Source: Dysgonamonadaceae bacterium
GTDB taxonomy: Bacteria > Bacteroidota > Bacteroidia > Bacteroidales > Dysgonomonadaceae
Length of the DNA: 50,550 nucleotides
Reading direction: 5' to 3'
Assembly (NCBI GenBank): GCA_029975415.1
Contig: JARKPE010000019.1
Span: forward strand, 1-50,550
Shown here: in pieces, positions 1 to 50,550 of the stretch
How positions within the stretch are numbered: the first letter of the stretch is position 1
Layout: every line of letters begins with the position of its first letter
The notes under the pieces: generated by a model
Told to the model about the DNA's origin: nothing
The model's input: only the letters and a program-made list of their open reading frames with translations
Database searches by the model: none
Made by a program: the position numbers and the translations under genes

Positions 1-724
1 TTTTTTTGTCATAAATAAACATCGTTTGACCAGGAGAATCTTTAGTACCTTGTTCCGAACGGGCAATTACCAAATGTATGTCGGCTTCACCATTGGTGAT
101 GAATCGCTTAACGCCATTCAAATACCCTTGCTTTTCGTCTTCGTTATAGGTTGCCTTGAGCATCACAGCCTGCAAATCCGATCCTGCATCAGGTTCGGTA
201 AGGTCCATCGACATGGTTTGTCCCTTGACAATGCGTGGCAAATATTTTTCGCGTTGCGATTCATCGGCAAATTCATAAATGGTTTCGCCACAATCCTGCA
301 ACATCCAAATATTCTGAAAACTTGCATCGGCACGACTAACGATATCTGCCGACATCATGTAGGGCACCATCGGGAAATTGAGTCCTCCGAAACGTCGAGA
401 GAGTCCCATTCCCATCAGTTCAGCTTTGTTGAGAGCATCAAGATTTTCCTGTGTTTGAGGAGCATACGTAACCCTTCCATTGGAAACAGTAGGCCCTGTA
501 TGATCCACCTCTTCGGAATTAGGTTCAATAATTTCACCACAAATTTCTCCAACAACTTCGAGGACTTTGTCGTAGCTGTCCATTGCGTCTTCGAAATCCA
601 TAGGAGCATAGTCATATTTTTCGGCATCTGCATAGTTGCGTTCTCTCAATTCTACAATTCGCTTCATCAGCGGATGCTGAAGATAATGTTTGAATTGGGG
701 CGTATCGGTATAAAAGTTTGGCAT
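1..724 (-). CDS. Acyl-CoA dehydrogenase, N-terminal part (cut by window edge)
   Basis: FAD-dependent dehydrogenation of an acyl-CoA thioester, passing electrons to electron-transferring flavoprotein. About 241 residues are visible from an ATG at 724; the C-terminal part lies outside the window. The visible part carries the family flavin/substrate-loop motif LTEPDAGSD and, downstream, the KRFITNG strand that contacts the flavin. The N-terminal extension before the helical domain is long, as in the roughly 560-600 residue Bacteroidetes enzymes rather than the 380-residue short-chain type (length comparison from family knowledge). It lies 109 bases downstream of etfA on the same strand, so etfB, etfA and this gene probably form one electron-transfer unit. 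Substrate chain length cannot be told from this fragment. Confidence 0.9.
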   Translation of the reverse strand, partial: MPNFYTDTPQFKHYLQHPLMKRIVELRERNYADAEKYDYAPMDFEDAMDSYDKVLEVVGEICGEIIEPNSEEVDHTGPTVSNGRVTYAPQTQENLDALNKAELMGMGLSRRFGGLNFPMVPYMMSADIVSRADASFQNIWMLQDCGETIYEFADESQREKYLPRIVKGQTMSMDLTEPDAGSDLQAVMLKATYNEDEKQGYLNGVKRFITNGEADIHLVIARSEQGTKDSPGQTMFIYDKK

Positions 725-833
725 AGCTTGAATTATTTTTTTAAGTAAAAGAAAATCAGGAAATGAGAATAGATGAAAATTTCAATTTTTCTCATATAGC
801 TTCGGATTTCCCGTTTCTAAATTCTTTCGATTT

Positions 834-1853
834 TTATTTTGAATTCTTCTTATAGTATTTGATCATTTTCGGAATCACCTTTTCGATTTCGCCGGTAATC
901 ACGTAATCGGCAATAGAGTTGATAGGCGCATTCGGATCGTTATTGATTGAAATGATCAGCGAACTGTCCTGCATTCCGGCAATGTGCTGAATTTGTCCGG
1001 AAATGCCACATGCGATATACACTTTAGGATGAACGGTAACACCGGTTTGTCCGATTTGACGTTCGTGTTCGGCAAATCCCGCATCAACTGCAGCACGCGA
1101 AGCTCCTACTTCCGCACCAAGCAAATCGGCAAGGTCGTAGAGCAATTGGAAATTTTCTTTCGAACCGACACCATATCCTCCCGATACGATAATGGGCGAA
1201 TTTTTAATATTGATTTTCGATTTTTCGATATGACGATCGATAATGGAAACGACGAAATCCGTATCTTTTACATAATCGCTCACCGCATGTTCAACAATTT
1301 CGCCCTTATAATTAGGATCGTAAATCTCCTTTTTCATCACGCCTTCGCGCACGGTTGCCATTTGCGGACGATGATCGGGATTGACAATCCAGGCCACGAT
1401 ATTTCCACCAAAAGCGGGACGAATCTGATAAAGAAGATTTTCGTAAACTTTTCCGAGTTTCTTTTCTTCGTGATTCCCAATTTCAAGTGAAGTACAATCG
1501 GCAGTCAGTCCGCTTCCGAGTGCCGAGGAAACGCGAGGGCCCAAATCGCGACCGATTATGGTAGCTCCCATCAGGCAAATTTGCGGTTTTTCCTGCTTAA
1601 AGAGGTTTACCAAAATAGAGGTATGGGGTAAAGTTGTGTATGGCGAAAGGCGAGAATCGTAAAATACGTGCAATACGTCAACACCGTAGGGGAAAACTTG
1701 CTTTTCGATGCTGTCCAATTTGTCACCGGCAGCAATGGCTTCGAGCTTACAGCCTAACTGATTGGCCAGCGAACGCCCCTTGGTGAGCAGTTCGAGACTT
1801 ACATCGGCGACCACACCTTCGTCAATTTCCAAATATACAAAAACATTGTTCAT
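834..1853 (-). CDS. etfA: Electron transfer flavoprotein, alpha subunit
   Basis: Large subunit of the heterodimeric ETF that accepts electrons from acyl-CoA dehydrogenases. The product is 339 residues, normal for EtfA. The C-terminal FAD domain is clear: GGYGVGSKENF is followed by an LGAEVGASRAAVDAGF segment, then the GQTGVTVHPKVYIACGISG block and an ISINNDPNAPI segment, the standard EtfA flavin-binding signature order. The N-terminal half is the alpha/beta domain shared with EtfB. It sits 124 bases downstream of etfB and 109 bases upstream of an acyl-CoA dehydrogenase, all on the minus strand. Whether this ETF is a simple carrier or takes part in flavin-based electron bifurcation cannot be decided by eye. 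Confidence 0.95.
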   Translation of the reverse strand: MNNVFVYLEIDEGVVADVSLELLTKGRSLANQLGCKLEAIAAGDKLDSIEKQVFPYGVDVLHVFYDSRLSPYTTLPHTSILVNLFKQEKPQICLMGATIIGRDLGPRVSSALGSGLTADCTSLEIGNHEEKKLGKVYENLLYQIRPAFGGNIVAWIVNPDHRPQMATVREGVMKKEIYDPNYKGEIVEHAVSDYVKDTDFVVSIIDRHIEKSKINIKNSPIIVSGGYGVGSKENFQLLYDLADLLGAEVGASRAAVDAGFAEHERQIGQTGVTVHPKVYIACGISGQIQHIAGMQDSSLIISINNDPNAPINSIADYVITGEIEKVIPKMIKYYKKNSK

Positions 1854-1977
1854 ATTTTAATTCGATTTTTATTTTTAAAAAGAAGAAATTAGTTAAGAAG
1901 CAGAATCTGTACAGATTATGAGATTCAAAATAACAACACCAAGAAAACAGTAAAGAAATTCCGCTTCGCTAAAGGCA

Positions 1978-2850
1978 TTAGCCGATCATGTGATTTTCGA
2001 TAAGTTCCTTAATGAGCTCTTCGATGTCGTAATCGTTATCGGTGAGACGTTTGCTTTCTTTTGCCTGAAAAACAACATTCTCTATTTTTTTCACTTTGGT
2101 AGGCGAACCCGACAAACCGCACTGTTGCACATCGGCATTGACATCTACCACACTCCATTCGGTAAGATTGAGATAGGGACGACTGCTGTAGATATCGATG
2201 TAATCGATGTTTTCGTTTTGACGTTCGGTAATGGTTTTTGCGTGTTTGTACTTTTGCAGTAATTTAGCATTTCGAGGTCTGCAAGGGCGAGCCGTACCAT
2301 TAACGGTTACAACGGCGGGCAGTGGGCTTTCCACAATTTCGACACCATTTTCGAGACGTCTTTTCACGCGAACTTTTCCATCGCCGATATTCAAAATTTC
2401 TTCGGCATAGGTGACTTGTGGAATTCCGAGCTTTTCGGCCACCTGAGGACCCACTTGAGCCGTATCGCCATCGATAGCCTGACGGCCTGAAATAATGATA
2501 TCAAAATTACCAATTTTGCGGATAGCCATCGACAGAGCATAGGAAGTGGCCAACGTATCGGCACCGGCAAAAGCACGGTCGGTAAGCAAAACACCATCGT
2601 CAGCACCCCGAAACAAGCCTTCACGCAGAATGTCGGCAGCGCGTCCCGGCCCCATCGTCAGAACGGTAATTTTAGATCCGGGATATTGATCCTTAATTTC
2701 AAGAGCTTGTTCCAAGGCATTTAAATCCTCGGGATTGAAGATTGCCGGCAAGGCAGCTCGGTTTACAGTCCCGTCGGCCTTCATGGCATCCTTTCCCACA
2801 TTTCGAGTGTCCGGCACTTGTTTAGCCAACACAATGATATTAAACGTCAT
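1978..2850 (-). CDS. etfB: Electron transfer flavoprotein, beta subunit
   Basis: Small subunit of ETF; in the family it binds AMP or, in bifurcating forms, a second FAD, and docks on the dehydrogenase. The product is 290 residues. It opens with IIVLAKQVPDTRNVG, typical of EtfB, followed by FNPEDLNALEQALEIKD and the nucleotide-binding stretch ISGRQAIDGDTAQVGPQ near residues 120-136. The LENGVEIVESPLPAVVTV segment is the conserved EtfB dehydrogenase-docking region. The gene is first in the etfB-etfA-acyl-CoA dehydrogenase series and has a good Bacteroidetes -7 box just upstream (2885-2892, minus strand). The divergent neighbour is a ROK kinase. Confidence 0.95.
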   Translation of the reverse strand: MTFNIIVLAKQVPDTRNVGKDAMKADGTVNRAALPAIFNPEDLNALEQALEIKDQYPGSKITVLTMGPGRAADILREGLFRGADDGVLLTDRAFAGADTLATSYALSMAIRKIGNFDIIISGRQAIDGDTAQVGPQVAEKLGIPQVTYAEEILNIGDGKVRVKRRLENGVEIVESPLPAVVTVNGTARPCRPRNAKLLQKYKHAKTITERQNENIDYIDIYSSRPYLNLTEWSVVDVNADVQQCGLSGSPTKVKKIENVVFQAKESKRLTDNDYDIEELIKELIENHMIG

Positions 2851-2884
2851 TTCTTATATGTTTAGAATTAGTTTTTGGAGTTGG

Positions 2885-2892
2885 CAAATATA
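2885..2892 (-). promoter_or_regulatory. Probable promoter -7 box for etfB
   Basis: Read on the minus strand the bases are TATATTTG, an exact match to the Bacteroidetes TAnnTTTG box, 35-42 bases before the etfB start codon. A TTG lies 16 bases further upstream and could serve as a short-spaced -33 element. Confidence 0.55.
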
Positions 2893-3051
2893 CAATAATT
2901 TCATTTTTCAACGACAGTTTCGATCGAAAAAATTCTTGATAGCAAATTTACTGTATCCTATCGAATCACATTTTTCGGCAAAACGACGATAAATGAATTC
3001 ACAATCGTAGAAATATTTCGTTTTAATCAAATAATTCCTTAAAAAAAGGAG

Positions 3052-3059
3052 TATATTTG
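3052..3059 (+). promoter_or_regulatory. Probable promoter -7 box for the ROK kinase gene
   Basis: TATATTTG, an exact TAnnTTTG match, about 45 bases upstream of the ROK kinase start. No convincing -33 TTTG is seen at the expected spacing. It is back to back with the etfB promoter in a 250-base divergent region. Confidence 0.55.
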
Positions 3060-3103
3060 CGAAGACTAATTTCATTGAATAACTTATTAATAAAAAAATG
3101 ATC

Positions 3104-4066
3104 ATGGATAAACCCTATGTAGTAGGTATAGATGTAGGCGGCACAAACACCGTAGTAGGCATCGTGGACAAGCGAGGACAAATATTGATAAGCGGCAGCA
3201 TCAAAACGGCGAAACACGTCAAAGTTGAAGATTATCTGGATGAACTGACCGCGCTTATCGATGATTTGATTTCCGAAACAACTACCAAAGATCAAATTAA
3301 GGGAATCGGAGCAGGCACACCTAACGGTAATTATTTTACCGGAAGTATCGAATTTGCGCCAAACCTCCCTTGGAAAGGAGTGATACCTTTCGCACAAATG
3401 CTTGAGGATCGTACAGGAATACCGGTTGCATTAACCAACGACGCCAATGCTGCTGCGATCGGCGAAATGACTTACGGTGCCGCACGCGGGATGAAGGATT
3501 TCATCGTAATTACCCTCGGAACGGGAGTTGGAAGCGGAATTGTAGTGAACGGGCAACTCGTTTACGGTCACGACGGTTTTGCCGGAGAACTAGGCCATGT
3601 AATCATGCGCCGAAAGAACGGTCGCTTGTGCGGTTGTGGACGTACGGGATGCTTGGAAGCTTACGCTTCGGCCACGGGAGTTGCCCGCACGGCTCGCGAA
3701 TACCTCGAAATTCGACCGGATGCAAAAACATTACTACACAATGTCCCTGTTGAAGATATCACATCGAAAGATGTTGCCGACGCTGCCAATGCCGGAGACG
3801 AACTGGCAAAGGAGATTTTCCGTTACACAGGATCAATACTTGGCGAAGCCTTTGCTGATTTTGTCGCGTTTTCGAGTCCTGAAGCAATCATCCTTTTTGG
3901 AGGATTGTCTAAAGCCGGCAATCTCATTATGAATCCTATTCACGAGAGCATGGAAAGAAATTTGCTCCCTATTTTCAGAAACAAAGTTAAGCTTCTCTTC
4001 TCCGAACTTAAAGAAAGCGACGCTGCCGTTTTAGGGGCGAGTGCACTTGGATGGGAAGTAAAATAA
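3104..4066 (+). CDS. ROK-family sugar kinase, probable glucokinase
   Basis: Phosphorylates a hexose, most likely glucose, with ATP in the cytoplasm. The protein is about 320 residues, the usual ROK length. It has the N-terminal phosphate loop DVGGTNT, the GTGVGSG adenosine/phosphate motif, the ExGH motif as GELGHV, and the zinc motif CGCGRTGCLE that defines ROK proteins. There is no N-terminal helix-turn-helix, so it is a kinase rather than a NagC/XylR-type repressor. Two in-frame ATGs (3098 and 3104) are equally placed; I prefer 3104 because the protein then begins MDKPYVVGID, as is common for relatives. It is monocistronic, with a promoter box upstream and a hairpin terminator downstream. 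Fructokinase or N-acetylmannosamine kinase remain possible. Confidence 0.88.
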   Translation: MDKPYVVGIDVGGTNTVVGIVDKRGQILISGSIKTAKHVKVEDYLDELTALIDDLISETTTKDQIKGIGAGTPNGNYFTGSIEFAPNLPWKGVIPFAQMLEDRTGIPVALTNDANAAAIGEMTYGAARGMKDFIVITLGTGVGSGIVVNGQLVYGHDGFAGELGHVIMRRKNGRLCGCGRTGCLEAYASATGVARTAREYLEIRPDAKTLLHNVPVEDITSKDVADAANAGDELAKEIFRYTGSILGEAFADFVAFSSPEAIILFGGLSKAGNLIMNPIHESMERNLLPIFRNKVKLLFSELKESDAAVLGASALGWEVK

Positions 4067-4090
4067 TATATTTTTTGTATTTCTCGCAAA

Positions 4091-4126
4091 AACAACCATC
4101 CATTAACTCGATGGTTGTTTTTTTGT
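4091..4126 (+). terminator. Rho-independent terminator after the ROK kinase
   Basis: A perfect 10-base inverted repeat (AACAACCATC at 4091-4100 with its complement at 4110-4119) encloses a 9-base loop and runs into a T tract. It lies 25 bases after the stop codon. Confidence 0.85.
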
Positions 4127-4197
4127 TATTTATCTCAAAATGTTTATATTGCGCATAAACTATTGAAATTTAAGTGAAATAATTTCCAAAAAATGAT

Positions 4198-4205
4198 TAC
4201 CTTTG
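4198..4205 (+). promoter_or_regulatory. Probable promoter -7 box for fabD
   Basis: TACCTTTG, an exact TAnnTTTG match, 40 bases before the fabD ATG; the same octamer precedes tRNA-Asp and rho in this window. Confidence 0.55.
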
Positions 4206-4244
4206 TGCGTCAGTAAAATCAAATCACATTAAAATTTTTTTTGG

Positions 4245-5126
4245 ATGAAAACAGCGTTTGTTTTTCCCGGTCAAGGCGCCCAATTTGTGGGTATGGGAAA
4301 AGACCTATATGAATCGTCGCCGAAGGCGAAAGAATTGTTCGAAAAAGCCAACGAAATATTAGGATTTCGTATTACAGATCTCATGTTCAACGGAACAGAA
4401 GAAGATTTGCGTCAAACGAAGGTAACTCAACCTGCAGTATTTCTGTATTCCGTTATTTTAGCTCTTACGTCGGATGATTCTGTTAAACCCGACATGACTG
4501 CAGGTCATTCATTAGGCGAATTTTCGGCATTAGTCGTAGCAGGAGCACTATCCTTCGAAGATGGACTAAGACTGGTTTACAAACGTGCTTTGTCCATGCA
4601 GAAAGCTTGCGAAGCACGACCTTCCGGAATGGCCGCAATCCTTGCACTTCCTGACGAAAAGGTTGAGGAAATATGCGCTTCCATCGATGAAGTTGTGGTA
4701 CCGGCCAATTATAATTGTCCGGGTCAAATAGTGATTTCAGGGTCGATTGAAGGTATCGAAAAAGCTTGTGAATTGCTAAAACAAGCCGGTGCCAAACGTG
4801 CATTACCTCTCAAAGTTGGCGGTGCGTTTCATTCGCCATTGATGGAGCCTGCTCGTCAGGAACTGGCCGAAGCTATCGAATCTACTTCTTTTTTGAAACC
4901 CGCTTGTCCCGTCTATCAAAATGTTTCTACGGTTGGAGAAACTGATCCAAATACTATCAAAGCCAATTTGATAGCACAATTAACAGCTCCCGTCAAATGG
5001 ACACAATCTATTAGAAACATGATTGCCGATGGAACTACCAACTTTATTGAGTTTGGACCGGGCAATGTATTACAAGGACTTATTTCGAAGATTGATTCCA
5101 ACGTCAGCGTATCGGGTAAGCAATAA
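4245..5126 (+). CDS. fabD: Malonyl-CoA:ACP transacylase
   Basis: Transfers the malonyl group from CoA to acyl carrier protein, the entry step of fatty-acid synthesis in the cytoplasm. The 293-residue product starts FVFPGQGAQFVGMG, carries the nucleophile elbow GHSLGE with Ser89, and has the catalytic His in GGAFHSPLM; the C-terminal FIEFGPGNVLQGL is also typical. Length matches stand-alone FabD. It is not within a fab cluster here: upstream is a ROK kinase ending in a terminator, and a hairpin follows the gene, so it appears to be a single-gene transcript. Confidence 0.96.
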   Translation: MKTAFVFPGQGAQFVGMGKDLYESSPKAKELFEKANEILGFRITDLMFNGTEEDLRQTKVTQPAVFLYSVILALTSDDSVKPDMTAGHSLGEFSALVVAGALSFEDGLRLVYKRALSMQKACEARPSGMAAILALPDEKVEEICASIDEVVVPANYNCPGQIVISGSIEGIEKACELLKQAGAKRALPLKVGGAFHSPLMEPARQELAEAIESTSFLKPACPVYQNVSTVGETDPNTIKANLIAQLTAPVKWTQSIRNMIADGTTNFIEFGPGNVLQGLISKIDSNVSVSGKQ

Positions 5127-5150
5127 ATTCGTGGATATCTCAACTTGCAC

Positions 5151-5190
5151 CAACAACCCAAGTATCAATAAAAAGATAACGGGTTGTTGT
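5151..5190 (+). terminator. Probable terminator after fabD
   Basis: CAACAACCC at 5151-5159 pairs with GGGTTGTTG at 5181-5189, then an AT-rich tract follows. The loop is long (21 bases) and the T run is interrupted, so efficiency is uncertain. Confidence 0.6.
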
Positions 5191-5227
5191 TATTTATTTG
5201 TCAGTCATATTCACATAAGATTAAAGA

Positions 5228-5276
5228 GAGCAATTTCTAATTGGGTTGCTCGAAAATACCGAATCACTTATCTTTA
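5228..5276 (+). promoter_or_regulatory. Promoter with overlapping palindromes for the ygbA operon
   Basis: A near-consensus promoter is visible: TTG at 5246-5248, a 20-base spacer, and TATCTTTA at 5269-5276 (one mismatch to TAnnTTTG). Two dyads overlap its upstream part: GAGCAA at 5228-5233 with TTGCTC at 5246-5251, whose right arm covers the -33 TTG, and inside it the perfect CAATT-TCT-AATTG at 5231-5243. This is a plausible operator, perhaps for the regulator encoded second in the operon. That is inference. Confidence 0.45.
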
Positions 5277-5299
5277 CATTTACTTCTGTCTGAATTGGC

Positions 5300-5617
5300 A
5301 TGAACGAATCGGAGAAAAAAGTTGTAGCCATCATGATCCATATATATTGTCGCTCCAAACACGGCAATGACACCTTATGTTACGAATGTGTGGAACTAAA
5401 AAACTATGCGTTTTCGAGACTCGAACATTGTCCTTATGGATGTAACAAACCGACCTGCAATACTTGCCCCATTCACTGCTACAGACGAGAAATGAAAGCA
5501 CGCATAAAAGAAGTAATGCGTTTTTCCGGACCTCGTATGCTGTTTGTTCATCCAATCGAAACACTGAAACATTTTCGTAAAGCACACAAACGAAAAAGAT
5601 TTTTTACTCGAAAATAG
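5300..5617 (+). CDS. YgbA-like nitrosative-stress protein (YgbA_NO family)
   Basis: Small cytoplasmic protein of the family named after a nitric-oxide-inducible promoter; in enterobacteria ygbA belongs to the NsrR regulon. The 105-residue product has eight cysteines (residues 17, 27, 30, 44, 48, 53, 56, 60), including LCYEC and TCNTCPIHCY, followed by the family block VMRFSGPRMLFVHP. The cysteine pattern suggests an iron-sulfur cluster or another metal site (inference). The ATG at 5300 has a promoter box ending 23 bases upstream. An internal ATG at residue 12 is also possible. The next gene starts 13 bases after the stop and encodes a RIC/hemerythrin-like regulator, which independently supports a nitrosative-stress role. 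The molecular activity is not known to me. Confidence 0.85.
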   Translation: MNESEKKVVAIMIHIYCRSKHGNDTLCYECVELKNYAFSRLEHCPYGCNKPTCNTCPIHCYRREMKARIKEVMRFSGPRMLFVHPIETLKHFRKAHKRKRFFTRK

Positions 5618-5630
5618 CAGTGATGAAAAT

Positions 5631-6527
5631 ATGATGACATTTACAAAAAATGCAATACTGGCTGATATTTTATCGGAACACGTCGAACTAATTCCCATAG
5701 TTCAGCGATTTGGGATTCATTTGGGAGTAGGCGATAAAACTATTTTAGAACTTTGCGAGGCAAACCGATTGAATGCTGATTTCATTGTTACATTATTTAA
5801 TGTGTATATCGATGAAAAATATTTTCCCGAGAAAAAACTTTCATCGTTTGATATTCATCCTGTGATAGATTATTTCAATCACACTATTGAATATTATATT
5901 CGCGACTCGGTTCCCAACATCGAAAAACACTTGAATGCCTTCATCGCTATTAGTGGCGGAACTGATCATAAAGAATTGCAATTATTGCATGAGATTTTTT
6001 TGCAATTCAAAACTGAACTTACACTGCATCTTCAGCAAGAAACGAGCGAATTGGTAAATTACCCACACGAATTATTAAACGATTTAAAAAATATTCTGAT
6101 CAGGCTTGTTTCCGGGTCTTACAACCAGAATTTATGCTATGCCGTGATTTTTTCGATCGACAGTTTGCAGAAAGATTTATTCATTCATAATCGATTGAAA
6201 ACAAAAATTCTTGAGCCGAAACTAAAAGAGCTTAATGAAAAAGAATTAGATGTTTTGAAGCATTCAGCAAATACTGCTAAAGAAAATTCTGAAGAAAAGA
6301 AAATCAAACTTACTCCACGCGAGGAAGAAGTTTTGAAGCTTATTGCTACCGGATATTTGAATAAAGAAATAGCTGATCAGCTCAATATCAGCCTTAATAC
6401 GGTATTGACACACCGTAAAAATATCATTGCCAAAACAGGAATTAAAACCGTTTCGGGCCTTACGTTTTACTGCATTTCAAACGGACTGCTCTCACCAGAC
6501 TTTATTCCTGACAGAATACATAAATAA
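5631..6527 (+). CDS. RIC/hemerythrin-like sensor fused to LuxR-type HTH regulator
   Basis: Predicted transcription regulator of 298 residues. Residues 8-60 resemble the ScdA N-terminal domain of RIC (repair of iron centres) proteins, but the usual CCxG turn is LGVGD, so the cysteines are absent. Residues 75-200 resemble the di-iron hemerythrin-like domain: His84 (NHTIEYY), His100, His113, His120 and His133 with Glu137 in HLQQE. The second half looks partly degraded: where RIC proteins have HxxxE, this one reads HNRLK (His186, Lys190). Residues 226-285 are a clear LuxR/GerE helix-turn-helix (LTPREEEVLKLIATG, then NKEIADQL and TVLTHRKNI). It follows a ygbA-like gene by 13 bases. I infer an NO- or O2-responsive regulator derived from a repair protein. 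ATG codons at 5631 and 5634 are both possible starts. Confidence 0.82.
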   Translation: MMTFTKNAILADILSEHVELIPIVQRFGIHLGVGDKTILELCEANRLNADFIVTLFNVYIDEKYFPEKKLSSFDIHPVIDYFNHTIEYYIRDSVPNIEKHLNAFIAISGGTDHKELQLLHEIFLQFKTELTLHLQQETSELVNYPHELLNDLKNILIRLVSGSYNQNLCYAVIFSIDSLQKDLFIHNRLKTKILEPKLKELNEKELDVLKHSANTAKENSEEKKIKLTPREEEVLKLIATGYLNKEIADQLNISLNTVLTHRKNIIAKTGIKTVSGLTFYCISNGLLSPDFIPDRIHK

Positions 6528-6537
6528 GTTAAAAATC

Positions 6538-7320
6538 ATGAAACGAGATTCAAATCGCAGCTTTCTTGACGTGGCTCACAGCAACTGGGGCGAAATAAAA
6601 TTGCATCAATATGATGCAGTCGTCTTACCTTGGGGGGCCATCGAACCACATAATTTTCATATGCCTTATCTCACCGATTGCATTCTTTCTTACGAAATAG
6701 CAATCGACAGTGCAAATCTCGCTTTCGAAAAATCAGGAACAAAAAATATGGTAATGCCGCCGGTATATTTCGGTTCACAAAATCCCGGCCAATGGAATTT
6801 ACCCTTTTGCATACATACCAATACGGAAACCCAAAAAGCAATTCTTTCGGATATTGTAGATTCGCTATATATACAAGGCTTTCGCAAAATGGTTATCGTG
6901 AACGGACATGGCGGCAATAGTTTCAAATCTTTAGTTCGTGATTTTGCGAAAGCTTATCCCGATTTTTTTATTGTTGTCGTGAATTGGTATGATTTCATTC
7001 CAACAAGCGATTATTTCGATGAGTTTCCCGATGAACATGCCGGAGAACAGGAAACATCCGTCATGCTTTATTATCATCCCGAATGGGTGAAACTCGAAAA
7101 TGCAGGTGAAGGCAATGCTCTCCCTTGGCCAATAAATGAGTTAAACAAAAAAACCGGATGGGCACCTCGAAATTGGAACTATACAACCCGAGACACAGGA
7201 ATCGGAAATCCTAAAAAATCGACACCCGAAAAAGGAGAACGTTATGTGAAAGCAGTTGTCGAGCGAATATCCGAACTTCTTATCGAACTCAATACATTAG
7301 ATTTAAAAACAGATCCATAA
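6538..7320 (+). CDS. Creatininase-family amidohydrolase
   Basis: Metal-dependent hydrolase of the creatininase superfamily, which includes creatinine amidohydrolase, the MftE peptidase of mycofactocin synthesis and ArfB formamide hydrolase. The 260-residue product has the full metal and active-site set: E36-x-H38 and H41 followed by TD (PWGAIEPHNFHMPYLTD), NGHGGN at 122-127, and HAGEQETS at 167-174 with Glu172. An in-frame upstream extension exists, but it would overlap the regulator gene; ATG 6538, 10 bases after that stop, is the natural start. It appears to be the third gene of the ygbA operon. The substrate is unknown; nothing nearby suggests creatinine use. Confidence 0.85.
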   Translation: MKRDSNRSFLDVAHSNWGEIKLHQYDAVVLPWGAIEPHNFHMPYLTDCILSYEIAIDSANLAFEKSGTKNMVMPPVYFGSQNPGQWNLPFCIHTNTETQKAILSDIVDSLYIQGFRKMVIVNGHGGNSFKSLVRDFAKAYPDFFIVVVNWYDFIPTSDYFDEFPDEHAGEQETSVMLYYHPEWVKLENAGEGNALPWPINELNKKTGWAPRNWNYTTRDTGIGNPKKSTPEKGERYVKAVVERISELLIELNTLDLKTDP

Positions 7321-7443
7321 TTCTATGCGTTTTGCTAAAAAGTTTTTTTAATGAGAAAATCAATTTGTCAAAGTTCCACATTTTCGAATATCGTTTTACC
7401 GGAATAAACTCTCGAAACGTTTTTTTAGCTAAACATTTTGTCG

Positions 7444-7451
7444 TAATTTTG
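7444..7451 (+). promoter_or_regulatory. Probable promoter -7 box for mutA
   Basis: TAATTTTG, an exact TAnnTTTG match, about 112 bases before the mutA ATG, giving a leader of roughly 100 bases. A small hairpin, GCGCT at 7451-7455 with AGCGC at 7463-7467, lies at the expected transcript start. Confidence 0.45.
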
Positions 7452-7563
7452 CGCTTGCATTGAGCGCTGAATTTGAATGATTTCACTCATTTTATGAAGG
7501 ATTCTTTCGTAAAGCTGCTAAAAGACTATTATAGAAACCCAATATAATAAATAACAAGTAATT

Positions 7564-9462
7564 ATGAGTAATCAGAGAGAAAAACTCTTTACCGAATTTC
7601 CTCCTGTTTCCACACAAGAATGGATGGAGAAAATCATCGCCGACCTCAAAGGCGCCGATTTTCAGAAAAAATTGGTATGGAAAACAAACGAAGGTTTTGA
7701 TGTAAATCCCTTTTATCGGGAAGAAAACATCGTAGGTTTTCCGTGGCTCGACAATCTTCCAGGCCAATTCCCCTATGTGCGAAGCACACGTAAGAACAAT
7801 GTCTGGTATGTGCGCCAGGATATTGAAGTAAAAGATTTTGCCGAAGCTAATCGCAAAGCATTGAAATTGCTTGACAGAGGTGTTACTTCGTTTGGTTTTC
7901 ACATTCCCAAAAATGCAATTTCGGCCGAAAACATTGCAACTCTTCTTGACGGAATTGAGCCGGATAAAGTGGAATTGAACTTCAAAACATGTATCAGTCG
8001 AACGGTTGAACTGGCAAAAGTAGTCGTAAATTACATCCTTAGTCGCAACATGGATGTAATGAAATGTTTTGGATCGATAGAGTTTGATCCTTTCAGAAAA
8101 ATTTTGAAAAAGGGGCAGGATGCTCCCGATTGGGTGGAACAAGCTGCCGAAATAGTGCAAATCGCTGCTCCACTGCCTCGTTTTAAAGCTATTTCCATTA
8201 CAGGCAATCTTTTTAATGATGCCGGTGCCTATAGCTATCAGGAATTGGGCTATGCTTTGTCTTATGGAAATCAGATATTAAGTGCTCTTGTAGAGAAAGG
8301 ATTGAACCCGACTTTAGTTGCCAAAAAAATTAAATTTGAATTTGGCATAGGCTCCAATTATTTTATGGAAATTGCCAAATTTCGTGCAGCACGCTGGTTG
8401 TGGGCTGAAATCGTAAATGCTTACAAGCCGGTATGTCCCAACGATTGCGACAACAAGGCACCCGACGGCACTTGCCGATGCGCTGCAAAAATGAATATAC
8501 ATGCCACTACTTCGAAATTTAATCAAACGATATACGATCCTTATGTTAATATGCTTCGCACACAAACCGAATCGATGTCAGCAACCATTGGCGCAGTAGA
8601 TTCGCTCACGGTTCGTCCGTTTGACGAAGCATTTGAAACGCCCACCGAATTTGGTGAGCGCATTGCAGTAAATCAGCAATTACTGCTTAAAGAAGAGTCG
8701 CATTTCGATAAAATCACCGATCCGTCTGCCGGCTCGTATTATATAGAAAATCTCACTTTTTCGCTCGCTCAACAAGCTTGGAAACTCTTTCTCGAAACGG
8801 AAGAAACAGGTTTTTACCAGGCACTTAAATCTGGCAAAGTACAAGAAGCCATCGATGCTTCTGCTCAAGCTCGTGCCAAAGCTTTGGCCAATCGAAAGGA
8901 AATTTTGCTTGGTACAAATCAGTATCCTAATTTTTCGGAAACGATGGCTGAAAAAATGCAAAAGTCGGATGAGCATTCATGCGGATGTGGCAATGGCACC
9001 GATGCTCCGCTTAAGAAACTTAAGATGACTCGATTGTCCGATCCCTTTGACGCGTTGCGATTGGCTACCGAACGCTCCGGCAAACGCCCCAAAGTATTCA
9101 TGCTCACTATCGGGAATTTAGCTATGCGATTAGCACGCTCACAATTTTCGAGCAATTTCTTCGGCTGTGCCGGTTATGAGATTATCGACAATCTTGGATT
9201 TAACACAGTGCAAGAAGGAATTAATGCCGCACGCGAAAAAAATGCCGATATCATTGTCCTTTGTTCGAGCGACGATGAATATGCTGCCCTGGCTCCCGAA
9301 GCTTATGATTTGATAAAAGATGGGAAGGAAATTTTTGTTGTAGCCGGAGCCCCGGAATGCATGGATGAACTCAAAGCAAAAGGTATTGAATATTTCATCA
9401 ATATTCGCAGTAATGTCCTCGAAACCTTGAGAATGTTTAATGATTTGTTGGGGATAAAATAA
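7564..9462 (+). CDS. mutA: Methylmalonyl-CoA mutase, small (non-catalytic) subunit
   Basis: Partner of MutB in the B12-dependent interconversion of succinyl-CoA and (R)-methylmalonyl-CoA on the propionate pathway. The product is 632 residues, in the range of bacterial MutA. It has the mutase TIM-barrel region, with FGIGSNYFMEIAKFRAARWLW and the LRTQTESMSATIGAVDSL stretch, and a C-terminal flavodoxin-like domain that lacks the DxHxxG cobalamin-ligand motif, as expected for this subunit. Two cysteine-rich insertions stand out: CPNDC...CRC around residues 291-306 and SCGCG near 472-476. The gene is followed after 4 bases by a MenA-like gene; mutB comes only after two further genes. Confidence 0.93.
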   Translation: MSNQREKLFTEFPPVSTQEWMEKIIADLKGADFQKKLVWKTNEGFDVNPFYREENIVGFPWLDNLPGQFPYVRSTRKNNVWYVRQDIEVKDFAEANRKALKLLDRGVTSFGFHIPKNAISAENIATLLDGIEPDKVELNFKTCISRTVELAKVVVNYILSRNMDVMKCFGSIEFDPFRKILKKGQDAPDWVEQAAEIVQIAAPLPRFKAISITGNLFNDAGAYSYQELGYALSYGNQILSALVEKGLNPTLVAKKIKFEFGIGSNYFMEIAKFRAARWLWAEIVNAYKPVCPNDCDNKAPDGTCRCAAKMNIHATTSKFNQTIYDPYVNMLRTQTESMSATIGAVDSLTVRPFDEAFETPTEFGERIAVNQQLLLKEESHFDKITDPSAGSYYIENLTFSLAQQAWKLFLETEETGFYQALKSGKVQEAIDASAQARAKALANRKEILLGTNQYPNFSETMAEKMQKSDEHSCGCGNGTDAPLKKLKMTRLSDPFDALRLATERSGKRPKVFMLTIGNLAMRLARSQFSSNFFGCAGYEIIDNLGFNTVQEGINAAREKNADIIVLCSSDDEYAALAPEAYDLIKDGKEIFVVAGAPECMDELKAKGIEYFINIRSNVLETLRMFNDLLGIK

Positions 9463-9466
9463 AAGC

Positions 9467-10375
9467 ATGAGCAGAAAGAAAAACATACAGGACTGGATAG
9501 TTGCAACACGCCCGTGGTCGTTTCCCGCTTCCACAATGCCTGCACTAATTACCATTTCTTACCTCTTTTTCGTTCGAAACGAATTGTTGGTAAATATAAA
9601 TTGGGTATATGGAGTACTTGCATTTTTTGGAGCGGCAATTTTCCAGGCAAGTGGCAATCTGATAAGCGATTATTTTGATTATCAGCATGGTGTCGATCGT
9701 AAGGAATCTTTCGGATCGAGCCGGATGTTGGTTGATGAAGTTTTTCGTCCCGAAACCATACTTCGCTTCGGAATCATATTGCTTTTTATCGGGATAGCAC
9801 TTGGCTTGTTTCTCTTTGCCAAAACGGGAGTAGAACTACTTTGGATTGGATTTATTGGCGCGTTAGCCACTTATTTCTATTACAAATTGAAGTTTGCGGC
9901 ATTAGGTGATTTCGTGATTTTTATCGTTTATGGTCCGTTAATCGGCTTAGGAACAGCATTTGTGATGACCAATCAATTGATGTGGGACACAGTGCTCCTT
10001 AATATTCCGATTGCCTTTTTGGTAGTAAACATTCTTCATTCGAACAATATGCGCGACATTCGCGATGATAGCAGAGCCAACATTAAGACACGCGCTATGG
10101 TAATGGGAATAAAAAAATCCAAGATTCAGTATCTTGTATTGGCTGTCGGAGCATATTTAGGCGTTATTCTGATGGTTGTTCTTGGCATGCTTCACCCTCT
10201 TACCCTTATTGTTTTTCTTTCAGCCCCAATCGAAATTAAGAATATAAAGCTAATGTTGACGGCAGAGATTGAAAAGCCTGAACTGATTAAAGATTTGGAT
10301 GCCAATTCGGCACAACTTGTACTGGCATTCAGTTTGTTGCTGTCCATTGCCAACTTTATTGCACCCGTATTATGA
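9467..10375 (+). CDS. menA: UbiA-family prenyltransferase, probable MenA
   Basis: Integral-membrane prenyltransferase that probably attaches a polyprenyl chain to 1,4-dihydroxy-2-naphthoate in menaquinone synthesis. The product is 302 residues with about eight or nine hydrophobic helices. The two aspartate-rich prenyl-diphosphate motifs are present: NLISDYFD at residues 64-71 and NNMRDIRDD in the second half, the latter followed by KTRAMVMG as in MenA. It starts 4 bases after mutA and overlaps the next gene by 4 bases (ATGA), so mutA, menA and the CPBP gene are very likely cotranscribed. Other UbiA substrates are possible because no other men genes are in view, so the symbol is tentative. Confidence 0.82.
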   Translation: MSRKKNIQDWIVATRPWSFPASTMPALITISYLFFVRNELLVNINWVYGVLAFFGAAIFQASGNLISDYFDYQHGVDRKESFGSSRMLVDEVFRPETILRFGIILLFIGIALGLFLFAKTGVELLWIGFIGALATYFYYKLKFAALGDFVIFIVYGPLIGLGTAFVMTNQLMWDTVLLNIPIAFLVVNILHSNNMRDIRDDSRANIKTRAMVMGIKKSKIQYLVLAVGAYLGVILMVVLGMLHPLTLIVFLSAPIEIKNIKLMLTAEIEKPELIKDLDANSAQLVLAFSLLLSIANFIAPVL

Positions 10376-10986
10376 AAAAAGTTATTTTTGCTGCATTTAC
10401 AGCTGCTTTGTTGTGGTTCATCATGTTTTCGCCATGGACGAAAGATCATGTCAACTTTTGGATCATGATGGGATTTTCGGCTTTGGTACTCATTTCGATA
10501 AGTTCCTTTTGGGGCGAAAATTTCAAACGTCAGTTTTCTTTTTCTATTAAGGATATTCTTATTGGTGTAGGTTCAGCTGTTATATTATATGGCGTTTTTT
10601 ACATCGGAGATATTCTTTCGAAATTGATGTTCGATTTTGCCGCGGGTCAGGTAGCAAACATCTATCAGATGAAAGAAGGCGAAAATGAACTTTATCTCGG
10701 GTTGCTGCTTATTCTGCTTGTAGGCCCTGCCGAAGAAATTTTTTGGCGTGGATACATTCAGCGTTCGCTTGAACCAAAATATGGAGGATGGACGGCTATG
10801 ATAGCTACTGCATTGATTTACACATTAGTGCATATCTGGTCGTTCAATTTCATGCTTATCATGTCTGCGCTGGTATGCGGAATTTTTTGGGGCTTGCTTT
10901 ATAAATACAATAAAAATCTGGTAACGCTGATCGTTTCGCATGCTTTGTGGGACGTTTCAGTTTTCGTGCTGTTCCCGATATTGTGA
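10372..10986 (+). CDS. CPBP-family intramembrane metalloprotease
   Basis: Membrane-embedded glutamate-type protease of the CPBP (Abi/Rce1) family. The 204-residue product has several hydrophobic helices and the three family motifs: EExxxR as EEIFWR (Glu121, Glu122, Arg126), His154 in VHIWSFNF, and His190 in SHALWD. Family members in eukaryotes cleave prenylated proteins; bacterial ones have varied or unknown roles. Its ATG overlaps the menA stop by 4 bases, indicating translational coupling. Whether the pairing with a prenyltransferase reflects function or just an operon accident is open. Confidence 0.85.
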   Translation: MKKVIFAAFTAALLWFIMFSPWTKDHVNFWIMMGFSALVLISISSFWGENFKRQFSFSIKDILIGVGSAVILYGVFYIGDILSKLMFDFAAGQVANIYQMKEGENELYLGLLLILLVGPAEEIFWRGYIQRSLEPKYGGWTAMIATALIYTLVHIWSFNFMLIMSALVCGIFWGLLYKYNKNLVTLIVSHALWDVSVFVLFPIL

Positions 10987-11068
10987 GTTAATCTTGCAAT
11001 AAGAGCAGAATAATATTTTTTTGAAATAACATCAAACTCCTCGTTTTAAGGAAGATAGAATAAAATTT

Positions 11069-13222
11069 ATGAAACCTAATTTCAACAACATCGACATTAA
11101 ATCGGCCGGCTTTGAGAAAACGAATGCTGCCGAATGGGCCGAGAAAAATGAGATCAAAGCCGATTGGCTGACTCCGGAACAAATTCCGGTGAAACCTGTA
11201 TATACAAAAGAAGATTTGGAAGGCATGGAGCACCTCAACTATGCTGCAGGCATTCCTCCGTTTTTACGTGGGCCGTATTCTACGATGTACGTTATGCGTC
11301 CGTGGACGATTCGTCAGTATGCCGGATTTTCGACAGCCGAAGAATCGAACGCCTTTTACCGTCGCAATTTGGCTTCGGGACAAAAAGGACTGTCTGTTGC
11401 CTTCGACCTCCCCACGCATCGTGGCTATGATGCTGACAATGAACGTGTGGTAGGCGATGTCGGCAAAGCCGGGGTATCCATTTGCTCTGTAGAAGATATG
11501 AAAGTGCTTTTCGACGGAATACCTCTCAATAAAATGTCTGTATCGATGACGATGAATGGAGCCGTTCTTCCAATTCTTGCTTTTTATATCGTAGCAGCTC
11601 AGGAGCAGGGTGCTAAACTCGAAGAGTTGTCCGGAACCATTCAAAATGATATTCTCAAAGAATTTATGGTGCGCAACACTTACATATATCCGCCCGATTT
11701 TTCGATGAGAATTATCGCCGATATCTTTGAATTTACGTCACAAAAGATGCCGAAATTTAATTCCATTTCCATTTCGGGCTATCACATGCAGGAAGCAGGG
11801 GCTACTGCCGATATCGAATTGGCATATACATTGGCTGACGGTATCGAATATTTACGTACAGGTATTAATGCCGGCATCGATATTGATGCATTTGCTCCGC
11901 GTCTGTCGTTTTTCTGGGCAATCGGCATGAATCATTTCATGGAAATAGCTAAAATGAGGGCTGCTCGCTTGTTGTGGGCAAAAATCGTAAAAAGTTTTGG
12001 CGCAAAAAATCCAAAATCGATGGCTTTGCGCACTCACAGCCAAACATCTGGATGGTCGCTCACCGAACAGGATCCTTACAATAACGTAGGACGTACTTGC
12101 ATCGAAGCGATGGCTGCCGCTCTGGGGCACACTCAATCCTTACACACAAATGCACTTGACGAAGCCATAGCACTGCCGACCGATTTTTCGGCCAGAATTG
12201 CTCGCAACACCCAAATTTACATCCAAGAGGAAACTTACATCACTAAAGAAATAGATCCGTGGGCAGGCTCGTATTATGTGGAAACCTTGACCAACGAACT
12301 CGTACACAAGGCTTGGGATTTGATTCAGGAAATCGAAAAACTTGGTGGTATGGCTAAAGCTATCGAGACCGGGATTCCCAAAATGCGCATCGAAGAGGCT
12401 GCAGCTCGCACTCAGGCTCGTATCGACTCCGGAGCACAAGTTATTATTGGCGTCAATCGTTACCGACTCGATCACGAAGAACCAATCGATATTCTTGAAG
12501 TAGATAACACCGAAGTACGCAAACAGCAAATTGAACGTTTGAAAGCTCTCAAAGCTTCACGCGACAACGAAGCTGTTAAAAAAGCACTTGATGCCATCAC
12601 CAAATGTGTAGAAACGGGAGAAGGCAATCTTCTCGACCTTTCGATAGAAGCAGCACGCGTTCGCGCTACATTGGGCGAAATATCGGATGCTTGCGAAAAA
12701 GTAGTTGGCAGATACAATGCCGTAATCAGAACAATTTCAGGAGTGTATTCATCAGAATCGAAATCAGATCCACGGCTCGAAGAAGCACGTGCTCTCACCG
12801 ACAAATTTGCGAAAAAAGAAGGCCGCAGACCGCGAATTATGATAGCCAAAATGGGGCAGGATGGTCACGATCGTGGCGCTAAAGTAGTTGCAACCGGCTA
12901 CGCCGATTGCGGATTTGATGTTGACATGGGACCATTGTTCCAAACACCGGCCGAAGCTGCTCGTCAAGCCGTTGAAAACGATGTGCATGTGTTGGGTGTT
13001 TCTTCGCTTGCTGCCGGTCATAAAACCTTGATTCCACAAGTAATCGAAGAACTAAAAAAACTTGGTCGTCCAGACATCATCGTTATTGCGGGTGGGGTAA
13101 TTCCACCACAGGATTACGATTTTCTTTATAAAGCCGGAGTAGCAGCCATCTTTGGTCCCGGTAGTCCGGTTACCAAATCGGCCTGCGAAATCATGCATAT
13201 TCTTTTGGATGAAAATGAATGA
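11069..13222 (+). CDS. mutB: Methylmalonyl-CoA mutase, large catalytic subunit
   Basis: Adenosylcobalamin-dependent catalytic subunit of methylmalonyl-CoA mutase. The 717-residue product shows the substrate barrel ([21 protein letters not shown], then the [13 protein letters not shown] segment) and a C-terminal B12 domain with [11 protein letters not shown], where His600 is the expected lower axial cobalt ligand, followed by the GVSSLAAGH and [12 protein letters not shown] motifs. Length is normal for MutB. It lies 82 bases after the CPBP gene, with no clear terminator or exact promoter box between them, so it may be read through from the mutA promoter. A strong terminator follows. With MutA it supports propionate formation or use. 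Confidence 0.97.
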
Positions 13223-13250
13223 TGTTTTTTTCGTTTATTTTTTAAAAAAA

Positions 13251-13277
13251 CCGTCTCACATTCGAGACGGTTTTTTT
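13251..13277 (+). terminator. Rho-independent terminator after mutB
   Basis: CCGTCTC at 13251-13257 pairs with GAGACGG at 13264-13270 around a 6-base loop, flanked by an A run upstream and seven Ts downstream. The stem with A and T tracts could act in both directions. Confidence 0.88.
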
Positions 13278-13311
13278 ATACACTTTCGGTTTAACAATAT
13301 TAGCAATCAGT

Positions 13312-13319
13312 TATCTTTG
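13312..13319 (+). promoter_or_regulatory. Probable promoter -7 box for corA
   Basis: TATCTTTG, an exact TAnnTTTG match, ending 20 bases before the corA ATG. No good -33 element is visible. Confidence 0.5.
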
Positions 13320-13339
13320 CATTTATTAATTTCTAAAAT

Positions 13340-14407
13340 ATGTCAAATTCACATTCCAAACGAAAAGAATATATCGGACTCTCGCCTTATGAATTGAAAT
13401 ATCGGGGCGAAAAGCGAGGTGAGAAAATACATATGACGATTTTCGACATTAAACCCGATGAAGTTCGTGAGTTGAATATCGAATCGACTGAGCAATTGAA
13501 AGAATTTGTCGATACCGATTCTACAAGATGGTTAAATGTCGATGGGCTGCACAATGAAGTTGTCATGCGTGAAATTTCTATCCTGTTCAACATTCCGGCA
13601 AACATCATGTCCGACGTGATGGATCCTTCTCTCAGACCTCAAATAAAAGAGTTTGATAACGGACTTTTTGTTTCGATAAGAATGTTGGAATACGACGAAA
13701 AGTCTAATATCGTAAAAGTGGATAATTTATGTCTTTTGGTAATGGATCGATTGCTTATTTCGTTTCAGGAAGAGATAGGCGATTTATTTGACCCTGTGCG
13801 TGAACGCATAAGAAAACATAAAACCAAAATTCGAACCGGTGGATCGGACTATTTGGCTTTTGCTCTGCTTGACGTCGTTATCGATCATTATAATTATATT
13901 TTGGGCGTTTATGGTGAGAAAGTAGAGACACTTGAAGAAAGGCTTGTGCTAAACGCTACGGGCAAGGATGTGCTGAGTATTCTGAATATTTTTAAGCGGG
14001 AACTTAACAATTTGCGACGCGATATCAGGCCGGCTAAAGAGATGGTAATGAATTTGGTGAAATTGGATACCGATTATATTCAGGACGAAAATCGAATACA
14101 TTATCGTGAATTGCAGGAAAATATCAATCAGGCTGCCGAGATGCTCGATTATTATCGTGAAGTGCTTTACGATGAACTCGATACCTACCATTCGGCCATG
14201 AGTACCAAACTGAATGATATTATGGCCGTACTTACCATCTTTTCGGTTGTTTTCATTCCAATCACCTTTTTGGCCGGCGTTTACGGAATGAATTTCGACA
14301 ATATGCCCGAATTACACACAAAATACGGCTATTTCATAGTATGGGGAGTGATGATCGTCATTGCCGTTTTCATGCTTATTTATTTCAAACGAAAGAAGTG
14401 GTTCTGA
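13340..14407 (+). CDS. corA: CorA-type magnesium/cobalt transporter
   Basis: Pentameric inner-membrane channel for Mg2+ and possibly Co2+. The 355-residue product has a large N-terminal cytoplasmic domain, long helices around residues 190-290, and two C-terminal membrane segments separated by the selectivity motif YGMN (Gly316-Met317-Asn318). The short acidic NMPEL loop after GMN and the basic KRKKW tail are typical. It has its own promoter box and sits directly after the mutB terminator; pdxH converges on it from the other strand with 23 bases between stops. Confidence 0.94.
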   Translation: MSNSHSKRKEYIGLSPYELKYRGEKRGEKIHMTIFDIKPDEVRELNIESTEQLKEFVDTDSTRWLNVDGLHNEVVMREISILFNIPANIMSDVMDPSLRPQIKEFDNGLFVSIRMLEYDEKSNIVKVDNLCLLVMDRLLISFQEEIGDLFDPVRERIRKHKTKIRTGGSDYLAFALLDVVIDHYNYILGVYGEKVETLEERLVLNATGKDVLSILNIFKRELNNLRRDIRPAKEMVMNLVKLDTDYIQDENRIHYRELQENINQAAEMLDYYREVLYDELDTYHSAMSTKLNDIMAVLTIFSVVFIPITFLAGVYGMNFDNMPELHTKYGYFIVWGVMIVIAVFMLIYFKRKKWF

Positions 14408-14430
14408 AAATAGTTTACCGGCAGGCATTT

Positions 14431-15072
14431 TTAGGGAGCAAGACGATTTATTTGCCAGTTTTCGTCATTCCTGTAATAAACTATGCGATCGTGTAACCGA
14501 TTTGGCCGACCTTGCCAAAACTCAATCAAATAGGGAATGACTATGAATCCTCCCCAATATGACGGACGAGGAATGGAGGGATAATCGGTTAATTTTTTTT
14601 CGTATTGACAAAACGAATTATCCAACGTCTCCCTGCTGTCGATTATTTGGCTTTGAGGCGAAGCCCATGCGCCGATTTGACTGCTAATCGGGCGGGAATG
14701 AAAATATACGTCTGATTCTTTCTCCGAGAGTTTTTCGACGTGTCCCTCTATACGAATCTGACGCTCCATTTCGTGCCAATCGAAAACCAGTGCGGCAAAA
14801 GGATTCGCATTTAATTCTCTCCCTTTTCTGCTTTGATAGTTCGTGAAAAACACAAAACCACGTTCGTTTGATTCTTTCAAAAGTACGCATCGAGCAGATG
14901 GCTTTCCTTCGCGTGTGGACGTGGCAAGGATCATCGCATTGGGTTCGGGCATTCCGAATCGAATTGCATCTTCCATCCACTGTTCGAACTGAAGCATTGG
15001 ATCGCTTTCCATTTGACTTTCTGAAAGCACGCTACTCAGATATTCTTTTCGAAAACCCGATAAGTCTGTCAT
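14431..15072 (-). CDS. pdxH: Pyridoxamine/pyridoxine 5-phosphate oxidase
   Basis: FMN enzyme that oxidises pyridoxamine or pyridoxine 5-phosphate to pyridoxal 5-phosphate. The product is 213 residues from the ATG at 15072 (an upstream in-frame ATG at 15081 adds three residues). Signatures include PNAMILATSTREGKPSAR, VLLKESNERGFVFFTNY, the FMN-contacting SRKGRELNANP segment, and the C-terminal block GGFIVIPYLIEFWQGRPNRLHDR, which is the PROSITE-type PdxH signature region. The enzyme uses O2 in characterised bacteria, which is noteworthy in an otherwise anaerobic-looking gene set, but pdxH is common in Bacteroidetes. A minus-strand terminator lies just upstream, so it is probably transcribed alone. 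Confidence 0.94.
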   Translation of the reverse strand: MTDLSGFRKEYLSSVLSESQMESDPMLQFEQWMEDAIRFGMPEPNAMILATSTREGKPSARCVLLKESNERGFVFFTNYQSRKGRELNANPFAALVFDWHEMERQIRIEGHVEKLSEKESDVYFHSRPISSQIGAWASPQSQIIDSRETLDNSFCQYEKKLTDYPSIPRPSYWGGFIVIPYLIEFWQGRPNRLHDRIVYYRNDENWQINRLAP

Positions 15073-15095
15073 AATAATCATTCTTAATGTAGAAC

Positions 15096-15141
15096 AAAAA
15101 AGGCTGCTTACATAACTTGTTTTCGAAATGTAAGCAACCTT
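15096..15141 (-). terminator. Terminator after the small CC-pair protein gene
   Basis: On the minus strand AAGGTTGCTTACAT pairs with ATGTAAGCAGCCTT around an 18-base loop (one mismatch), followed by Ts. It lies about 20 bases after the stop of the small cysteine protein and before pdxH. Confidence 0.75.
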
Positions 15142-15161
15142 AATAAAATTGATGAAAAAGT

Positions 15162-15407
15162 TTATTTTTTAGGAGTGTTTGTAGCTGTTTTTTGCTCCTT
15201 ACTGTCTGAAGTTTTTTTTGAGCAACATTCTTTGCTCTTATCTTCACTCTTTTTGTCGCAGCAGGACTTTTCTTCACCATCTGTCTTTTGGCAGCACTCT
15301 GTTTTTGTTTTATCGTTCTTCTGAGCAGTTTTGTTATCTTGAGCTATAATTCCTGCAAATGAAGAAAGAGCAAAAAACAAAGTAGCCGATAAAATCATTT
15401 TTTTCAT
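15162..15407 (-). CDS. Small secreted Lys/Cys-rich protein with three CC pairs
   Basis: Not recognised as a named family. About 81 residues from ATG 15407 (an ATG at 15413 adds two). A signal peptide is clear: MKK, a hydrophobic core, then a probable cleavage after IIAQ. The mature part is low complexity, dominated by Lys, Asp/Glu, Ser and Thr, and contains exactly six cysteines in three adjacent pairs with similar spacing (TECCQK, KSCCDK, KECCSK), 10-11 residues apart. No other cysteine is present. This may bind metal or form disulfides in the periplasm or at the surface (inference). It has its own terminator. Similar short cysteine-pair proteins occur in Bacteroidetes but I cannot name a domain. 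Confidence 0.72.
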   Translation of the reverse strand: MKKMILSATLFFALSSFAGIIAQDNKTAQKNDKTKTECCQKTDGEEKSCCDKKSEDKSKECCSKKTSDSKEQKTATNTPKK

Positions 15408-15608
15408 AATCATTGTAATTTAGTTTCGTTTTAAATAATTTGTTTATTGCAAATATACAATATCAAAAACAGAATTCACAAAAACGCCATAGTTAATGTT
15501 TATTAAACATCCTGAAGAAGAAAAATTTTTCGGATGAGACCCAAGAGCAGTTTTTTCATTATCTTCGTATTGTCTTACGACACTCATTTTACTCATTGAT
15601 CGGCAGTC

Positions 15609-16277
15609 ATGCAAAAAATAATAAGAGTTGAACAGATTTGTAAAAGTTTTGGAGCATTGCAGGTGCTCAAGGAAATAAATTTGGAAGTTCGAAAAGGAGA
15701 AATTATATCGATAGTGGGCCCCAGTGGCGCAGGGAAAACAACGCTACTCCTGATTATGGGTACTTTGGAGAAAGCCGATTCAGGAAAAGTTTGGATCGAT
15801 GAAACCGATTTGAGCCGGTTGAGCGAAAAAAAATTATCGGATTTTCGCAATCAAAATATCGGGTTTGTATTTCAGTTTCATCAACTGCTGCCCGAATTCA
15901 CAGCACTTGAAAATGTCATGATTCCCGCTTTGATAGGAAATGCGAAAAGATCGGAAGCCGAAAAAAACGCGAAAGAATTGCTCTCACTTATGCACTTGAC
16001 GGATAGAATGGAGCATAAACCTGCACAACTTTCGGGTGGCGAAAAACAACGCGTAGCCGTTGCTCGAGCATTAATTAATCGTCCGAGTGTGGTTTTTGCC
16101 GATGAACCATCGGGAAGTCTCGACAGCGATAATAAAGCAGAACTTCATGCTCTCTTTTTCGAACTTCGTGACAAACTTGATCAGACGTTTGTCATTGTTA
16201 CGCACGACGAACAATTGGCTTCGATCACCGATCGAACGATTCATCTGATTGACGGCAAAATTGCTTCGATGAAATAG
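15609..16277 (+). CDS. lolD: LolD-like ABC transporter ATP-binding protein
   Basis: Cytoplasmic ATPase of an ABC exporter in the LolD/MacB group; LolD powers release of outer-membrane lipoproteins from the inner membrane. The 222-residue product has Walker [10 protein letters not shown] at 37-45, a Q loop in [18 protein letters not shown] that closely resembles LolD, the signature [15 protein letters not shown], Walker [13 protein letters not shown], and the H-loop VTHDE. No permease gene is adjacent: the next gene, 36 bases on, is a DPP5-like peptidase. The matching LolC/E-type permease must be elsewhere. The specific LolD assignment is inferred from the Q-loop region. Confidence 0.83.
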
Positions 16278-16313
16278 TGTAAAAAATTCAACCAACTCCA
16301 GATCTATATTTTT

Positions 16314-18440
16314 ATGAAAGTAAAAACAATTCTCATGGCAGGAATAATCACAGGAGGAGCACTGCTCTCATGTACGCAACAATCGGAGAAAGACAAGAAC
16401 GCAAAATCCGAACTAATAGGAAAATCTGTCCCAAAAATCGAAAATGGTTTAATGACGCCTGAAGTACTTTACAGTTTTGGCAGAATTGGAGATGTACAGG
16501 TTTCAGCCGATCGTTCGAAGATTTTGTATCAGGTAACCTACGTTAGCATCGAGCAAAATAAAACGAATCCCGAACTTTTTGTGATGGATGCCGATGGATC
16601 GAACAAAAAACAAATTACGCACACAAATTCGCGTGAAAGTAATCCCTGCTGGCTCGATGGAGGAAAAAAAATAGCTTTCTTGAGCAACGAAGGAGGTACT
16701 TCGCAGATATGGACAATGAATCTTGACGGAGGAGATCTCGCCAAACTCTCGGAAGATGAAAAAGGAATTGACGGTTTTTTGTTTTCGCCTGACGAAAAGA
16801 AAGTTTTATTTGTGAAAAATGTAACGATAAAAGAACCTTTATCTGCTCGTTATCCCGATCTGCCTGAAGCGTCGGGTCGCATTATCGACGATTTGATGTA
16901 CAAACATTGGGATCAGTGGGTTACTGAAGTTCCTCATCCTTTTGTTGCAGATGTTATAAATGGAAAATTGCAAAATATTAAAGATTTGCTCGAAGGTGAA
17001 CCTTACGAATCACCCATGCTCCCGTGGGGAGGCATCGAACAACTCGCATGGAGTCCCGACGGAAAAACTATCGCTTATACTTGTCGAAAAAAAACAGGTA
17101 AGGAATACGCCATTTCCACTAATTCCGATATTTATTTTTATGATTTGGCTACCGGGAAAACCGTCAATATGACTCAAGAGATGATGGGATACGACACAAA
17201 TCCGCGATTCTCTCCCGATGGCAAATATCTTGCTTGGCAAAGCATGGAACGTGATGGCTATGAGGCTGACAAAAATCGTTTGATGGTAATGGATTTGGCT
17301 ACGAAGCAGAAAACATACGTTACCGAAAAATTCGATTATAACACCGATGCTATTCAATGGGCGGATGATAGCCGGCATATTTATTTGATAGCTTGTGTTG
17401 AAGCCAAAACACAAATTTTTGTTGCCGATTTTTTAACAAAAGAAGTGAAGCCTGTAACGCAGGGACAACATGACTATCTTTCCGTAGCGTTGGGGGGACA
17501 AGGTAAATTGATTGCCAAACAGCAATCGATGTCGAAACCCGATGAAATTTATTCGGTGGATATAATTTCAGGCAAAGCATCAGAGTTATCTTTCGAAAAT
17601 AAAGACATTCTGGATCAACTCAAGATGGGACGTGTGGAAGAACGTTGGATTTCGACTACAGACGGAAAAAAAATGCTCACTTGGGTCATTTTCCCACCCG
17701 ATTTTGATTCAACAAAGGTCTATCCGGCTTTATTATACTGTCAGGGCGGACCTCAAAGCACGGTCAGTCAGTTCTGGTCATATCGATGGAACATGCAGAT
17801 GATGGCTTCTGATGGTTATATCGTTGTAGCTCCAAACAGAAGAGGATTGCCCGGTTTCGGACAAGAATGGCTCGAACAAATTAGTGGTGATTATGGAGGC
17901 CAGAATATGAAGGATTATTTTTCTGCCATCGATGCGCTTGCAAAAGAACCCTATGTTGATAAAAATCATTTGGGATGTACGGGAGCAAGTTATGGTGGCT
18001 TTTCTGTTTATTGGCTTGCGGGACATCACAACAAACGATTCAGAGCATTTTGGGCTCATGCCGGCATTTTCAATCTCGAAGCCCAATATCTCGAAACCGA
18101 AGAAATGTGGTTTGCCAATTGGGATATGGGTGGTCCTTATTGGGATAAATCAAATGCGATAGCTCAGCGAACGTATGCAAACTCACCTCATCTTTTTGTT
18201 GACAAATGGGATACACCAATTATGATCAGCCATGGCGAACTCGATTATCGCATTCTTGCTTCGCAAGGCATGATGGCATTTAATGCGGCACAAATGCGCA
18301 ACATCCCTTCACGAATGTTGATCTTTCCTGACGAAAATCATTGGATTTCGAAGCCTCAAAATGGGATCTTGTTCCAACGCGAATTCAAAAGATGGTTTGA
18401 CGAATGGCTAAAACCTTCTGCTGAAAACAATACCAACTAA
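16314..18440 (+). CDS. S9 prolyl-oligopeptidase-family peptidase, DPP5-like lipoprotein
   Basis: Secreted serine peptidase releasing dipeptides or short peptides for amino-acid fermentation; closest in character to Porphyromonas DPP5 (from family knowledge). The 708-residue product starts with a lipoprotein-type signal (LLSC at residues 17-20), then a seven-bladed beta-propeller built of WD40/TolB-like PD40 repeats (for example FSPDEKKVLF and WSPDGKTIAY), and a C-terminal alpha/beta hydrolase domain with GASYGG (Ser559), Asp644 in HGELDYRI and His676 in DENHW, a complete triad. It follows the LolD-like gene by 36 bases and is probably cotranscribed with it. No terminator is visible before the tRNA-Asp promoter. 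Confidence 0.9.
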   Translation: MKVKTILMAGIITGGALLSCTQQSEKDKNAKSELIGKSVPKIENGLMTPEVLYSFGRIGDVQVSADRSKILYQVTYVSIEQNKTNPELFVMDADGSNKKQITHTNSRESNPCWLDGGKKIAFLSNEGGTSQIWTMNLDGGDLAKLSEDEKGIDGFLFSPDEKKVLFVKNVTIKEPLSARYPDLPEASGRIIDDLMYKHWDQWVTEVPHPFVADVINGKLQNIKDLLEGEPYESPMLPWGGIEQLAWSPDGKTIAYTCRKKTGKEYAISTNSDIYFYDLATGKTVNMTQEMMGYDTNPRFSPDGKYLAWQSMERDGYEADKNRLMVMDLATKQKTYVTEKFDYNTDAIQWADDSRHIYLIACVEAKTQIFVADFLTKEVKPVTQGQHDYLSVALGGQGKLIAKQQSMSKPDEIYSVDIISGKASELSFENKDILDQLKMGRVEERWISTTDGKKMLTWVIFPPDFDSTKVYPALLYCQGGPQSTVSQFWSYRWNMQMMASDGYIVVAPNRRGLPGFGQEWLEQISGDYGGQNMKDYFSAIDALAKEPYVDKNHLGCTGASYGGFSVYWLAGHHNKRFRAFWAHAGIFNLEAQYLETEEMWFANWDMGGPYWDKSNAIAQRTYANSPHLFVDKWDTPIMISHGELDYRILASQGMMAFNAAQMRNIPSRMLIFPDENHWISKPQNGILFQREFKRWFDEWLKPSAENNTN

Positions 18441-18507
18441 ACAAAGAAACGATTACTTTTCTAAAGGCGAAAGCAAATTATTTTTACAGAAAAAATACGG
18501 ATAAATG

Positions 18508-18538
18508 TTTTGTATGTACAAAAATTTCCTTACCTTTG
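18508..18538 (+). promoter_or_regulatory. tRNA-Asp promoter
   Basis: TTTTG at 18508-18512, an 18-base spacer and TACCTTTG at 18531-18538 form one of the best Bacteroidetes promoters in the window, 29 bases upstream of the mature tRNA. Confidence 0.75.
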
Positions 18539-18567
18539 CGCTCGCTATCTGAGAATGATGGCCAACC

Positions 18568-18641
18568 GGTGTGGTAGTTCAGCTGGTTAGAATACCTGCC
18601 TGTCACGCAGGGGGTCGCGGGTTCGAGTCCCGTCCATACCG
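18568..18641 (+). tRNA. tRNA-Asp (anticodon GTC)
   Basis: A 74-base cloverleaf: acceptor GGTGTGG pairs with CCATACC (one G-T), with discriminator G. The D arm contains AGCTGGTTAGA, the anticodon loop is CTGTCAC with GTC, and the T arm is GCGGGTTCGAGTCCCGT. CCA is not encoded. Confidence 0.97.
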
Positions 18642-18642
18642 C

Positions 18643-18681
18643 AAAGCTTCAAGGGGTTATCGCTTCTTGAAGCTTTTTTTA
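18643..18681 (+). terminator. Terminator after tRNA-Asp
   Basis: AAAGCTTCAAG at 18643-18653 is complementary to CTTGAAGCTTT at 18666-18676, followed by more Ts. It begins two bases after the tRNA end. Confidence 0.88.
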
Positions 18682-18805
18682 GTTCGTAACCTAAACGGTC
18701 GTCACACAATAATGATCATTTCTTCACGATACCTTGCAGCAGAAATTTTCCTCTCGAGCTTGAATTATTCTACACTCTTTGGGGGACTCAATCATTAAAT
18801 CCGGA

Positions 18806-19639
18806 ATGAATTTTATAAAGTTTTCTATATTTTTAGGGCTAACTATCTTTTTGTCAAATGGGTGCAATACCCGTTCTTTCGGCAAAAAATATCCACCGAC
18901 GTGGGAAGATAATTTCGCTCAGTCAAAAACCTTCGATGAAACTTCATGGACAAAAATCCCTCGCGGAAAATCCGAATGGAACAAATATATGACGAATGAT
19001 GAGCGTTGTTATGCAATACGCGAAGGAAAATTGATTCTGCGAGGCATCAAAAATACAAATCGGGATGTAGATACGGCACATTATTTAACCGGTGGCATTT
19101 ACAGCAAAGACAAACGATATTTCGGATTTGGAAGATGGGAAATTCGAGCTAAACTAAACGGAGCACAAGGTGCCTGGCCTGCAATCTGGCTGCTTCCTCA
19201 AGATGGGAGATGGCCTGATGATGGCGAAATCGACATAATGGAACATTTGAATTTCGACCCCTTTGTATATCAAACTGTTCATAGCCATTATACACATATT
19301 CTCAATGAACGAGATCATCCAAAACAAGGCACAACAGCAGTTATCGATTCTGAAGATTTCAACACTTATGCAGTGGAAATACACCGTGACAGCCTGGTCT
19401 TTTTCGTAAATTACAAAAAAACATTTTCTTATCCACGCATCGATACCTATAAGGATGGTCAATATCCCTTTGACAAAAATCAATACTACCTGTTAATCGA
19501 CATGCAATTAGGCGGTCAATGGGTAGGTCGTATTAATCCCAACGATCTGCCGGTGGAAATGGAGATTGATTGGGTCAGATTTTATTCTTTCGAAGAAAAA
19601 GAAGTGCAGCGTAAGAAAACAACATCATCAGATAGATAA
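18806..19639 (+). CDS. Glycoside hydrolase family 16 lipoprotein
   Basis: Predicted surface or periplasmic endo-beta-glucanase (laminarinase or lichenase type). From ATG 18806 the product is 277 residues; an in-frame TTG at 18779 is less likely because the ATG gives a clean lipoprotein signal (hydrophobic core, then SNGC). The catalytic GH16 motif is intact: EIDIME with Glu141 as nucleophile, Asp143, and Glu146 as acid/base. The GRWEIRAKLNGAQGAWPAIWLLP strand and the C-terminal MEIDWVRFY are also characteristic. It stands alone between tRNA-Asp and purE, outside the SusCD locus 11 kb away. Exact specificity (beta-1,3 or mixed-linkage glucan, or a galactan) cannot be set by eye. The following 260 bases to purE show no gene or convincing terminator. 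Confidence 0.9.
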   Translation: MNFIKFSIFLGLTIFLSNGCNTRSFGKKYPPTWEDNFAQSKTFDETSWTKIPRGKSEWNKYMTNDERCYAIREGKLILRGIKNTNRDVDTAHYLTGGIYSKDKRYFGFGRWEIRAKLNGAQGAWPAIWLLPQDGRWPDDGEIDIMEHLNFDPFVYQTVHSHYTHILNERDHPKQGTTAVIDSEDFNTYAVEIHRDSLVFFVNYKKTFSYPRIDTYKDGQYPFDKNQYYLLIDMQLGGQWVGRINPNDLPVEMEIDWVRFYSFEEKEVQRKKTTSSDR

Positions 19640-19902
19640 ACAGCACAGTCGTATTCCTAATTGGAACATTTAGGTGTTTGCTTAGTAAAAAAACCTCTCG
19701 AAAAAAGCGTTGCAAACACGGGTGAAAAATCGAAGTATGTAAAGTTTCCCTTTGCAATAATAGCTCTGAGTTAGCCCAATCATAATACAAAATACAAACC
19801 GAAAACAAATTATTTCTCAACAAAATTGAAATTAACGGTCACCTACCCTCTTTGAGAAATTTAAAGGAAAAAACTCATTCGTCCGACAAAAGAAGAGAAT
19901 AA

Positions 19903-20409
19903 TTAGTTGGTCTTATATTTGTAGTGAATCTCCGCAAGCTCTTCATTTGCTTTGACGATCTTGTTTTTCAAATCTTTTTTATAGTTGATGAGTTTTTGCT
20001 GCATTGCTTCGTCGCCCGTCGAAATCATCTGAAGTGCGAGGATTGCAGCATTAAGAGCGCCATTGATACCGACCGTTGCGACCGGTATTCCGGGAGGCAT
20101 TTGCACGATGGCGAGCAAAGCGTCCATCCCTTCGAGCGTAGAATTTACCGGCACTCCTATTACCGGAAGTGGTGTCATCGATGCTATAACGCCAGGAAGA
20201 TGAGCAGCCATCCCGGCAGCAGCAATAATCACTTTGATCCCTCGTAGGTGCGCGTTTTTTGCAAAATCTTCAACCATTTCGGGCGTACGATGCGCCGAAA
20301 GAGCATTTATTTCGAAGGGAATTTCCATTTCATCGAAAAATTTGGCTGCTTTTTCCATCACAGGAAGATCAGATGTACTTCCCATAATAATACTGACAAT
20401 AGGTTTCAT
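19903..20409 (-). CDS. purE: N5-carboxyaminoimidazole ribonucleotide mutase
   Basis: Converts N5-CAIR to CAIR in purine biosynthesis. The 168-residue product has [15 protein letters not shown], the SAHRTPE loop, [11 protein letters not shown], and PVIGVPV, all standard class I PurE signatures. It is the last gene of a minus-strand run that starts with rpoN and continues with a PAP2-like gene and gcvH, 63 bases downstream of gcvH. Confidence 0.96.
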
Positions 20410-20472
20410 AATTTTATTTTGGAATTAAAAAGGAGACCGAAATTCGATCCCCTCTGATTGATTTGTAATGAA

Positions 20473-20853
20473 TTATTTTCCTAAAAGTTGCTTGTATTGA
20501 TCGGCCGAAAGCAGTTCGTCGATTTCTCCGGGCTGAGTAACCTCGATTTTCACAATCCATCCATTGCCATAGGGATCGGAATTGACAAGCTCGGGCGTTG
20601 CTTCTAAATCGGCATTGAGTTCCAATATTTTTCCCGATACCGGCATCATCAGATCCGAAACAGTTTTCACAGCCTCTATACTACCAAAAACTTCGCCGGC
20701 CTCAAGTGTTTCTCCAACTGTAGTCACATCAACATAAACAATTTCGCCCAACTCGCTTTGAGCGTAATCGGTTATGCCTACATAAGCCACATCGCCTTCT
20801 ACTCTGATCCATTCGTGATCGTTAGAGTACTTTACATTTTCGGGGAAATTCAT
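20473..20853 (-). CDS. gcvH: Glycine cleavage system H protein
   Basis: Lipoylated carrier that shuttles the aminomethyl group among the P, T and L proteins of glycine cleavage. The 126-residue product has the family start ([13 protein letters not shown]) and the lipoylation site ESVK-type motif as [11 protein letters not shown], with Lys63 as the modified residue. Length is normal. No gcvT, gcvP or gcvL is adjacent; the gene sits between a PAP2-like membrane protein and purE. GcvH alone may also act as a lipoyl donor in other bacteria (family knowledge). Confidence 0.96.
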
Positions 20854-20955
20854 AATTTTCTGTTGTTTTAGGGAGTTATTTAAAGAAGTAAAATTAATAC
20901 GTTATTTCTTTATTTCAAAATTAGTATTTGAAATTTATTTTAATCGAATCATTTG

Positions 20956-21564
20956 TCATGCACCTAAACCGATACAGGCAAAAGTAACCACAAATCCCAA
21001 CAAAAAGCCTGCATAAACTTGTCCCGGAGTGTGCCGTCTGAGTATTAAACGCGAAGTTCCTACAAAACCGGATAAAATGAAAAGAATCATAATCAGATAA
21101 GAAGAATTGGTCTGTTCGACGAAATAGCTTACTCCCATCACACCGCCCACCAGACTTCCGACCCCAAACATGTGTGCGCTTATCTTCCACCAGATGGTGA
21201 TGATGATGGCAAAAATCATCACAATAATAGGAGCAACTGTCAACATCAAAAACCAGGAAGGCATTCCGATACGATAGTAATGAAAAATCATGAAAGTATA
21301 TGACAACAAAGCCAGCGCATAAGGGATGAAACGCTCACGACGGATACTAAGTGACAAATCCGAGACTAACTTTAGTTTGTACATCACAAATATGGATATA
21401 CTTGGAAGAGCGAAAGAGAACAAAAAAACAGGGAACATAATTTGCCAAAAACTCTGAATGTAAGTATATTTAAAATGCGTATATACAAACAATAGCGCTA
21501 TTCCATAAATGGGCATTAGCAAGGGTTGAAAAACCGTTGAAAAAATATGAGCCATTGTTTTCAT
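20956..21564 (-). CDS. PAP2-like membrane protein (degenerate phosphatase motifs)
   Basis: Inner-membrane protein of 202 residues with about six hydrophobic segments. It resembles the PAP2 phosphatase superfamily: a basic residue before the first motif (Lys127), SAH at 129-131 in place of PSGH, and SRLILRRH at 171-178 for the third motif SRxxxxxH. The aspartate usually found four residues after that histidine is Gln182, and the PSG turn is missing. It may still be an active phosphatase on undecaprenyl or lipid A-like phosphates, or a non-catalytic relative. The gene lies between rpoN (31 bases upstream) and gcvH, in the same direction. Confidence 0.68.
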   Translation of the reverse strand: MKTMAHIFSTVFQPLLMPIYGIALLFVYTHFKYTYIQSFWQIMFPVFLFSFALPSISIFVMYKLKLVSDLSLSIRRERFIPYALALLSYTFMIFHYYRIGMPSWFLMLTVAPIIVMIFAIIITIWWKISAHMFGVGSLVGGVMGVSYFVEQTNSSYLIMILFILSGFVGTSRLILRRHTPGQVYAGFLLGFVVTFACIGLGA

Positions 21565-21595
21565 CTGGTCTGTTTTTTGTTTTCGACTTCCAAAG

Positions 21596-23083
21596 TTAAA
21601 TTTTTTTTCTTAATCGAGCTACCGGAATATTTAATTGCTCTCGATACTTTGCGACCGTACGACGTGCAATCTTATATCCTTTCTCATTGAGTATGTTTGT
21701 AAGCTGATCGTCGGTCAAAGGTTTTGAAGGATCTTCACCTTCGATGCTTTCTTTTAAAATAATTTTAATTTCGCGTGAAGAAACATCCTCTCCCGAATCG
21801 GTCTGCATAGCTTCAGAAAAGAAAAATTTCAGTGGATAAATTCCGCTTGCAGTTTGAACATATTTGCTATTGCTTACGCGCGAAATAGTAGAAATATCGA
21901 ATCCTGTTTTTTCGGCAACATCTTTCAAAATCATTGGCTTGAGGGCAGTCTCATTTCCGGTCAGAAAAAAATCGTATTGCAGCTCTACAATTGCCTGCAT
22001 GGTCTTATAAAGTGTATTTTGTCGTTGTTTGACAGCATCAATAAACCATTTTGCAGAATCGACTTTCTGCTTTATAAAGAGTACGGTTTGCTTGTCACTT
22101 GCCGACATGCTGTCTTTATTCTGATTGTATCCTTGCAACATTTCGGCAAAATCCCGACTTACATTGAGTGAGGGAATATTCTGATTGTTAAGATACATAA
22201 CCACCTGGCCATTTTCAGATTCAACAATGAAATCGGGAGTTATATTGCTCATCGAAATTTCGAGGGAATCGCTCCATGCATTGCCCGGCTTAGGATTGAG
22301 TGAAACGATCTCGTTGATAGCCGAGCGCAGTTCGCTTTCCGAAATATTCAATCGACTTATAATTTTATCGAAATGCTTTCGCGAAAATTCATCGAAACAT
22401 TCGGTTAGAATTTGAATCGCTAATTTAGTCGAAGGGGTAGATTGCTTGCGCTGAAGTTGCAATAATAGGCATTCCTGCAAATCGCGTGCACCAACGCCGG
22501 GAGGATCGAGATCCTGAATTTCATATAATACATCTTCCATTTCGAGCGACGAAACATCGATGTGTTCGTGAAAAAGTAAATCGTCGGAAATTGATTTCAG
22601 ATCGCGTTGCAAATATCCGTTTTCGTCGAGATTTCCGATGATATATTGAGCTATTTTTTGTTTTCGCTCATCCAAATTTTGCAGAGAAATCTGTTCTTCG
22701 AGCGATTCTATGAGTGATTTTTCATCCGAGTAGTTTGTTTGTCGATAGTATGGATCATAATCGGGAGTTCCGTTGATACGAAAATCGGGAATATCTTCTT
22801 CCGATGCATAATCGCCGAGAATGATATCTTCTTGCGAAACATTTTCGCTTTCGTCATCATTTTCGAGTGTAATATCGTTATCGTCCGGATTTTGCGGCAT
22901 CTCTTCGTCGCTGGCTTCCAACGCAGGATTTTCTTCTAATTCTTGTTTTATTTTATCTTCCAGCTCAACCGTGTTAAGCTCTACAAGCTTGATCACCTGC
23001 ATTTGTAAAGGTGATAGTTTTTGGATCTGTTTTAGTTCTTGCTGTTGCCTGAGAGCCATATTATGATAGAGTTTTATTGACAA
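21596..23083 (-). CDS. rpoN: RNA polymerase sigma-54 factor
   Basis: Alternative sigma factor needing AAA+ activators. The 495-residue product has all three regions: the glutamine-rich N-terminal activator region (LRQQQELKQIQKLSPLQMQVI), an acidic region II around residues 45-100, and the C-terminal DNA-binding part ending with the RpoN box ARRTVAKYR at 473-481. Length is typical of Bacteroidetes. It is the first gene in a run with a PAP2-like gene, gcvH and purE. I saw no sigma-54 activator in this window, and I did not find an obvious GG-N10-GC promoter in front of any gene, although I did not scan exhaustively. Confidence 0.96.
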   Translation of the reverse strand: MSIKLYHNMALRQQQELKQIQKLSPLQMQVIKLVELNTVELEDKIKQELEENPALEASDEEMPQNPDDNDITLENDDESENVSQEDIILGDYASEEDIPDFRINGTPDYDPYYRQTNYSDEKSLIESLEEQISLQNLDERKQKIAQYIIGNLDENGYLQRDLKSISDDLLFHEHIDVSSLEMEDVLYEIQDLDPPGVGARDLQECLLLQLQRKQSTPSTKLAIQILTECFDEFSRKHFDKIISRLNISESELRSAINEIVSLNPKPGNAWSDSLEISMSNITPDFIVESENGQVVMYLNNQNIPSLNVSRDFAEMLQGYNQNKDSMSASDKQTVLFIKQKVDSAKWFIDAVKQRQNTLYKTMQAIVELQYDFFLTGNETALKPMILKDVAEKTGFDISTISRVSNSKYVQTASGIYPLKFFFSEAMQTDSGEDVSSREIKIILKESIEGEDPSKPLTDDQLTNILNEKGYKIARRTVAKYREQLNIPVARLRKKI

Positions 23084-23265
23084 AGATAATGATTTCCGTA
23101 TAATATTTTTGAAAAACTTTGTAAGAAAGATTCGATTTATTAATAGAACTTTTCATCCAATTTATTTGAAGATAAAACAAAACGGCTTCACAATCTGTTG
23201 TAATGAAAGCATGATTATTTTAAAATCGATTCTATATCAATTAAATGACACAAAAAATATCTAAA

Positions 23266-23649
23266 ATGAAAAGACTGTTGTTATTATTAGCTCTGACCGT
23301 TGCATTGGCAATTACCTTTACTGCAAATGCACAAACCAAGAAGTCCGCAATCGGCAGCTGGAAGTTTGAAGTTCCGCAAGCACCTTATGGTTACGACAAG
23401 GGCATACTTCTTATCGTTCAGCAAGGCGATTCATTGGCTGGAGAGATTAATATGGATTCGGGAGAATCGTTTAAATTAAACAAAATTTCATCGAAAAAAG
23501 ATTCGATAATCATTTCGACTTATGTCCAAGGTGAACTTGTGAATGTGAATGCAAAAATAGATGGGGATAGAATGTTCGGTCAGGCATATTGGTCACAGGG
23601 TTCGATGGATTTAAAAGCCGAAAGGCAAGAATCCGTAACGCAAGAATAA
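23266..23649 (+). CDS. Small secreted beta-rich protein of unknown function
   Basis: Not recognised. From ATG 23266 it is 127 residues (an ATG at 23245 would add seven non-signal residues). The N-terminus is a strong signal peptide ending near TANAQ. The mature part alternates short beta strands: IGSWKFEVP, GILLIVQQGDSLAGEI, KDSIIISTYVQGELVNVNAKIDGDRMFG. The G-W-K-F start and G-x-I-N-x-D repeats suggest a small barrel or lipocalin-like fold (inference). It is divergent from rpoN and ends near the convergent miaA. A weak hairpin follows the stop (23650-23682). Confidence 0.75.
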   Translation: MKRLLLLLALTVALAITFTANAQTKKSAIGSWKFEVPQAPYGYDKGILLIVQQGDSLAGEINMDSGESFKLNKISSKKDSIIISTYVQGELVNVNAKIDGDRMFGQAYWSQGSMDLKAERQESVTQE

Positions 23650-23701
23650 AATTCTGGTTCGTTTTTCATCCGGAATTTTTTATTCTACAGAATTGAGCAG
23701 A

Positions 23702-24610
23702 TTATTTTTCGAATAAAGCAGATAAAATAGTTTGCTCTATTTCTCTATTTTCCTCTGAAAGGTTTATCCAGCGAATCTCCTGATCTTTTTTGAACCAGGT
23801 GAGTTGTTTGCGTGCATAATTGCGTGAGTGCTGCTTTATTTTGTCGATAGCTACTTCTCTCGAATATTTTCCGTCGAAAAAATCGAACCATTCTTTGTAT
23901 CCCACAGTATTGAGCGAATTAAGATGCCGTTTCGAATAAAAACCTCGAGCTTCTTCCTCCAATCCTTCGGCAACCATTTTATCAACACGTTGGTTGATGC
24001 GTTCGTACAACTCTCCACGATCACGAGTAAACCCTATTTTGACGATCCTGAAAGGCCTTTCTTTTACAGAATTAGTGCGGAGCGAAGAATATGGAGCTCC
24101 GGCCATTAGACAAACCTCGAGTGCATGAATAACACGCTTTGGATTTTTTAAATCGACCTGATTGTAAAAAATCGGATCGAGTATTTTGAGTTGTTGTCGA
24201 ATTGGGTCGAGACCTTCTCTCCGATATAGTTCTTGAATATCATTGCGAAGCGATTTGTCAATGGTAGGAATCTCGTCGATTCCCTTGCACACGGCGTCTA
24301 TGTACATCATCGAACCACCACAAAGAATAACGGTATCGTGCTTTTCATGTAATTGTTGTAATAGCTGTAATGCTTCCTGCTCATATTCGCTCGCGCTAAA
24401 ATAAGATTCAAGAGGAAGAGAACCTACAAAAAAATGCTCAACACTTTTAAGTTGTTCCTCGGTAGGTGCCGCGGTACCGATAGTCATTCCTCGATAAATT
24501 TGTCGAGAATCAGCCGAGAGAATCGGACATCCAAGTTTTTGTGCAATGCGGATGCTCCATTCGGTTTTGCCCACACCTGTCGGGCCAAGCATGACGAGGA
24601 GCGATTTCAT
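23702..24610 (-). CDS. miaA: tRNA dimethylallyltransferase
   Basis: Adds a dimethylallyl group to A37 of tRNAs that read UNN codons. The 302-residue product has the P-loop GPTGVGKT at 9-16, ADSRQIYRGMTIGTAAP, GGSMMYIDAV, and the C-terminal RNYARKQLTWFKK block that contacts tRNA. Its ATG begins immediately after the stop of the upstream gene (stop 24611-24613, ATG 24608-24610), so translation is likely coupled. Confidence 0.96.
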   Translation of the reverse strand: MKSLLVMLGPTGVGKTEWSIRIAQKLGCPILSADSRQIYRGMTIGTAAPTEEQLKSVEHFFVGSLPLESYFSASEYEQEALQLLQQLHEKHDTVILCGGSMMYIDAVCKGIDEIPTIDKSLRNDIQELYRREGLDPIRQQLKILDPIFYNQVDLKNPKRVIHALEVCLMAGAPYSSLRTNSVKERPFRIVKIGFTRDRGELYERINQRVDKMVAEGLEEEARGFYSKRHLNSLNTVGYKEWFDFFDGKYSREVAIDKIKQHSRNYARKQLTWFKKDQEIRWINLSEENREIEQTILSALFEK

Positions 24611-25168
24611 TCAATACAAGTCATTTTCATCGAGATCGGCAGGCAAGTCGTCCAATCCGTCGAATCCTTCGCGATCGAGTTCATCCAAATCGAATCCGTC
24701 ATCACCATAAAAATTTTCATCCAGGTCACTTGATATCGATTCTTGTTTGGCTTCATCGATATCTTTTATTTGAACGGGAGCTTCACCTTCGGATACTGTA
24801 CATACAGGCTTTTTAAGCGTTTTGCCGGTTATGATTTCGGATAATTCGATATAAAGTGCACGATCATTCATGTAATCGAAAACAAACATTATTTTTTGTT
24901 TCTCGTCTTCCAGAAAATCAGATAGTACACAATCTTTCATCGTATATGAATCCTCATCGAAATCGGTATTCATTTCCACAAGTGTAATTTCTTTTTCTCT
25001 ACGCCAATTATCGTCGCAGAGAAAAAATGATGCCATTTCCTTTTCGCTGTATCCCGTACATTTGAGAATAGCCTCGTAGAGGTCATAAAAAGTATTATCG
25101 GCATCTATTTTGATCTCTCTTTTGAAGTCATCAACTTCATCTGATAAAATTAAGAATCTGTAAATCAT
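24611..25168 (-). CDS. pRiA4b ORF-3-like protein with acidic tail
   Basis: Resembles the plasmid pRiA4b ORF-3 family, a widespread alpha/beta fold of unknown function: YRFLILSDEVDDFKREIKI, then TFYDLYEAILKCTGY, a FFLCDDNW segment, and KIMFVFDYMNDRALYIEL are the family landmarks across residues 1-115. Residues 130-185 are strongly acidic and low complexity (runs of D, E, L and G), likely disordered. Total length is 185. The gene abuts miaA with no gap. It is a housekeeping-like location despite the plasmid name; I see no mobile element around it. Confidence 0.78.
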   Translation of the reverse strand: MIYRFLILSDEVDDFKREIKIDADNTFYDLYEAILKCTGYSEKEMASFFLCDDNWRREKEITLVEMNTDFDEDSYTMKDCVLSDFLEDEKQKIMFVFDYMNDRALYIELSEIITGKTLKKPVCTVSEGEAPVQIKDIDEAKQESISSDLDENFYGDDGFDLDELDREGFDGLDDLPADLDENDLY

Positions 25169-25302
25169 AATATTTTTGTTTTATTATGGGCATTGACACT
25201 TCAAAGATAATAAAGTTTCGGAAAAATTCTGGAATGAAATCCGTAATAAATTGAATAAAGTGAATTGAGTTCGATTATTCGACAACTTTTTTGAGGCGGA
25301 AA

Positions 25303-25333
25303 TTGGTTTATTTCGAAAAATATACTACTTTTG
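25303..25333 (+). promoter_or_regulatory. tRNA-Asn promoter
   Basis: TTG at 25303-25305, a 20-base spacer and TACTTTTG at 25326-25333, 30 bases upstream of the tRNA. Spacing and distance match the tRNA-Asp promoter. Confidence 0.7.
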
Positions 25334-25363
25334 CAACACTTTTCGATAACGCTAAGACAGAAT

Positions 25364-25437
25364 TCTTCAGTAGCTCAGTCGGTTAGAGCATCTGACTGTT
25401 AATCAGAGGGTCGTTGGTTCAAGTCCAACCTGAAGAG
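25364..25437 (+). tRNA. tRNA-Asn (anticodon GTT)
   Basis: A 74-base cloverleaf: acceptor TCTTCAG pairs fully with CTGAAGA, with discriminator G. The D loop contains AGTCGGTTAGA, the anticodon loop is CTGTTAA with GTT, and the T arm contains GGTTCAAGTCC. CCA is not encoded. Confidence 0.97.
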
Positions 25438-25442
25438 CAAGG

Positions 25443-25470
25443 AAAGCGGGTTTGAAACTCGCTTTTTTTG
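25443..25470 (+). terminator. Terminator after tRNA-Asn
   Basis: AAAGCGGGTTT and AAACTCGCTTT form a hairpin with one mismatch and a very short loop, followed by Ts, starting six bases after the tRNA. Confidence 0.8.
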
Positions 25471-25539
25471 TTTCTAAAACATTAGCATCGTCCATTCGTT
25501 TATTTAATGTTCTCGAAAGACAAACAAAACAGGCTGGTT

Positions 25540-26496
25540 ATGAAAAAAATATTGATGGCATACCGATTCAAAGAGGAAGGTTTGAAAGATTTGGAGGGAA
25601 AGTACGAAATAGTTCTTCCTAAAGATAAATCGCATTTTACACGAAACGAAGTGCTCGAAATGATTCCGGAATTTGAAGTACTGGTTCCTAATTTTGGATT
25701 TTATACCGATTCCGAAATAATGGACAAAGGCATGAGACTTGAGTTGATTTCAAATTTCGGTGTCGGATTCGATAATATCGATGTAGCATACGCGACAAAA
25801 AAGGGAATTGTCGTGACTAATACACCTCGTTCGACACAAGAGCCTACGGCCGAATTCGCTTTTGCCTTGTTGTTGGCTGCCGGTCGTCGCATCGGATATT
25901 ACGATCGCAAACTTCGGACACCTCAGGGTGTGAGTTGGGGTGTTTATGCCGAATCGGGACTTCCCATTCATGGGCGAACACTCGGGATTATCGGGATGGG
26001 ACGCATTGGTCAGTCTTTGGCTCGAAGAGCAGTCGCTTCAGATATGAATATTATTTATCATAATAGACATAGACTTGACGAATCTATCGAAAAATTGTAC
26101 AATGCTCGATATGTTTCTCTTGAAGAATTGCTCAAAACGGCCGATTATGTTTCTCTAAACGCACCGTCGAACTCCGAAACTTATCACATGATTGGCGAAA
26201 AAGAATTTGAATTGATGAAGCCAACTGCCGTTTTTGTGAATACGGCACGAGGAAATTTGGTTGACGAAAGGGCACTTGCCAATGCCCTGAAAGAAGGAAA
26301 AATATGGGCTGCCGGCTTGGATGTGTTCGAAAATGAACCACATATCCTGCCGGATTTACTTCAATTGGACAACGTCGTACTTGCTCCTCATGCTGCCACA
26401 AAAACCATCGATGATCGACTGAAGATGACGACGGAAATGGCACAAAATATCGTTGGATTTTATGAAGGAACATTTCCCGTACAACGGGTGAATTGA
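25540..26496 (+). CDS. D-isomer-specific 2-hydroxyacid dehydrogenase
   Basis: NAD(P)-dependent reductase of 2-oxoacids such as glyoxylate, hydroxypyruvate or a related acid. From ATG 25540 it is 318 residues; the ATG at 25507 adds 11 residues without a matching beta strand. The Rossmann motif GIIGMGRIG is followed by YHNRHR, whose basic residues rather than an acidic one after the second strand favour NADP. The catalytic Arg (NTARGNLVD), Glu (DVFENEPH) and His (APHAAT) are all present. There is no ACT domain, so it is not a regulated SerA. The AlkD-type gene follows within 21 bases. Confidence 0.9.
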   Translation: MKKILMAYRFKEEGLKDLEGKYEIVLPKDKSHFTRNEVLEMIPEFEVLVPNFGFYTDSEIMDKGMRLELISNFGVGFDNIDVAYATKKGIVVTNTPRSTQEPTAEFAFALLLAAGRRIGYYDRKLRTPQGVSWGVYAESGLPIHGRTLGIIGMGRIGQSLARRAVASDMNIIYHNRHRLDESIEKLYNARYVSLEELLKTADYVSLNAPSNSETYHMIGEKEFELMKPTAVFVNTARGNLVDERALANALKEGKIWAAGLDVFENEPHILPDLLQLDNVVLAPHAATKTIDDRLKMTTEMAQNIVGFYEGTFPVQRVN

Positions 26497-26516
26497 GATA
26501 TTCTGTTTTTGCAAGC

Positions 26517-27215
26517 ATGACAGCACAACTCATAAAAAATGAATTGTTATCGATGGGCAATCCGCAAAAAGCGGAACATGCAGCCTATTTTTTTAAAACC
26601 GGCAAAGGTCAATATGGTGAAGGTGATCGTTTCATCGGATGTACGGTTCCTGAGACGCGAAGCGTTGCCAAAACTTATAGAAATATTCCGTTTGAAGAGA
26701 TCGGGAAACTACTTGATGATGAAATGCACGAATGTCGCCTTTGTGGCCTTATTTTGCTCGTAGAACAATTCAAAAAGGCAGATATCGAAAAACAAAAGTC
26801 GATTTTCGATTTTTATTGTAGTCATATTTATGCAGCGAATAGTTGGGATTTGGTGGATTTATCCGCGCCTTACATTGTGGGAGAATGGCTGTTCGACAAA
26901 AACAGAGCCTTTTTGTATGATTTGGCAAATAGTCGAAGTCTGTGGAAAGAGCGCATCTCTGTTGTTTCGACATTGGCATTTATCCGAAAAAACGATTTTA
27001 CGGATACTTTGAAATTGTCTGCGCAATTTTTCGATCATCGTCACGATTTGATGCATAAGGCCTGCGGATGGATGTTGCGCGAAGTGGGGAAACGCGATGA
27101 ATCGGTTTTGACCGAATTTCTCGACCAATATCATCGTCACATGCCGCGAACCATGCTGCGTTATGCCATTGAAAGACTTTCCTCTGAACAGAAAATCGAG
27201 TACATGAAACGATAA
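26517..27215 (+). CDS. AlkD-like DNA alkylation repair protein
   Basis: DNA glycosylase of the HEAT-repeat AlkC/AlkD superfamily that removes N3- and N7-alkylpurines without base flipping. From ATG 26517 it is 232 residues, the usual AlkD length; a TTG overlapping the previous stop is less likely. Family landmarks are FFKTGKGQYGEGDRFIGCTVP, the NSWDLVDLSAPYIVGEWL helix with the conserved Trp and Asp, WKERISVVSTLAFIR, and HKACGWMLREVGKRD. It is probably cotranscribed with the preceding dehydrogenase and the following M16 peptidase (28-base gap). Confidence 0.9.
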   Translation: MTAQLIKNELLSMGNPQKAEHAAYFFKTGKGQYGEGDRFIGCTVPETRSVAKTYRNIPFEEIGKLLDDEMHECRLCGLILLVEQFKKADIEKQKSIFDFYCSHIYAANSWDLVDLSAPYIVGEWLFDKNRAFLYDLANSRSLWKERISVVSTLAFIRKNDFTDTLKLSAQFFDHRHDLMHKACGWMLREVGKRDESVLTEFLDQYHRHMPRTMLRYAIERLSSEQKIEYMKR

Positions 27216-27243
27216 GGTATCGTTCTATTTTTTTTGAAAAGTT

Positions 27244-28479
27244 ATGCATTATCAATCGATTACACTTTCAAACGGGCTTAGGATCATTCATCAACCTTTT
27301 TCGTCGAATATTTCGTATTGCGGAATTGTGATAAATGCCGGATCACGAGATGAGTATCCTGATGAAATAGGTCTAGCGCATTTTGTGGAACACATGTTGT
27401 TTAAAGGAACCGAACGCCGTCGGGCTTATCATATTGCCAATCGCATGGAAAGTGTCGGCGGAGAAATGAATGCCTACACCACCAAGGAAGAAACCTATAT
27501 TTACGCCACTTTTCTTGAACCTTATTTTGATCGTGCCGTCGAGCTGTTGAGTGACGTGATTTTTCATTCCGAGTTTCGACAGCATGAGATTGAACGTGAA
27601 CGAGAGGTGGTTCTGGATGAAATTAATTCCTATATCGATACGCCTTCGGAACAGATTTATGATGATTTCGAAAATCTTATTTTCGAAGGGAATGAGCTCG
27701 GTCATTACATTCTGGGGACACCAAAATCTGTTTCCTCATTTGATTCAGCCACTGTCAAGCGATTTGTCAATCGGCAATACAGAACCGACCGAATGGTGTT
27801 TTTTTCGTTTGGTAACACTCCTTTTGCCAAAGTAGCCAGGTTGGTTGAAAAGTATTTCAGTCAATCATTTGACAATCTTCCTTTCAAAGAAAGAATTAAA
27901 CCGATACAAAAGATTCCTCAACGGAAAATAATTTACAAAAAATCGGCTCAAGCTCACACCATTATCGGACGACAAACAATCGATATGTTCGATTCACGAT
28001 GCTATGCATTTTATTTGCTCAACCACATTTTGAGTGGAGGTATGAGCAGTCGGCTGAATAATTCTCTACGCGAAAAAAACGGTTTGGTATATCAGGTGGA
28101 ATCAAATGTTACGTTCTATACCGATACGGGGATCTTTTATATTTATTTTGCTTGTGATCCAAAGGATATCGAGAAATGCATTGATTTGATCGATAAGGAA
28201 TTTACACGGATTCATCAACAGCCTATTACGGAAAAACAGCTTCTTTTGGCCAAGCGCCAATTGAAAGGACAATGGGGCATTTCGTTTGAAAATCATGAAA
28301 ACGTAGCCTTGGCTATGGCCAAAAGTTTTTTACATTTCAATGATTATCTGTCATTTGAAGAAATGTTTGAGAAAATTGATGCCGTCTCAAGGACAGAAAT
28401 TCAAACCCTTGTGGATGAATTTCTCGATATTTCCAATATGTCGCAATTAAACTATTCTTCGCATTTTCGATCGAAATAA
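27244..28479 (+). CDS. M16-family zinc metallopeptidase
   Basis: Processing-peptidase-like zinc protease. The 411-residue product has the inverted zinc motif HFVEH (HxxEH) near residues 46-50 and the distal ligand Glu in REREVVLDEINSY, so it is the active type rather than a dead subunit. GGEMNAYTTKEETYIYA and the C-terminal GGMSSRLNNSLREKNGLVY block are classical for the family. No signal peptide is seen, so it is predicted to be cytoplasmic. Length of about 410 residues matches single-subunit bacterial M16B proteins. Confidence 0.93.
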   Translation: MHYQSITLSNGLRIIHQPFSSNISYCGIVINAGSRDEYPDEIGLAHFVEHMLFKGTERRRAYHIANRMESVGGEMNAYTTKEETYIYATFLEPYFDRAVELLSDVIFHSEFRQHEIEREREVVLDEINSYIDTPSEQIYDDFENLIFEGNELGHYILGTPKSVSSFDSATVKRFVNRQYRTDRMVFFSFGNTPFAKVARLVEKYFSQSFDNLPFKERIKPIQKIPQRKIIYKKSAQAHTIIGRQTIDMFDSRCYAFYLLNHILSGGMSSRLNNSLREKNGLVYQVESNVTFYTDTGIFYIYFACDPKDIEKCIDLIDKEFTRIHQQPITEKQLLLAKRQLKGQWGISFENHENVALAMAKSFLHFNDYLSFEEMFEKIDAVSRTEIQTLVDEFLDISNMSQLNYSSHFRSK

Positions 28480-28641
28480 ACCGATAGCGTTAATGCTTTT
28501 ATTTAGCTATTTGAAATGTCGTTAAAATTTTGTGAAATAAAATTAACTGTTGAACTTTAAAAAATTTAAACGGTTACAACATATAGTATTTATTCATACA
28601 CATTTATTTTATTAGAACAAAACCATTAAAAAACCAGAACA

Positions 28642-29262
28642 ATGAAAAAATTGACAGTATCTTTTTTAGCGCTTATGCTAATTGCGACAATTACGGTAAA
28701 AGCTCAAGTTTCGTTTGCCGCCAAAGGTGGATTAAACATGTCAAACCTTTATGGAGACGAGCTGACGGACAAAAATGTGAAATTCGGTTTCAACATAGGT
28801 GTGGCTGCCGACTATGAGTTTCAACCCGATATGGCTATTCAAACCGGCTTGTTTTTTTCTTCAAAGGGAGCGAAAGTAACAAGAGAATATAATAATGTGA
28901 GCGGCGAATTCAAGCAAAACCTCAACTATTTACAGCTTCCTGTTCATTTCGCTTACAAATATGAAGTAATGCCCGCGACGCGTTTGGTATTTCACGCAGG
29001 TCCCTATATCGCTTATGGAGTAGGCGGAAAATCGGAAATTACTTCGGGTTCAGTTTCAATAACCAACGATAAAGTATTCGGTGATGAAGACTATCAGTAT
29101 AAACCGTTTGATGCCGGTTTGGGACTTGGTGTAGGTGCCGAGCTCGGACAATTTTTGCTGGATCTTGGTTGGGATATGGGATTGGTAAATATTTCGAGAA
29201 TCGATGATGGCAATATAAAAAATCAAAATGCGTATCTTTCGATAGGATATCGGTTTAATTGA
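28642..29262 (+). CDS. PorT-family outer-membrane beta-barrel protein (copy 1)
   Basis: Predicted small outer-membrane barrel, 206 residues, with a signal peptide ending near VKAQ and then alternating amphipathic strands. Landmarks shared with the next gene are FAAKGGLNMSNLYGD, DYEFQPDMAIQTGLFFSSKGA, YLQLPVHFAYKY, FHAGPYIAYGVGGK, GLGLGVGAEL, and a C-terminal LSIGYRFN ending in an aromatic/Asn pattern suited to barrel assembly. It is a paralogue of the protein encoded at 29424. Function is unknown; PorT itself takes part in type IX secretion but this general family is broad, so no such role is claimed. Confidence 0.85.
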   Translation: MKKLTVSFLALMLIATITVKAQVSFAAKGGLNMSNLYGDELTDKNVKFGFNIGVAADYEFQPDMAIQTGLFFSSKGAKVTREYNNVSGEFKQNLNYLQLPVHFAYKYEVMPATRLVFHAGPYIAYGVGGKSEITSGSVSITNDKVFGDEDYQYKPFDAGLGLGVGAELGQFLLDLGWDMGLVNISRIDDGNIKNQNAYLSIGYRFN

Positions 29263-29292
29263 TTATATTCGAAAGAGATTCTTTCAAAAGCG

Positions 29293-29320
29293 CTTCGGAA
29301 CATCGGAGCGTTTTTTTTGT
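29293..29320 (+). terminator. Terminator between the two beta-barrel genes
   Basis: CGCTTCG at 29293-29299 pairs with CGGAGCG at 29306-29312 (one G-T) and is followed by eight Ts. Confidence 0.87.
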
Positions 29321-29343
29321 AAATGTTTTCTATTGATTTAAAG

Positions 29344-29374
29344 TTGTTAAAACGGAAAGAATCTTTTATCTTTG
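29344..29374 (+). promoter_or_regulatory. Promoter of the second beta-barrel gene
   Basis: TTG at 29344-29346, a 20-base spacer, and TATCTTTG at 29367-29374, 50 bases upstream of the ATG. The two paralogues are therefore separate transcripts. Confidence 0.7.
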
Positions 29375-29423
29375 TTTTCGGAAAACCGGTTTTGGAAATT
29401 TACGGCTATTAAAATCATAAATT

Positions 29424-30059
29424 ATGAATAAAATAACAAGTTTGGCAATCATTTTGACACTGTTTTTAAACATTTCGGCGAAATCGCAAAGTGTATATGT
29501 CGGAATTAAAGGTGGCGGATCATTCACGAGATTGACAGGGGATTTATCAGATCCTTCCGGTAAATTCGGAGGAATGGGTGCCTTAACGGTCGATTATGAA
29601 TTTTTGAGCAATATGTCCATTCAAACAGGTGCCTATTTTTTTATGAAGGGAGCAACTTATTCCACAACCGGTGAAAATCAATCATTGGTTCCGGTCGATG
29701 CCGACATGTATTATCTGCAATTCCCTTTGCATTTTTCCTACAAAATTCCGATTTCGGGATCGGTACGCTTTAATGTAAATGCCGGACCTTATGTTGCAGT
29801 GGGAATTGCCGGAAAAACAAAAGTGGGTTCCGGAAACAATGTTATCAAACACGACACATTTTCAGGTGCCGGTGATTCCAACATGGCTGGCGTCGGATTT
29901 AAAAATTTTGATGGCGGAATAGGATTAGGCGCCGGATTAGAGTTCAATAGTTTCACCATCGATGTCGGTTGGGATTTTGGGCTGGCCAATATTTCGCGAA
30001 TCGATGGAACTTCGGTGAAAACACAAAACGGATATGTCGCTTTAGGGTTTAATTTCTGA
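29424..30059 (+). CDS. PorT-family outer-membrane beta-barrel protein (copy 2)
   Basis: Predicted outer-membrane barrel, 211 residues, with a signal peptide ending near SAKSQ. It matches the upstream paralogue block by block: GIKGGGSFTRLTGD, DYEFLSNMSIQTGAYFFMKGA, YLQFPLHFSYK, NAGPYVAVGIAGK, GIGLGAGLEF, IDVGWDFGLANISRIDG, and a terminal VALGFNF. The pair differs mainly in the loop segments. It has its own promoter and terminator. Confidence 0.85.
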   Translation: MNKITSLAIILTLFLNISAKSQSVYVGIKGGGSFTRLTGDLSDPSGKFGGMGALTVDYEFLSNMSIQTGAYFFMKGATYSTTGENQSLVPVDADMYYLQFPLHFSYKIPISGSVRFNVNAGPYVAVGIAGKTKVGSGNNVIKHDTFSGAGDSNMAGVGFKNFDGGIGLGAGLEFNSFTIDVGWDFGLANISRIDGTSVKTQNGYVALGFNF

Positions 30060-30086
30060 AAATATTTTTTTTTGCTATAGAGAAGG

Positions 30087-30116
30087 AGAGTGTTCCAAAT
30101 GGGCACTCTTTTTTAT
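30087..30116 (+). terminator. Terminator after the second beta-barrel gene
   Basis: AGAGTG at 30087-30092 pairs with CACTCT at 30104-30109, extended by CC/GG inside, and is followed by Ts. Confidence 0.82.
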
Positions 30117-30514
30117 TTTTAAGTAAGGTGATAAATTTTGGCAGCAAATAGTGGACAGGAAATTATTATTCGGTATGAAACACAAAAAACAAAACCCTGT
30201 CTCCAACTAAATAATTGCTATGTGTTAGGTAATCAATTACGGAAAATAAAATCAAGACGTCACATGTACATTTATCTGTCACCATTTTACAACCAACTCA
30301 ACTTATCAATAAACATAAAATAGAACTTGGATACAATATGTTACGGCTAACGCCTCACTATAAATAACGAAAAAAACCATCGTACAGAATTGTATTTTTT
30401 GACCTGAATAACAAACTGAAATAGATGTCTGTAGCTATTTGGGAAGAAAGTAAACAAATAATCACAAAGAGAGTACAACCTTTATGTTTTTTATTCTAAA
30501 TTAAAATGTATAAA
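30117..30514. other. Gene-free AT-rich spacer upstream of susC
   Basis: About 400 bases with no supported gene. The only open frame (30138-30323, 61 codons) has no recognisable sequence, no promoter and ordinary stop spacing, and I do not call it. The stretch contains no obvious inverted terminal repeats or transposase remnant. Confidence 0.6.
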
Positions 30515-30548
30515 TTTTGCGATTATGATAATATTTTCTCTATATTTG
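30515..30548 (+). promoter_or_regulatory. Promoter of the SusCD locus
   Basis: TTTTG at 30515-30519, a 21-base spacer and TATATTTG at 30541-30548. The predicted transcript has a leader of about 90 bases before the susC ATG, containing two overlapping complementary pairs described under findings. Confidence 0.65.
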
Positions 30549-30647
30549 CGGAAGTGATTTAAATTAATGTGAAAATGCCACATTCGTTTTCCCTGCGATA
30601 CTTTTCACGAAAATTGCCTGTGGCCTAAATATTTAATTGCATATATT

Positions 30648-33600
30648 ATGAAAAAAAAATCGTTTTTTTTATTATTCCTGCTACTATTATGTACGGGAGT
30701 ATCGATTGCTCAAACCCGAGTATCCGGAAAAGTTCTTGATGAAAATGGAGATCCGATAATCGGAGCAACTATCCAGATAAAAGGGACAGGACAAGGAACT
30801 GTAACCGATTTAGATGGGAACTTTGCTCTTTCTGCTCCGACAAATGGCACGTTAGTTATTTCGTATGTCGGGATGAAAACCCAAGAAGTATCCGTTGCTC
30901 CAAACTTACAGATCATAATGCAACCTGCAAGCGAACTTCTTGAAGAAGTAGTGGTGGTTGGTTATGGAACTCAAAGAAAGGAAAATCTAACGGGAGCAGT
31001 ATCTTCGGTTGATGTTGCCAAAACGCTCAATAGTCGTCCCATTCCAGACGTAGGTCGAGGGCTACAAGGTTCTACGCCAGGACTATCGGTTATAATTCCA
31101 AGCGGGGAGGTAGGTTCTGATCCTTTAATAAAAATTCGAGGACAAATCGCGTCTTTTGAAGGAGGTTCGAAACCATTGATACTATTGGATAATGTGGAAA
31201 TCCCCAGTATTCAGGTTGTCAATCCGAATGATATTGAATCCATATCTATACTCAAAGATGCTGCATCTGCTTCTATATACGGTGCAAAAGGAGCCTTTGG
31301 CGTAGTGCTTATTACCACGAAGAAAGGAGCTCAACAAGAACGTGTTGATGTTCAATATTCATCGAATGTTGCATGGCAAAACATATCAAAACAGATGGAG
31401 ATGGGGCGCCTGGATGCTATGGAATACTCTATTTTAGCAGCTCAAAGAGTCGGCTCTACGGTAACAGGAGCTTTTTGGCAGATAACTCCCGAAAGCTTCG
31501 AAAAATCTAAAAAATGGCATGAAACTTACGGATCTATGGGACCTGACGAACCTATGGTTTACGGACGAGACTGGTATGTTGATGCAAATAATCGAAAATT
31601 AGGATTAAGAACTTATGATCCGTACGATTATATGATTCGAGAATGGGCGCCATCAACCAATCACGATTTGTCTGTAAATGGGAAAAGTGGAAAAACTTCT
31701 TACAATATAGGTTTAGGTTATTTACATCAAAACGGGATGATGAAACCGGCTAAGAAGGATGATTTTACTAGATACAACGGAACCCTTAGGCTAAATACCG
31801 AAATTAACAAATATGTAACCTTAAGAGCCGGAGCGATTTACTCTGATCGAAATAAAAGATTTCCTTATGCTACAAGTAGCACCACAGCAGATCCATGGTT
31901 ATATCTATATCGTTGGGGACCTATCCAGCCAATGGGATACGAAAACGGAAATATAATAAGAAGCCCACATTCTGAAACCATGCAAGCAAATACGGCAAAT
32001 TTGCAGGACAAATACTACAATGTGAATATAGGCGCTTTAGTTAATTTCACAAAAGACTGGACATTAGACTTTGATTTTACAAACGCAAATCTGACTTTCA
32101 TAAACAATAGACCTGGAACTCGATACACTGCGCTTAACTCATGGGGCGGTGCAATACCCCTAAACGACGCATCAGGGGCAAGAATTTACGTGAACGATAA
32201 AGGAGAACAAGTTCCATCAACGACTCAAGGTGCTTTGCCTGCCTATCAACTTGCCCTGGTTGAATATACAGCACACGGAGCAAACCCTGACCATATTTAC
32301 CGAAATGTACAAAATGCAGTTACAAATACCCTGAATATTTATACCACATATAATCTTCGATTACAAGACATACATGCTTTCAAATTTATGGTGGGAATGA
32401 ATCGTGTAACGTATGATGCAAAAAATAACTGGTCGCAGATAGCGGACTTGGCAGACATCAACGATCCTCAGTTCGGGAAAGCCGTCGGAACACAAACTTC
32501 CGGAGGTAATACCTATTGGGACGCACAGCTTGGATTTTTCGGGCGACTCAATTACGCCTTCAAAGATAAATATCTGCTGGAGGCAAACCTCCGATACGAC
32601 GGGAGTTCTAAATTTCCTGAAAGATTGTGGTGGCGCTGGTTTCCGTCTTTCTCGGCAGGATGGCGTGTAACCGAAGAACCCTGGATGCAATGGATTACTC
32701 CTGTAGTAACTTCAATGAAAATAAGAGGTTCGTGGGGTATTATTGGAGATCAAACGGTTCCCAACGGTTTATATGTTCCGACTATGTCGATTAATCAAAC
32801 CAACTGGCTCGATACGGGAGGGAAAAAAGTTGTAGCTGTAGGTACCCCCGCGGCTGTATCAAGAGATATTACATGGCAAGATTTGGAAAGTACAAATTTT
32901 GGTGTTGATTTTCGTTTTTTCGATAGTAGTTTGGGTTTTACTTTCGATTGGTATCGGCGCGACACAAAAAATATGATTGTTCCGGGTGAGGATGTATCTT
33001 TTACATTTGGTGCCGGAGCACCCAAAGGGAATTTTGGCTCGATGAGAACCAATGGATGGGAAATTGCACTTGATTATAATCACCGATTTGAAAACGGAAT
33101 TGGCATCAATGTCATGGGAACGTTGTCCGATGCTGTTACAACCATTTTAAAATATGGTGATACTAAAAGTATTGATGGTTGGTATAAAGGGAAAAAACAC
33201 GGTGAAATTTGGGGCTACCGAACCGATCGTTTGTATCAAAAAGAAGATTTTGTGCTGGATGCCAATGGTAATCCACAAAAAATCACTCTTACCGAAAATG
33301 AAAGTAAAAAATATAAAGGAAAAGTGGCAAACAAATTATCGGATGTTAACGGAAAACCTGTATATCAAGTATTTTTACAAAACAGCTCAAATTTCTTTTT
33401 TGGTCCCGGTGATGTAAAATTCGTGGATTTAAACGGAGATGGCGAACTTGATGCCGGAAGCAAGTTATTAGACGATCACGGAGATTTAGAGATTATTGGC
33501 AATTCAACACCACGTTATGAATACGGTCTCCGATTGGGAGCCGATTATAAAGGGGTCGATTTATCGGTTTTTTTCCAGGGTGTAGGCAGCCGTCAGGTCT

Positions 33601-34043
33601 GGGGAGACGGATTTCTGGTAATTCCCGGCTATCATTCATCCGATGGTGCTATGCCTCAAGCTATAGCGGGCGACTTTTGGCGTCCCGACAGAACAGATGC
33701 TTTTTATCCTGCTCCTTATAATTTGAATGGAACCAACAACGCAAATAATATTCAGAGGCAATCGCGATATTTGCTGAATATGGCGTATTTGCGCGTTAAA
33801 AATATTACACTCGGATATTCTCTACCTCAACAAACATTAAACCATATTATGCTTAAGCAGGCAAGAATATATTTGTCGTTGGAAAACTTTTTTACCTTCG
33901 ACAAATTAAGGGGTTTGCCCATCGATCCCGAAGTAATTTCCGGATATTCTATGTTTAATGAAACAAACTATAATTCCGGACGTACTGGCGTGGGCACACC
34001 TACATTCAAAACTGCATCATTAGGTTTACAAATAACATTTTAA
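30648..34043 (+). CDS. SusC/RagA-type TonB-linked outer-membrane transporter
   Basis: Outer-membrane TonB-dependent channel that imports oligosaccharides (or peptides) captured by its SusD partner. The 1131-residue product has a signal peptide (ending VSIAQ), a carboxypeptidase-D-like regulatory domain at about 25-100 (VSGKVLDENGDPIIGATIQIKG, then GMKTQEV), the SusC-specific LEEVVVVGYGTQRKENLTGAV segment at about 100-120, the plug with LKDAASASIYGAKGAFGVVLITTKKG, and a 22-strand barrel ending SLGLQITF. There is no STN domain, so no direct link to an ECF sigma/anti-sigma pair. The susD gene follows by 12 bases. The ligand is inferred from the neighbouring GH9 enzyme to be a beta-linked glycan. 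Confidence 0.96.
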   Translation: MKKKSFFLLFLLLLCTGVSIAQTRVSGKVLDENGDPIIGATIQIKGTGQGTVTDLDGNFALSAPTNGTLVISYVGMKTQEVSVAPNLQIIMQPASELLEEVVVVGYGTQRKENLTGAVSSVDVAKTLNSRPIPDVGRGLQGSTPGLSVIIPSGEVGSDPLIKIRGQIASFEGGSKPLILLDNVEIPSIQVVNPNDIESISILKDAASASIYGAKGAFGVVLITTKKGAQQERVDVQYSSNVAWQNISKQMEMGRLDAMEYSILAAQRVGSTVTGAFWQITPESFEKSKKWHETYGSMGPDEPMVYGRDWYVDANNRKLGLRTYDPYDYMIREWAPSTNHDLSVNGKSGKTSYNIGLGYLHQNGMMKPAKKDDFTRYNGTLRLNTEINKYVTLRAGAIYSDRNKRFPYATSSTTADPWLYLYRWGPIQPMGYENGNIIRSPHSETMQANTANLQDKYYNVNIGALVNFTKDWTLDFDFTNANLTFINNRPGTRYTALNSWGGAIPLNDASGARIYVNDKGEQVPSTTQGALPAYQLALVEYTAHGANPDHIYRNVQNAVTNTLNIYTTYNLRLQDIHAFKFMVGMNRVTYDAKNNWSQIADLADINDPQFGKAVGTQTSGGNTYWDAQLGFFGRLNYAFKDKYLLEANLRYDGSSKFPERLWWRWFPSFSAGWRVTEEPWMQWITPVVTSMKIRGSWGIIGDQTVPNGLYVPTMSINQTNWLDTGGKKVVAVGTPAAVSRDITWQDLESTNFGVDFRFFDSSLGFTFDWYRRDTKNMIVPGEDVSFTFGAGAPKGNFGSMRTNGWEIALDYNHRFENGIGINVMGTLSDAVTTILKYGDTKSIDGWYKGKKHGEIWGYRTDRLYQKEDFVLDANGNPQKITLTENESKKYKGKVANKLSDVNGKPVYQVFLQNSSNFFFGPGDVKFVDLNGDGELDAGSKLLDDHGDLEIIGNSTPRYEYGLRLGADYKGVDLSVFFQGVGSRQVWGDGFLVIPGYHSSDGAMPQAIAGDFWRPDRTDAFYPAPYNLNGTNNANNIQRQSRYLLNMAYLRVKNITLGYSLPQQTLNHIMLKQARIYLSLENFFTFDKLRGLPIDPEVISGYSMFNETNYNSGRTGVGTPTFKTASLGLQITF

Positions 34044-34055
34044 CAATATACGACA

Positions 34056-35894
34056 ATGAAAAGAAATATATTATTATACAGTATTTTATTCTCAGCGATT
34101 CTTTGGGTGGGGGCTTGTTCGGATGTTTTGGATCGGCCTCAATTAAATGATATGAACGACGACACATATTGGCGCAACGAGTCCGACCTGAGATTGTTTT
34201 CCAATGGATTCTACCTCAACTATTTTGTAGGGTATAATAATACTTGGGGAACAGCATATGCTCCTTTACGCGGATATTATTTTAGTGACGATTTTTCGAA
34301 TGCAAATGTTCAATCAAATTTTGAATCAAGTGTACCATCAAGTAGAGGCGGTACATCCGAAACTCCCGATATGCTCACACAATATGCAGGCCCAAGTTGG
34401 AATTTCGTATGGGTTAGAAAAAGCAACCTGTTTATCGACAGAATTGAAAACAAAGCAAAGCCATTAATCACAGACGAACAATATAAGCACTGGATGGGAG
34501 TGGCCCGTTTTTTTAGAGGATTTGAATATCATCGTCTCGTGAGTGTATTCGGAGATGTGCCTTATTACGACAAACTTTTTTCTGAAAAAGATTACGATGA
34601 AATGTATAAGGATAGAACACCACGTGGCGAAATAATGGATAAAGTGTATGATGATTTAAAATATGCTTTCGAAAACATTCGTTTGAACGATGGAGACAAT
34701 GTGCTAAACAAATACATTGCTGCCGGATTCATTACGCGCATTATGCTTTTTGAAGGCACCTGGCAGAAATATCATAAGAACGATGTGGCAAGAGCAAAAA
34801 AATACCTGCAATTTGCAATAGATGCAGGAGATTTTGTGATGAACAGTGGTAAATACGATATCGATACCGATTTCCGATCACTTTTTGGATCTCAAGATTT
34901 GAAGGGTAACAAAGAAATGCTAATGTATAGACATTATGACGCAGCTCAAAGTGTAACACATCATATTGCTTCTTATTCCAACGGCTATGAATCGCAATCT
35001 TATGCAGCCAATTTATCGTTGGCAAAAGCTTTTCTTTGCAACGATGGAAAACCGTATAAACTATCAAGTGTACAATATGCTGATTCCCTCAACATAAAAA
35101 ATATGATAAAAACACGCGATCCTCGTTTCGAAGCTACCTTTCAGGATGTACCCAAAGTGCAGTCTCCAACATTGCTATACGCAAGTAAATTCATCGATCG
35201 AACCGGCCCTACTTATTGGAATTCAGGTAATATTCCTTCCATCTATGGAAGCAATACGAATACAAATGATGCGCCTGTTTTGCGTTATTCGGAAGTGTTA
35301 TTGAACTGGATCGAAGCGAAAGCGGAATTGGCTACGTTGGGTGAAGGAACCGTTTCTCAGACCGATATTGACAAATCTATTAATAAAATACGGAATCGTC
35401 CCTTAGATGCTGTAGCGATAGCTAAAGGAGTGAAAAAGACAGCGCCAATGATGTTATCTTCTTTACCTGAGGATCCGGATCGTGATCCCGATGTTCCTGC
35501 ATTGATTTGGGAAATAAGAAGAGAACGAAGGATGGAATTCGTTTTTGAGTATTCGCGTTTATTGGATATTAAGCGTTGGAAAAAAATTCAGTATATGAAT
35601 GGAACTGCTCACCCCGACAACTTGTTCGGTTTGTGGATAAACATTAAAGAAGAATTACCTTCGTATTTGGTTGATAGCAAAAAAGGAATACTGAAGGTTA
35701 GAAAAGCCGATGGTACAATCGTAACTTACGATGGCACTAATGCTGATCAAATGGTGGGCTTTTACATGATTGAAAAAGCTGTTGACAGACAGGCTTTTGA
35801 TGACCGTGTATATCTTTCTCCCGTTGGAAAAGCCCAAATCGATCAATACAAAGACAAAGGCTATAAACTTACACAAACCCCCGGTTGGGAATAA
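34056..35894 (+). CDS. SusD/RagB-type surface glycan-binding lipoprotein
   Basis: Lid lipoprotein that sits over the SusC channel. The 612-residue product has a lipoprotein signal (VGAC at about residue 18-21), the N-terminal NDMNDDTYWRNESDLRLFSNGFY region, TPR-like helices with ARFFRGFEYHRLVSVFGDVPYYD (a strong family signature), RTPRGEIMDKVYDDLKYA, and the C-terminal IWEIRRERRMEFVFEYSRLLDIKRW motif. It is 12 bases after susC and is followed 15 bases later by a strong hairpin, so susC-susD forms a two-gene transcript. The genes after it start anew. Confidence 0.96.
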   Translation: MKRNILLYSILFSAILWVGACSDVLDRPQLNDMNDDTYWRNESDLRLFSNGFYLNYFVGYNNTWGTAYAPLRGYYFSDDFSNANVQSNFESSVPSSRGGTSETPDMLTQYAGPSWNFVWVRKSNLFIDRIENKAKPLITDEQYKHWMGVARFFRGFEYHRLVSVFGDVPYYDKLFSEKDYDEMYKDRTPRGEIMDKVYDDLKYAFENIRLNDGDNVLNKYIAAGFITRIMLFEGTWQKYHKNDVARAKKYLQFAIDAGDFVMNSGKYDIDTDFRSLFGSQDLKGNKEMLMYRHYDAAQSVTHHIASYSNGYESQSYAANLSLAKAFLCNDGKPYKLSSVQYADSLNIKNMIKTRDPRFEATFQDVPKVQSPTLLYASKFIDRTGPTYWNSGNIPSIYGSNTNTNDAPVLRYSEVLLNWIEAKAELATLGEGTVSQTDIDKSINKIRNRPLDAVAIAKGVKKTAPMMLSSLPEDPDRDPDVPALIWEIRRERRMEFVFEYSRLLDIKRWKKIQYMNGTAHPDNLFGLWINIKEELPSYLVDSKKGILKVRKADGTIVTYDGTNADQMVGFYMIEKAVDRQAFDDRVYLSPVGKAQIDQYKDKGYKLTQTPGWE

Positions 35895-35908
35895 ATGCTG
35901 TTAAATAT

Positions 35909-35948
35909 GCAACAAGCAGCCCTACATTGAGGTTGCTTGTTGCTTTTT
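35909..35948 (+). terminator. Strong terminator after susD
   Basis: GCAACAAGCAGCC at 35909-35921 pairs with GGTTGCTTGTTGC at 35931-35943 (one mismatch) and runs into five Ts, closing the susC-susD transcript before the GH9-CE4 gene. Confidence 0.88.
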
Positions 35949-35963
35949 AGACCGATCCTTTTG

Positions 35964-35971
35964 TAGTTTTG
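35964..35971 (+). promoter_or_regulatory. Promoter -7 box for the GH9-CE4 gene
   Basis: TAGTTTTG, an exact TAnnTTTG match, with a TTG 21 bases upstream (35940-35942) that overlaps the terminator arm. Because transcription would start about seven bases downstream, the ATG at 35973 would precede or coincide with the transcript start; this favours ATG 35997. Confidence 0.6.
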
Positions 35972-35996
35972 CATGCGTAATCAAAACCCAATTTTC

Positions 35997-38480
35997 ATGA
36001 AAAAAATTTCAGTTGTTTTACTTATTTTGGTCACTCCTATTTTAGGATTCTCTCAAACTGCATGGATTAGGGTGAATCAGGTGGGTTATCTTCAAAATGA
36101 TATGAAGGTGGCAGTATGGGTGAGTAAGGAGAAAAAAAATGTTTCAAGTTTTGAAGTCATCGATGTTCAAAGCGGGAAAGTGGTCTATTCGGGTAATAAA
36201 ATCAGGAATATGGGCAAACAACCGGCTTTTGAATCATCGGCACGGTTGGATTTTTCCGATTTTTCTGTGCCCGGAAGATACCTTATAAAAGTGGGTGAAA
36301 CAAAATCCGTTCCTTTTAAAATTGGCAACGATATTTATGCCGGAGCATCTGAAATTCCTTTGAAATATATGCGCCAGCAACGTTGCGGTTATAATCCGTT
36401 CTTGAAAGATTCCTGCCATGTATATGACGGAATTACGGTTGGCGATCCTGATGGGAAACGAGATGAAAGATATTATGACGTAGTTGGCGGATGGCACGAT
36501 GCATCGGATTATTTACAATATGTCACCACTTCGGCAAATGCTGTCTATCAACTCTTGTTTGCCTACAGTCAATATCCCGATGCGTTTGCCGATCATTATC
36601 AGGCAAATGGCGACGAGGGCGCGAATGGCATTCCCGATATTTTGGATGAAGCTAAGTGGGGACTCGACTGGCTCGCGAAAATGAACCCCGATAAGGATAC
36701 TTACTTCAATCAAATAGCCGATGATCGTGATCATGCCGGTATGGTTTTGCCTACGGAGCAAAAGGTGGATTATGGTTGGGGTGCGGGAAAAGAGCGTCCT
36801 GTGTATTTTTGCAGTCCGAAACCACAGGGCCTTTTCAAATATAAAAACCGCAGTACAGGATTGGCATCTACGCTGGGGAAATATACTTCATCCTTTGTTT
36901 TGGGAGCTAAACTTTTGGAATCTTATTATCCCGCATTTTCTGAAATGTTGCTCCAAAAGGCGAGGGATGCTTATCATAAAGGAGTGGAAAATCCCGGAGT
37001 GTGCCAAACAGCACCCGGCGGTGCTCCTTATTTTTATGAAGAAGACAACTGGGTTGACGATATGCAGTTGGCTGCTACCGAAATGTATAATGTTCTACGG
37101 AATAATGAATACCTGAATCAGGCTGTGCATTATGGTCGCATGGAGCCCGTTACGCCGTGGATGGGAGCCGATTCGGCACGTCATTATCAGTGGTATCCGT
37201 TTGTTAACCTTGGAAATTATCACCTGGCACTGCAAAACGATCATCCGGCGGTGAGAGCCGAATTTATTCGCAATATGCGAACCGGATTGCAACGAGTAAA
37301 AGACCGTGCACAGGATCTTGGCGATGCCTTTTTGAATGGCATTCCGTTTATCTGGTGTTCGAATAATCTTACTGTGGGATTTATTACTCAGTGTCGCCTT
37401 TATCATGAACTTACCGGTGACAATACCTTTATCGAAATAGAAACAGCCATGCGCGACTGGCTTTTGGGATGCAATCCGTGGGGAACTTCCATGATCGTGG
37501 ATTATCCCGCTGGCGGGGATACGCCTGCTGATCCCCATTCTGCTTTTACCCATTTGCATGGAATGCCTATTACCGGCGGATTGGTTGACGGCCCTATTTA
37601 TACTTCGATTTTTAATAGCCTTATCGGGATTTATTTGGCCAATGAGGATGAATATGCGCCTTTTCAGTCGGATTATGTGGTTTATCACGATGATTTTGCC
37701 GATTATTCTACGAATGAACCGACAATGGATGGTACGGCTTCGCTTTGTTTTTATTTGGGGTACTTAAATTCGCAAGCGAATGCAAATGAAAAAGTTTTGG
37801 GAGGAATTGTGCGTGGAAATCCTTCGGAAAAGAAATTGGCTCTAATTTTTACAGGACACGAATTTGCCGATGGTGCTCAGACCATTCGCAAGTCATTAAG
37901 AAAGAATGGGGTAAAGGCTTCTTTTTTCTTAACGGGTGATTTTTACAGAAAATTTCCCTCTCTTGCCGTGAATTTACAACATGATGGCCATTATCTCGGC
38001 CCTCATTCCGATACTCATGTGTTGTATGCCGATTGGGAAAAACGGGATTCGACATTGGTTTCTCGGGATACGTTTGAAAAAGATTTGAAAGATAATTATG
38101 CAACAATGGAAAAAATAGGGTTGAAAATGGAATCGAAGCGGTATTTTGTACCTCCTTATGAGTGGTATAACGGGCAAATCAGCAATTGGGCAAAAGCAAT
38201 GCAGGTTCAACTAGTTAATTTTACACCGGGAACCACGTCCAATGCCGATTATACAACGCCTGACATGAACAACTATCTTTCATCTCAAACTATTTATCGG
38301 AATATTCTCGCTTATGAAGAGAAAAACACGCTTAATGGTTTTTTGCTGCTTATGCATATAGGCACCGATCCGAAACGTACCGACAAGTTATACAACCGGC
38401 TGGATGATCTGATTAAGGAACTGAAACATAGGGGATATGAATTTGTGCGAATTGATGGATTACTAAAGAATAGAGAATAA
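35997..38480 (+). CDS. GH9 glycosidase fused to a NodB/CE4-like deacetylase domain
   Basis: Secreted two-enzyme protein of 827 residues from ATG 35997. A signal peptide ends near residue 20 (GFSQ). Residues 23-110 are the cellulase N-terminal Ig-like domain (WIRVNQVGYLQNDMKVAVWV). Residues about 118-590 are a GH9 (alpha/alpha)6 catalytic domain: GGWHDASDY supplies the paired aspartates Asp168 and Asp171, and Glu574 in STNEPTMDGTA is the acid. Residues about 612-827 are a polysaccharide-deacetylase domain with the metal motif HSDTH (His670, His674), RxxxPPY (Arg715, Pro719-720) and a late LLLMHIG (His787). The first motif, usually TFDD, reads TGHEFAD, so the aspartate base or ligand is shifted or lost. 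This joins backbone cleavage with possible deacetylation. The substrate is inferred, not shown. An upstream ATG (35973) is less likely given the promoter. Confidence 0.9.
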   Translation: MKKISVVLLILVTPILGFSQTAWIRVNQVGYLQNDMKVAVWVSKEKKNVSSFEVIDVQSGKVVYSGNKIRNMGKQPAFESSARLDFSDFSVPGRYLIKVGETKSVPFKIGNDIYAGASEIPLKYMRQQRCGYNPFLKDSCHVYDGITVGDPDGKRDERYYDVVGGWHDASDYLQYVTTSANAVYQLLFAYSQYPDAFADHYQANGDEGANGIPDILDEAKWGLDWLAKMNPDKDTYFNQIADDRDHAGMVLPTEQKVDYGWGAGKERPVYFCSPKPQGLFKYKNRSTGLASTLGKYTSSFVLGAKLLESYYPAFSEMLLQKARDAYHKGVENPGVCQTAPGGAPYFYEEDNWVDDMQLAATEMYNVLRNNEYLNQAVHYGRMEPVTPWMGADSARHYQWYPFVNLGNYHLALQNDHPAVRAEFIRNMRTGLQRVKDRAQDLGDAFLNGIPFIWCSNNLTVGFITQCRLYHELTGDNTFIEIETAMRDWLLGCNPWGTSMIVDYPAGGDTPADPHSAFTHLHGMPITGGLVDGPIYTSIFNSLIGIYLANEDEYAPFQSDYVVYHDDFADYSTNEPTMDGTASLCFYLGYLNSQANANEKVLGGIVRGNPSEKKLALIFTGHEFADGAQTIRKSLRKNGVKASFFLTGDFYRKFPSLAVNLQHDGHYLGPHSDTHVLYADWEKRDSTLVSRDTFEKDLKDNYATMEKIGLKMESKRYFVPPYEWYNGQISNWAKAMQVQLVNFTPGTTSNADYTTPDMNNYLSSQTIYRNILAYEEKNTLNGFLLLMHIGTDPKRTDKLYNRLDDLIKELKHRGYEFVRIDGLLKNRE

Positions 38481-38678
38481 TATTTTCTAACACCCATTAT
38501 ATTTAATTGAATAAATATTAATTATTTACTAATCTACCATTGTTCAGGTTTAGGATGTAAACCTCGTGTGCATTTTTATCATTTTTTCAAAATAAATCTG
38601 CGTCCATTGTATAAACCCGTCATAAAAGACAACTTACAATTTCTCCTTTCATATGCAAGATGAACTGAAAAATATTGT

Positions 38679-38686
38679 ATTTTTGT
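38679..38686 (+). promoter_or_regulatory. Probable promoter -7 box for the TPR lipoprotein gene
   Basis: TATTTTTG, an exact TAnnTTTG match, 38 bases before the ATG at 38725. Confidence 0.45.
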
Positions 38687-38724
38687 TTGTCTAAAGCAAA
38701 GCTAAACTCTTACAAATTATCGGC

Positions 38725-39777
38725 ATGGAAAATATATACAAACTATTTGTGGCATCTGTTGCCGGACTATTTTTATTTAGTTGTGCGGGAATCAGAACAA
38801 TAACAATACAAACTAACGAACCCCCTCAAATACCTCTTCCCGAAACCGTGAACACTATTCTGATCATCAACAACGCAGGGAAACAACCCGATGACGTTGG
38901 ACACACTTGGAAACAAGTTGGAAAAAGCGAGGCGAAAAAAGTGGAAGTAAAAACCGACAGCATATCCGTCATTTTCACCGAAGCTTTTACACAATTTTTA
39001 TCGGAGGAAAATTACTTTGATAAAGTGATGATTTATGACAAACCGTTACGAACAGATCACCGTTTTTGGGAACAAATCGGATTAAACCCCGAAACAATGA
39101 ATGATCTACGATTGCAGACAGGTGCAGACGCCATTCTTTCGCTCGAAAAATTGATGCTCCAGACCGAAAGAAATGATTATTTCAAACAAGAAGGCTATCC
39201 TTATGGAGTTATGGTGGGAAAAATTAATTCTATCATCCGAGTTTATATGCCCACGATGGAAGGAAAACTTCCTGCCGTCGAATTCACAGATAGTTTGAGA
39301 TGGGAAGGATTCGACATTCACGACGGAAAAGCCTATGCTGATCTCATTCTTCCTTCCCACAAAGAAGCGATGGAAGATCTTGCATTGTATGCTGCAGAAA
39401 AAATGACTTACGTATTTGTTCCTCATTGGGAAACTCAAAGCAGGTGGTACTATACTTCAAATAATTCGCTGATGAAAGAGGCCGATGTTTTTGCCCGATC
39501 GAACAAATGGCCTGAAGCTATCTCAAAATGGAAGACCTATTATGACAAAACGAAAAAAAAATCGGATAAGGCTAAAGCAGCCAGCAACATTGCTTTTGCT
39601 TATGAAATGCTTGACGACTTAAATTCGGCACTCGAATGGATCTCGATTTCAAAACAACTGTTTGATCAATCAACAACAAATAATTCACTCGACCGAAAAC
39701 GAGCCGAACTTTATAAAAATGAGATACAAAGGAGGAAGGGCAACTACGACAAATCGAATGCAATGAAACTGAATTGA
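38725..39777 (+). CDS. Lipoprotein with TPR-like C-terminus (DUF6340-like)
   Basis: Predicted lipoprotein of 350 residues, with a lipobox FSC at about residues 18-20. The central region (INNAGKQPDD, then SVIFTEAFTQFL, GADAILSLEKLML, then IRVYMPTMEGKLP) resembles a Bacteroidetes family I recall as DUF6340; the name is not certain. The last 100 residues form TPR-like helices (EADVFARSNKWPEAISKWKTYY, KAKAASNIAFAYEMLDDLNSALEW). It probably sits in the periplasm or at the inner face of the outer membrane and assembles with other proteins. It has its own promoter; no operon partner is visible. Confidence 0.75.
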   Translation: MENIYKLFVASVAGLFLFSCAGIRTITIQTNEPPQIPLPETVNTILIINNAGKQPDDVGHTWKQVGKSEAKKVEVKTDSISVIFTEAFTQFLSEENYFDKVMIYDKPLRTDHRFWEQIGLNPETMNDLRLQTGADAILSLEKLMLQTERNDYFKQEGYPYGVMVGKINSIIRVYMPTMEGKLPAVEFTDSLRWEGFDIHDGKAYADLILPSHKEAMEDLALYAAEKMTYVFVPHWETQSRWYYTSNNSLMKEADVFARSNKWPEAISKWKTYYDKTKKKSDKAKAASNIAFAYEMLDDLNSALEWISISKQLFDQSTTNNSLDRKRAELYKNEIQRRKGNYDKSNAMKLN

Positions 39778-40165
39778 TATATTGTGCCGTAGTTGCTAAA
39801 ACAAAATTTGATTCAATTAACACCCAACAACCCTCATACCGGTTTCCACTATAGAGGTAGTATGATTGAATAGAAAAAACGACCGTCTTGCAAAATATCA
39901 TTTTCAAAAAAAGATTTTTACAGGCAAAATCCAAAAAAAATCATTCTACTCGCATTGATATTTAAAAAAATATTACCTTTGTGGTAGAATCTTCAAAAAC
40001 GTATTCGAACATTCTACTGTTCTTGTTTATTTTTATTCATCACATTTACAATTAAGTTTATTTATTCAGGTTTGTTAATTTGAGTTCCACCAATCATCAC
40101 ATTCCGTAGATAATTGTCATAAAATTTATTATACTAAACCATACAGAGAATTCAATACATTATAC
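39778..40165 (+). promoter_or_regulatory. Spacer holding the rho promoter and long 5-prime leader
   Basis: A 388-base stretch with no gene. TACCTTTG at 39974-39981 is an exact -7 box, with a TTG 16 bases upstream. Transcription from it would give a leader of about 175 bases before rho. The leader is AT-rich, strikingly poor in G and without strong hairpins. Upstream, around 39811-39871, are two nested complementary pairs (ATTCAAT with ATTGAAT, and CATAC with GTATG) that may be a weak 3-prime hairpin of the preceding gene. Confidence 0.5.
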
Positions 40166-42055
40166 ATGGCTTATAACATTATCGAGCTTAACGAAAAGCT
40201 TACAACAGAATTACGCGCACTCGCTAAAGAAATGGGAATCAGGCGTCCCGACGCCTATAAAAAAGAAGAGCTCATCTACAAAATACTTGATGAGCAAGCG
40301 ATTGCTGAAACAAAGAAATCGAAACAAAATCAATCAACATCCTCGCCGACATCAACTACAAAGTCGGAAACCAAGTCAGAAAAAAAACATACGCTTCAAA
40401 AACGATCTGTTTCGGAGTCTCCCGCAAAAAATTCTATCGTTACACAACAAGAATCCGAAAAAGAACTGTCGAGTCCTACTTCCGATTTAGCAGAAATTAG
40501 CGACAAACAGTTGCCACCTGGCTCGGAAAAGAAAGACGCAAAAAATGATCTTGTTACACAACCGGAAGACGAAAGTCAGGCAAAAAAAGAAGTAGATCCG
40601 AAAACGGAACAAAAGATGGTTACGAAACCAACTCAACTTGTTTTCAGGCCTTCAAAACAACGAACAGAGGAAAAACAAAATACCCCGCCACCTGTTATCC
40701 TTCCTCCGGTTGTAGCTGAAGACAAACCGGAAGAAAGCCCGTCGATACCCGAAGTAGAAGAACTTGCAGGGATAGAGAAACCTTCGTTAATGGAATTAGT
40801 ATCCCCAGCTCCCCTGCAAGCTCGTTCTCAAACTTCTGCCCCAAAAAGTCAGAATCAAAACCAACATCAACAAAACAAACCCAATCCAACTTCTCCGAAC
40901 GCGCCGAAGGATACCGAAAAAGAACCTTTATTCGATTTCGACGGAATTTTGACAGCATCCGGAGTATTGGAAATTATGTCTGAAGGATATGGTTTTCTGC
41001 GTTCTTCGGACTATAACTACATGTCGTCGCCTGACGATATTTACGTATCGCAATCGCAGATTCGCCTTTTCGGGTTAAAGACGGGCGACGTCGTAGAAGG
41101 TCCGATCCGTCCGCCAAAAGAAGGTGAAAAATTTTTCCCGCTCGTAAAAGTTGACAAGATCAACGGACGCAATCCTGAAGAGGTGCGCGACAGAGTTCCT
41201 TTTGATCATCTCAAGCCCTTGTTCCCGAACGAAAAATTTAATCTTACAAAAGGACACAACGACAACCTTTCGTGTAGAGTGGTTGATTTGTTTTCTCCTA
41301 TTGGTAAAGGACAGCGTGGATTGATCGTTGCTCAACCCAAAACCGGAAAAACAATGTTGTTGAAAGATATAGCAAATGCTATTGCCGACAATCACCCCGA
41401 AGTATATATGATCATACTGCTTATTGACGAACGACCCGAAGAAGTTACAGACATGGAACGCAGTGTGAATGCGGAAGTAATTGCATCCACCTTTGATGAA
41501 CCGGCTGATCGCCACGTAAAGATTGCCGAAATTGTGCTCAATAAAGCCCGTCGTCTCGTAGAATGCGGACACGATGTGGTTATCCTGCTCGATTCCATTA
41601 CTCGATTGGCAAGAGCATACAATACCGTTCAACCGGCATCAGGAAAGGTGCTTTCGGGAGGAGTCGATGCCAATGCCCTTCACAAGCCCAAACGCTTTTT
41701 CGGGGCTGCTCGAAATATCGAAAATGGTGGGTCTCTCACTATTATTGCTACCGCTCTCACCGACACCGGTTCGAAGATGGACGACGTGATTTTCGAAGAA
41801 TTCAAAGGAACAGGAAATATGGAATTGCAACTCGATCGCAAATTGTCTAACAAACGCATTTTCCCTGCTGTAGATATAATGGCATCCAGCACTCGTCGCG
41901 ACGATCTGTTGCTATCTGAAGACGTGCTGAACAGAATGTGGATTTTACGTAATTTCCTATCCGATATGAATTCGGTTGAAGCTATGGAATTCCTTTTAGG
42001 CAGATTGAGACGGACCAAGAACAATGAAGAATTCTTGATATCAATGAATGATTGA
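40166..42055 (+). CDS. rho: Transcription termination factor Rho, with long disordered insert
   Basis: Hexameric RNA helicase that ends transcription. The 629-residue product is about 210 residues longer than E. coli Rho. Residues 1-50 are the Rho N-terminal helical domain ([30 protein letters not shown]). Residues about 50-255 are a low-complexity stretch rich in K, E, Q, S, T and P, predicted to be disordered. Then come the RNA-binding cold-shock fold ([20 protein letters not shown]), Walker A in AQPKTGKT, and the hexamer core [23 protein letters not shown]. Inserts at this point occur in many Bacteroidetes, and the one in B. thetaiotaomicron has been linked to phase separation. Start at 40166; a strong terminator follows. 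Confidence 0.96.
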
Positions 42056-42084
42056 ATTTATTTGATCGATTCTAATAAATCCAG

Positions 42085-42120
42085 AAAGCAGCGATCGACA
42101 AATCGATCGCTGCTTTTTCT
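42085..42120 (+). terminator. Terminator between rho and truA
   Basis: A perfect 14-base inverted repeat (AAAGCAGCGATCGA at 42085-42098 and its complement at 42103-42116) with a 4-base loop and Ts. It stands between convergent rho and truA and could serve both. Confidence 0.92.
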
Positions 42121-42138
42121 TTGAAATTCAAATCGCAA

Positions 42139-42900
42139 TCAATCCCTGATTTGAAACACCCATTCGGGGTAAACTATATCATGAAGATATAGTCCATATC
42201 CAGGGGCAGAAGTTCCTGCCGATCGCCTGTCTTTTGCTTCAATAATTCTCCGGAAACTGTTTTCGTCAAGTCTGCCTCGACCCACTTCAAGCAATGTCCC
42301 CACAATAGCGCGTACCATGTTGCGAAGAAAACGATCGGCAGTGATCGTGAAAACCAAATCATATTCTCCTATTCGCTCCCAATAAGCATCGATTATATTG
42401 CAAAAATTTGTTTTTACATCGGTGTGCAATTTGCTAAAACTGATAAAATCGGTATATTCCTTCAAAATTTGTGCACAGCAATTCATTTTTTCGATATCCG
42501 GCTTATAAAAAATTCGATATTTTAGATCAAACAAAAACGGGTCTTTCCGAAGAGTAATAAAATATTTATAGGTACGCGATAAAGCGCTAAATCGAGCGTG
42601 AGCGTGAGCATCCACTTCTCGGATAGCGTAAACAGCAATATCTCGGGGTAAAAATCCGTTGAGCTTAAATACTAAATCGTTGGGATCGAAAGGTATACCC
42701 TCCCAATCGAAATGAGCGATCATTTTTCGGGCATGAACACCCGCATCGGTACGACCGGCACCCACCAAAGTAATTTCTCCACGCAAAATAATGGATAACG
42801 CATTTTGCACCACTTTTTGCACACTTTCTCCATTGGGCTGAATTTGCCATCCCACATAATTTTTCCCGTTGTATGCAAGAGTTATAAAAAAACGCGACAT
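42139..42900 (-). CDS. truA: tRNA pseudouridine(38-40) synthase
   Basis: Isomerises uridines 38-40 in the anticodon stem. From ATG 42900 it is 253 residues; an upstream frame of 17 more residues would overlap the preceding gene and lacks similarity. The start SRFFITLAYNGKNYVGWQIQPN, the catalytic GRTDAGVHA, ALSRTYKYFI and the C-terminal FLRNMVRAIVGTLLEVGRG are standard. It lies 10 bases downstream of the DUF5715 gene, same direction. Confidence 0.95.
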   Translation of the reverse strand: MSRFFITLAYNGKNYVGWQIQPNGESVQKVVQNALSIILRGEITLVGAGRTDAGVHARKMIAHFDWEGIPFDPNDLVFKLNGFLPRDIAVYAIREVDAHAHARFSALSRTYKYFITLRKDPFLFDLKYRIFYKPDIEKMNCCAQILKEYTDFISFSKLHTDVKTNFCNIIDAYWERIGEYDLVFTITADRFLRNMVRAIVGTLLEVGRGRLDENSFRRIIEAKDRRSAGTSAPGYGLYLHDIVYPEWVFQIRD

Positions 42901-42910
42901 TGGAGAATAA

Positions 42911-43585
42911 CTAACGAACTGTAATGTGAAAACAGGCTTGTTTTCGCTCATGCTTCACGTAACATCGATTCTGATTTTTCAAATCGAAAAGCACCTGTGC
43001 CAAAACGAGTTTCAAACGTTCCGGAGGTAATGATTGAAGCGCATCCGGATCAACGGGATCGAATCGCTTCCATGAAATATCGAAAGTGGTTCCATATCGA
43101 TGCGACGAGTTTTCGACAGCATTTATATTTTTTTTGGTAAGACCCGCTATATCCTCGTCGGTGCGGGTAACGCTCGTCAAATACAATCTATAAAGTGGCA
43201 GATCTTTGCTATAAAGAGAATCGCGAAAATTTCGAGAAATTTCGATCAACAAACTTGCAGCCGAAGGAACCAAAAAAGGGATGGAATGTTTGAGATCATA
43301 CATTTTGTAAAGTTCGAGTTCAACAGGCAGTCGCACCAGATCGTTCTTTAAGAGCTGCGTATCTACGCGGCTTTTCAAGGGCTCAATTCCGTTGCGAATA
43401 GCGGCCTCCAAATGTAAATCAGGTAAATCATTGAATTCGCGATTGTAGTTTCCGATAAAACGAGCCTTGTGTTCTCTGACGATAGGATCTATTTTAGTCT
43501 TGTGTTCATTTTCAGCATTACCTTTTCCACATTCTGTGAAAACAAAGGTCATCGCGATTACTATCAGCCATTGAAAATACTTCAT
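42911..43585 (-). CDS. DUF5715 lipoprotein resembling M15 zinc peptidases
   Basis: Predicted lipoprotein of 224 residues with a signal and a cysteine at residue 19 (TECG). The C-terminal half resembles the VanY/M15 zinc D-Ala-D-Ala carboxypeptidases: SVTRTDEDIAGLTKKN matches the segment before the first ligand, SSHRYGTTFDI gives His162 and Asp169 (HxxGxxxD), and FHIT near the end gives His220. This would be a full zinc-ligand set. I recall the Bacteroidetes family name DUF5715. A role in trimming peptidoglycan stem peptides is plausible but unproven. It sits between an exonuclease gene (upstream) and truA. Confidence 0.8.
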   Translation of the reverse strand: MKYFQWLIVIAMTFVFTECGKGNAENEHKTKIDPIVREHKARFIGNYNREFNDLPDLHLEAAIRNGIEPLKSRVDTQLLKNDLVRLPVELELYKMYDLKHSIPFLVPSAASLLIEISRNFRDSLYSKDLPLYRLYLTSVTRTDEDIAGLTKKNINAVENSSHRYGTTFDISWKRFDPVDPDALQSLPPERLKLVLAQVLFDLKNQNRCYVKHERKQACFHITVR

Positions 43586-43606
43586 ATAATTGAGTTAAAC
43601 CAGTCT

Positions 43607-44377
43607 CTATTTATTCATTTCGCGCAAGCGAATTTTCGTAACTACCTGTTTTGTATTTAGTGGAAAATCACCATCCATAATCCATGAATAGTAGCTGGGT
43701 TCGTTTTTGAAAACTTCGGAAACCGGTTTTCCCTTGTGTTTTCCAAAATTAAAAACTTCGATGCCTTTTTCGTTAAGCACGATTCTCCCCGCAAAATCGA
43801 CATTGTTGTTGAAACTCGAAAATTCGTTGGACAACTTTTCGATATCATTTTCCAAATCGGGATATCGATCGAGCTGCGATTTCAAAACCTCGTAAGTAGC
43901 AAAGGTATCGGCTTCCGCCGAGTGAGCATTTTCGAGTTCCTTATTGCAATAAAATCTGTAAGCAGCCTCCAACGTACGTTGTTCTTTTTTGTGAAAAATA
44001 ATTTGCACATCCACAAACTTGCGCTTGCTCATATCGAAATCAATTCCGGCACGCAAAAACTCTTCCGCAAGCATTGGTACATCGAAACGACTCGAATTGA
44101 AGCCTGCCAAATCGCACCCCTCTAACTGATCTGCCAAGGATTTGGCAATTTGCTTAAATGTAGGACAATCTTTTACATCTTCGTCGGAGATGCCATGAAT
44201 AGCAGTGGCTTCGGGAGGGATAGGCATTTCGGGATTTATTCTGCGCGATTTAATTTCTTCCTTTCCGTTCGGATAAACTTTCAAGAAAGATATTTCTACG
44301 ATTCTGTCTCTTGTTATATTGATACCGGTAGTTTCGAGATCAAAAAAAACCAACGGATTTTTAAGATTCAATTTCAT
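43607..44377 (-). CDS. DnaQ-like 3'-5' exonuclease
   Basis: DEDDh-type exonuclease of 256 residues. From ATG 44377 it begins LKNPLVFFDLETTGIN, with Asp13 and Glu15 as the first metal ligands; AGFNSSRFDVPML supplies the next Asp, and HSAEADTFAT the His and last Asp. A TTG overlapping the dnaN stop would add ten residues but is unlikely. The C-terminal FGKHKGKPVSEV and YYSWIMDGDF match the ExoX-like C-terminal extension. It follows dnaN by 26 bases, and this dnaN-exonuclease pair suggests a proofreading or repair partner of the replicative polymerase (inference). Confidence 0.92.
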   Translation of the reverse strand: MKLNLKNPLVFFDLETTGINITRDRIVEISFLKVYPNGKEEIKSRRINPEMPIPPEATAIHGISDEDVKDCPTFKQIAKSLADQLEGCDLAGFNSSRFDVPMLAEEFLRAGIDFDMSKRKFVDVQIIFHKKEQRTLEAAYRFYCNKELENAHSAEADTFATYEVLKSQLDRYPDLENDIEKLSNEFSSFNNNVDFAGRIVLNEKGIEVFNFGKHKGKPVSEVFKNEPSYYSWIMDGDFPLNTKQVVTKIRLREMNK

Positions 44378-44403
44378 TCGTGGATAAAATTTTTCTTCGA
44401 TAA

Positions 44404-45528
44404 TCAATCGTTAAGCATCATGGGCATGAGCAATGCAAGCATATCTTCGTTTTCCTCGTTTTCGGCAGGAAAAACGACTCCTGCGCGTGAAGGATCCGAG
44501 AGCTCGATACGGACGTCTGCCGAGGGGATGTTGTTGAGTATATCAATCAAAAATAAAGCTTTAAATCCGATATTGAGAACATTTCCGTGATAATTGCAAG
44601 GAATTGTTTCTTCGGCAGAAGTAAGAAAATTGATATCTTGGGCGGAAACAACAATGCTGTCTTCAGAAAATTGCATCTTGATCAGACCTATGGCCGGATT
44701 AGTAAAAACAGCTACACGCTTTAGCGCATTCAGTAAAGACAAACGATCGATGGTAACACTGTTTGGATTGTTTTTAGGAATAACCGAATTATAATTTGGA
44801 TATCGTCCTTCGGTGAAGCGGCATAGCAAGGTATAGTCCTGCAGAACAATATAGGCCTGATCTTCGTCAAATCGTATTTCTACTTCGCCTGTTTCGCGTG
44901 GAAGCAGAGCTTTGAGCAGATTAGCCGGTTTTTTGGGAAAAATGAAAGATGATCGACCTTCGCACTTCACAGCCTTATTAATAAATCGCACCAATTTGTG
45001 GCCGTCAGATCCCACAAAGGTCAGACCCTCAGGTGTAAGATCAAAAAAGATACCATTCATAACTGGTCGTAATTCGTCATCGGCCGTTGCAAAAATCGTT
45101 CGATTAATGCCATTGAAAAGATCCTGCGCGCCGATTCGAAACGTCATTACATTATCGCTCAACTGTTTAGGTTCTGGATATTCCTCGCTTTTCAAGCCTA
45201 TGAAGTTGTATTTACCGTTGTGGTAAAAAATATTTACCTCCAATGTGTCATCGTTTATCTCGAAAGTCACCGGCTGATCCGGCAATTCACGGAGCGGATC
45301 GAGTAAGTTTTTGGCATTGATTGCCACACTTCCATCGCTGCCTTCATTCGAAACATCAATCGTTGTTTGAAGACGGCTTTCGTTATCTGCAGCCGTCAAC
45401 GACAATGTGTTTCCTTTCAATTCCAGTAAAAAACAATCCAAGATAGAGAGAGTCTTTTTCGAATTGATCACTCTGCTGATTGCCTGCAAATGATTGAGTA
45501 AGTTGGAACTTGATACGACAAATTTCAT
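44404..45528 (-). CDS. dnaN: DNA polymerase III sliding clamp (beta subunit)
   Basis: Ring-shaped processivity factor. The 374-residue product consists of three clamp folds: MKFVVSSSNLLNHLQAISRVI at the start, SLTAADNESRLQT, the second domain with FATADDELRPVMNGIFFDL, and the C-terminus ending ALLMPMMLND, like the usual MPMR/MPM tail. No dnaA or recF is adjacent, so this is not the oriC-type cluster. It leads into the exonuclease, DUF5715 and truA genes. A possible minus-strand -7 box (TAAATTTG on the minus strand, 45656-45663) would give a 120-base leader. Confidence 0.97.
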   Translation of the reverse strand: MKFVVSSSNLLNHLQAISRVINSKKTLSILDCFLLELKGNTLSLTAADNESRLQTTIDVSNEGSDGSVAINAKNLLDPLRELPDQPVTFEINDDTLEVNIFYHNGKYNFIGLKSEEYPEPKQLSDNVMTFRIGAQDLFNGINRTIFATADDELRPVMNGIFFDLTPEGLTFVGSDGHKLVRFINKAVKCEGRSSFIFPKKPANLLKALLPRETGEVEIRFDEDQAYIVLQDYTLLCRFTEGRYPNYNSVIPKNNPNSVTIDRLSLLNALKRVAVFTNPAIGLIKMQFSEDSIVVSAQDINFLTSAEETIPCNYHGNVLNIGFKALFLIDILNNIPSADVRIELSDPSRAGVVFPAENEENEDMLALLMPMMLND

Positions 45529-45738
45529 ACGATTATGTTTTTATTATTTCTCTTGATCTACGATAAGTATGCCAAAGAAAAATTTTCCTCGATATAAAAA
45601 AACTACATAGGTTTGATAAATGGAAAACTTAAATTTTAGCAAATGATTAATTGAGCAAATTTAGATAATTTTCTCCAAACAGGCTAATTTTTTGAAGGAG
45701 ATTGCAGACAGGAAAAATGAATTTTCAGCAAGGATAAT

Positions 45739-46647
45739 TTATTTTCGATTGCGAGGATGATGTTCGATAATCTCCTGACGTAAAAAATTCCGATCGATAT
45801 GTGTATAAATTTCGGTCGTGGTAATTTTCTGGTGACCCAACATTTCCTGTATCACACGAATGTTAGCTCCTCTTTCGAGCAAATGCGTGGCAAACGAATG
45901 ACGAAATGTATGCGGACTGATTTCTTTCTTGATTTCAGCCAAATCTGCATATTCTTTGATAAATTGAAATATCATCGAACGCGAAAGCATAGATCCGGCC
46001 GATCGTCCGCGAGTACTTACAAATAGTATATCTTCACTTCCTCTTCGGATATTTATCAATTTACGATGTTGTTGATAATTTCTTATCTTTTGAATTGCGG
46101 TTTCGGAGATAGGCACCAAACGTTGTTTATTCCCTTTGCCTTCGACACGAATAAACCCTTCATTGAAATACAAATCCGAAAACTTGAGTGATGTAAGTTC
46201 GGAAATACGCAACCCGCAACTGTAAAGCGTCTCGATAATGGCATAATTTCGAGAACCCTCGACAGTAGAAACATCTATCACGCTCAATATCCGATCGATT
46301 TCTTCGACAGACAAAACTTGGGGCAATTTGTACCCTATTTTGGGAGCATCAACTAATTCCGAAGGATCATAATCGATATACCGATCAAGCAGCATAAACC
46401 TAAAAAAAGATTTTACGCCTGAGAGAATTCGGGCAACTGACCTCGGTGAGATATTTTGATTGTAAAGACAAGACAGAAAATCCTGAAGATGTATGTACGA
46501 AATATCTCGATAAGACAAATTGTGTTGTGAGACGTACGTAGAAAATTTTTGCAAATCTGTCATGTATGCTTCGATAGTATTTTTTGACAATCCCTTTTCG
46601 AGCAGCAAATATCTTTTATATTTTTCTTCGATCCTATTGTCAGGCAT
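45739..46647 (-). CDS. xerD: XerD-like tyrosine recombinase
   Basis: Site-specific recombinase for chromosome-dimer resolution. The 302-residue product has the SAM-like N-terminal core-binding domain (LLLEKGLSKNTIEAYMTDLQKF) and the full catalytic set: Arg147 (GLRISEL), Lys171, His246 and Arg249 in HTFRH, His272 in LGH, and Tyr281 in EIYTHID. The size and motif spacing fit housekeeping XerC/XerD rather than a phage integrase. It lies 14 bases downstream of a small membrane-protein gene and divIC further up, all minus strand, so it looks like a cell-division or chromosome-segregation group. Confidence 0.9.
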   Translation of the reverse strand: MPDNRIEEKYKRYLLLEKGLSKNTIEAYMTDLQKFSTYVSQHNLSYRDISYIHLQDFLSCLYNQNISPRSVARILSGVKSFFRFMLLDRYIDYDPSELVDAPKIGYKLPQVLSVEEIDRILSVIDVSTVEGSRNYAIIETLYSCGLRISELTSLKFSDLYFNEGFIRVEGKGNKQRLVPISETAIQKIRNYQQHRKLINIRRGSEDILFVSTRGRSAGSMLSRSMIFQFIKEYADLAEIKKEISPHTFRHSFATHLLERGANIRVIQEMLGHQKITTTEIYTHIDRNFLRQEIIEHHPRNRK

Positions 46648-46661
46648 TTTTCTATGGAATT

Positions 46662-47021
46662 CTATGATTCTTTATTTGTGTGTTCAAGTTGTTCTTTCTC
46701 CCATACACGTGGCATTAAAAATGCCGAATATATCAGAAAAATCGACGCAATGAGCATCATTAAAAACCATATATTTTGCCGGCGAAACATAAAATAAATT
46801 CCTACCGCCATCAATACGCAAGCATATATGCGAAACATAAACAAACGCTTGCCTCTGATACTTTTGCCCGGATATGGATTTTTGACCGTGACAACAGAAA
46901 AAACAACAACACCAATAACCATCGTCCAAGTTGCAACTTCGGGCAAAACCATGTAGATAACAGCCGCAGCCAATATCAACACACACGAAAAGGCATAAAT
47001 TATTTCCTTTGATTTTGTCAT
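46662..47021 (-). CDS. Small four-helix membrane protein, unknown function
   Basis: Not recognised. The 119-residue product has four hydrophobic segments, around residues 10-27, 31-46, 61-80 and 83-104, in two hairpins with a basic loop between them (NPYPGKSIRGKRLF). The tail is charged. No catalytic motif is visible. It lies between divIC (192 bases upstream) and xerD (14 bases downstream) on the same strand; a gene in this setting may be a conserved accessory of the division group, but the sequence itself gives no function. Confidence 0.78.
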   Translation of the reverse strand: MTKSKEIIYAFSCVLILAAAVIYMVLPEVATWTMVIGVVVFSVVTVKNPYPGKSIRGKRLFMFRIYACVLMAVGIYFMFRRQNIWFLMMLIASIFLIYSAFLMPRVWEKEQLEHTNKES

Positions 47022-47213
47022 ATATTCTTTTATCTTACCTATTTTAAAACTTACACTAATACTAACAGATTCAGTATCTATAATTTATACCGCCAAGAAA
47101 ACCGATGCAACATTTTTTCTTGGAACAAGGCATTCGGATAATAAACCGGCAAGTAACAAAAAATGAATACTTTATGAAAACAAAGATGTTGCTTTTTTCT
47201 CAACAAAACTATT

Positions 47214-47516
47214 TTATTCGATGATGAAAACCTCTTCATTATCTTTCTTCATAAGATAATTTTCGCGCGCAAATTTTTCGAGATTATATTTATTGGATTG
47301 CAGTTCATTTAATTTCAATCGATTTGTATCAGATTGTGCTTGGTAAAACTCTATCTGAGATTTCAAATCTCTGATTTGTCGATCATACTCGATTCTTTTA
47401 AAAATACTGTTATCGCTAAAGAGAAAAAGCATAGCTAACAACATCACTATCACTATCCACTGATAATGATTCATTCCTAACAAACTAAAACGCATTTTCG
47501 TTTCTTTTTCGCCCAT
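47214..47516 (-). CDS. FtsB/DivIC-like septum formation protein
   Basis: Bitopic division protein that bridges the FtsQ/DivIB and FtsL sub-complex. The 100-residue product has a short cytoplasmic N-terminus, one membrane segment (WIVIVMLLAMLFLF), a coiled coil at about 42-75 (YDRQIRDLKSQIEFYQAQ, LKLNELQ) and the family motif NLEKFARENYLMKKDNEEVFII. Length and layout match FtsB/DivIC. In-frame ATGs at residues 8 and 15 could also start the protein. No enolase gene is next to it, unlike in Gammaproteobacteria. Confidence 0.9.
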   Translation of the reverse strand: MGEKETKMRFSLLGMNHYQWIVIVMLLAMLFLFSDNSIFKRIEYDRQIRDLKSQIEFYQAQSDTNRLKLNELQSNKYNLEKFARENYLMKKDNEEVFIIE

Positions 47517-47544
47517 TTGTCACATAGTGATATTTGTTATCCTG

Positions 47545-47552
47545 CAAAATTA
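47545..47552 (-). promoter_or_regulatory. Possible promoter -7 box for the divIC-like gene
   Basis: On the minus strand TAATTTTG matches TAnnTTTG, 29 bases upstream of the start codon. No -33 element is seen. Confidence 0.4.
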
Positions 47553-47609
47553 ATCATATTTTTCACTCGTCAGAAATTGCAGACAACTAAATAATAAAGA
47601 TATTAATGT

Positions 47610-47617
47610 TATATTTG
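47610..47617 (+). promoter_or_regulatory. Probable promoter -7 box for the C69 dipeptidase
   Basis: TATATTTG, an exact match, 64 bases upstream of ATG 47681. No -33 element is clear. Confidence 0.45.
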
Positions 47618-47680
47618 TAAAATTACATCAAAAAAACGTACCTTTACGAATTATTGCAAAAAACCAATTTGACTGAATGT

Positions 47681-49327
47681 ATGAACCGAAAAAATCTTCT
47701 TGCTTTTTTTACAATTTTATTTTGTACTAATCAAGCATTTAGCTGCACCAATTTTTTAATCGGAAAAAGAGCCTCAAAAGATGGCTCAACGATTATTTCT
47801 TATGCTGCCGATTCATTTGGACTCTATGGCGAACTATATCACTGGCCGGCTTCTACTCACCGAGAAGGCGAAATGCTCAAGGTTTATGAATGGGATACGG
47901 GCAAATATCTGGGAGAAATCCATCAAGTACGACAAACATATAACGTAATCGGGAATATTAACGAATATCAGGTTGCGATTGGAGAAACTACCTTCGGTGG
48001 CCGAGAAGAACTTATCGACACGACCGCAATTATCGATTATGGTAGCTTGATTTATATAGCTTTGCAAAGATCCAAAACTGCTCGCGAAGCCATCAAAGTG
48101 ATGACAGATCTTGTTGCTCAATACGGATATTACAGCTCGGGCGAATCGTTTTCGATAGCCGATCCCAACGAGATTTGGATTATGGAAATGATTGGCAAAG
48201 GACCCGGAAACAAAGGAGCGGTCTGGGTTGCCATCCGCATCCCCGACGACTGCGTCTCGGCACATGCCAACCAGGCACGGATTCAACAGTTTCCACTTAA
48301 CGATCCTCAAAACTGTCTTTACTCCCCCGATGTCATTTCTTTCGCTCGAGAAAAAGGTTATTTCGAAGGCATCGACAGCGATTTCAGTTTTTCCCGTGCA
48401 TATGCACCACTTGATTTCGGTGCTCAACGATTTTGCGAAGCGCGTGTATGGTCGTTTTTCAATCATGTGAATAAAGACATGGCTCGATATGTTTCATATG
48501 CCAAAGGAGAAACCACAGATCCCATGCCCCTCTACATCAAACCCGATCGGCTAATCTCAATAGATGAAGCACAATCCTACATGCGCGATCATTATGAGGG
48601 TACCGACCTCGACTGGCGCTACGATCTTGGAGCCGGACCTTTTCAGTGTCCGTATCGGTGGTCACCATTGACGTGGACTGTGGATTCGATCGAATATTTC
48701 AACGAGCGCCCCATCGCAACCCAGCAAACAGGATTTTCTTTCGTAGCACAAATGCGATCGTGGCTGCCCAACCAAATTGGAGGAATCCTGTGGTTCGGAG
48801 TTGACGACGCCGCTCAAAACGTATATTATCCCGTTTACTGCGGAAACACTTCAGTTGCCGAAGAAATGAGAGTAGGTAATGGCGATTTGCTCACCTTCTC
48901 GTGGAATTCGGCTTTTTGGATACACAACTGGGTTTCGAATATGGTTTACGGCAAATACAATTATATGATTAAAGATGTAGAAAAAGTTCAACGCAAGCTC
49001 GAAGAGTCTTTTCGTGAGCAACAACCTCAAATCGAAAATGAAGCCTTGCAACTTTACAAAAAATCAGAGACAGAATCCATTGATTTTCTGACTAATTATA
49101 CAAACACTCAAATCTCAAACGGGATATCGGAATGGAAAAAACTTGGCGAATATCTGCTCGTAAAATATATCGATGGTGTGGTAAAGAAAGAAGAAAACGG
49201 TAAATTTAAAAGGAATCCTCATGGATTGCCCGAATTTCCATCACGACCGGGTTATCCCGAAGAATATCGCCGAGCTGTGATAAGAGAAACGGGCGACCGT
49301 TATAAGGTACCTGAAACAACAAAATAA
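47681..49327 (+). CDS. C69-family (PepD-like) secreted dipeptidase
   Basis: N-terminal-nucleophile hydrolase that splits dipeptides. From ATG 47681 it is 548 residues; the upstream TTG (47654) gives a poor signal. The signal peptide ends NQAFS, and the next residue, Cys22 (CTNFLIGKRAS), is the family nucleophile, so signal cleavage at that point would expose the catalytic cysteine. The block SFSIADPNEIWIMEMIGKGPG and the CVSAHANQARI region are typical of C69. Secretion fits with the DPP5-like enzyme in peptide use. A phosphoglucomutase gene follows after 38 bases. Confidence 0.92.
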   Translation: MNRKNLLAFFTILFCTNQAFSCTNFLIGKRASKDGSTIISYAADSFGLYGELYHWPASTHREGEMLKVYEWDTGKYLGEIHQVRQTYNVIGNINEYQVAIGETTFGGREELIDTTAIIDYGSLIYIALQRSKTAREAIKVMTDLVAQYGYYSSGESFSIADPNEIWIMEMIGKGPGNKGAVWVAIRIPDDCVSAHANQARIQQFPLNDPQNCLYSPDVISFAREKGYFEGIDSDFSFSRAYAPLDFGAQRFCEARVWSFFNHVNKDMARYVSYAKGETTDPMPLYIKPDRLISIDEAQSYMRDHYEGTDLDWRYDLGAGPFQCPYRWSPLTWTVDSIEYFNERPIATQQTGFSFVAQMRSWLPNQIGGILWFGVDDAAQNVYYPVYCGNTSVAEEMRVGNGDLLTFSWNSAFWIHNWVSNMVYGKYNYMIKDVEKVQRKLEESFREQQPQIENEALQLYKKSETESIDFLTNYTNTQISNGISEWKKLGEYLLVKYIDGVVKKEENGKFKRNPHGLPEFPSRPGYPEEYRRAVIRETGDRYKVPETTK

Positions 49328-49365
49328 GACATAAGAAATAATCAACTATAATCTTTTTTAGAGTT

Positions 49366-50550
49366 ATGGACAACGAAACATTGTTATCACGCGTTACAGC
49401 AAGAGCTCAAGAATGGCTCAATGGAAACTACGACGCCGAAACGAAAGCCGAAGTTCAGAAAATGCTCGATGACGAAGACAAGACAGCTCTCATCGATGCA
49501 TTTTATAAAGATCTGGAATTCGGAACCGGCGGTTTGCGCGGAATTATGGGTGCAGGAACCAACAGGATGAATATTTATACAGTTGGTGCAGCCACACAGG
49601 GACTATCCAATTATTTGCTGAAAGAATTTGCCAACAAACCCGAAATAAAAGTGGTTATTGGACACGATTGCAGAAACAATAGCCGTAAGTTCGCCGAAAT
49701 ATCGGCTGATATTTTCAGCGCCAATGGCATTAAAGTTTATCTTTTCGAAAGTTTGCGACCTACGCCCGAAGTGTCTTTCGCCATACGAAAGCTGGGATGT
49801 CAAAGCGGAATCATGATCACCGCATCACATAATCCGAAAGAATATAACGGCTACAAAGCCTATTGGAATGACGGCGCTCAGGTACTTGCTCCTCACGATC
49901 ATCAAATCATCGCCGAAGTAAATCGAATCAAATCGAACGACGAGATCAAATTTACTGGCAAAAAGGAGCTGATAGAAACGCTCGGCAAGGATATGGACCA
50001 AGCGTTCATTGATGAAGTAAAAAAACTGGTTCTTTCACCTGAGGCCATAGAACATCAAAAAGATTTGAAAATCGTATATACTCCACTTCACGGCACCGGC
50101 ATAACAATGGTTCCCGATGCGTTGAAGGCTATTGGATTTACAAATATCATTGATGTCCCCGAGCAGAATGTAATCAGCGGCGATTTTCCAACTGTTATCT
50201 CACCCAATCCCGAAGAACCTGCCGCTCTGGATTTGGCAATTAAAAAAGCAATAGAAACAGAGGCGGACATTGTTATGGCTACCGATCCCGATGCCGATCG
50301 TATAGGAACCGCTATACGCGATGCGGAAGGCAATTTTATTCTCGTAAATGGTAATCAAACGCTGCTTATTCTTATATATTACCTCATTACAAGGCGACGC
50401 GAACTCAACAAATTATCTCCGAAGGATTACGCCGTGAAAACGATCGTAACCACAGAACTTGCAGCCACAATAGCTAAGCGCAACGGAGTGGAAATTTACG
50501 ATTGCTACACCGGTTTTAAGTGGATCGCTGACGTCATTCGCAAAAACGAA
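49366..50550 (+). CDS. Phospho-sugar mutase (phosphoglucomutase/phosphomannomutase), N-terminal part
   Basis: Alpha-D-phosphohexomutase interconverting sugar 1- and 6-phosphates. The visible 395 residues start at ATG 49366 and run off the window; the family of this type is about 570-590 residues. FGTGGLRGIMGAGTNRMN is followed by the active-site loop ITASHNPKEYNGYK with phospho-Ser154, and the magnesium loop DPDADR at 307-312. The GFKWIAD segment at the edge begins the sugar-binding loop. The large form is typical of eukaryotic PGM2-like and Bacteroidetes enzymes. It might be read with the C69 gene 38 bases upstream. Confidence 0.93.
   Translation, partial: MDNETLLSRVTARAQEWLNGNYDAETKAEVQKMLDDEDKTALIDAFYKDLEFGTGGLRGIMGAGTNRMNIYTVGAATQGLSNYLLKEFANKPEIKVVIGHDCRNNSRKFAEISADIFSANGIKVYLFESLRPTPEVSFAIRKLGCQSGIMITASHNPKEYNGYKAYWNDGAQVLAPHDHQIIAEVNRIKSNDEIKFTGKKELIETLGKDMDQAFIDEVKKLVLSPEAIEHQKDLKIVYTPLHGTGITMVPDALKAIGFTNIIDVPEQNVISGDFPTVISPNPEEPAALDLAIKKAIETEADIVMATDPDADRIGTAIRDAEGNFILVNGNQTLLILIYYLITRRRELNKLSPKDYAVKTIVTTELAATIAKRNGVEIYDCYTGFKWIADVIRKNE

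Follow-up and report, generated by a model that had tools for sequence, protein, structure and literature searches.

A LuxR-type regulator with a RIC-like domain and a degenerate iron site, encoded beside ygbA in a Dysgonomonadaceae genome

Organization of the locus

The window (the whole stretch of DNA analyzed, 50,550 nucleotides) carries two adjacent genes on the forward strand, which probably form an operon. The first, at 5300..5617, is ygbA, a member of the nitrous oxide-stimulated promoter family (PF11756, YgbA_NO; E 1.2e-38, 132.2 bits against a cut-off of 25), and 13 bases beyond its end begins an open reading frame of 298 codons (5631..6527). The product of this second gene is described below as a RIC-derived, metal-site-less LuxR-type regulator, on the evidence of profile matches, a structure model, the ligand columns of an alignment and the ratio of nonsynonymous to synonymous change. 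Directly downstream lies a gene of the creatininase family (6538-7320, by Pfam), also common to several relatives, and it is followed by genes that by eye resemble methylmalonyl-CoA mutase.

Upstream of ygbA, on the same strand, a promoter-like stretch is found at 5241..5277 (TTGGGTTGC ... TATCTTTAC), so called by the Bacteroidota promoter consensus, and it falls within the region that had been proposed for footprinting. Of 19 loci with a linked ygbA, the window among them, 16 have a TA..TTT(A/G) element no more than 96 bases from the start of ygbA; in the remaining three it is missing or distant. An inverted repeat at 5228..5251 (GAGCAA-12-TTGCTC) was considered as an operator and rejected: the left arm is not kept at the corresponding locus of Seramator thermalis, and the right arm lies inside the promoter-like stretch. 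Inspection of the 19 ygbA upstream regions by eye gave no conserved operator.

Domain structure of the regulator

The protein has three parts. Residues 1-69 (5631..5837) form a ScdA_N-like domain with helices at 10-16, 18-26, 38-44 and 49-60; residues 75-199 (5853..6227) form a putative RIC-type four-helix bundle with a degenerate iron site, delimited by alignments, the AlphaFold model, Foldseek and VIA-align; and residues 226-286 (6306..6488) form a LuxR/GerE helix-turn-helix (HTH). PF00196 (GerE) matches residues 227-272 with E 4.5e-16 (58.7 bits, cut-off 23.5), and the DNA-binding domain of LiaR is 48% identical to it over 61 alignment columns. The HTH that the earlier note had read at 226-285 is intact.

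The N-terminal part matches RIC proteins weakly. The RIC model TIGR03652 (NCBIfam) aligns with residues 11-141 at E 1e-7, although its 32.0 bits are below the cut-off of 204.7, and Staphylococcus aureus ScdA (PDB 9j47) aligns with residues 5-162 at E 1.1e-4. Most bacterial RICs are reported to carry the motif DfCCgG in their ScdA_N domain (PMC9268430); inspection of the first domain of the window protein finds no CC motif, in agreement with the initial description of a ScdA-type domain devoid of its cysteines. Among the Pfam matches listed for the protein there is none to ScdA_N, Hemerythrin or Response_reg. The AlphaFold model (mean pLDDT 85.8) begins with four small helices; a bundle of four more (75-107, 114-135, 146-160 and 166-199), a linker and the HTH follow. 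The alignment for the structure work comprised 42 sequences, the window protein and the proteins of 41 of 80 loci. In a Foldseek search of the PDB the best match is YtfE (E 2.4e-3), with none at E 0.001 or better, and the VIA-align Z of about 12 for YtfE and ScdA is equaled by unrelated helical bundles, which means that it does not separate RIC proteins from common bundles. For these two reasons the assignment rests on sequence, by which the N-terminal part is judged to be of RIC-type ancestry. The fusion of a RIC-like domain to a LuxR-type DNA-binding domain, as first noticed, stands on TIGR03652, ScdA and GerE together.

The closest relative, from Seramator thermalis, is 90% identical, and by its named relatives the window belongs in or near the Dysgonomonadaceae (Bacteroidales). 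Between these two species dN is 0.055 and dS 0.82, and the ratio of about 0.07, obtained from this one pair over all 298 codons and likewise over residues 1-200, indicates that the regulator gene is under purifying selection.

Relatives with and without a complete iron site

In YtfE the six iron ligands are given as H84, H129, E133, H160, H204 and E208 (PMC9268430), and the corresponding columns were read from an alignment in which E. coli YtfE was joined by 100 LuxR-linked RIC-like proteins. The relatives fall into two sets. The first, a clade of 81 rows, consists of the window protein, 78 other loci of an 80-locus set, L034 and L036; two of the 80 (L114 and L117) have no usable open reading frame and are outside all ligand counts, and neither the ligand counts nor the trees include L051-L081, whose genomes are in part those of the named loci over again. 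The second set consists of rows outside the clade. The first 19 of these come from 20 places chosen by E-value among the matches listed (18 loci and one second copy), a choice in which two other loci turned out to be clade members, and 11 further rows are ten proteins chosen for long open frames among the matches listed, plus L182. None was chosen by its ligand state, and all 19 of the first rows, or 30 of 30 with the additions, have the complete set. For tree building, fusions were cut before the HTH; of L100 and L119 the C-terminal 310 and 242 residues were used.

On a tree of 101 rows the 81 clade rows form one group with support of 100/99. The complete-site rows do not form a single clade; on both this and a second, 60-row tree (with the 11 further outside proteins) they surround the 81-row clade, and L037 branches beside it, a pattern that fits a loss of the site in the ancestor of the clade. 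Retention versus loss of the site requires one change on the 60-row tree, while the fused versus split form requires at least four, forced by well-supported branches; these are changes, not necessarily four fusions. Fusion is seen in the proteins of Dysgonomonadaceae type, in three genomes titled Tannerella that are nested within relatives of the split form, and in two groups that have the complete site. Where the genes are split, the LuxR partner has an N-terminal part resembling a receiver domain, yet Pfam lists no Response_reg match in the six partner proteins scanned, and in most of the partner rows compared by eye the position expected for the phosphorylated aspartate is occupied by N or other letters. 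The repeated fusion of RIC-like and LuxR proteins would argue that the two work together.

Several positions are typical of the clade. N96, H100 and R188 are present in all 81 rows against 1, 2 and 3 of the 19 outside, and N187 in 79 against 3. H159 is found in 78 of the 81 and 2 of the 19; both the window protein and that of Seramator have leucine here. N167, also invariant in the clade, is less distinctive, occurring in 10 of the 19 rows outside. From these comparisons the window protein is assigned to a metal-site-less branch with near-invariant residues of its own (N96, H100, N187 and R188), which is now set apart from similar proteins that have the complete site. By the helix boundaries of the model, N96, H100 and H159 would lie near one end of the bundle, with the old iron site about 20 residues further down the helices.

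The same genome also has an intact pair (L031:3392-4685; G000:C117:36391-37684), a six-ligand RIC-like protein of 236 aa and a LuxR regulator of 199 aa, with genes resembling those for ribosomal proteins on one side and an acetate kinase-like gene on the other (names by eye). One genome therefore supplies a test pair with a built-in control, the intact six-ligand RIC/LuxR pair on contig C117 versus the fusion. A requirement for the intact pair in the same cell was considered and rejected: in genome G003 (98% complete) the fusion stands alone among the matches listed, where a match may have been missed.

Gene neighborhood and the link to ygbA

In E. coli, ygbA is described among the NsrR-regulated, nitric oxide-responsive genes, and a mutant retained NO-scavenging activity (PMC5320621). 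The earlier note took this YgbA-like partner as independent support, and a linkage to a nitrosative-stress gene does recur among homologues. The Dysgonomonadaceae clade has 34 fusions (the window and 33 named loci with an open reading frame, including a few metagenome bins that bear other titles), and in 18 of them ygbA lies directly upstream, overlapping or no more than 42 bases away. The 18 belong to several genera, with none titled Dysgonomonas, and the same order is seen in 15 of 31 further fusion loci, which are partly from the same genomes as the 34. Autoregulation is plausible, and the fusion may control its own ygbA operon.

The link is limited in range. Where the title is Dysgonomonas, Tannerella, Parabacteroides, Rikenella or Bacteroidaceae, the flanking sequence examined contains no ygbA, and none of 25 ygbA genes inspected outside the family (of at least 55 matches in a sample of 247 genomes of the order) has a RIC or a LuxR match within 1.5 kb. 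At loci of the Parabacteroides/Tannerella type the pair of the clade ends an operon after genes for a cytochrome of NapC/NirT type fused to an FGE-sulfatase domain, a GFO/IDH/MocA oxidoreductase with a TAT signal and a xylose isomerase-like TIM barrel. These domains were read on one locus (L122:975-4974), and the three genes recur at 33, 34 and 25 of 78 loci compared. Since Tannerellaceae relatives occur in a cytochrome/oxidoreductase operon, nitrosative stress is not a general association of the clade.

Other arrangements were seen in passing. In G013, another genome of the family (contig C11; L182:116-1803), ygbA is 78 bases upstream of a complete-site LuxR/RIC pair whose two genes stand in the opposite order, so that ygbA is linked to RIC/LuxR regulators in a second way. 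Outside the family ygbA is often near small cupin-like or 4Fe-4S ferredoxin-type proteins (by eye; L197, L201, L203, L205, L206, L207, L210 and L211). An NrtR-like regulator gene, with NUDIX and winged-helix parts, directly precedes the fusion in L070 (Pfam) and L071 (by eye).

Two explanations give the ygbA link a different meaning. The adjacency may be an inherited neighborhood of no functional significance, with the regulator acting on distant targets; this we hold to be about a one-in-four matter. Only one sub-clade shows the link, and some other flanking genes (mutA-like, creatininase-like) are also shared there, as this explanation would have it, but the overlaps and short gaps persist from genus to genus although several genera have different genes upstream of ygbA (by eye). 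Slightly less probable is a nitrosative-stress regulator in which the cysteine-rich YgbA or another protein does the sensing and the RIC-derived domain serves for docking. The operon order kept in 18 of the 34 fusions speaks for it, as does the complete-site pair behind ygbA in G013, but such a role sits poorly with the loci and genera just named, in which ygbA and the RIC/LuxR genes occur apart.

State of the iron-ligand positions

When the alignment is anchored on the complete-site relatives, the six ligand columns of the window protein hold I86, H133, E137, V142, H186 and K190. Anchored instead on YtfE, the first column becomes E87; under that anchoring H is found in 10 of the 81 clade rows and in none of the 19 complete-site rows, so it looks like an alignment shift of one residue. 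The window protein lacks some 28 residues that surround the fourth ligand (H160) in the complete-site proteins. V142 is the least certain column because the deletion adjoins it; H146 is four residues past it, and 17 of the 81 clade rows have a histidine within six residues.

The loss extends across the clade, in which 11 rows keep none of the ligands, 56 keep one, 13 keep two and a single row keeps three; that row is the window protein (H133, E137 and H186). The H84 column has N in 47 rows, V in 15, D in 10, I in 7 and other letters in 2; the H129 column is mostly R (46), with H in 13 and other letters besides; and the E133 column has D in 48, G in 16, E in only 2 and other letters in the rest. 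At the H160 column E (33) and D (26) prevail and there is no H, while at the E208 column there is no E and 76 of the 81 rows have a basic residue (R 71, K 5). Only the H204 column is largely retained (H in 70). Pfam Hemerythrin matches the complete-site relative of the same genome at E 8.5e-14 and another at 2.2e-8, one split relative from the clade at only 0.11, and lists no match for the window protein. The RIC model gives 71.8 bits for the complete-site L031 protein, and two members of the clade score 43.9 and 56.6; its cut-off of 204.7 does not separate the groups because L031 misses it too.

The earlier note had assembled a hemerythrin-like site from H84, H100, H113, H120, H133 and E137, and had counted one iron ligand as missing where HNRLK replaces HxxxE. 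All of these residues exist, and HNRLK is present at 186-190, but the first four histidines lie outside the ligand columns and only three of the six positions are filled. Nor could the listed histidines all meet, judging by the helix boundaries of the AlphaFold model, since H84 and H100 are 16 residues apart on one helix, or about 24 Å at 1.5 Å per residue. A site completed by H84, H100, H113 and H120 was therefore discarded: the columns are wrong, histidine occurs at these positions in 12, 81, 2 and 7 of the 81 rows, and the distances along the helices are too great. Histidines in a RIC-like domain are thus no proof of a di-iron sensor, tempting as that reading is.

The residues that remain present a counter-point to a metal-free protein, in that H133, E137 and H186, which fall in the columns of H129, E133 and H204, might suffice to bind a single metal ion. 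A 2-His-1-carboxylate site with one iron, as a private remnant of the old site, is nevertheless very improbable, for the combination is found in one of 81 rows, glutamate at the E137 column in two, and Seramator has leucine in place of H133. The direct di-iron NO or O2 sensor with a LuxR output that the earlier note proposed, with the site completed by other residues, is the weakest reading and scarcely credible: RIC ancestry, the three ligands with H146 near the fourth, and a partner that is NsrR-controlled and nitric oxide-responsive in E. coli (PMC5320621) can be cited for it, but the other three positions hold I or E, V and K, no clade row exceeds three ligands, the fourth-ligand segment is largely deleted, Pfam Hemerythrin is unlisted, and the nearest relative has leucine in place of H133, so that it is contradicted by a loss across the whole clade.

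Proposed origin and function

The explanation we favor, and consider fairly probable, is that the window protein is a one-component regulator, in which a RIC/hemerythrin bundle lacking the di-iron site serves as input and the LuxR-type HTH as output, and which comes from a two-gene system of Bacteroidales. It is most likely a metal-free derivative of a known iron-type system, and it probably does not sense gas through an iron pair. Of the original idea, a repair protein turned gas sensor, the recruitment of a repair-type domain into a LuxR-type regulator is retained, while di-iron gas sensing falls with a ligand set broken in 81 of 81 rows.

The ancestor would have been a RIC-like protein and a LuxR regulator with a receiver-like, though Pfam-negative, N-terminal part, encoded by two genes. 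The iron site would then have been lost once, in an ancestor common to the Tannerellaceae, Rikenellaceae and Bacteroidaceae relatives, and in the Dysgonomonadaceae lineage the receiver-like part would have disappeared, leaving the bundle joined directly to the HTH; the direction of both steps is the presumed one. The bundle may now act as a metal-free switch, by dimerization or by binding of a ligand, through N96, H100, N187 and R188, with H159 in most members.

A broader proposal is more tentative, and we put it at somewhat below even. A RIC-type domain of Bacteroidales may have been turned once into a metal-free signal-receiving module that kept its LuxR partner, with the iron site replaced by N96, H100, H159 (in most), N187, R188 and the change of E208 to R or K. 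It would have switched between split and fused forms at least twice within the clade, and would read a different ligand, feeding into a nitrosative-stress operon in part of the Dysgonomonadaceae. The di-iron sensor idea suits instead the complete-site relatives that are paired or fused with a LuxR protein.

Comparison with known systems

NsrR, NorR and HcpR are regulators that respond to nitric oxide, and they may share a gene theme (ygbA) with the window protein but differ from it in their domains. The likeness to RIC proteins (YtfE, ScdA, DnrN; TIGR03652) lies in the modeled succession of a small N-terminal domain and a four-helix bundle and in remote sequence similarity, whereas the absent CC motif, the three of six ligands, a score of 32 bits against 204.7 and the C-terminal HTH set the protein apart. 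Regulators of the NarL/FixJ type share the intact HTH, with LiaR and VraR as the best PDB matches, but the fusion has no receiver domain, and the RIC-derived bundle stands in its place. The literature listings searched, which took in a minority of the subscription journals, showed no study of the metal-site-less branch, nor any of RIC-LuxR proteins linked to ygbA.

The closest system in print is a hemerythrin-domain protein with the regulator CdhR, and the metal-site-less branch is a variant of this kind of system. The two genes form an operon in Porphyromonas gingivalis (PG1236-PG1237) and, of the same kind, in Bacteroides thetaiotaomicron (BT0519-BT0520), and are fused in Prevotella intermedia (PIN17_RS10465). 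Under iron limitation the P. gingivalis (PG1236-38) and B. thetaiotaomicron (BT0519-0520) operons rise about 7-fold and 16- to 20-fold (all in PMC10434189), and CdhR is cited as an activator of the hmu genes (PMC10101095). Both systems tie a RIC/hemerythrin-type domain to a LuxR-type protein, adjacent or fused, in Bacteroidales. The published one, compared here by its description, is known for induction by iron limitation and for the hmu heme-uptake genes. A complete ligand set, present in all 30 outside relatives examined, is found in none of the 81 clade rows, which have at most three ligands, and it is in part of one family of this clade that the regulator sits with ygbA.
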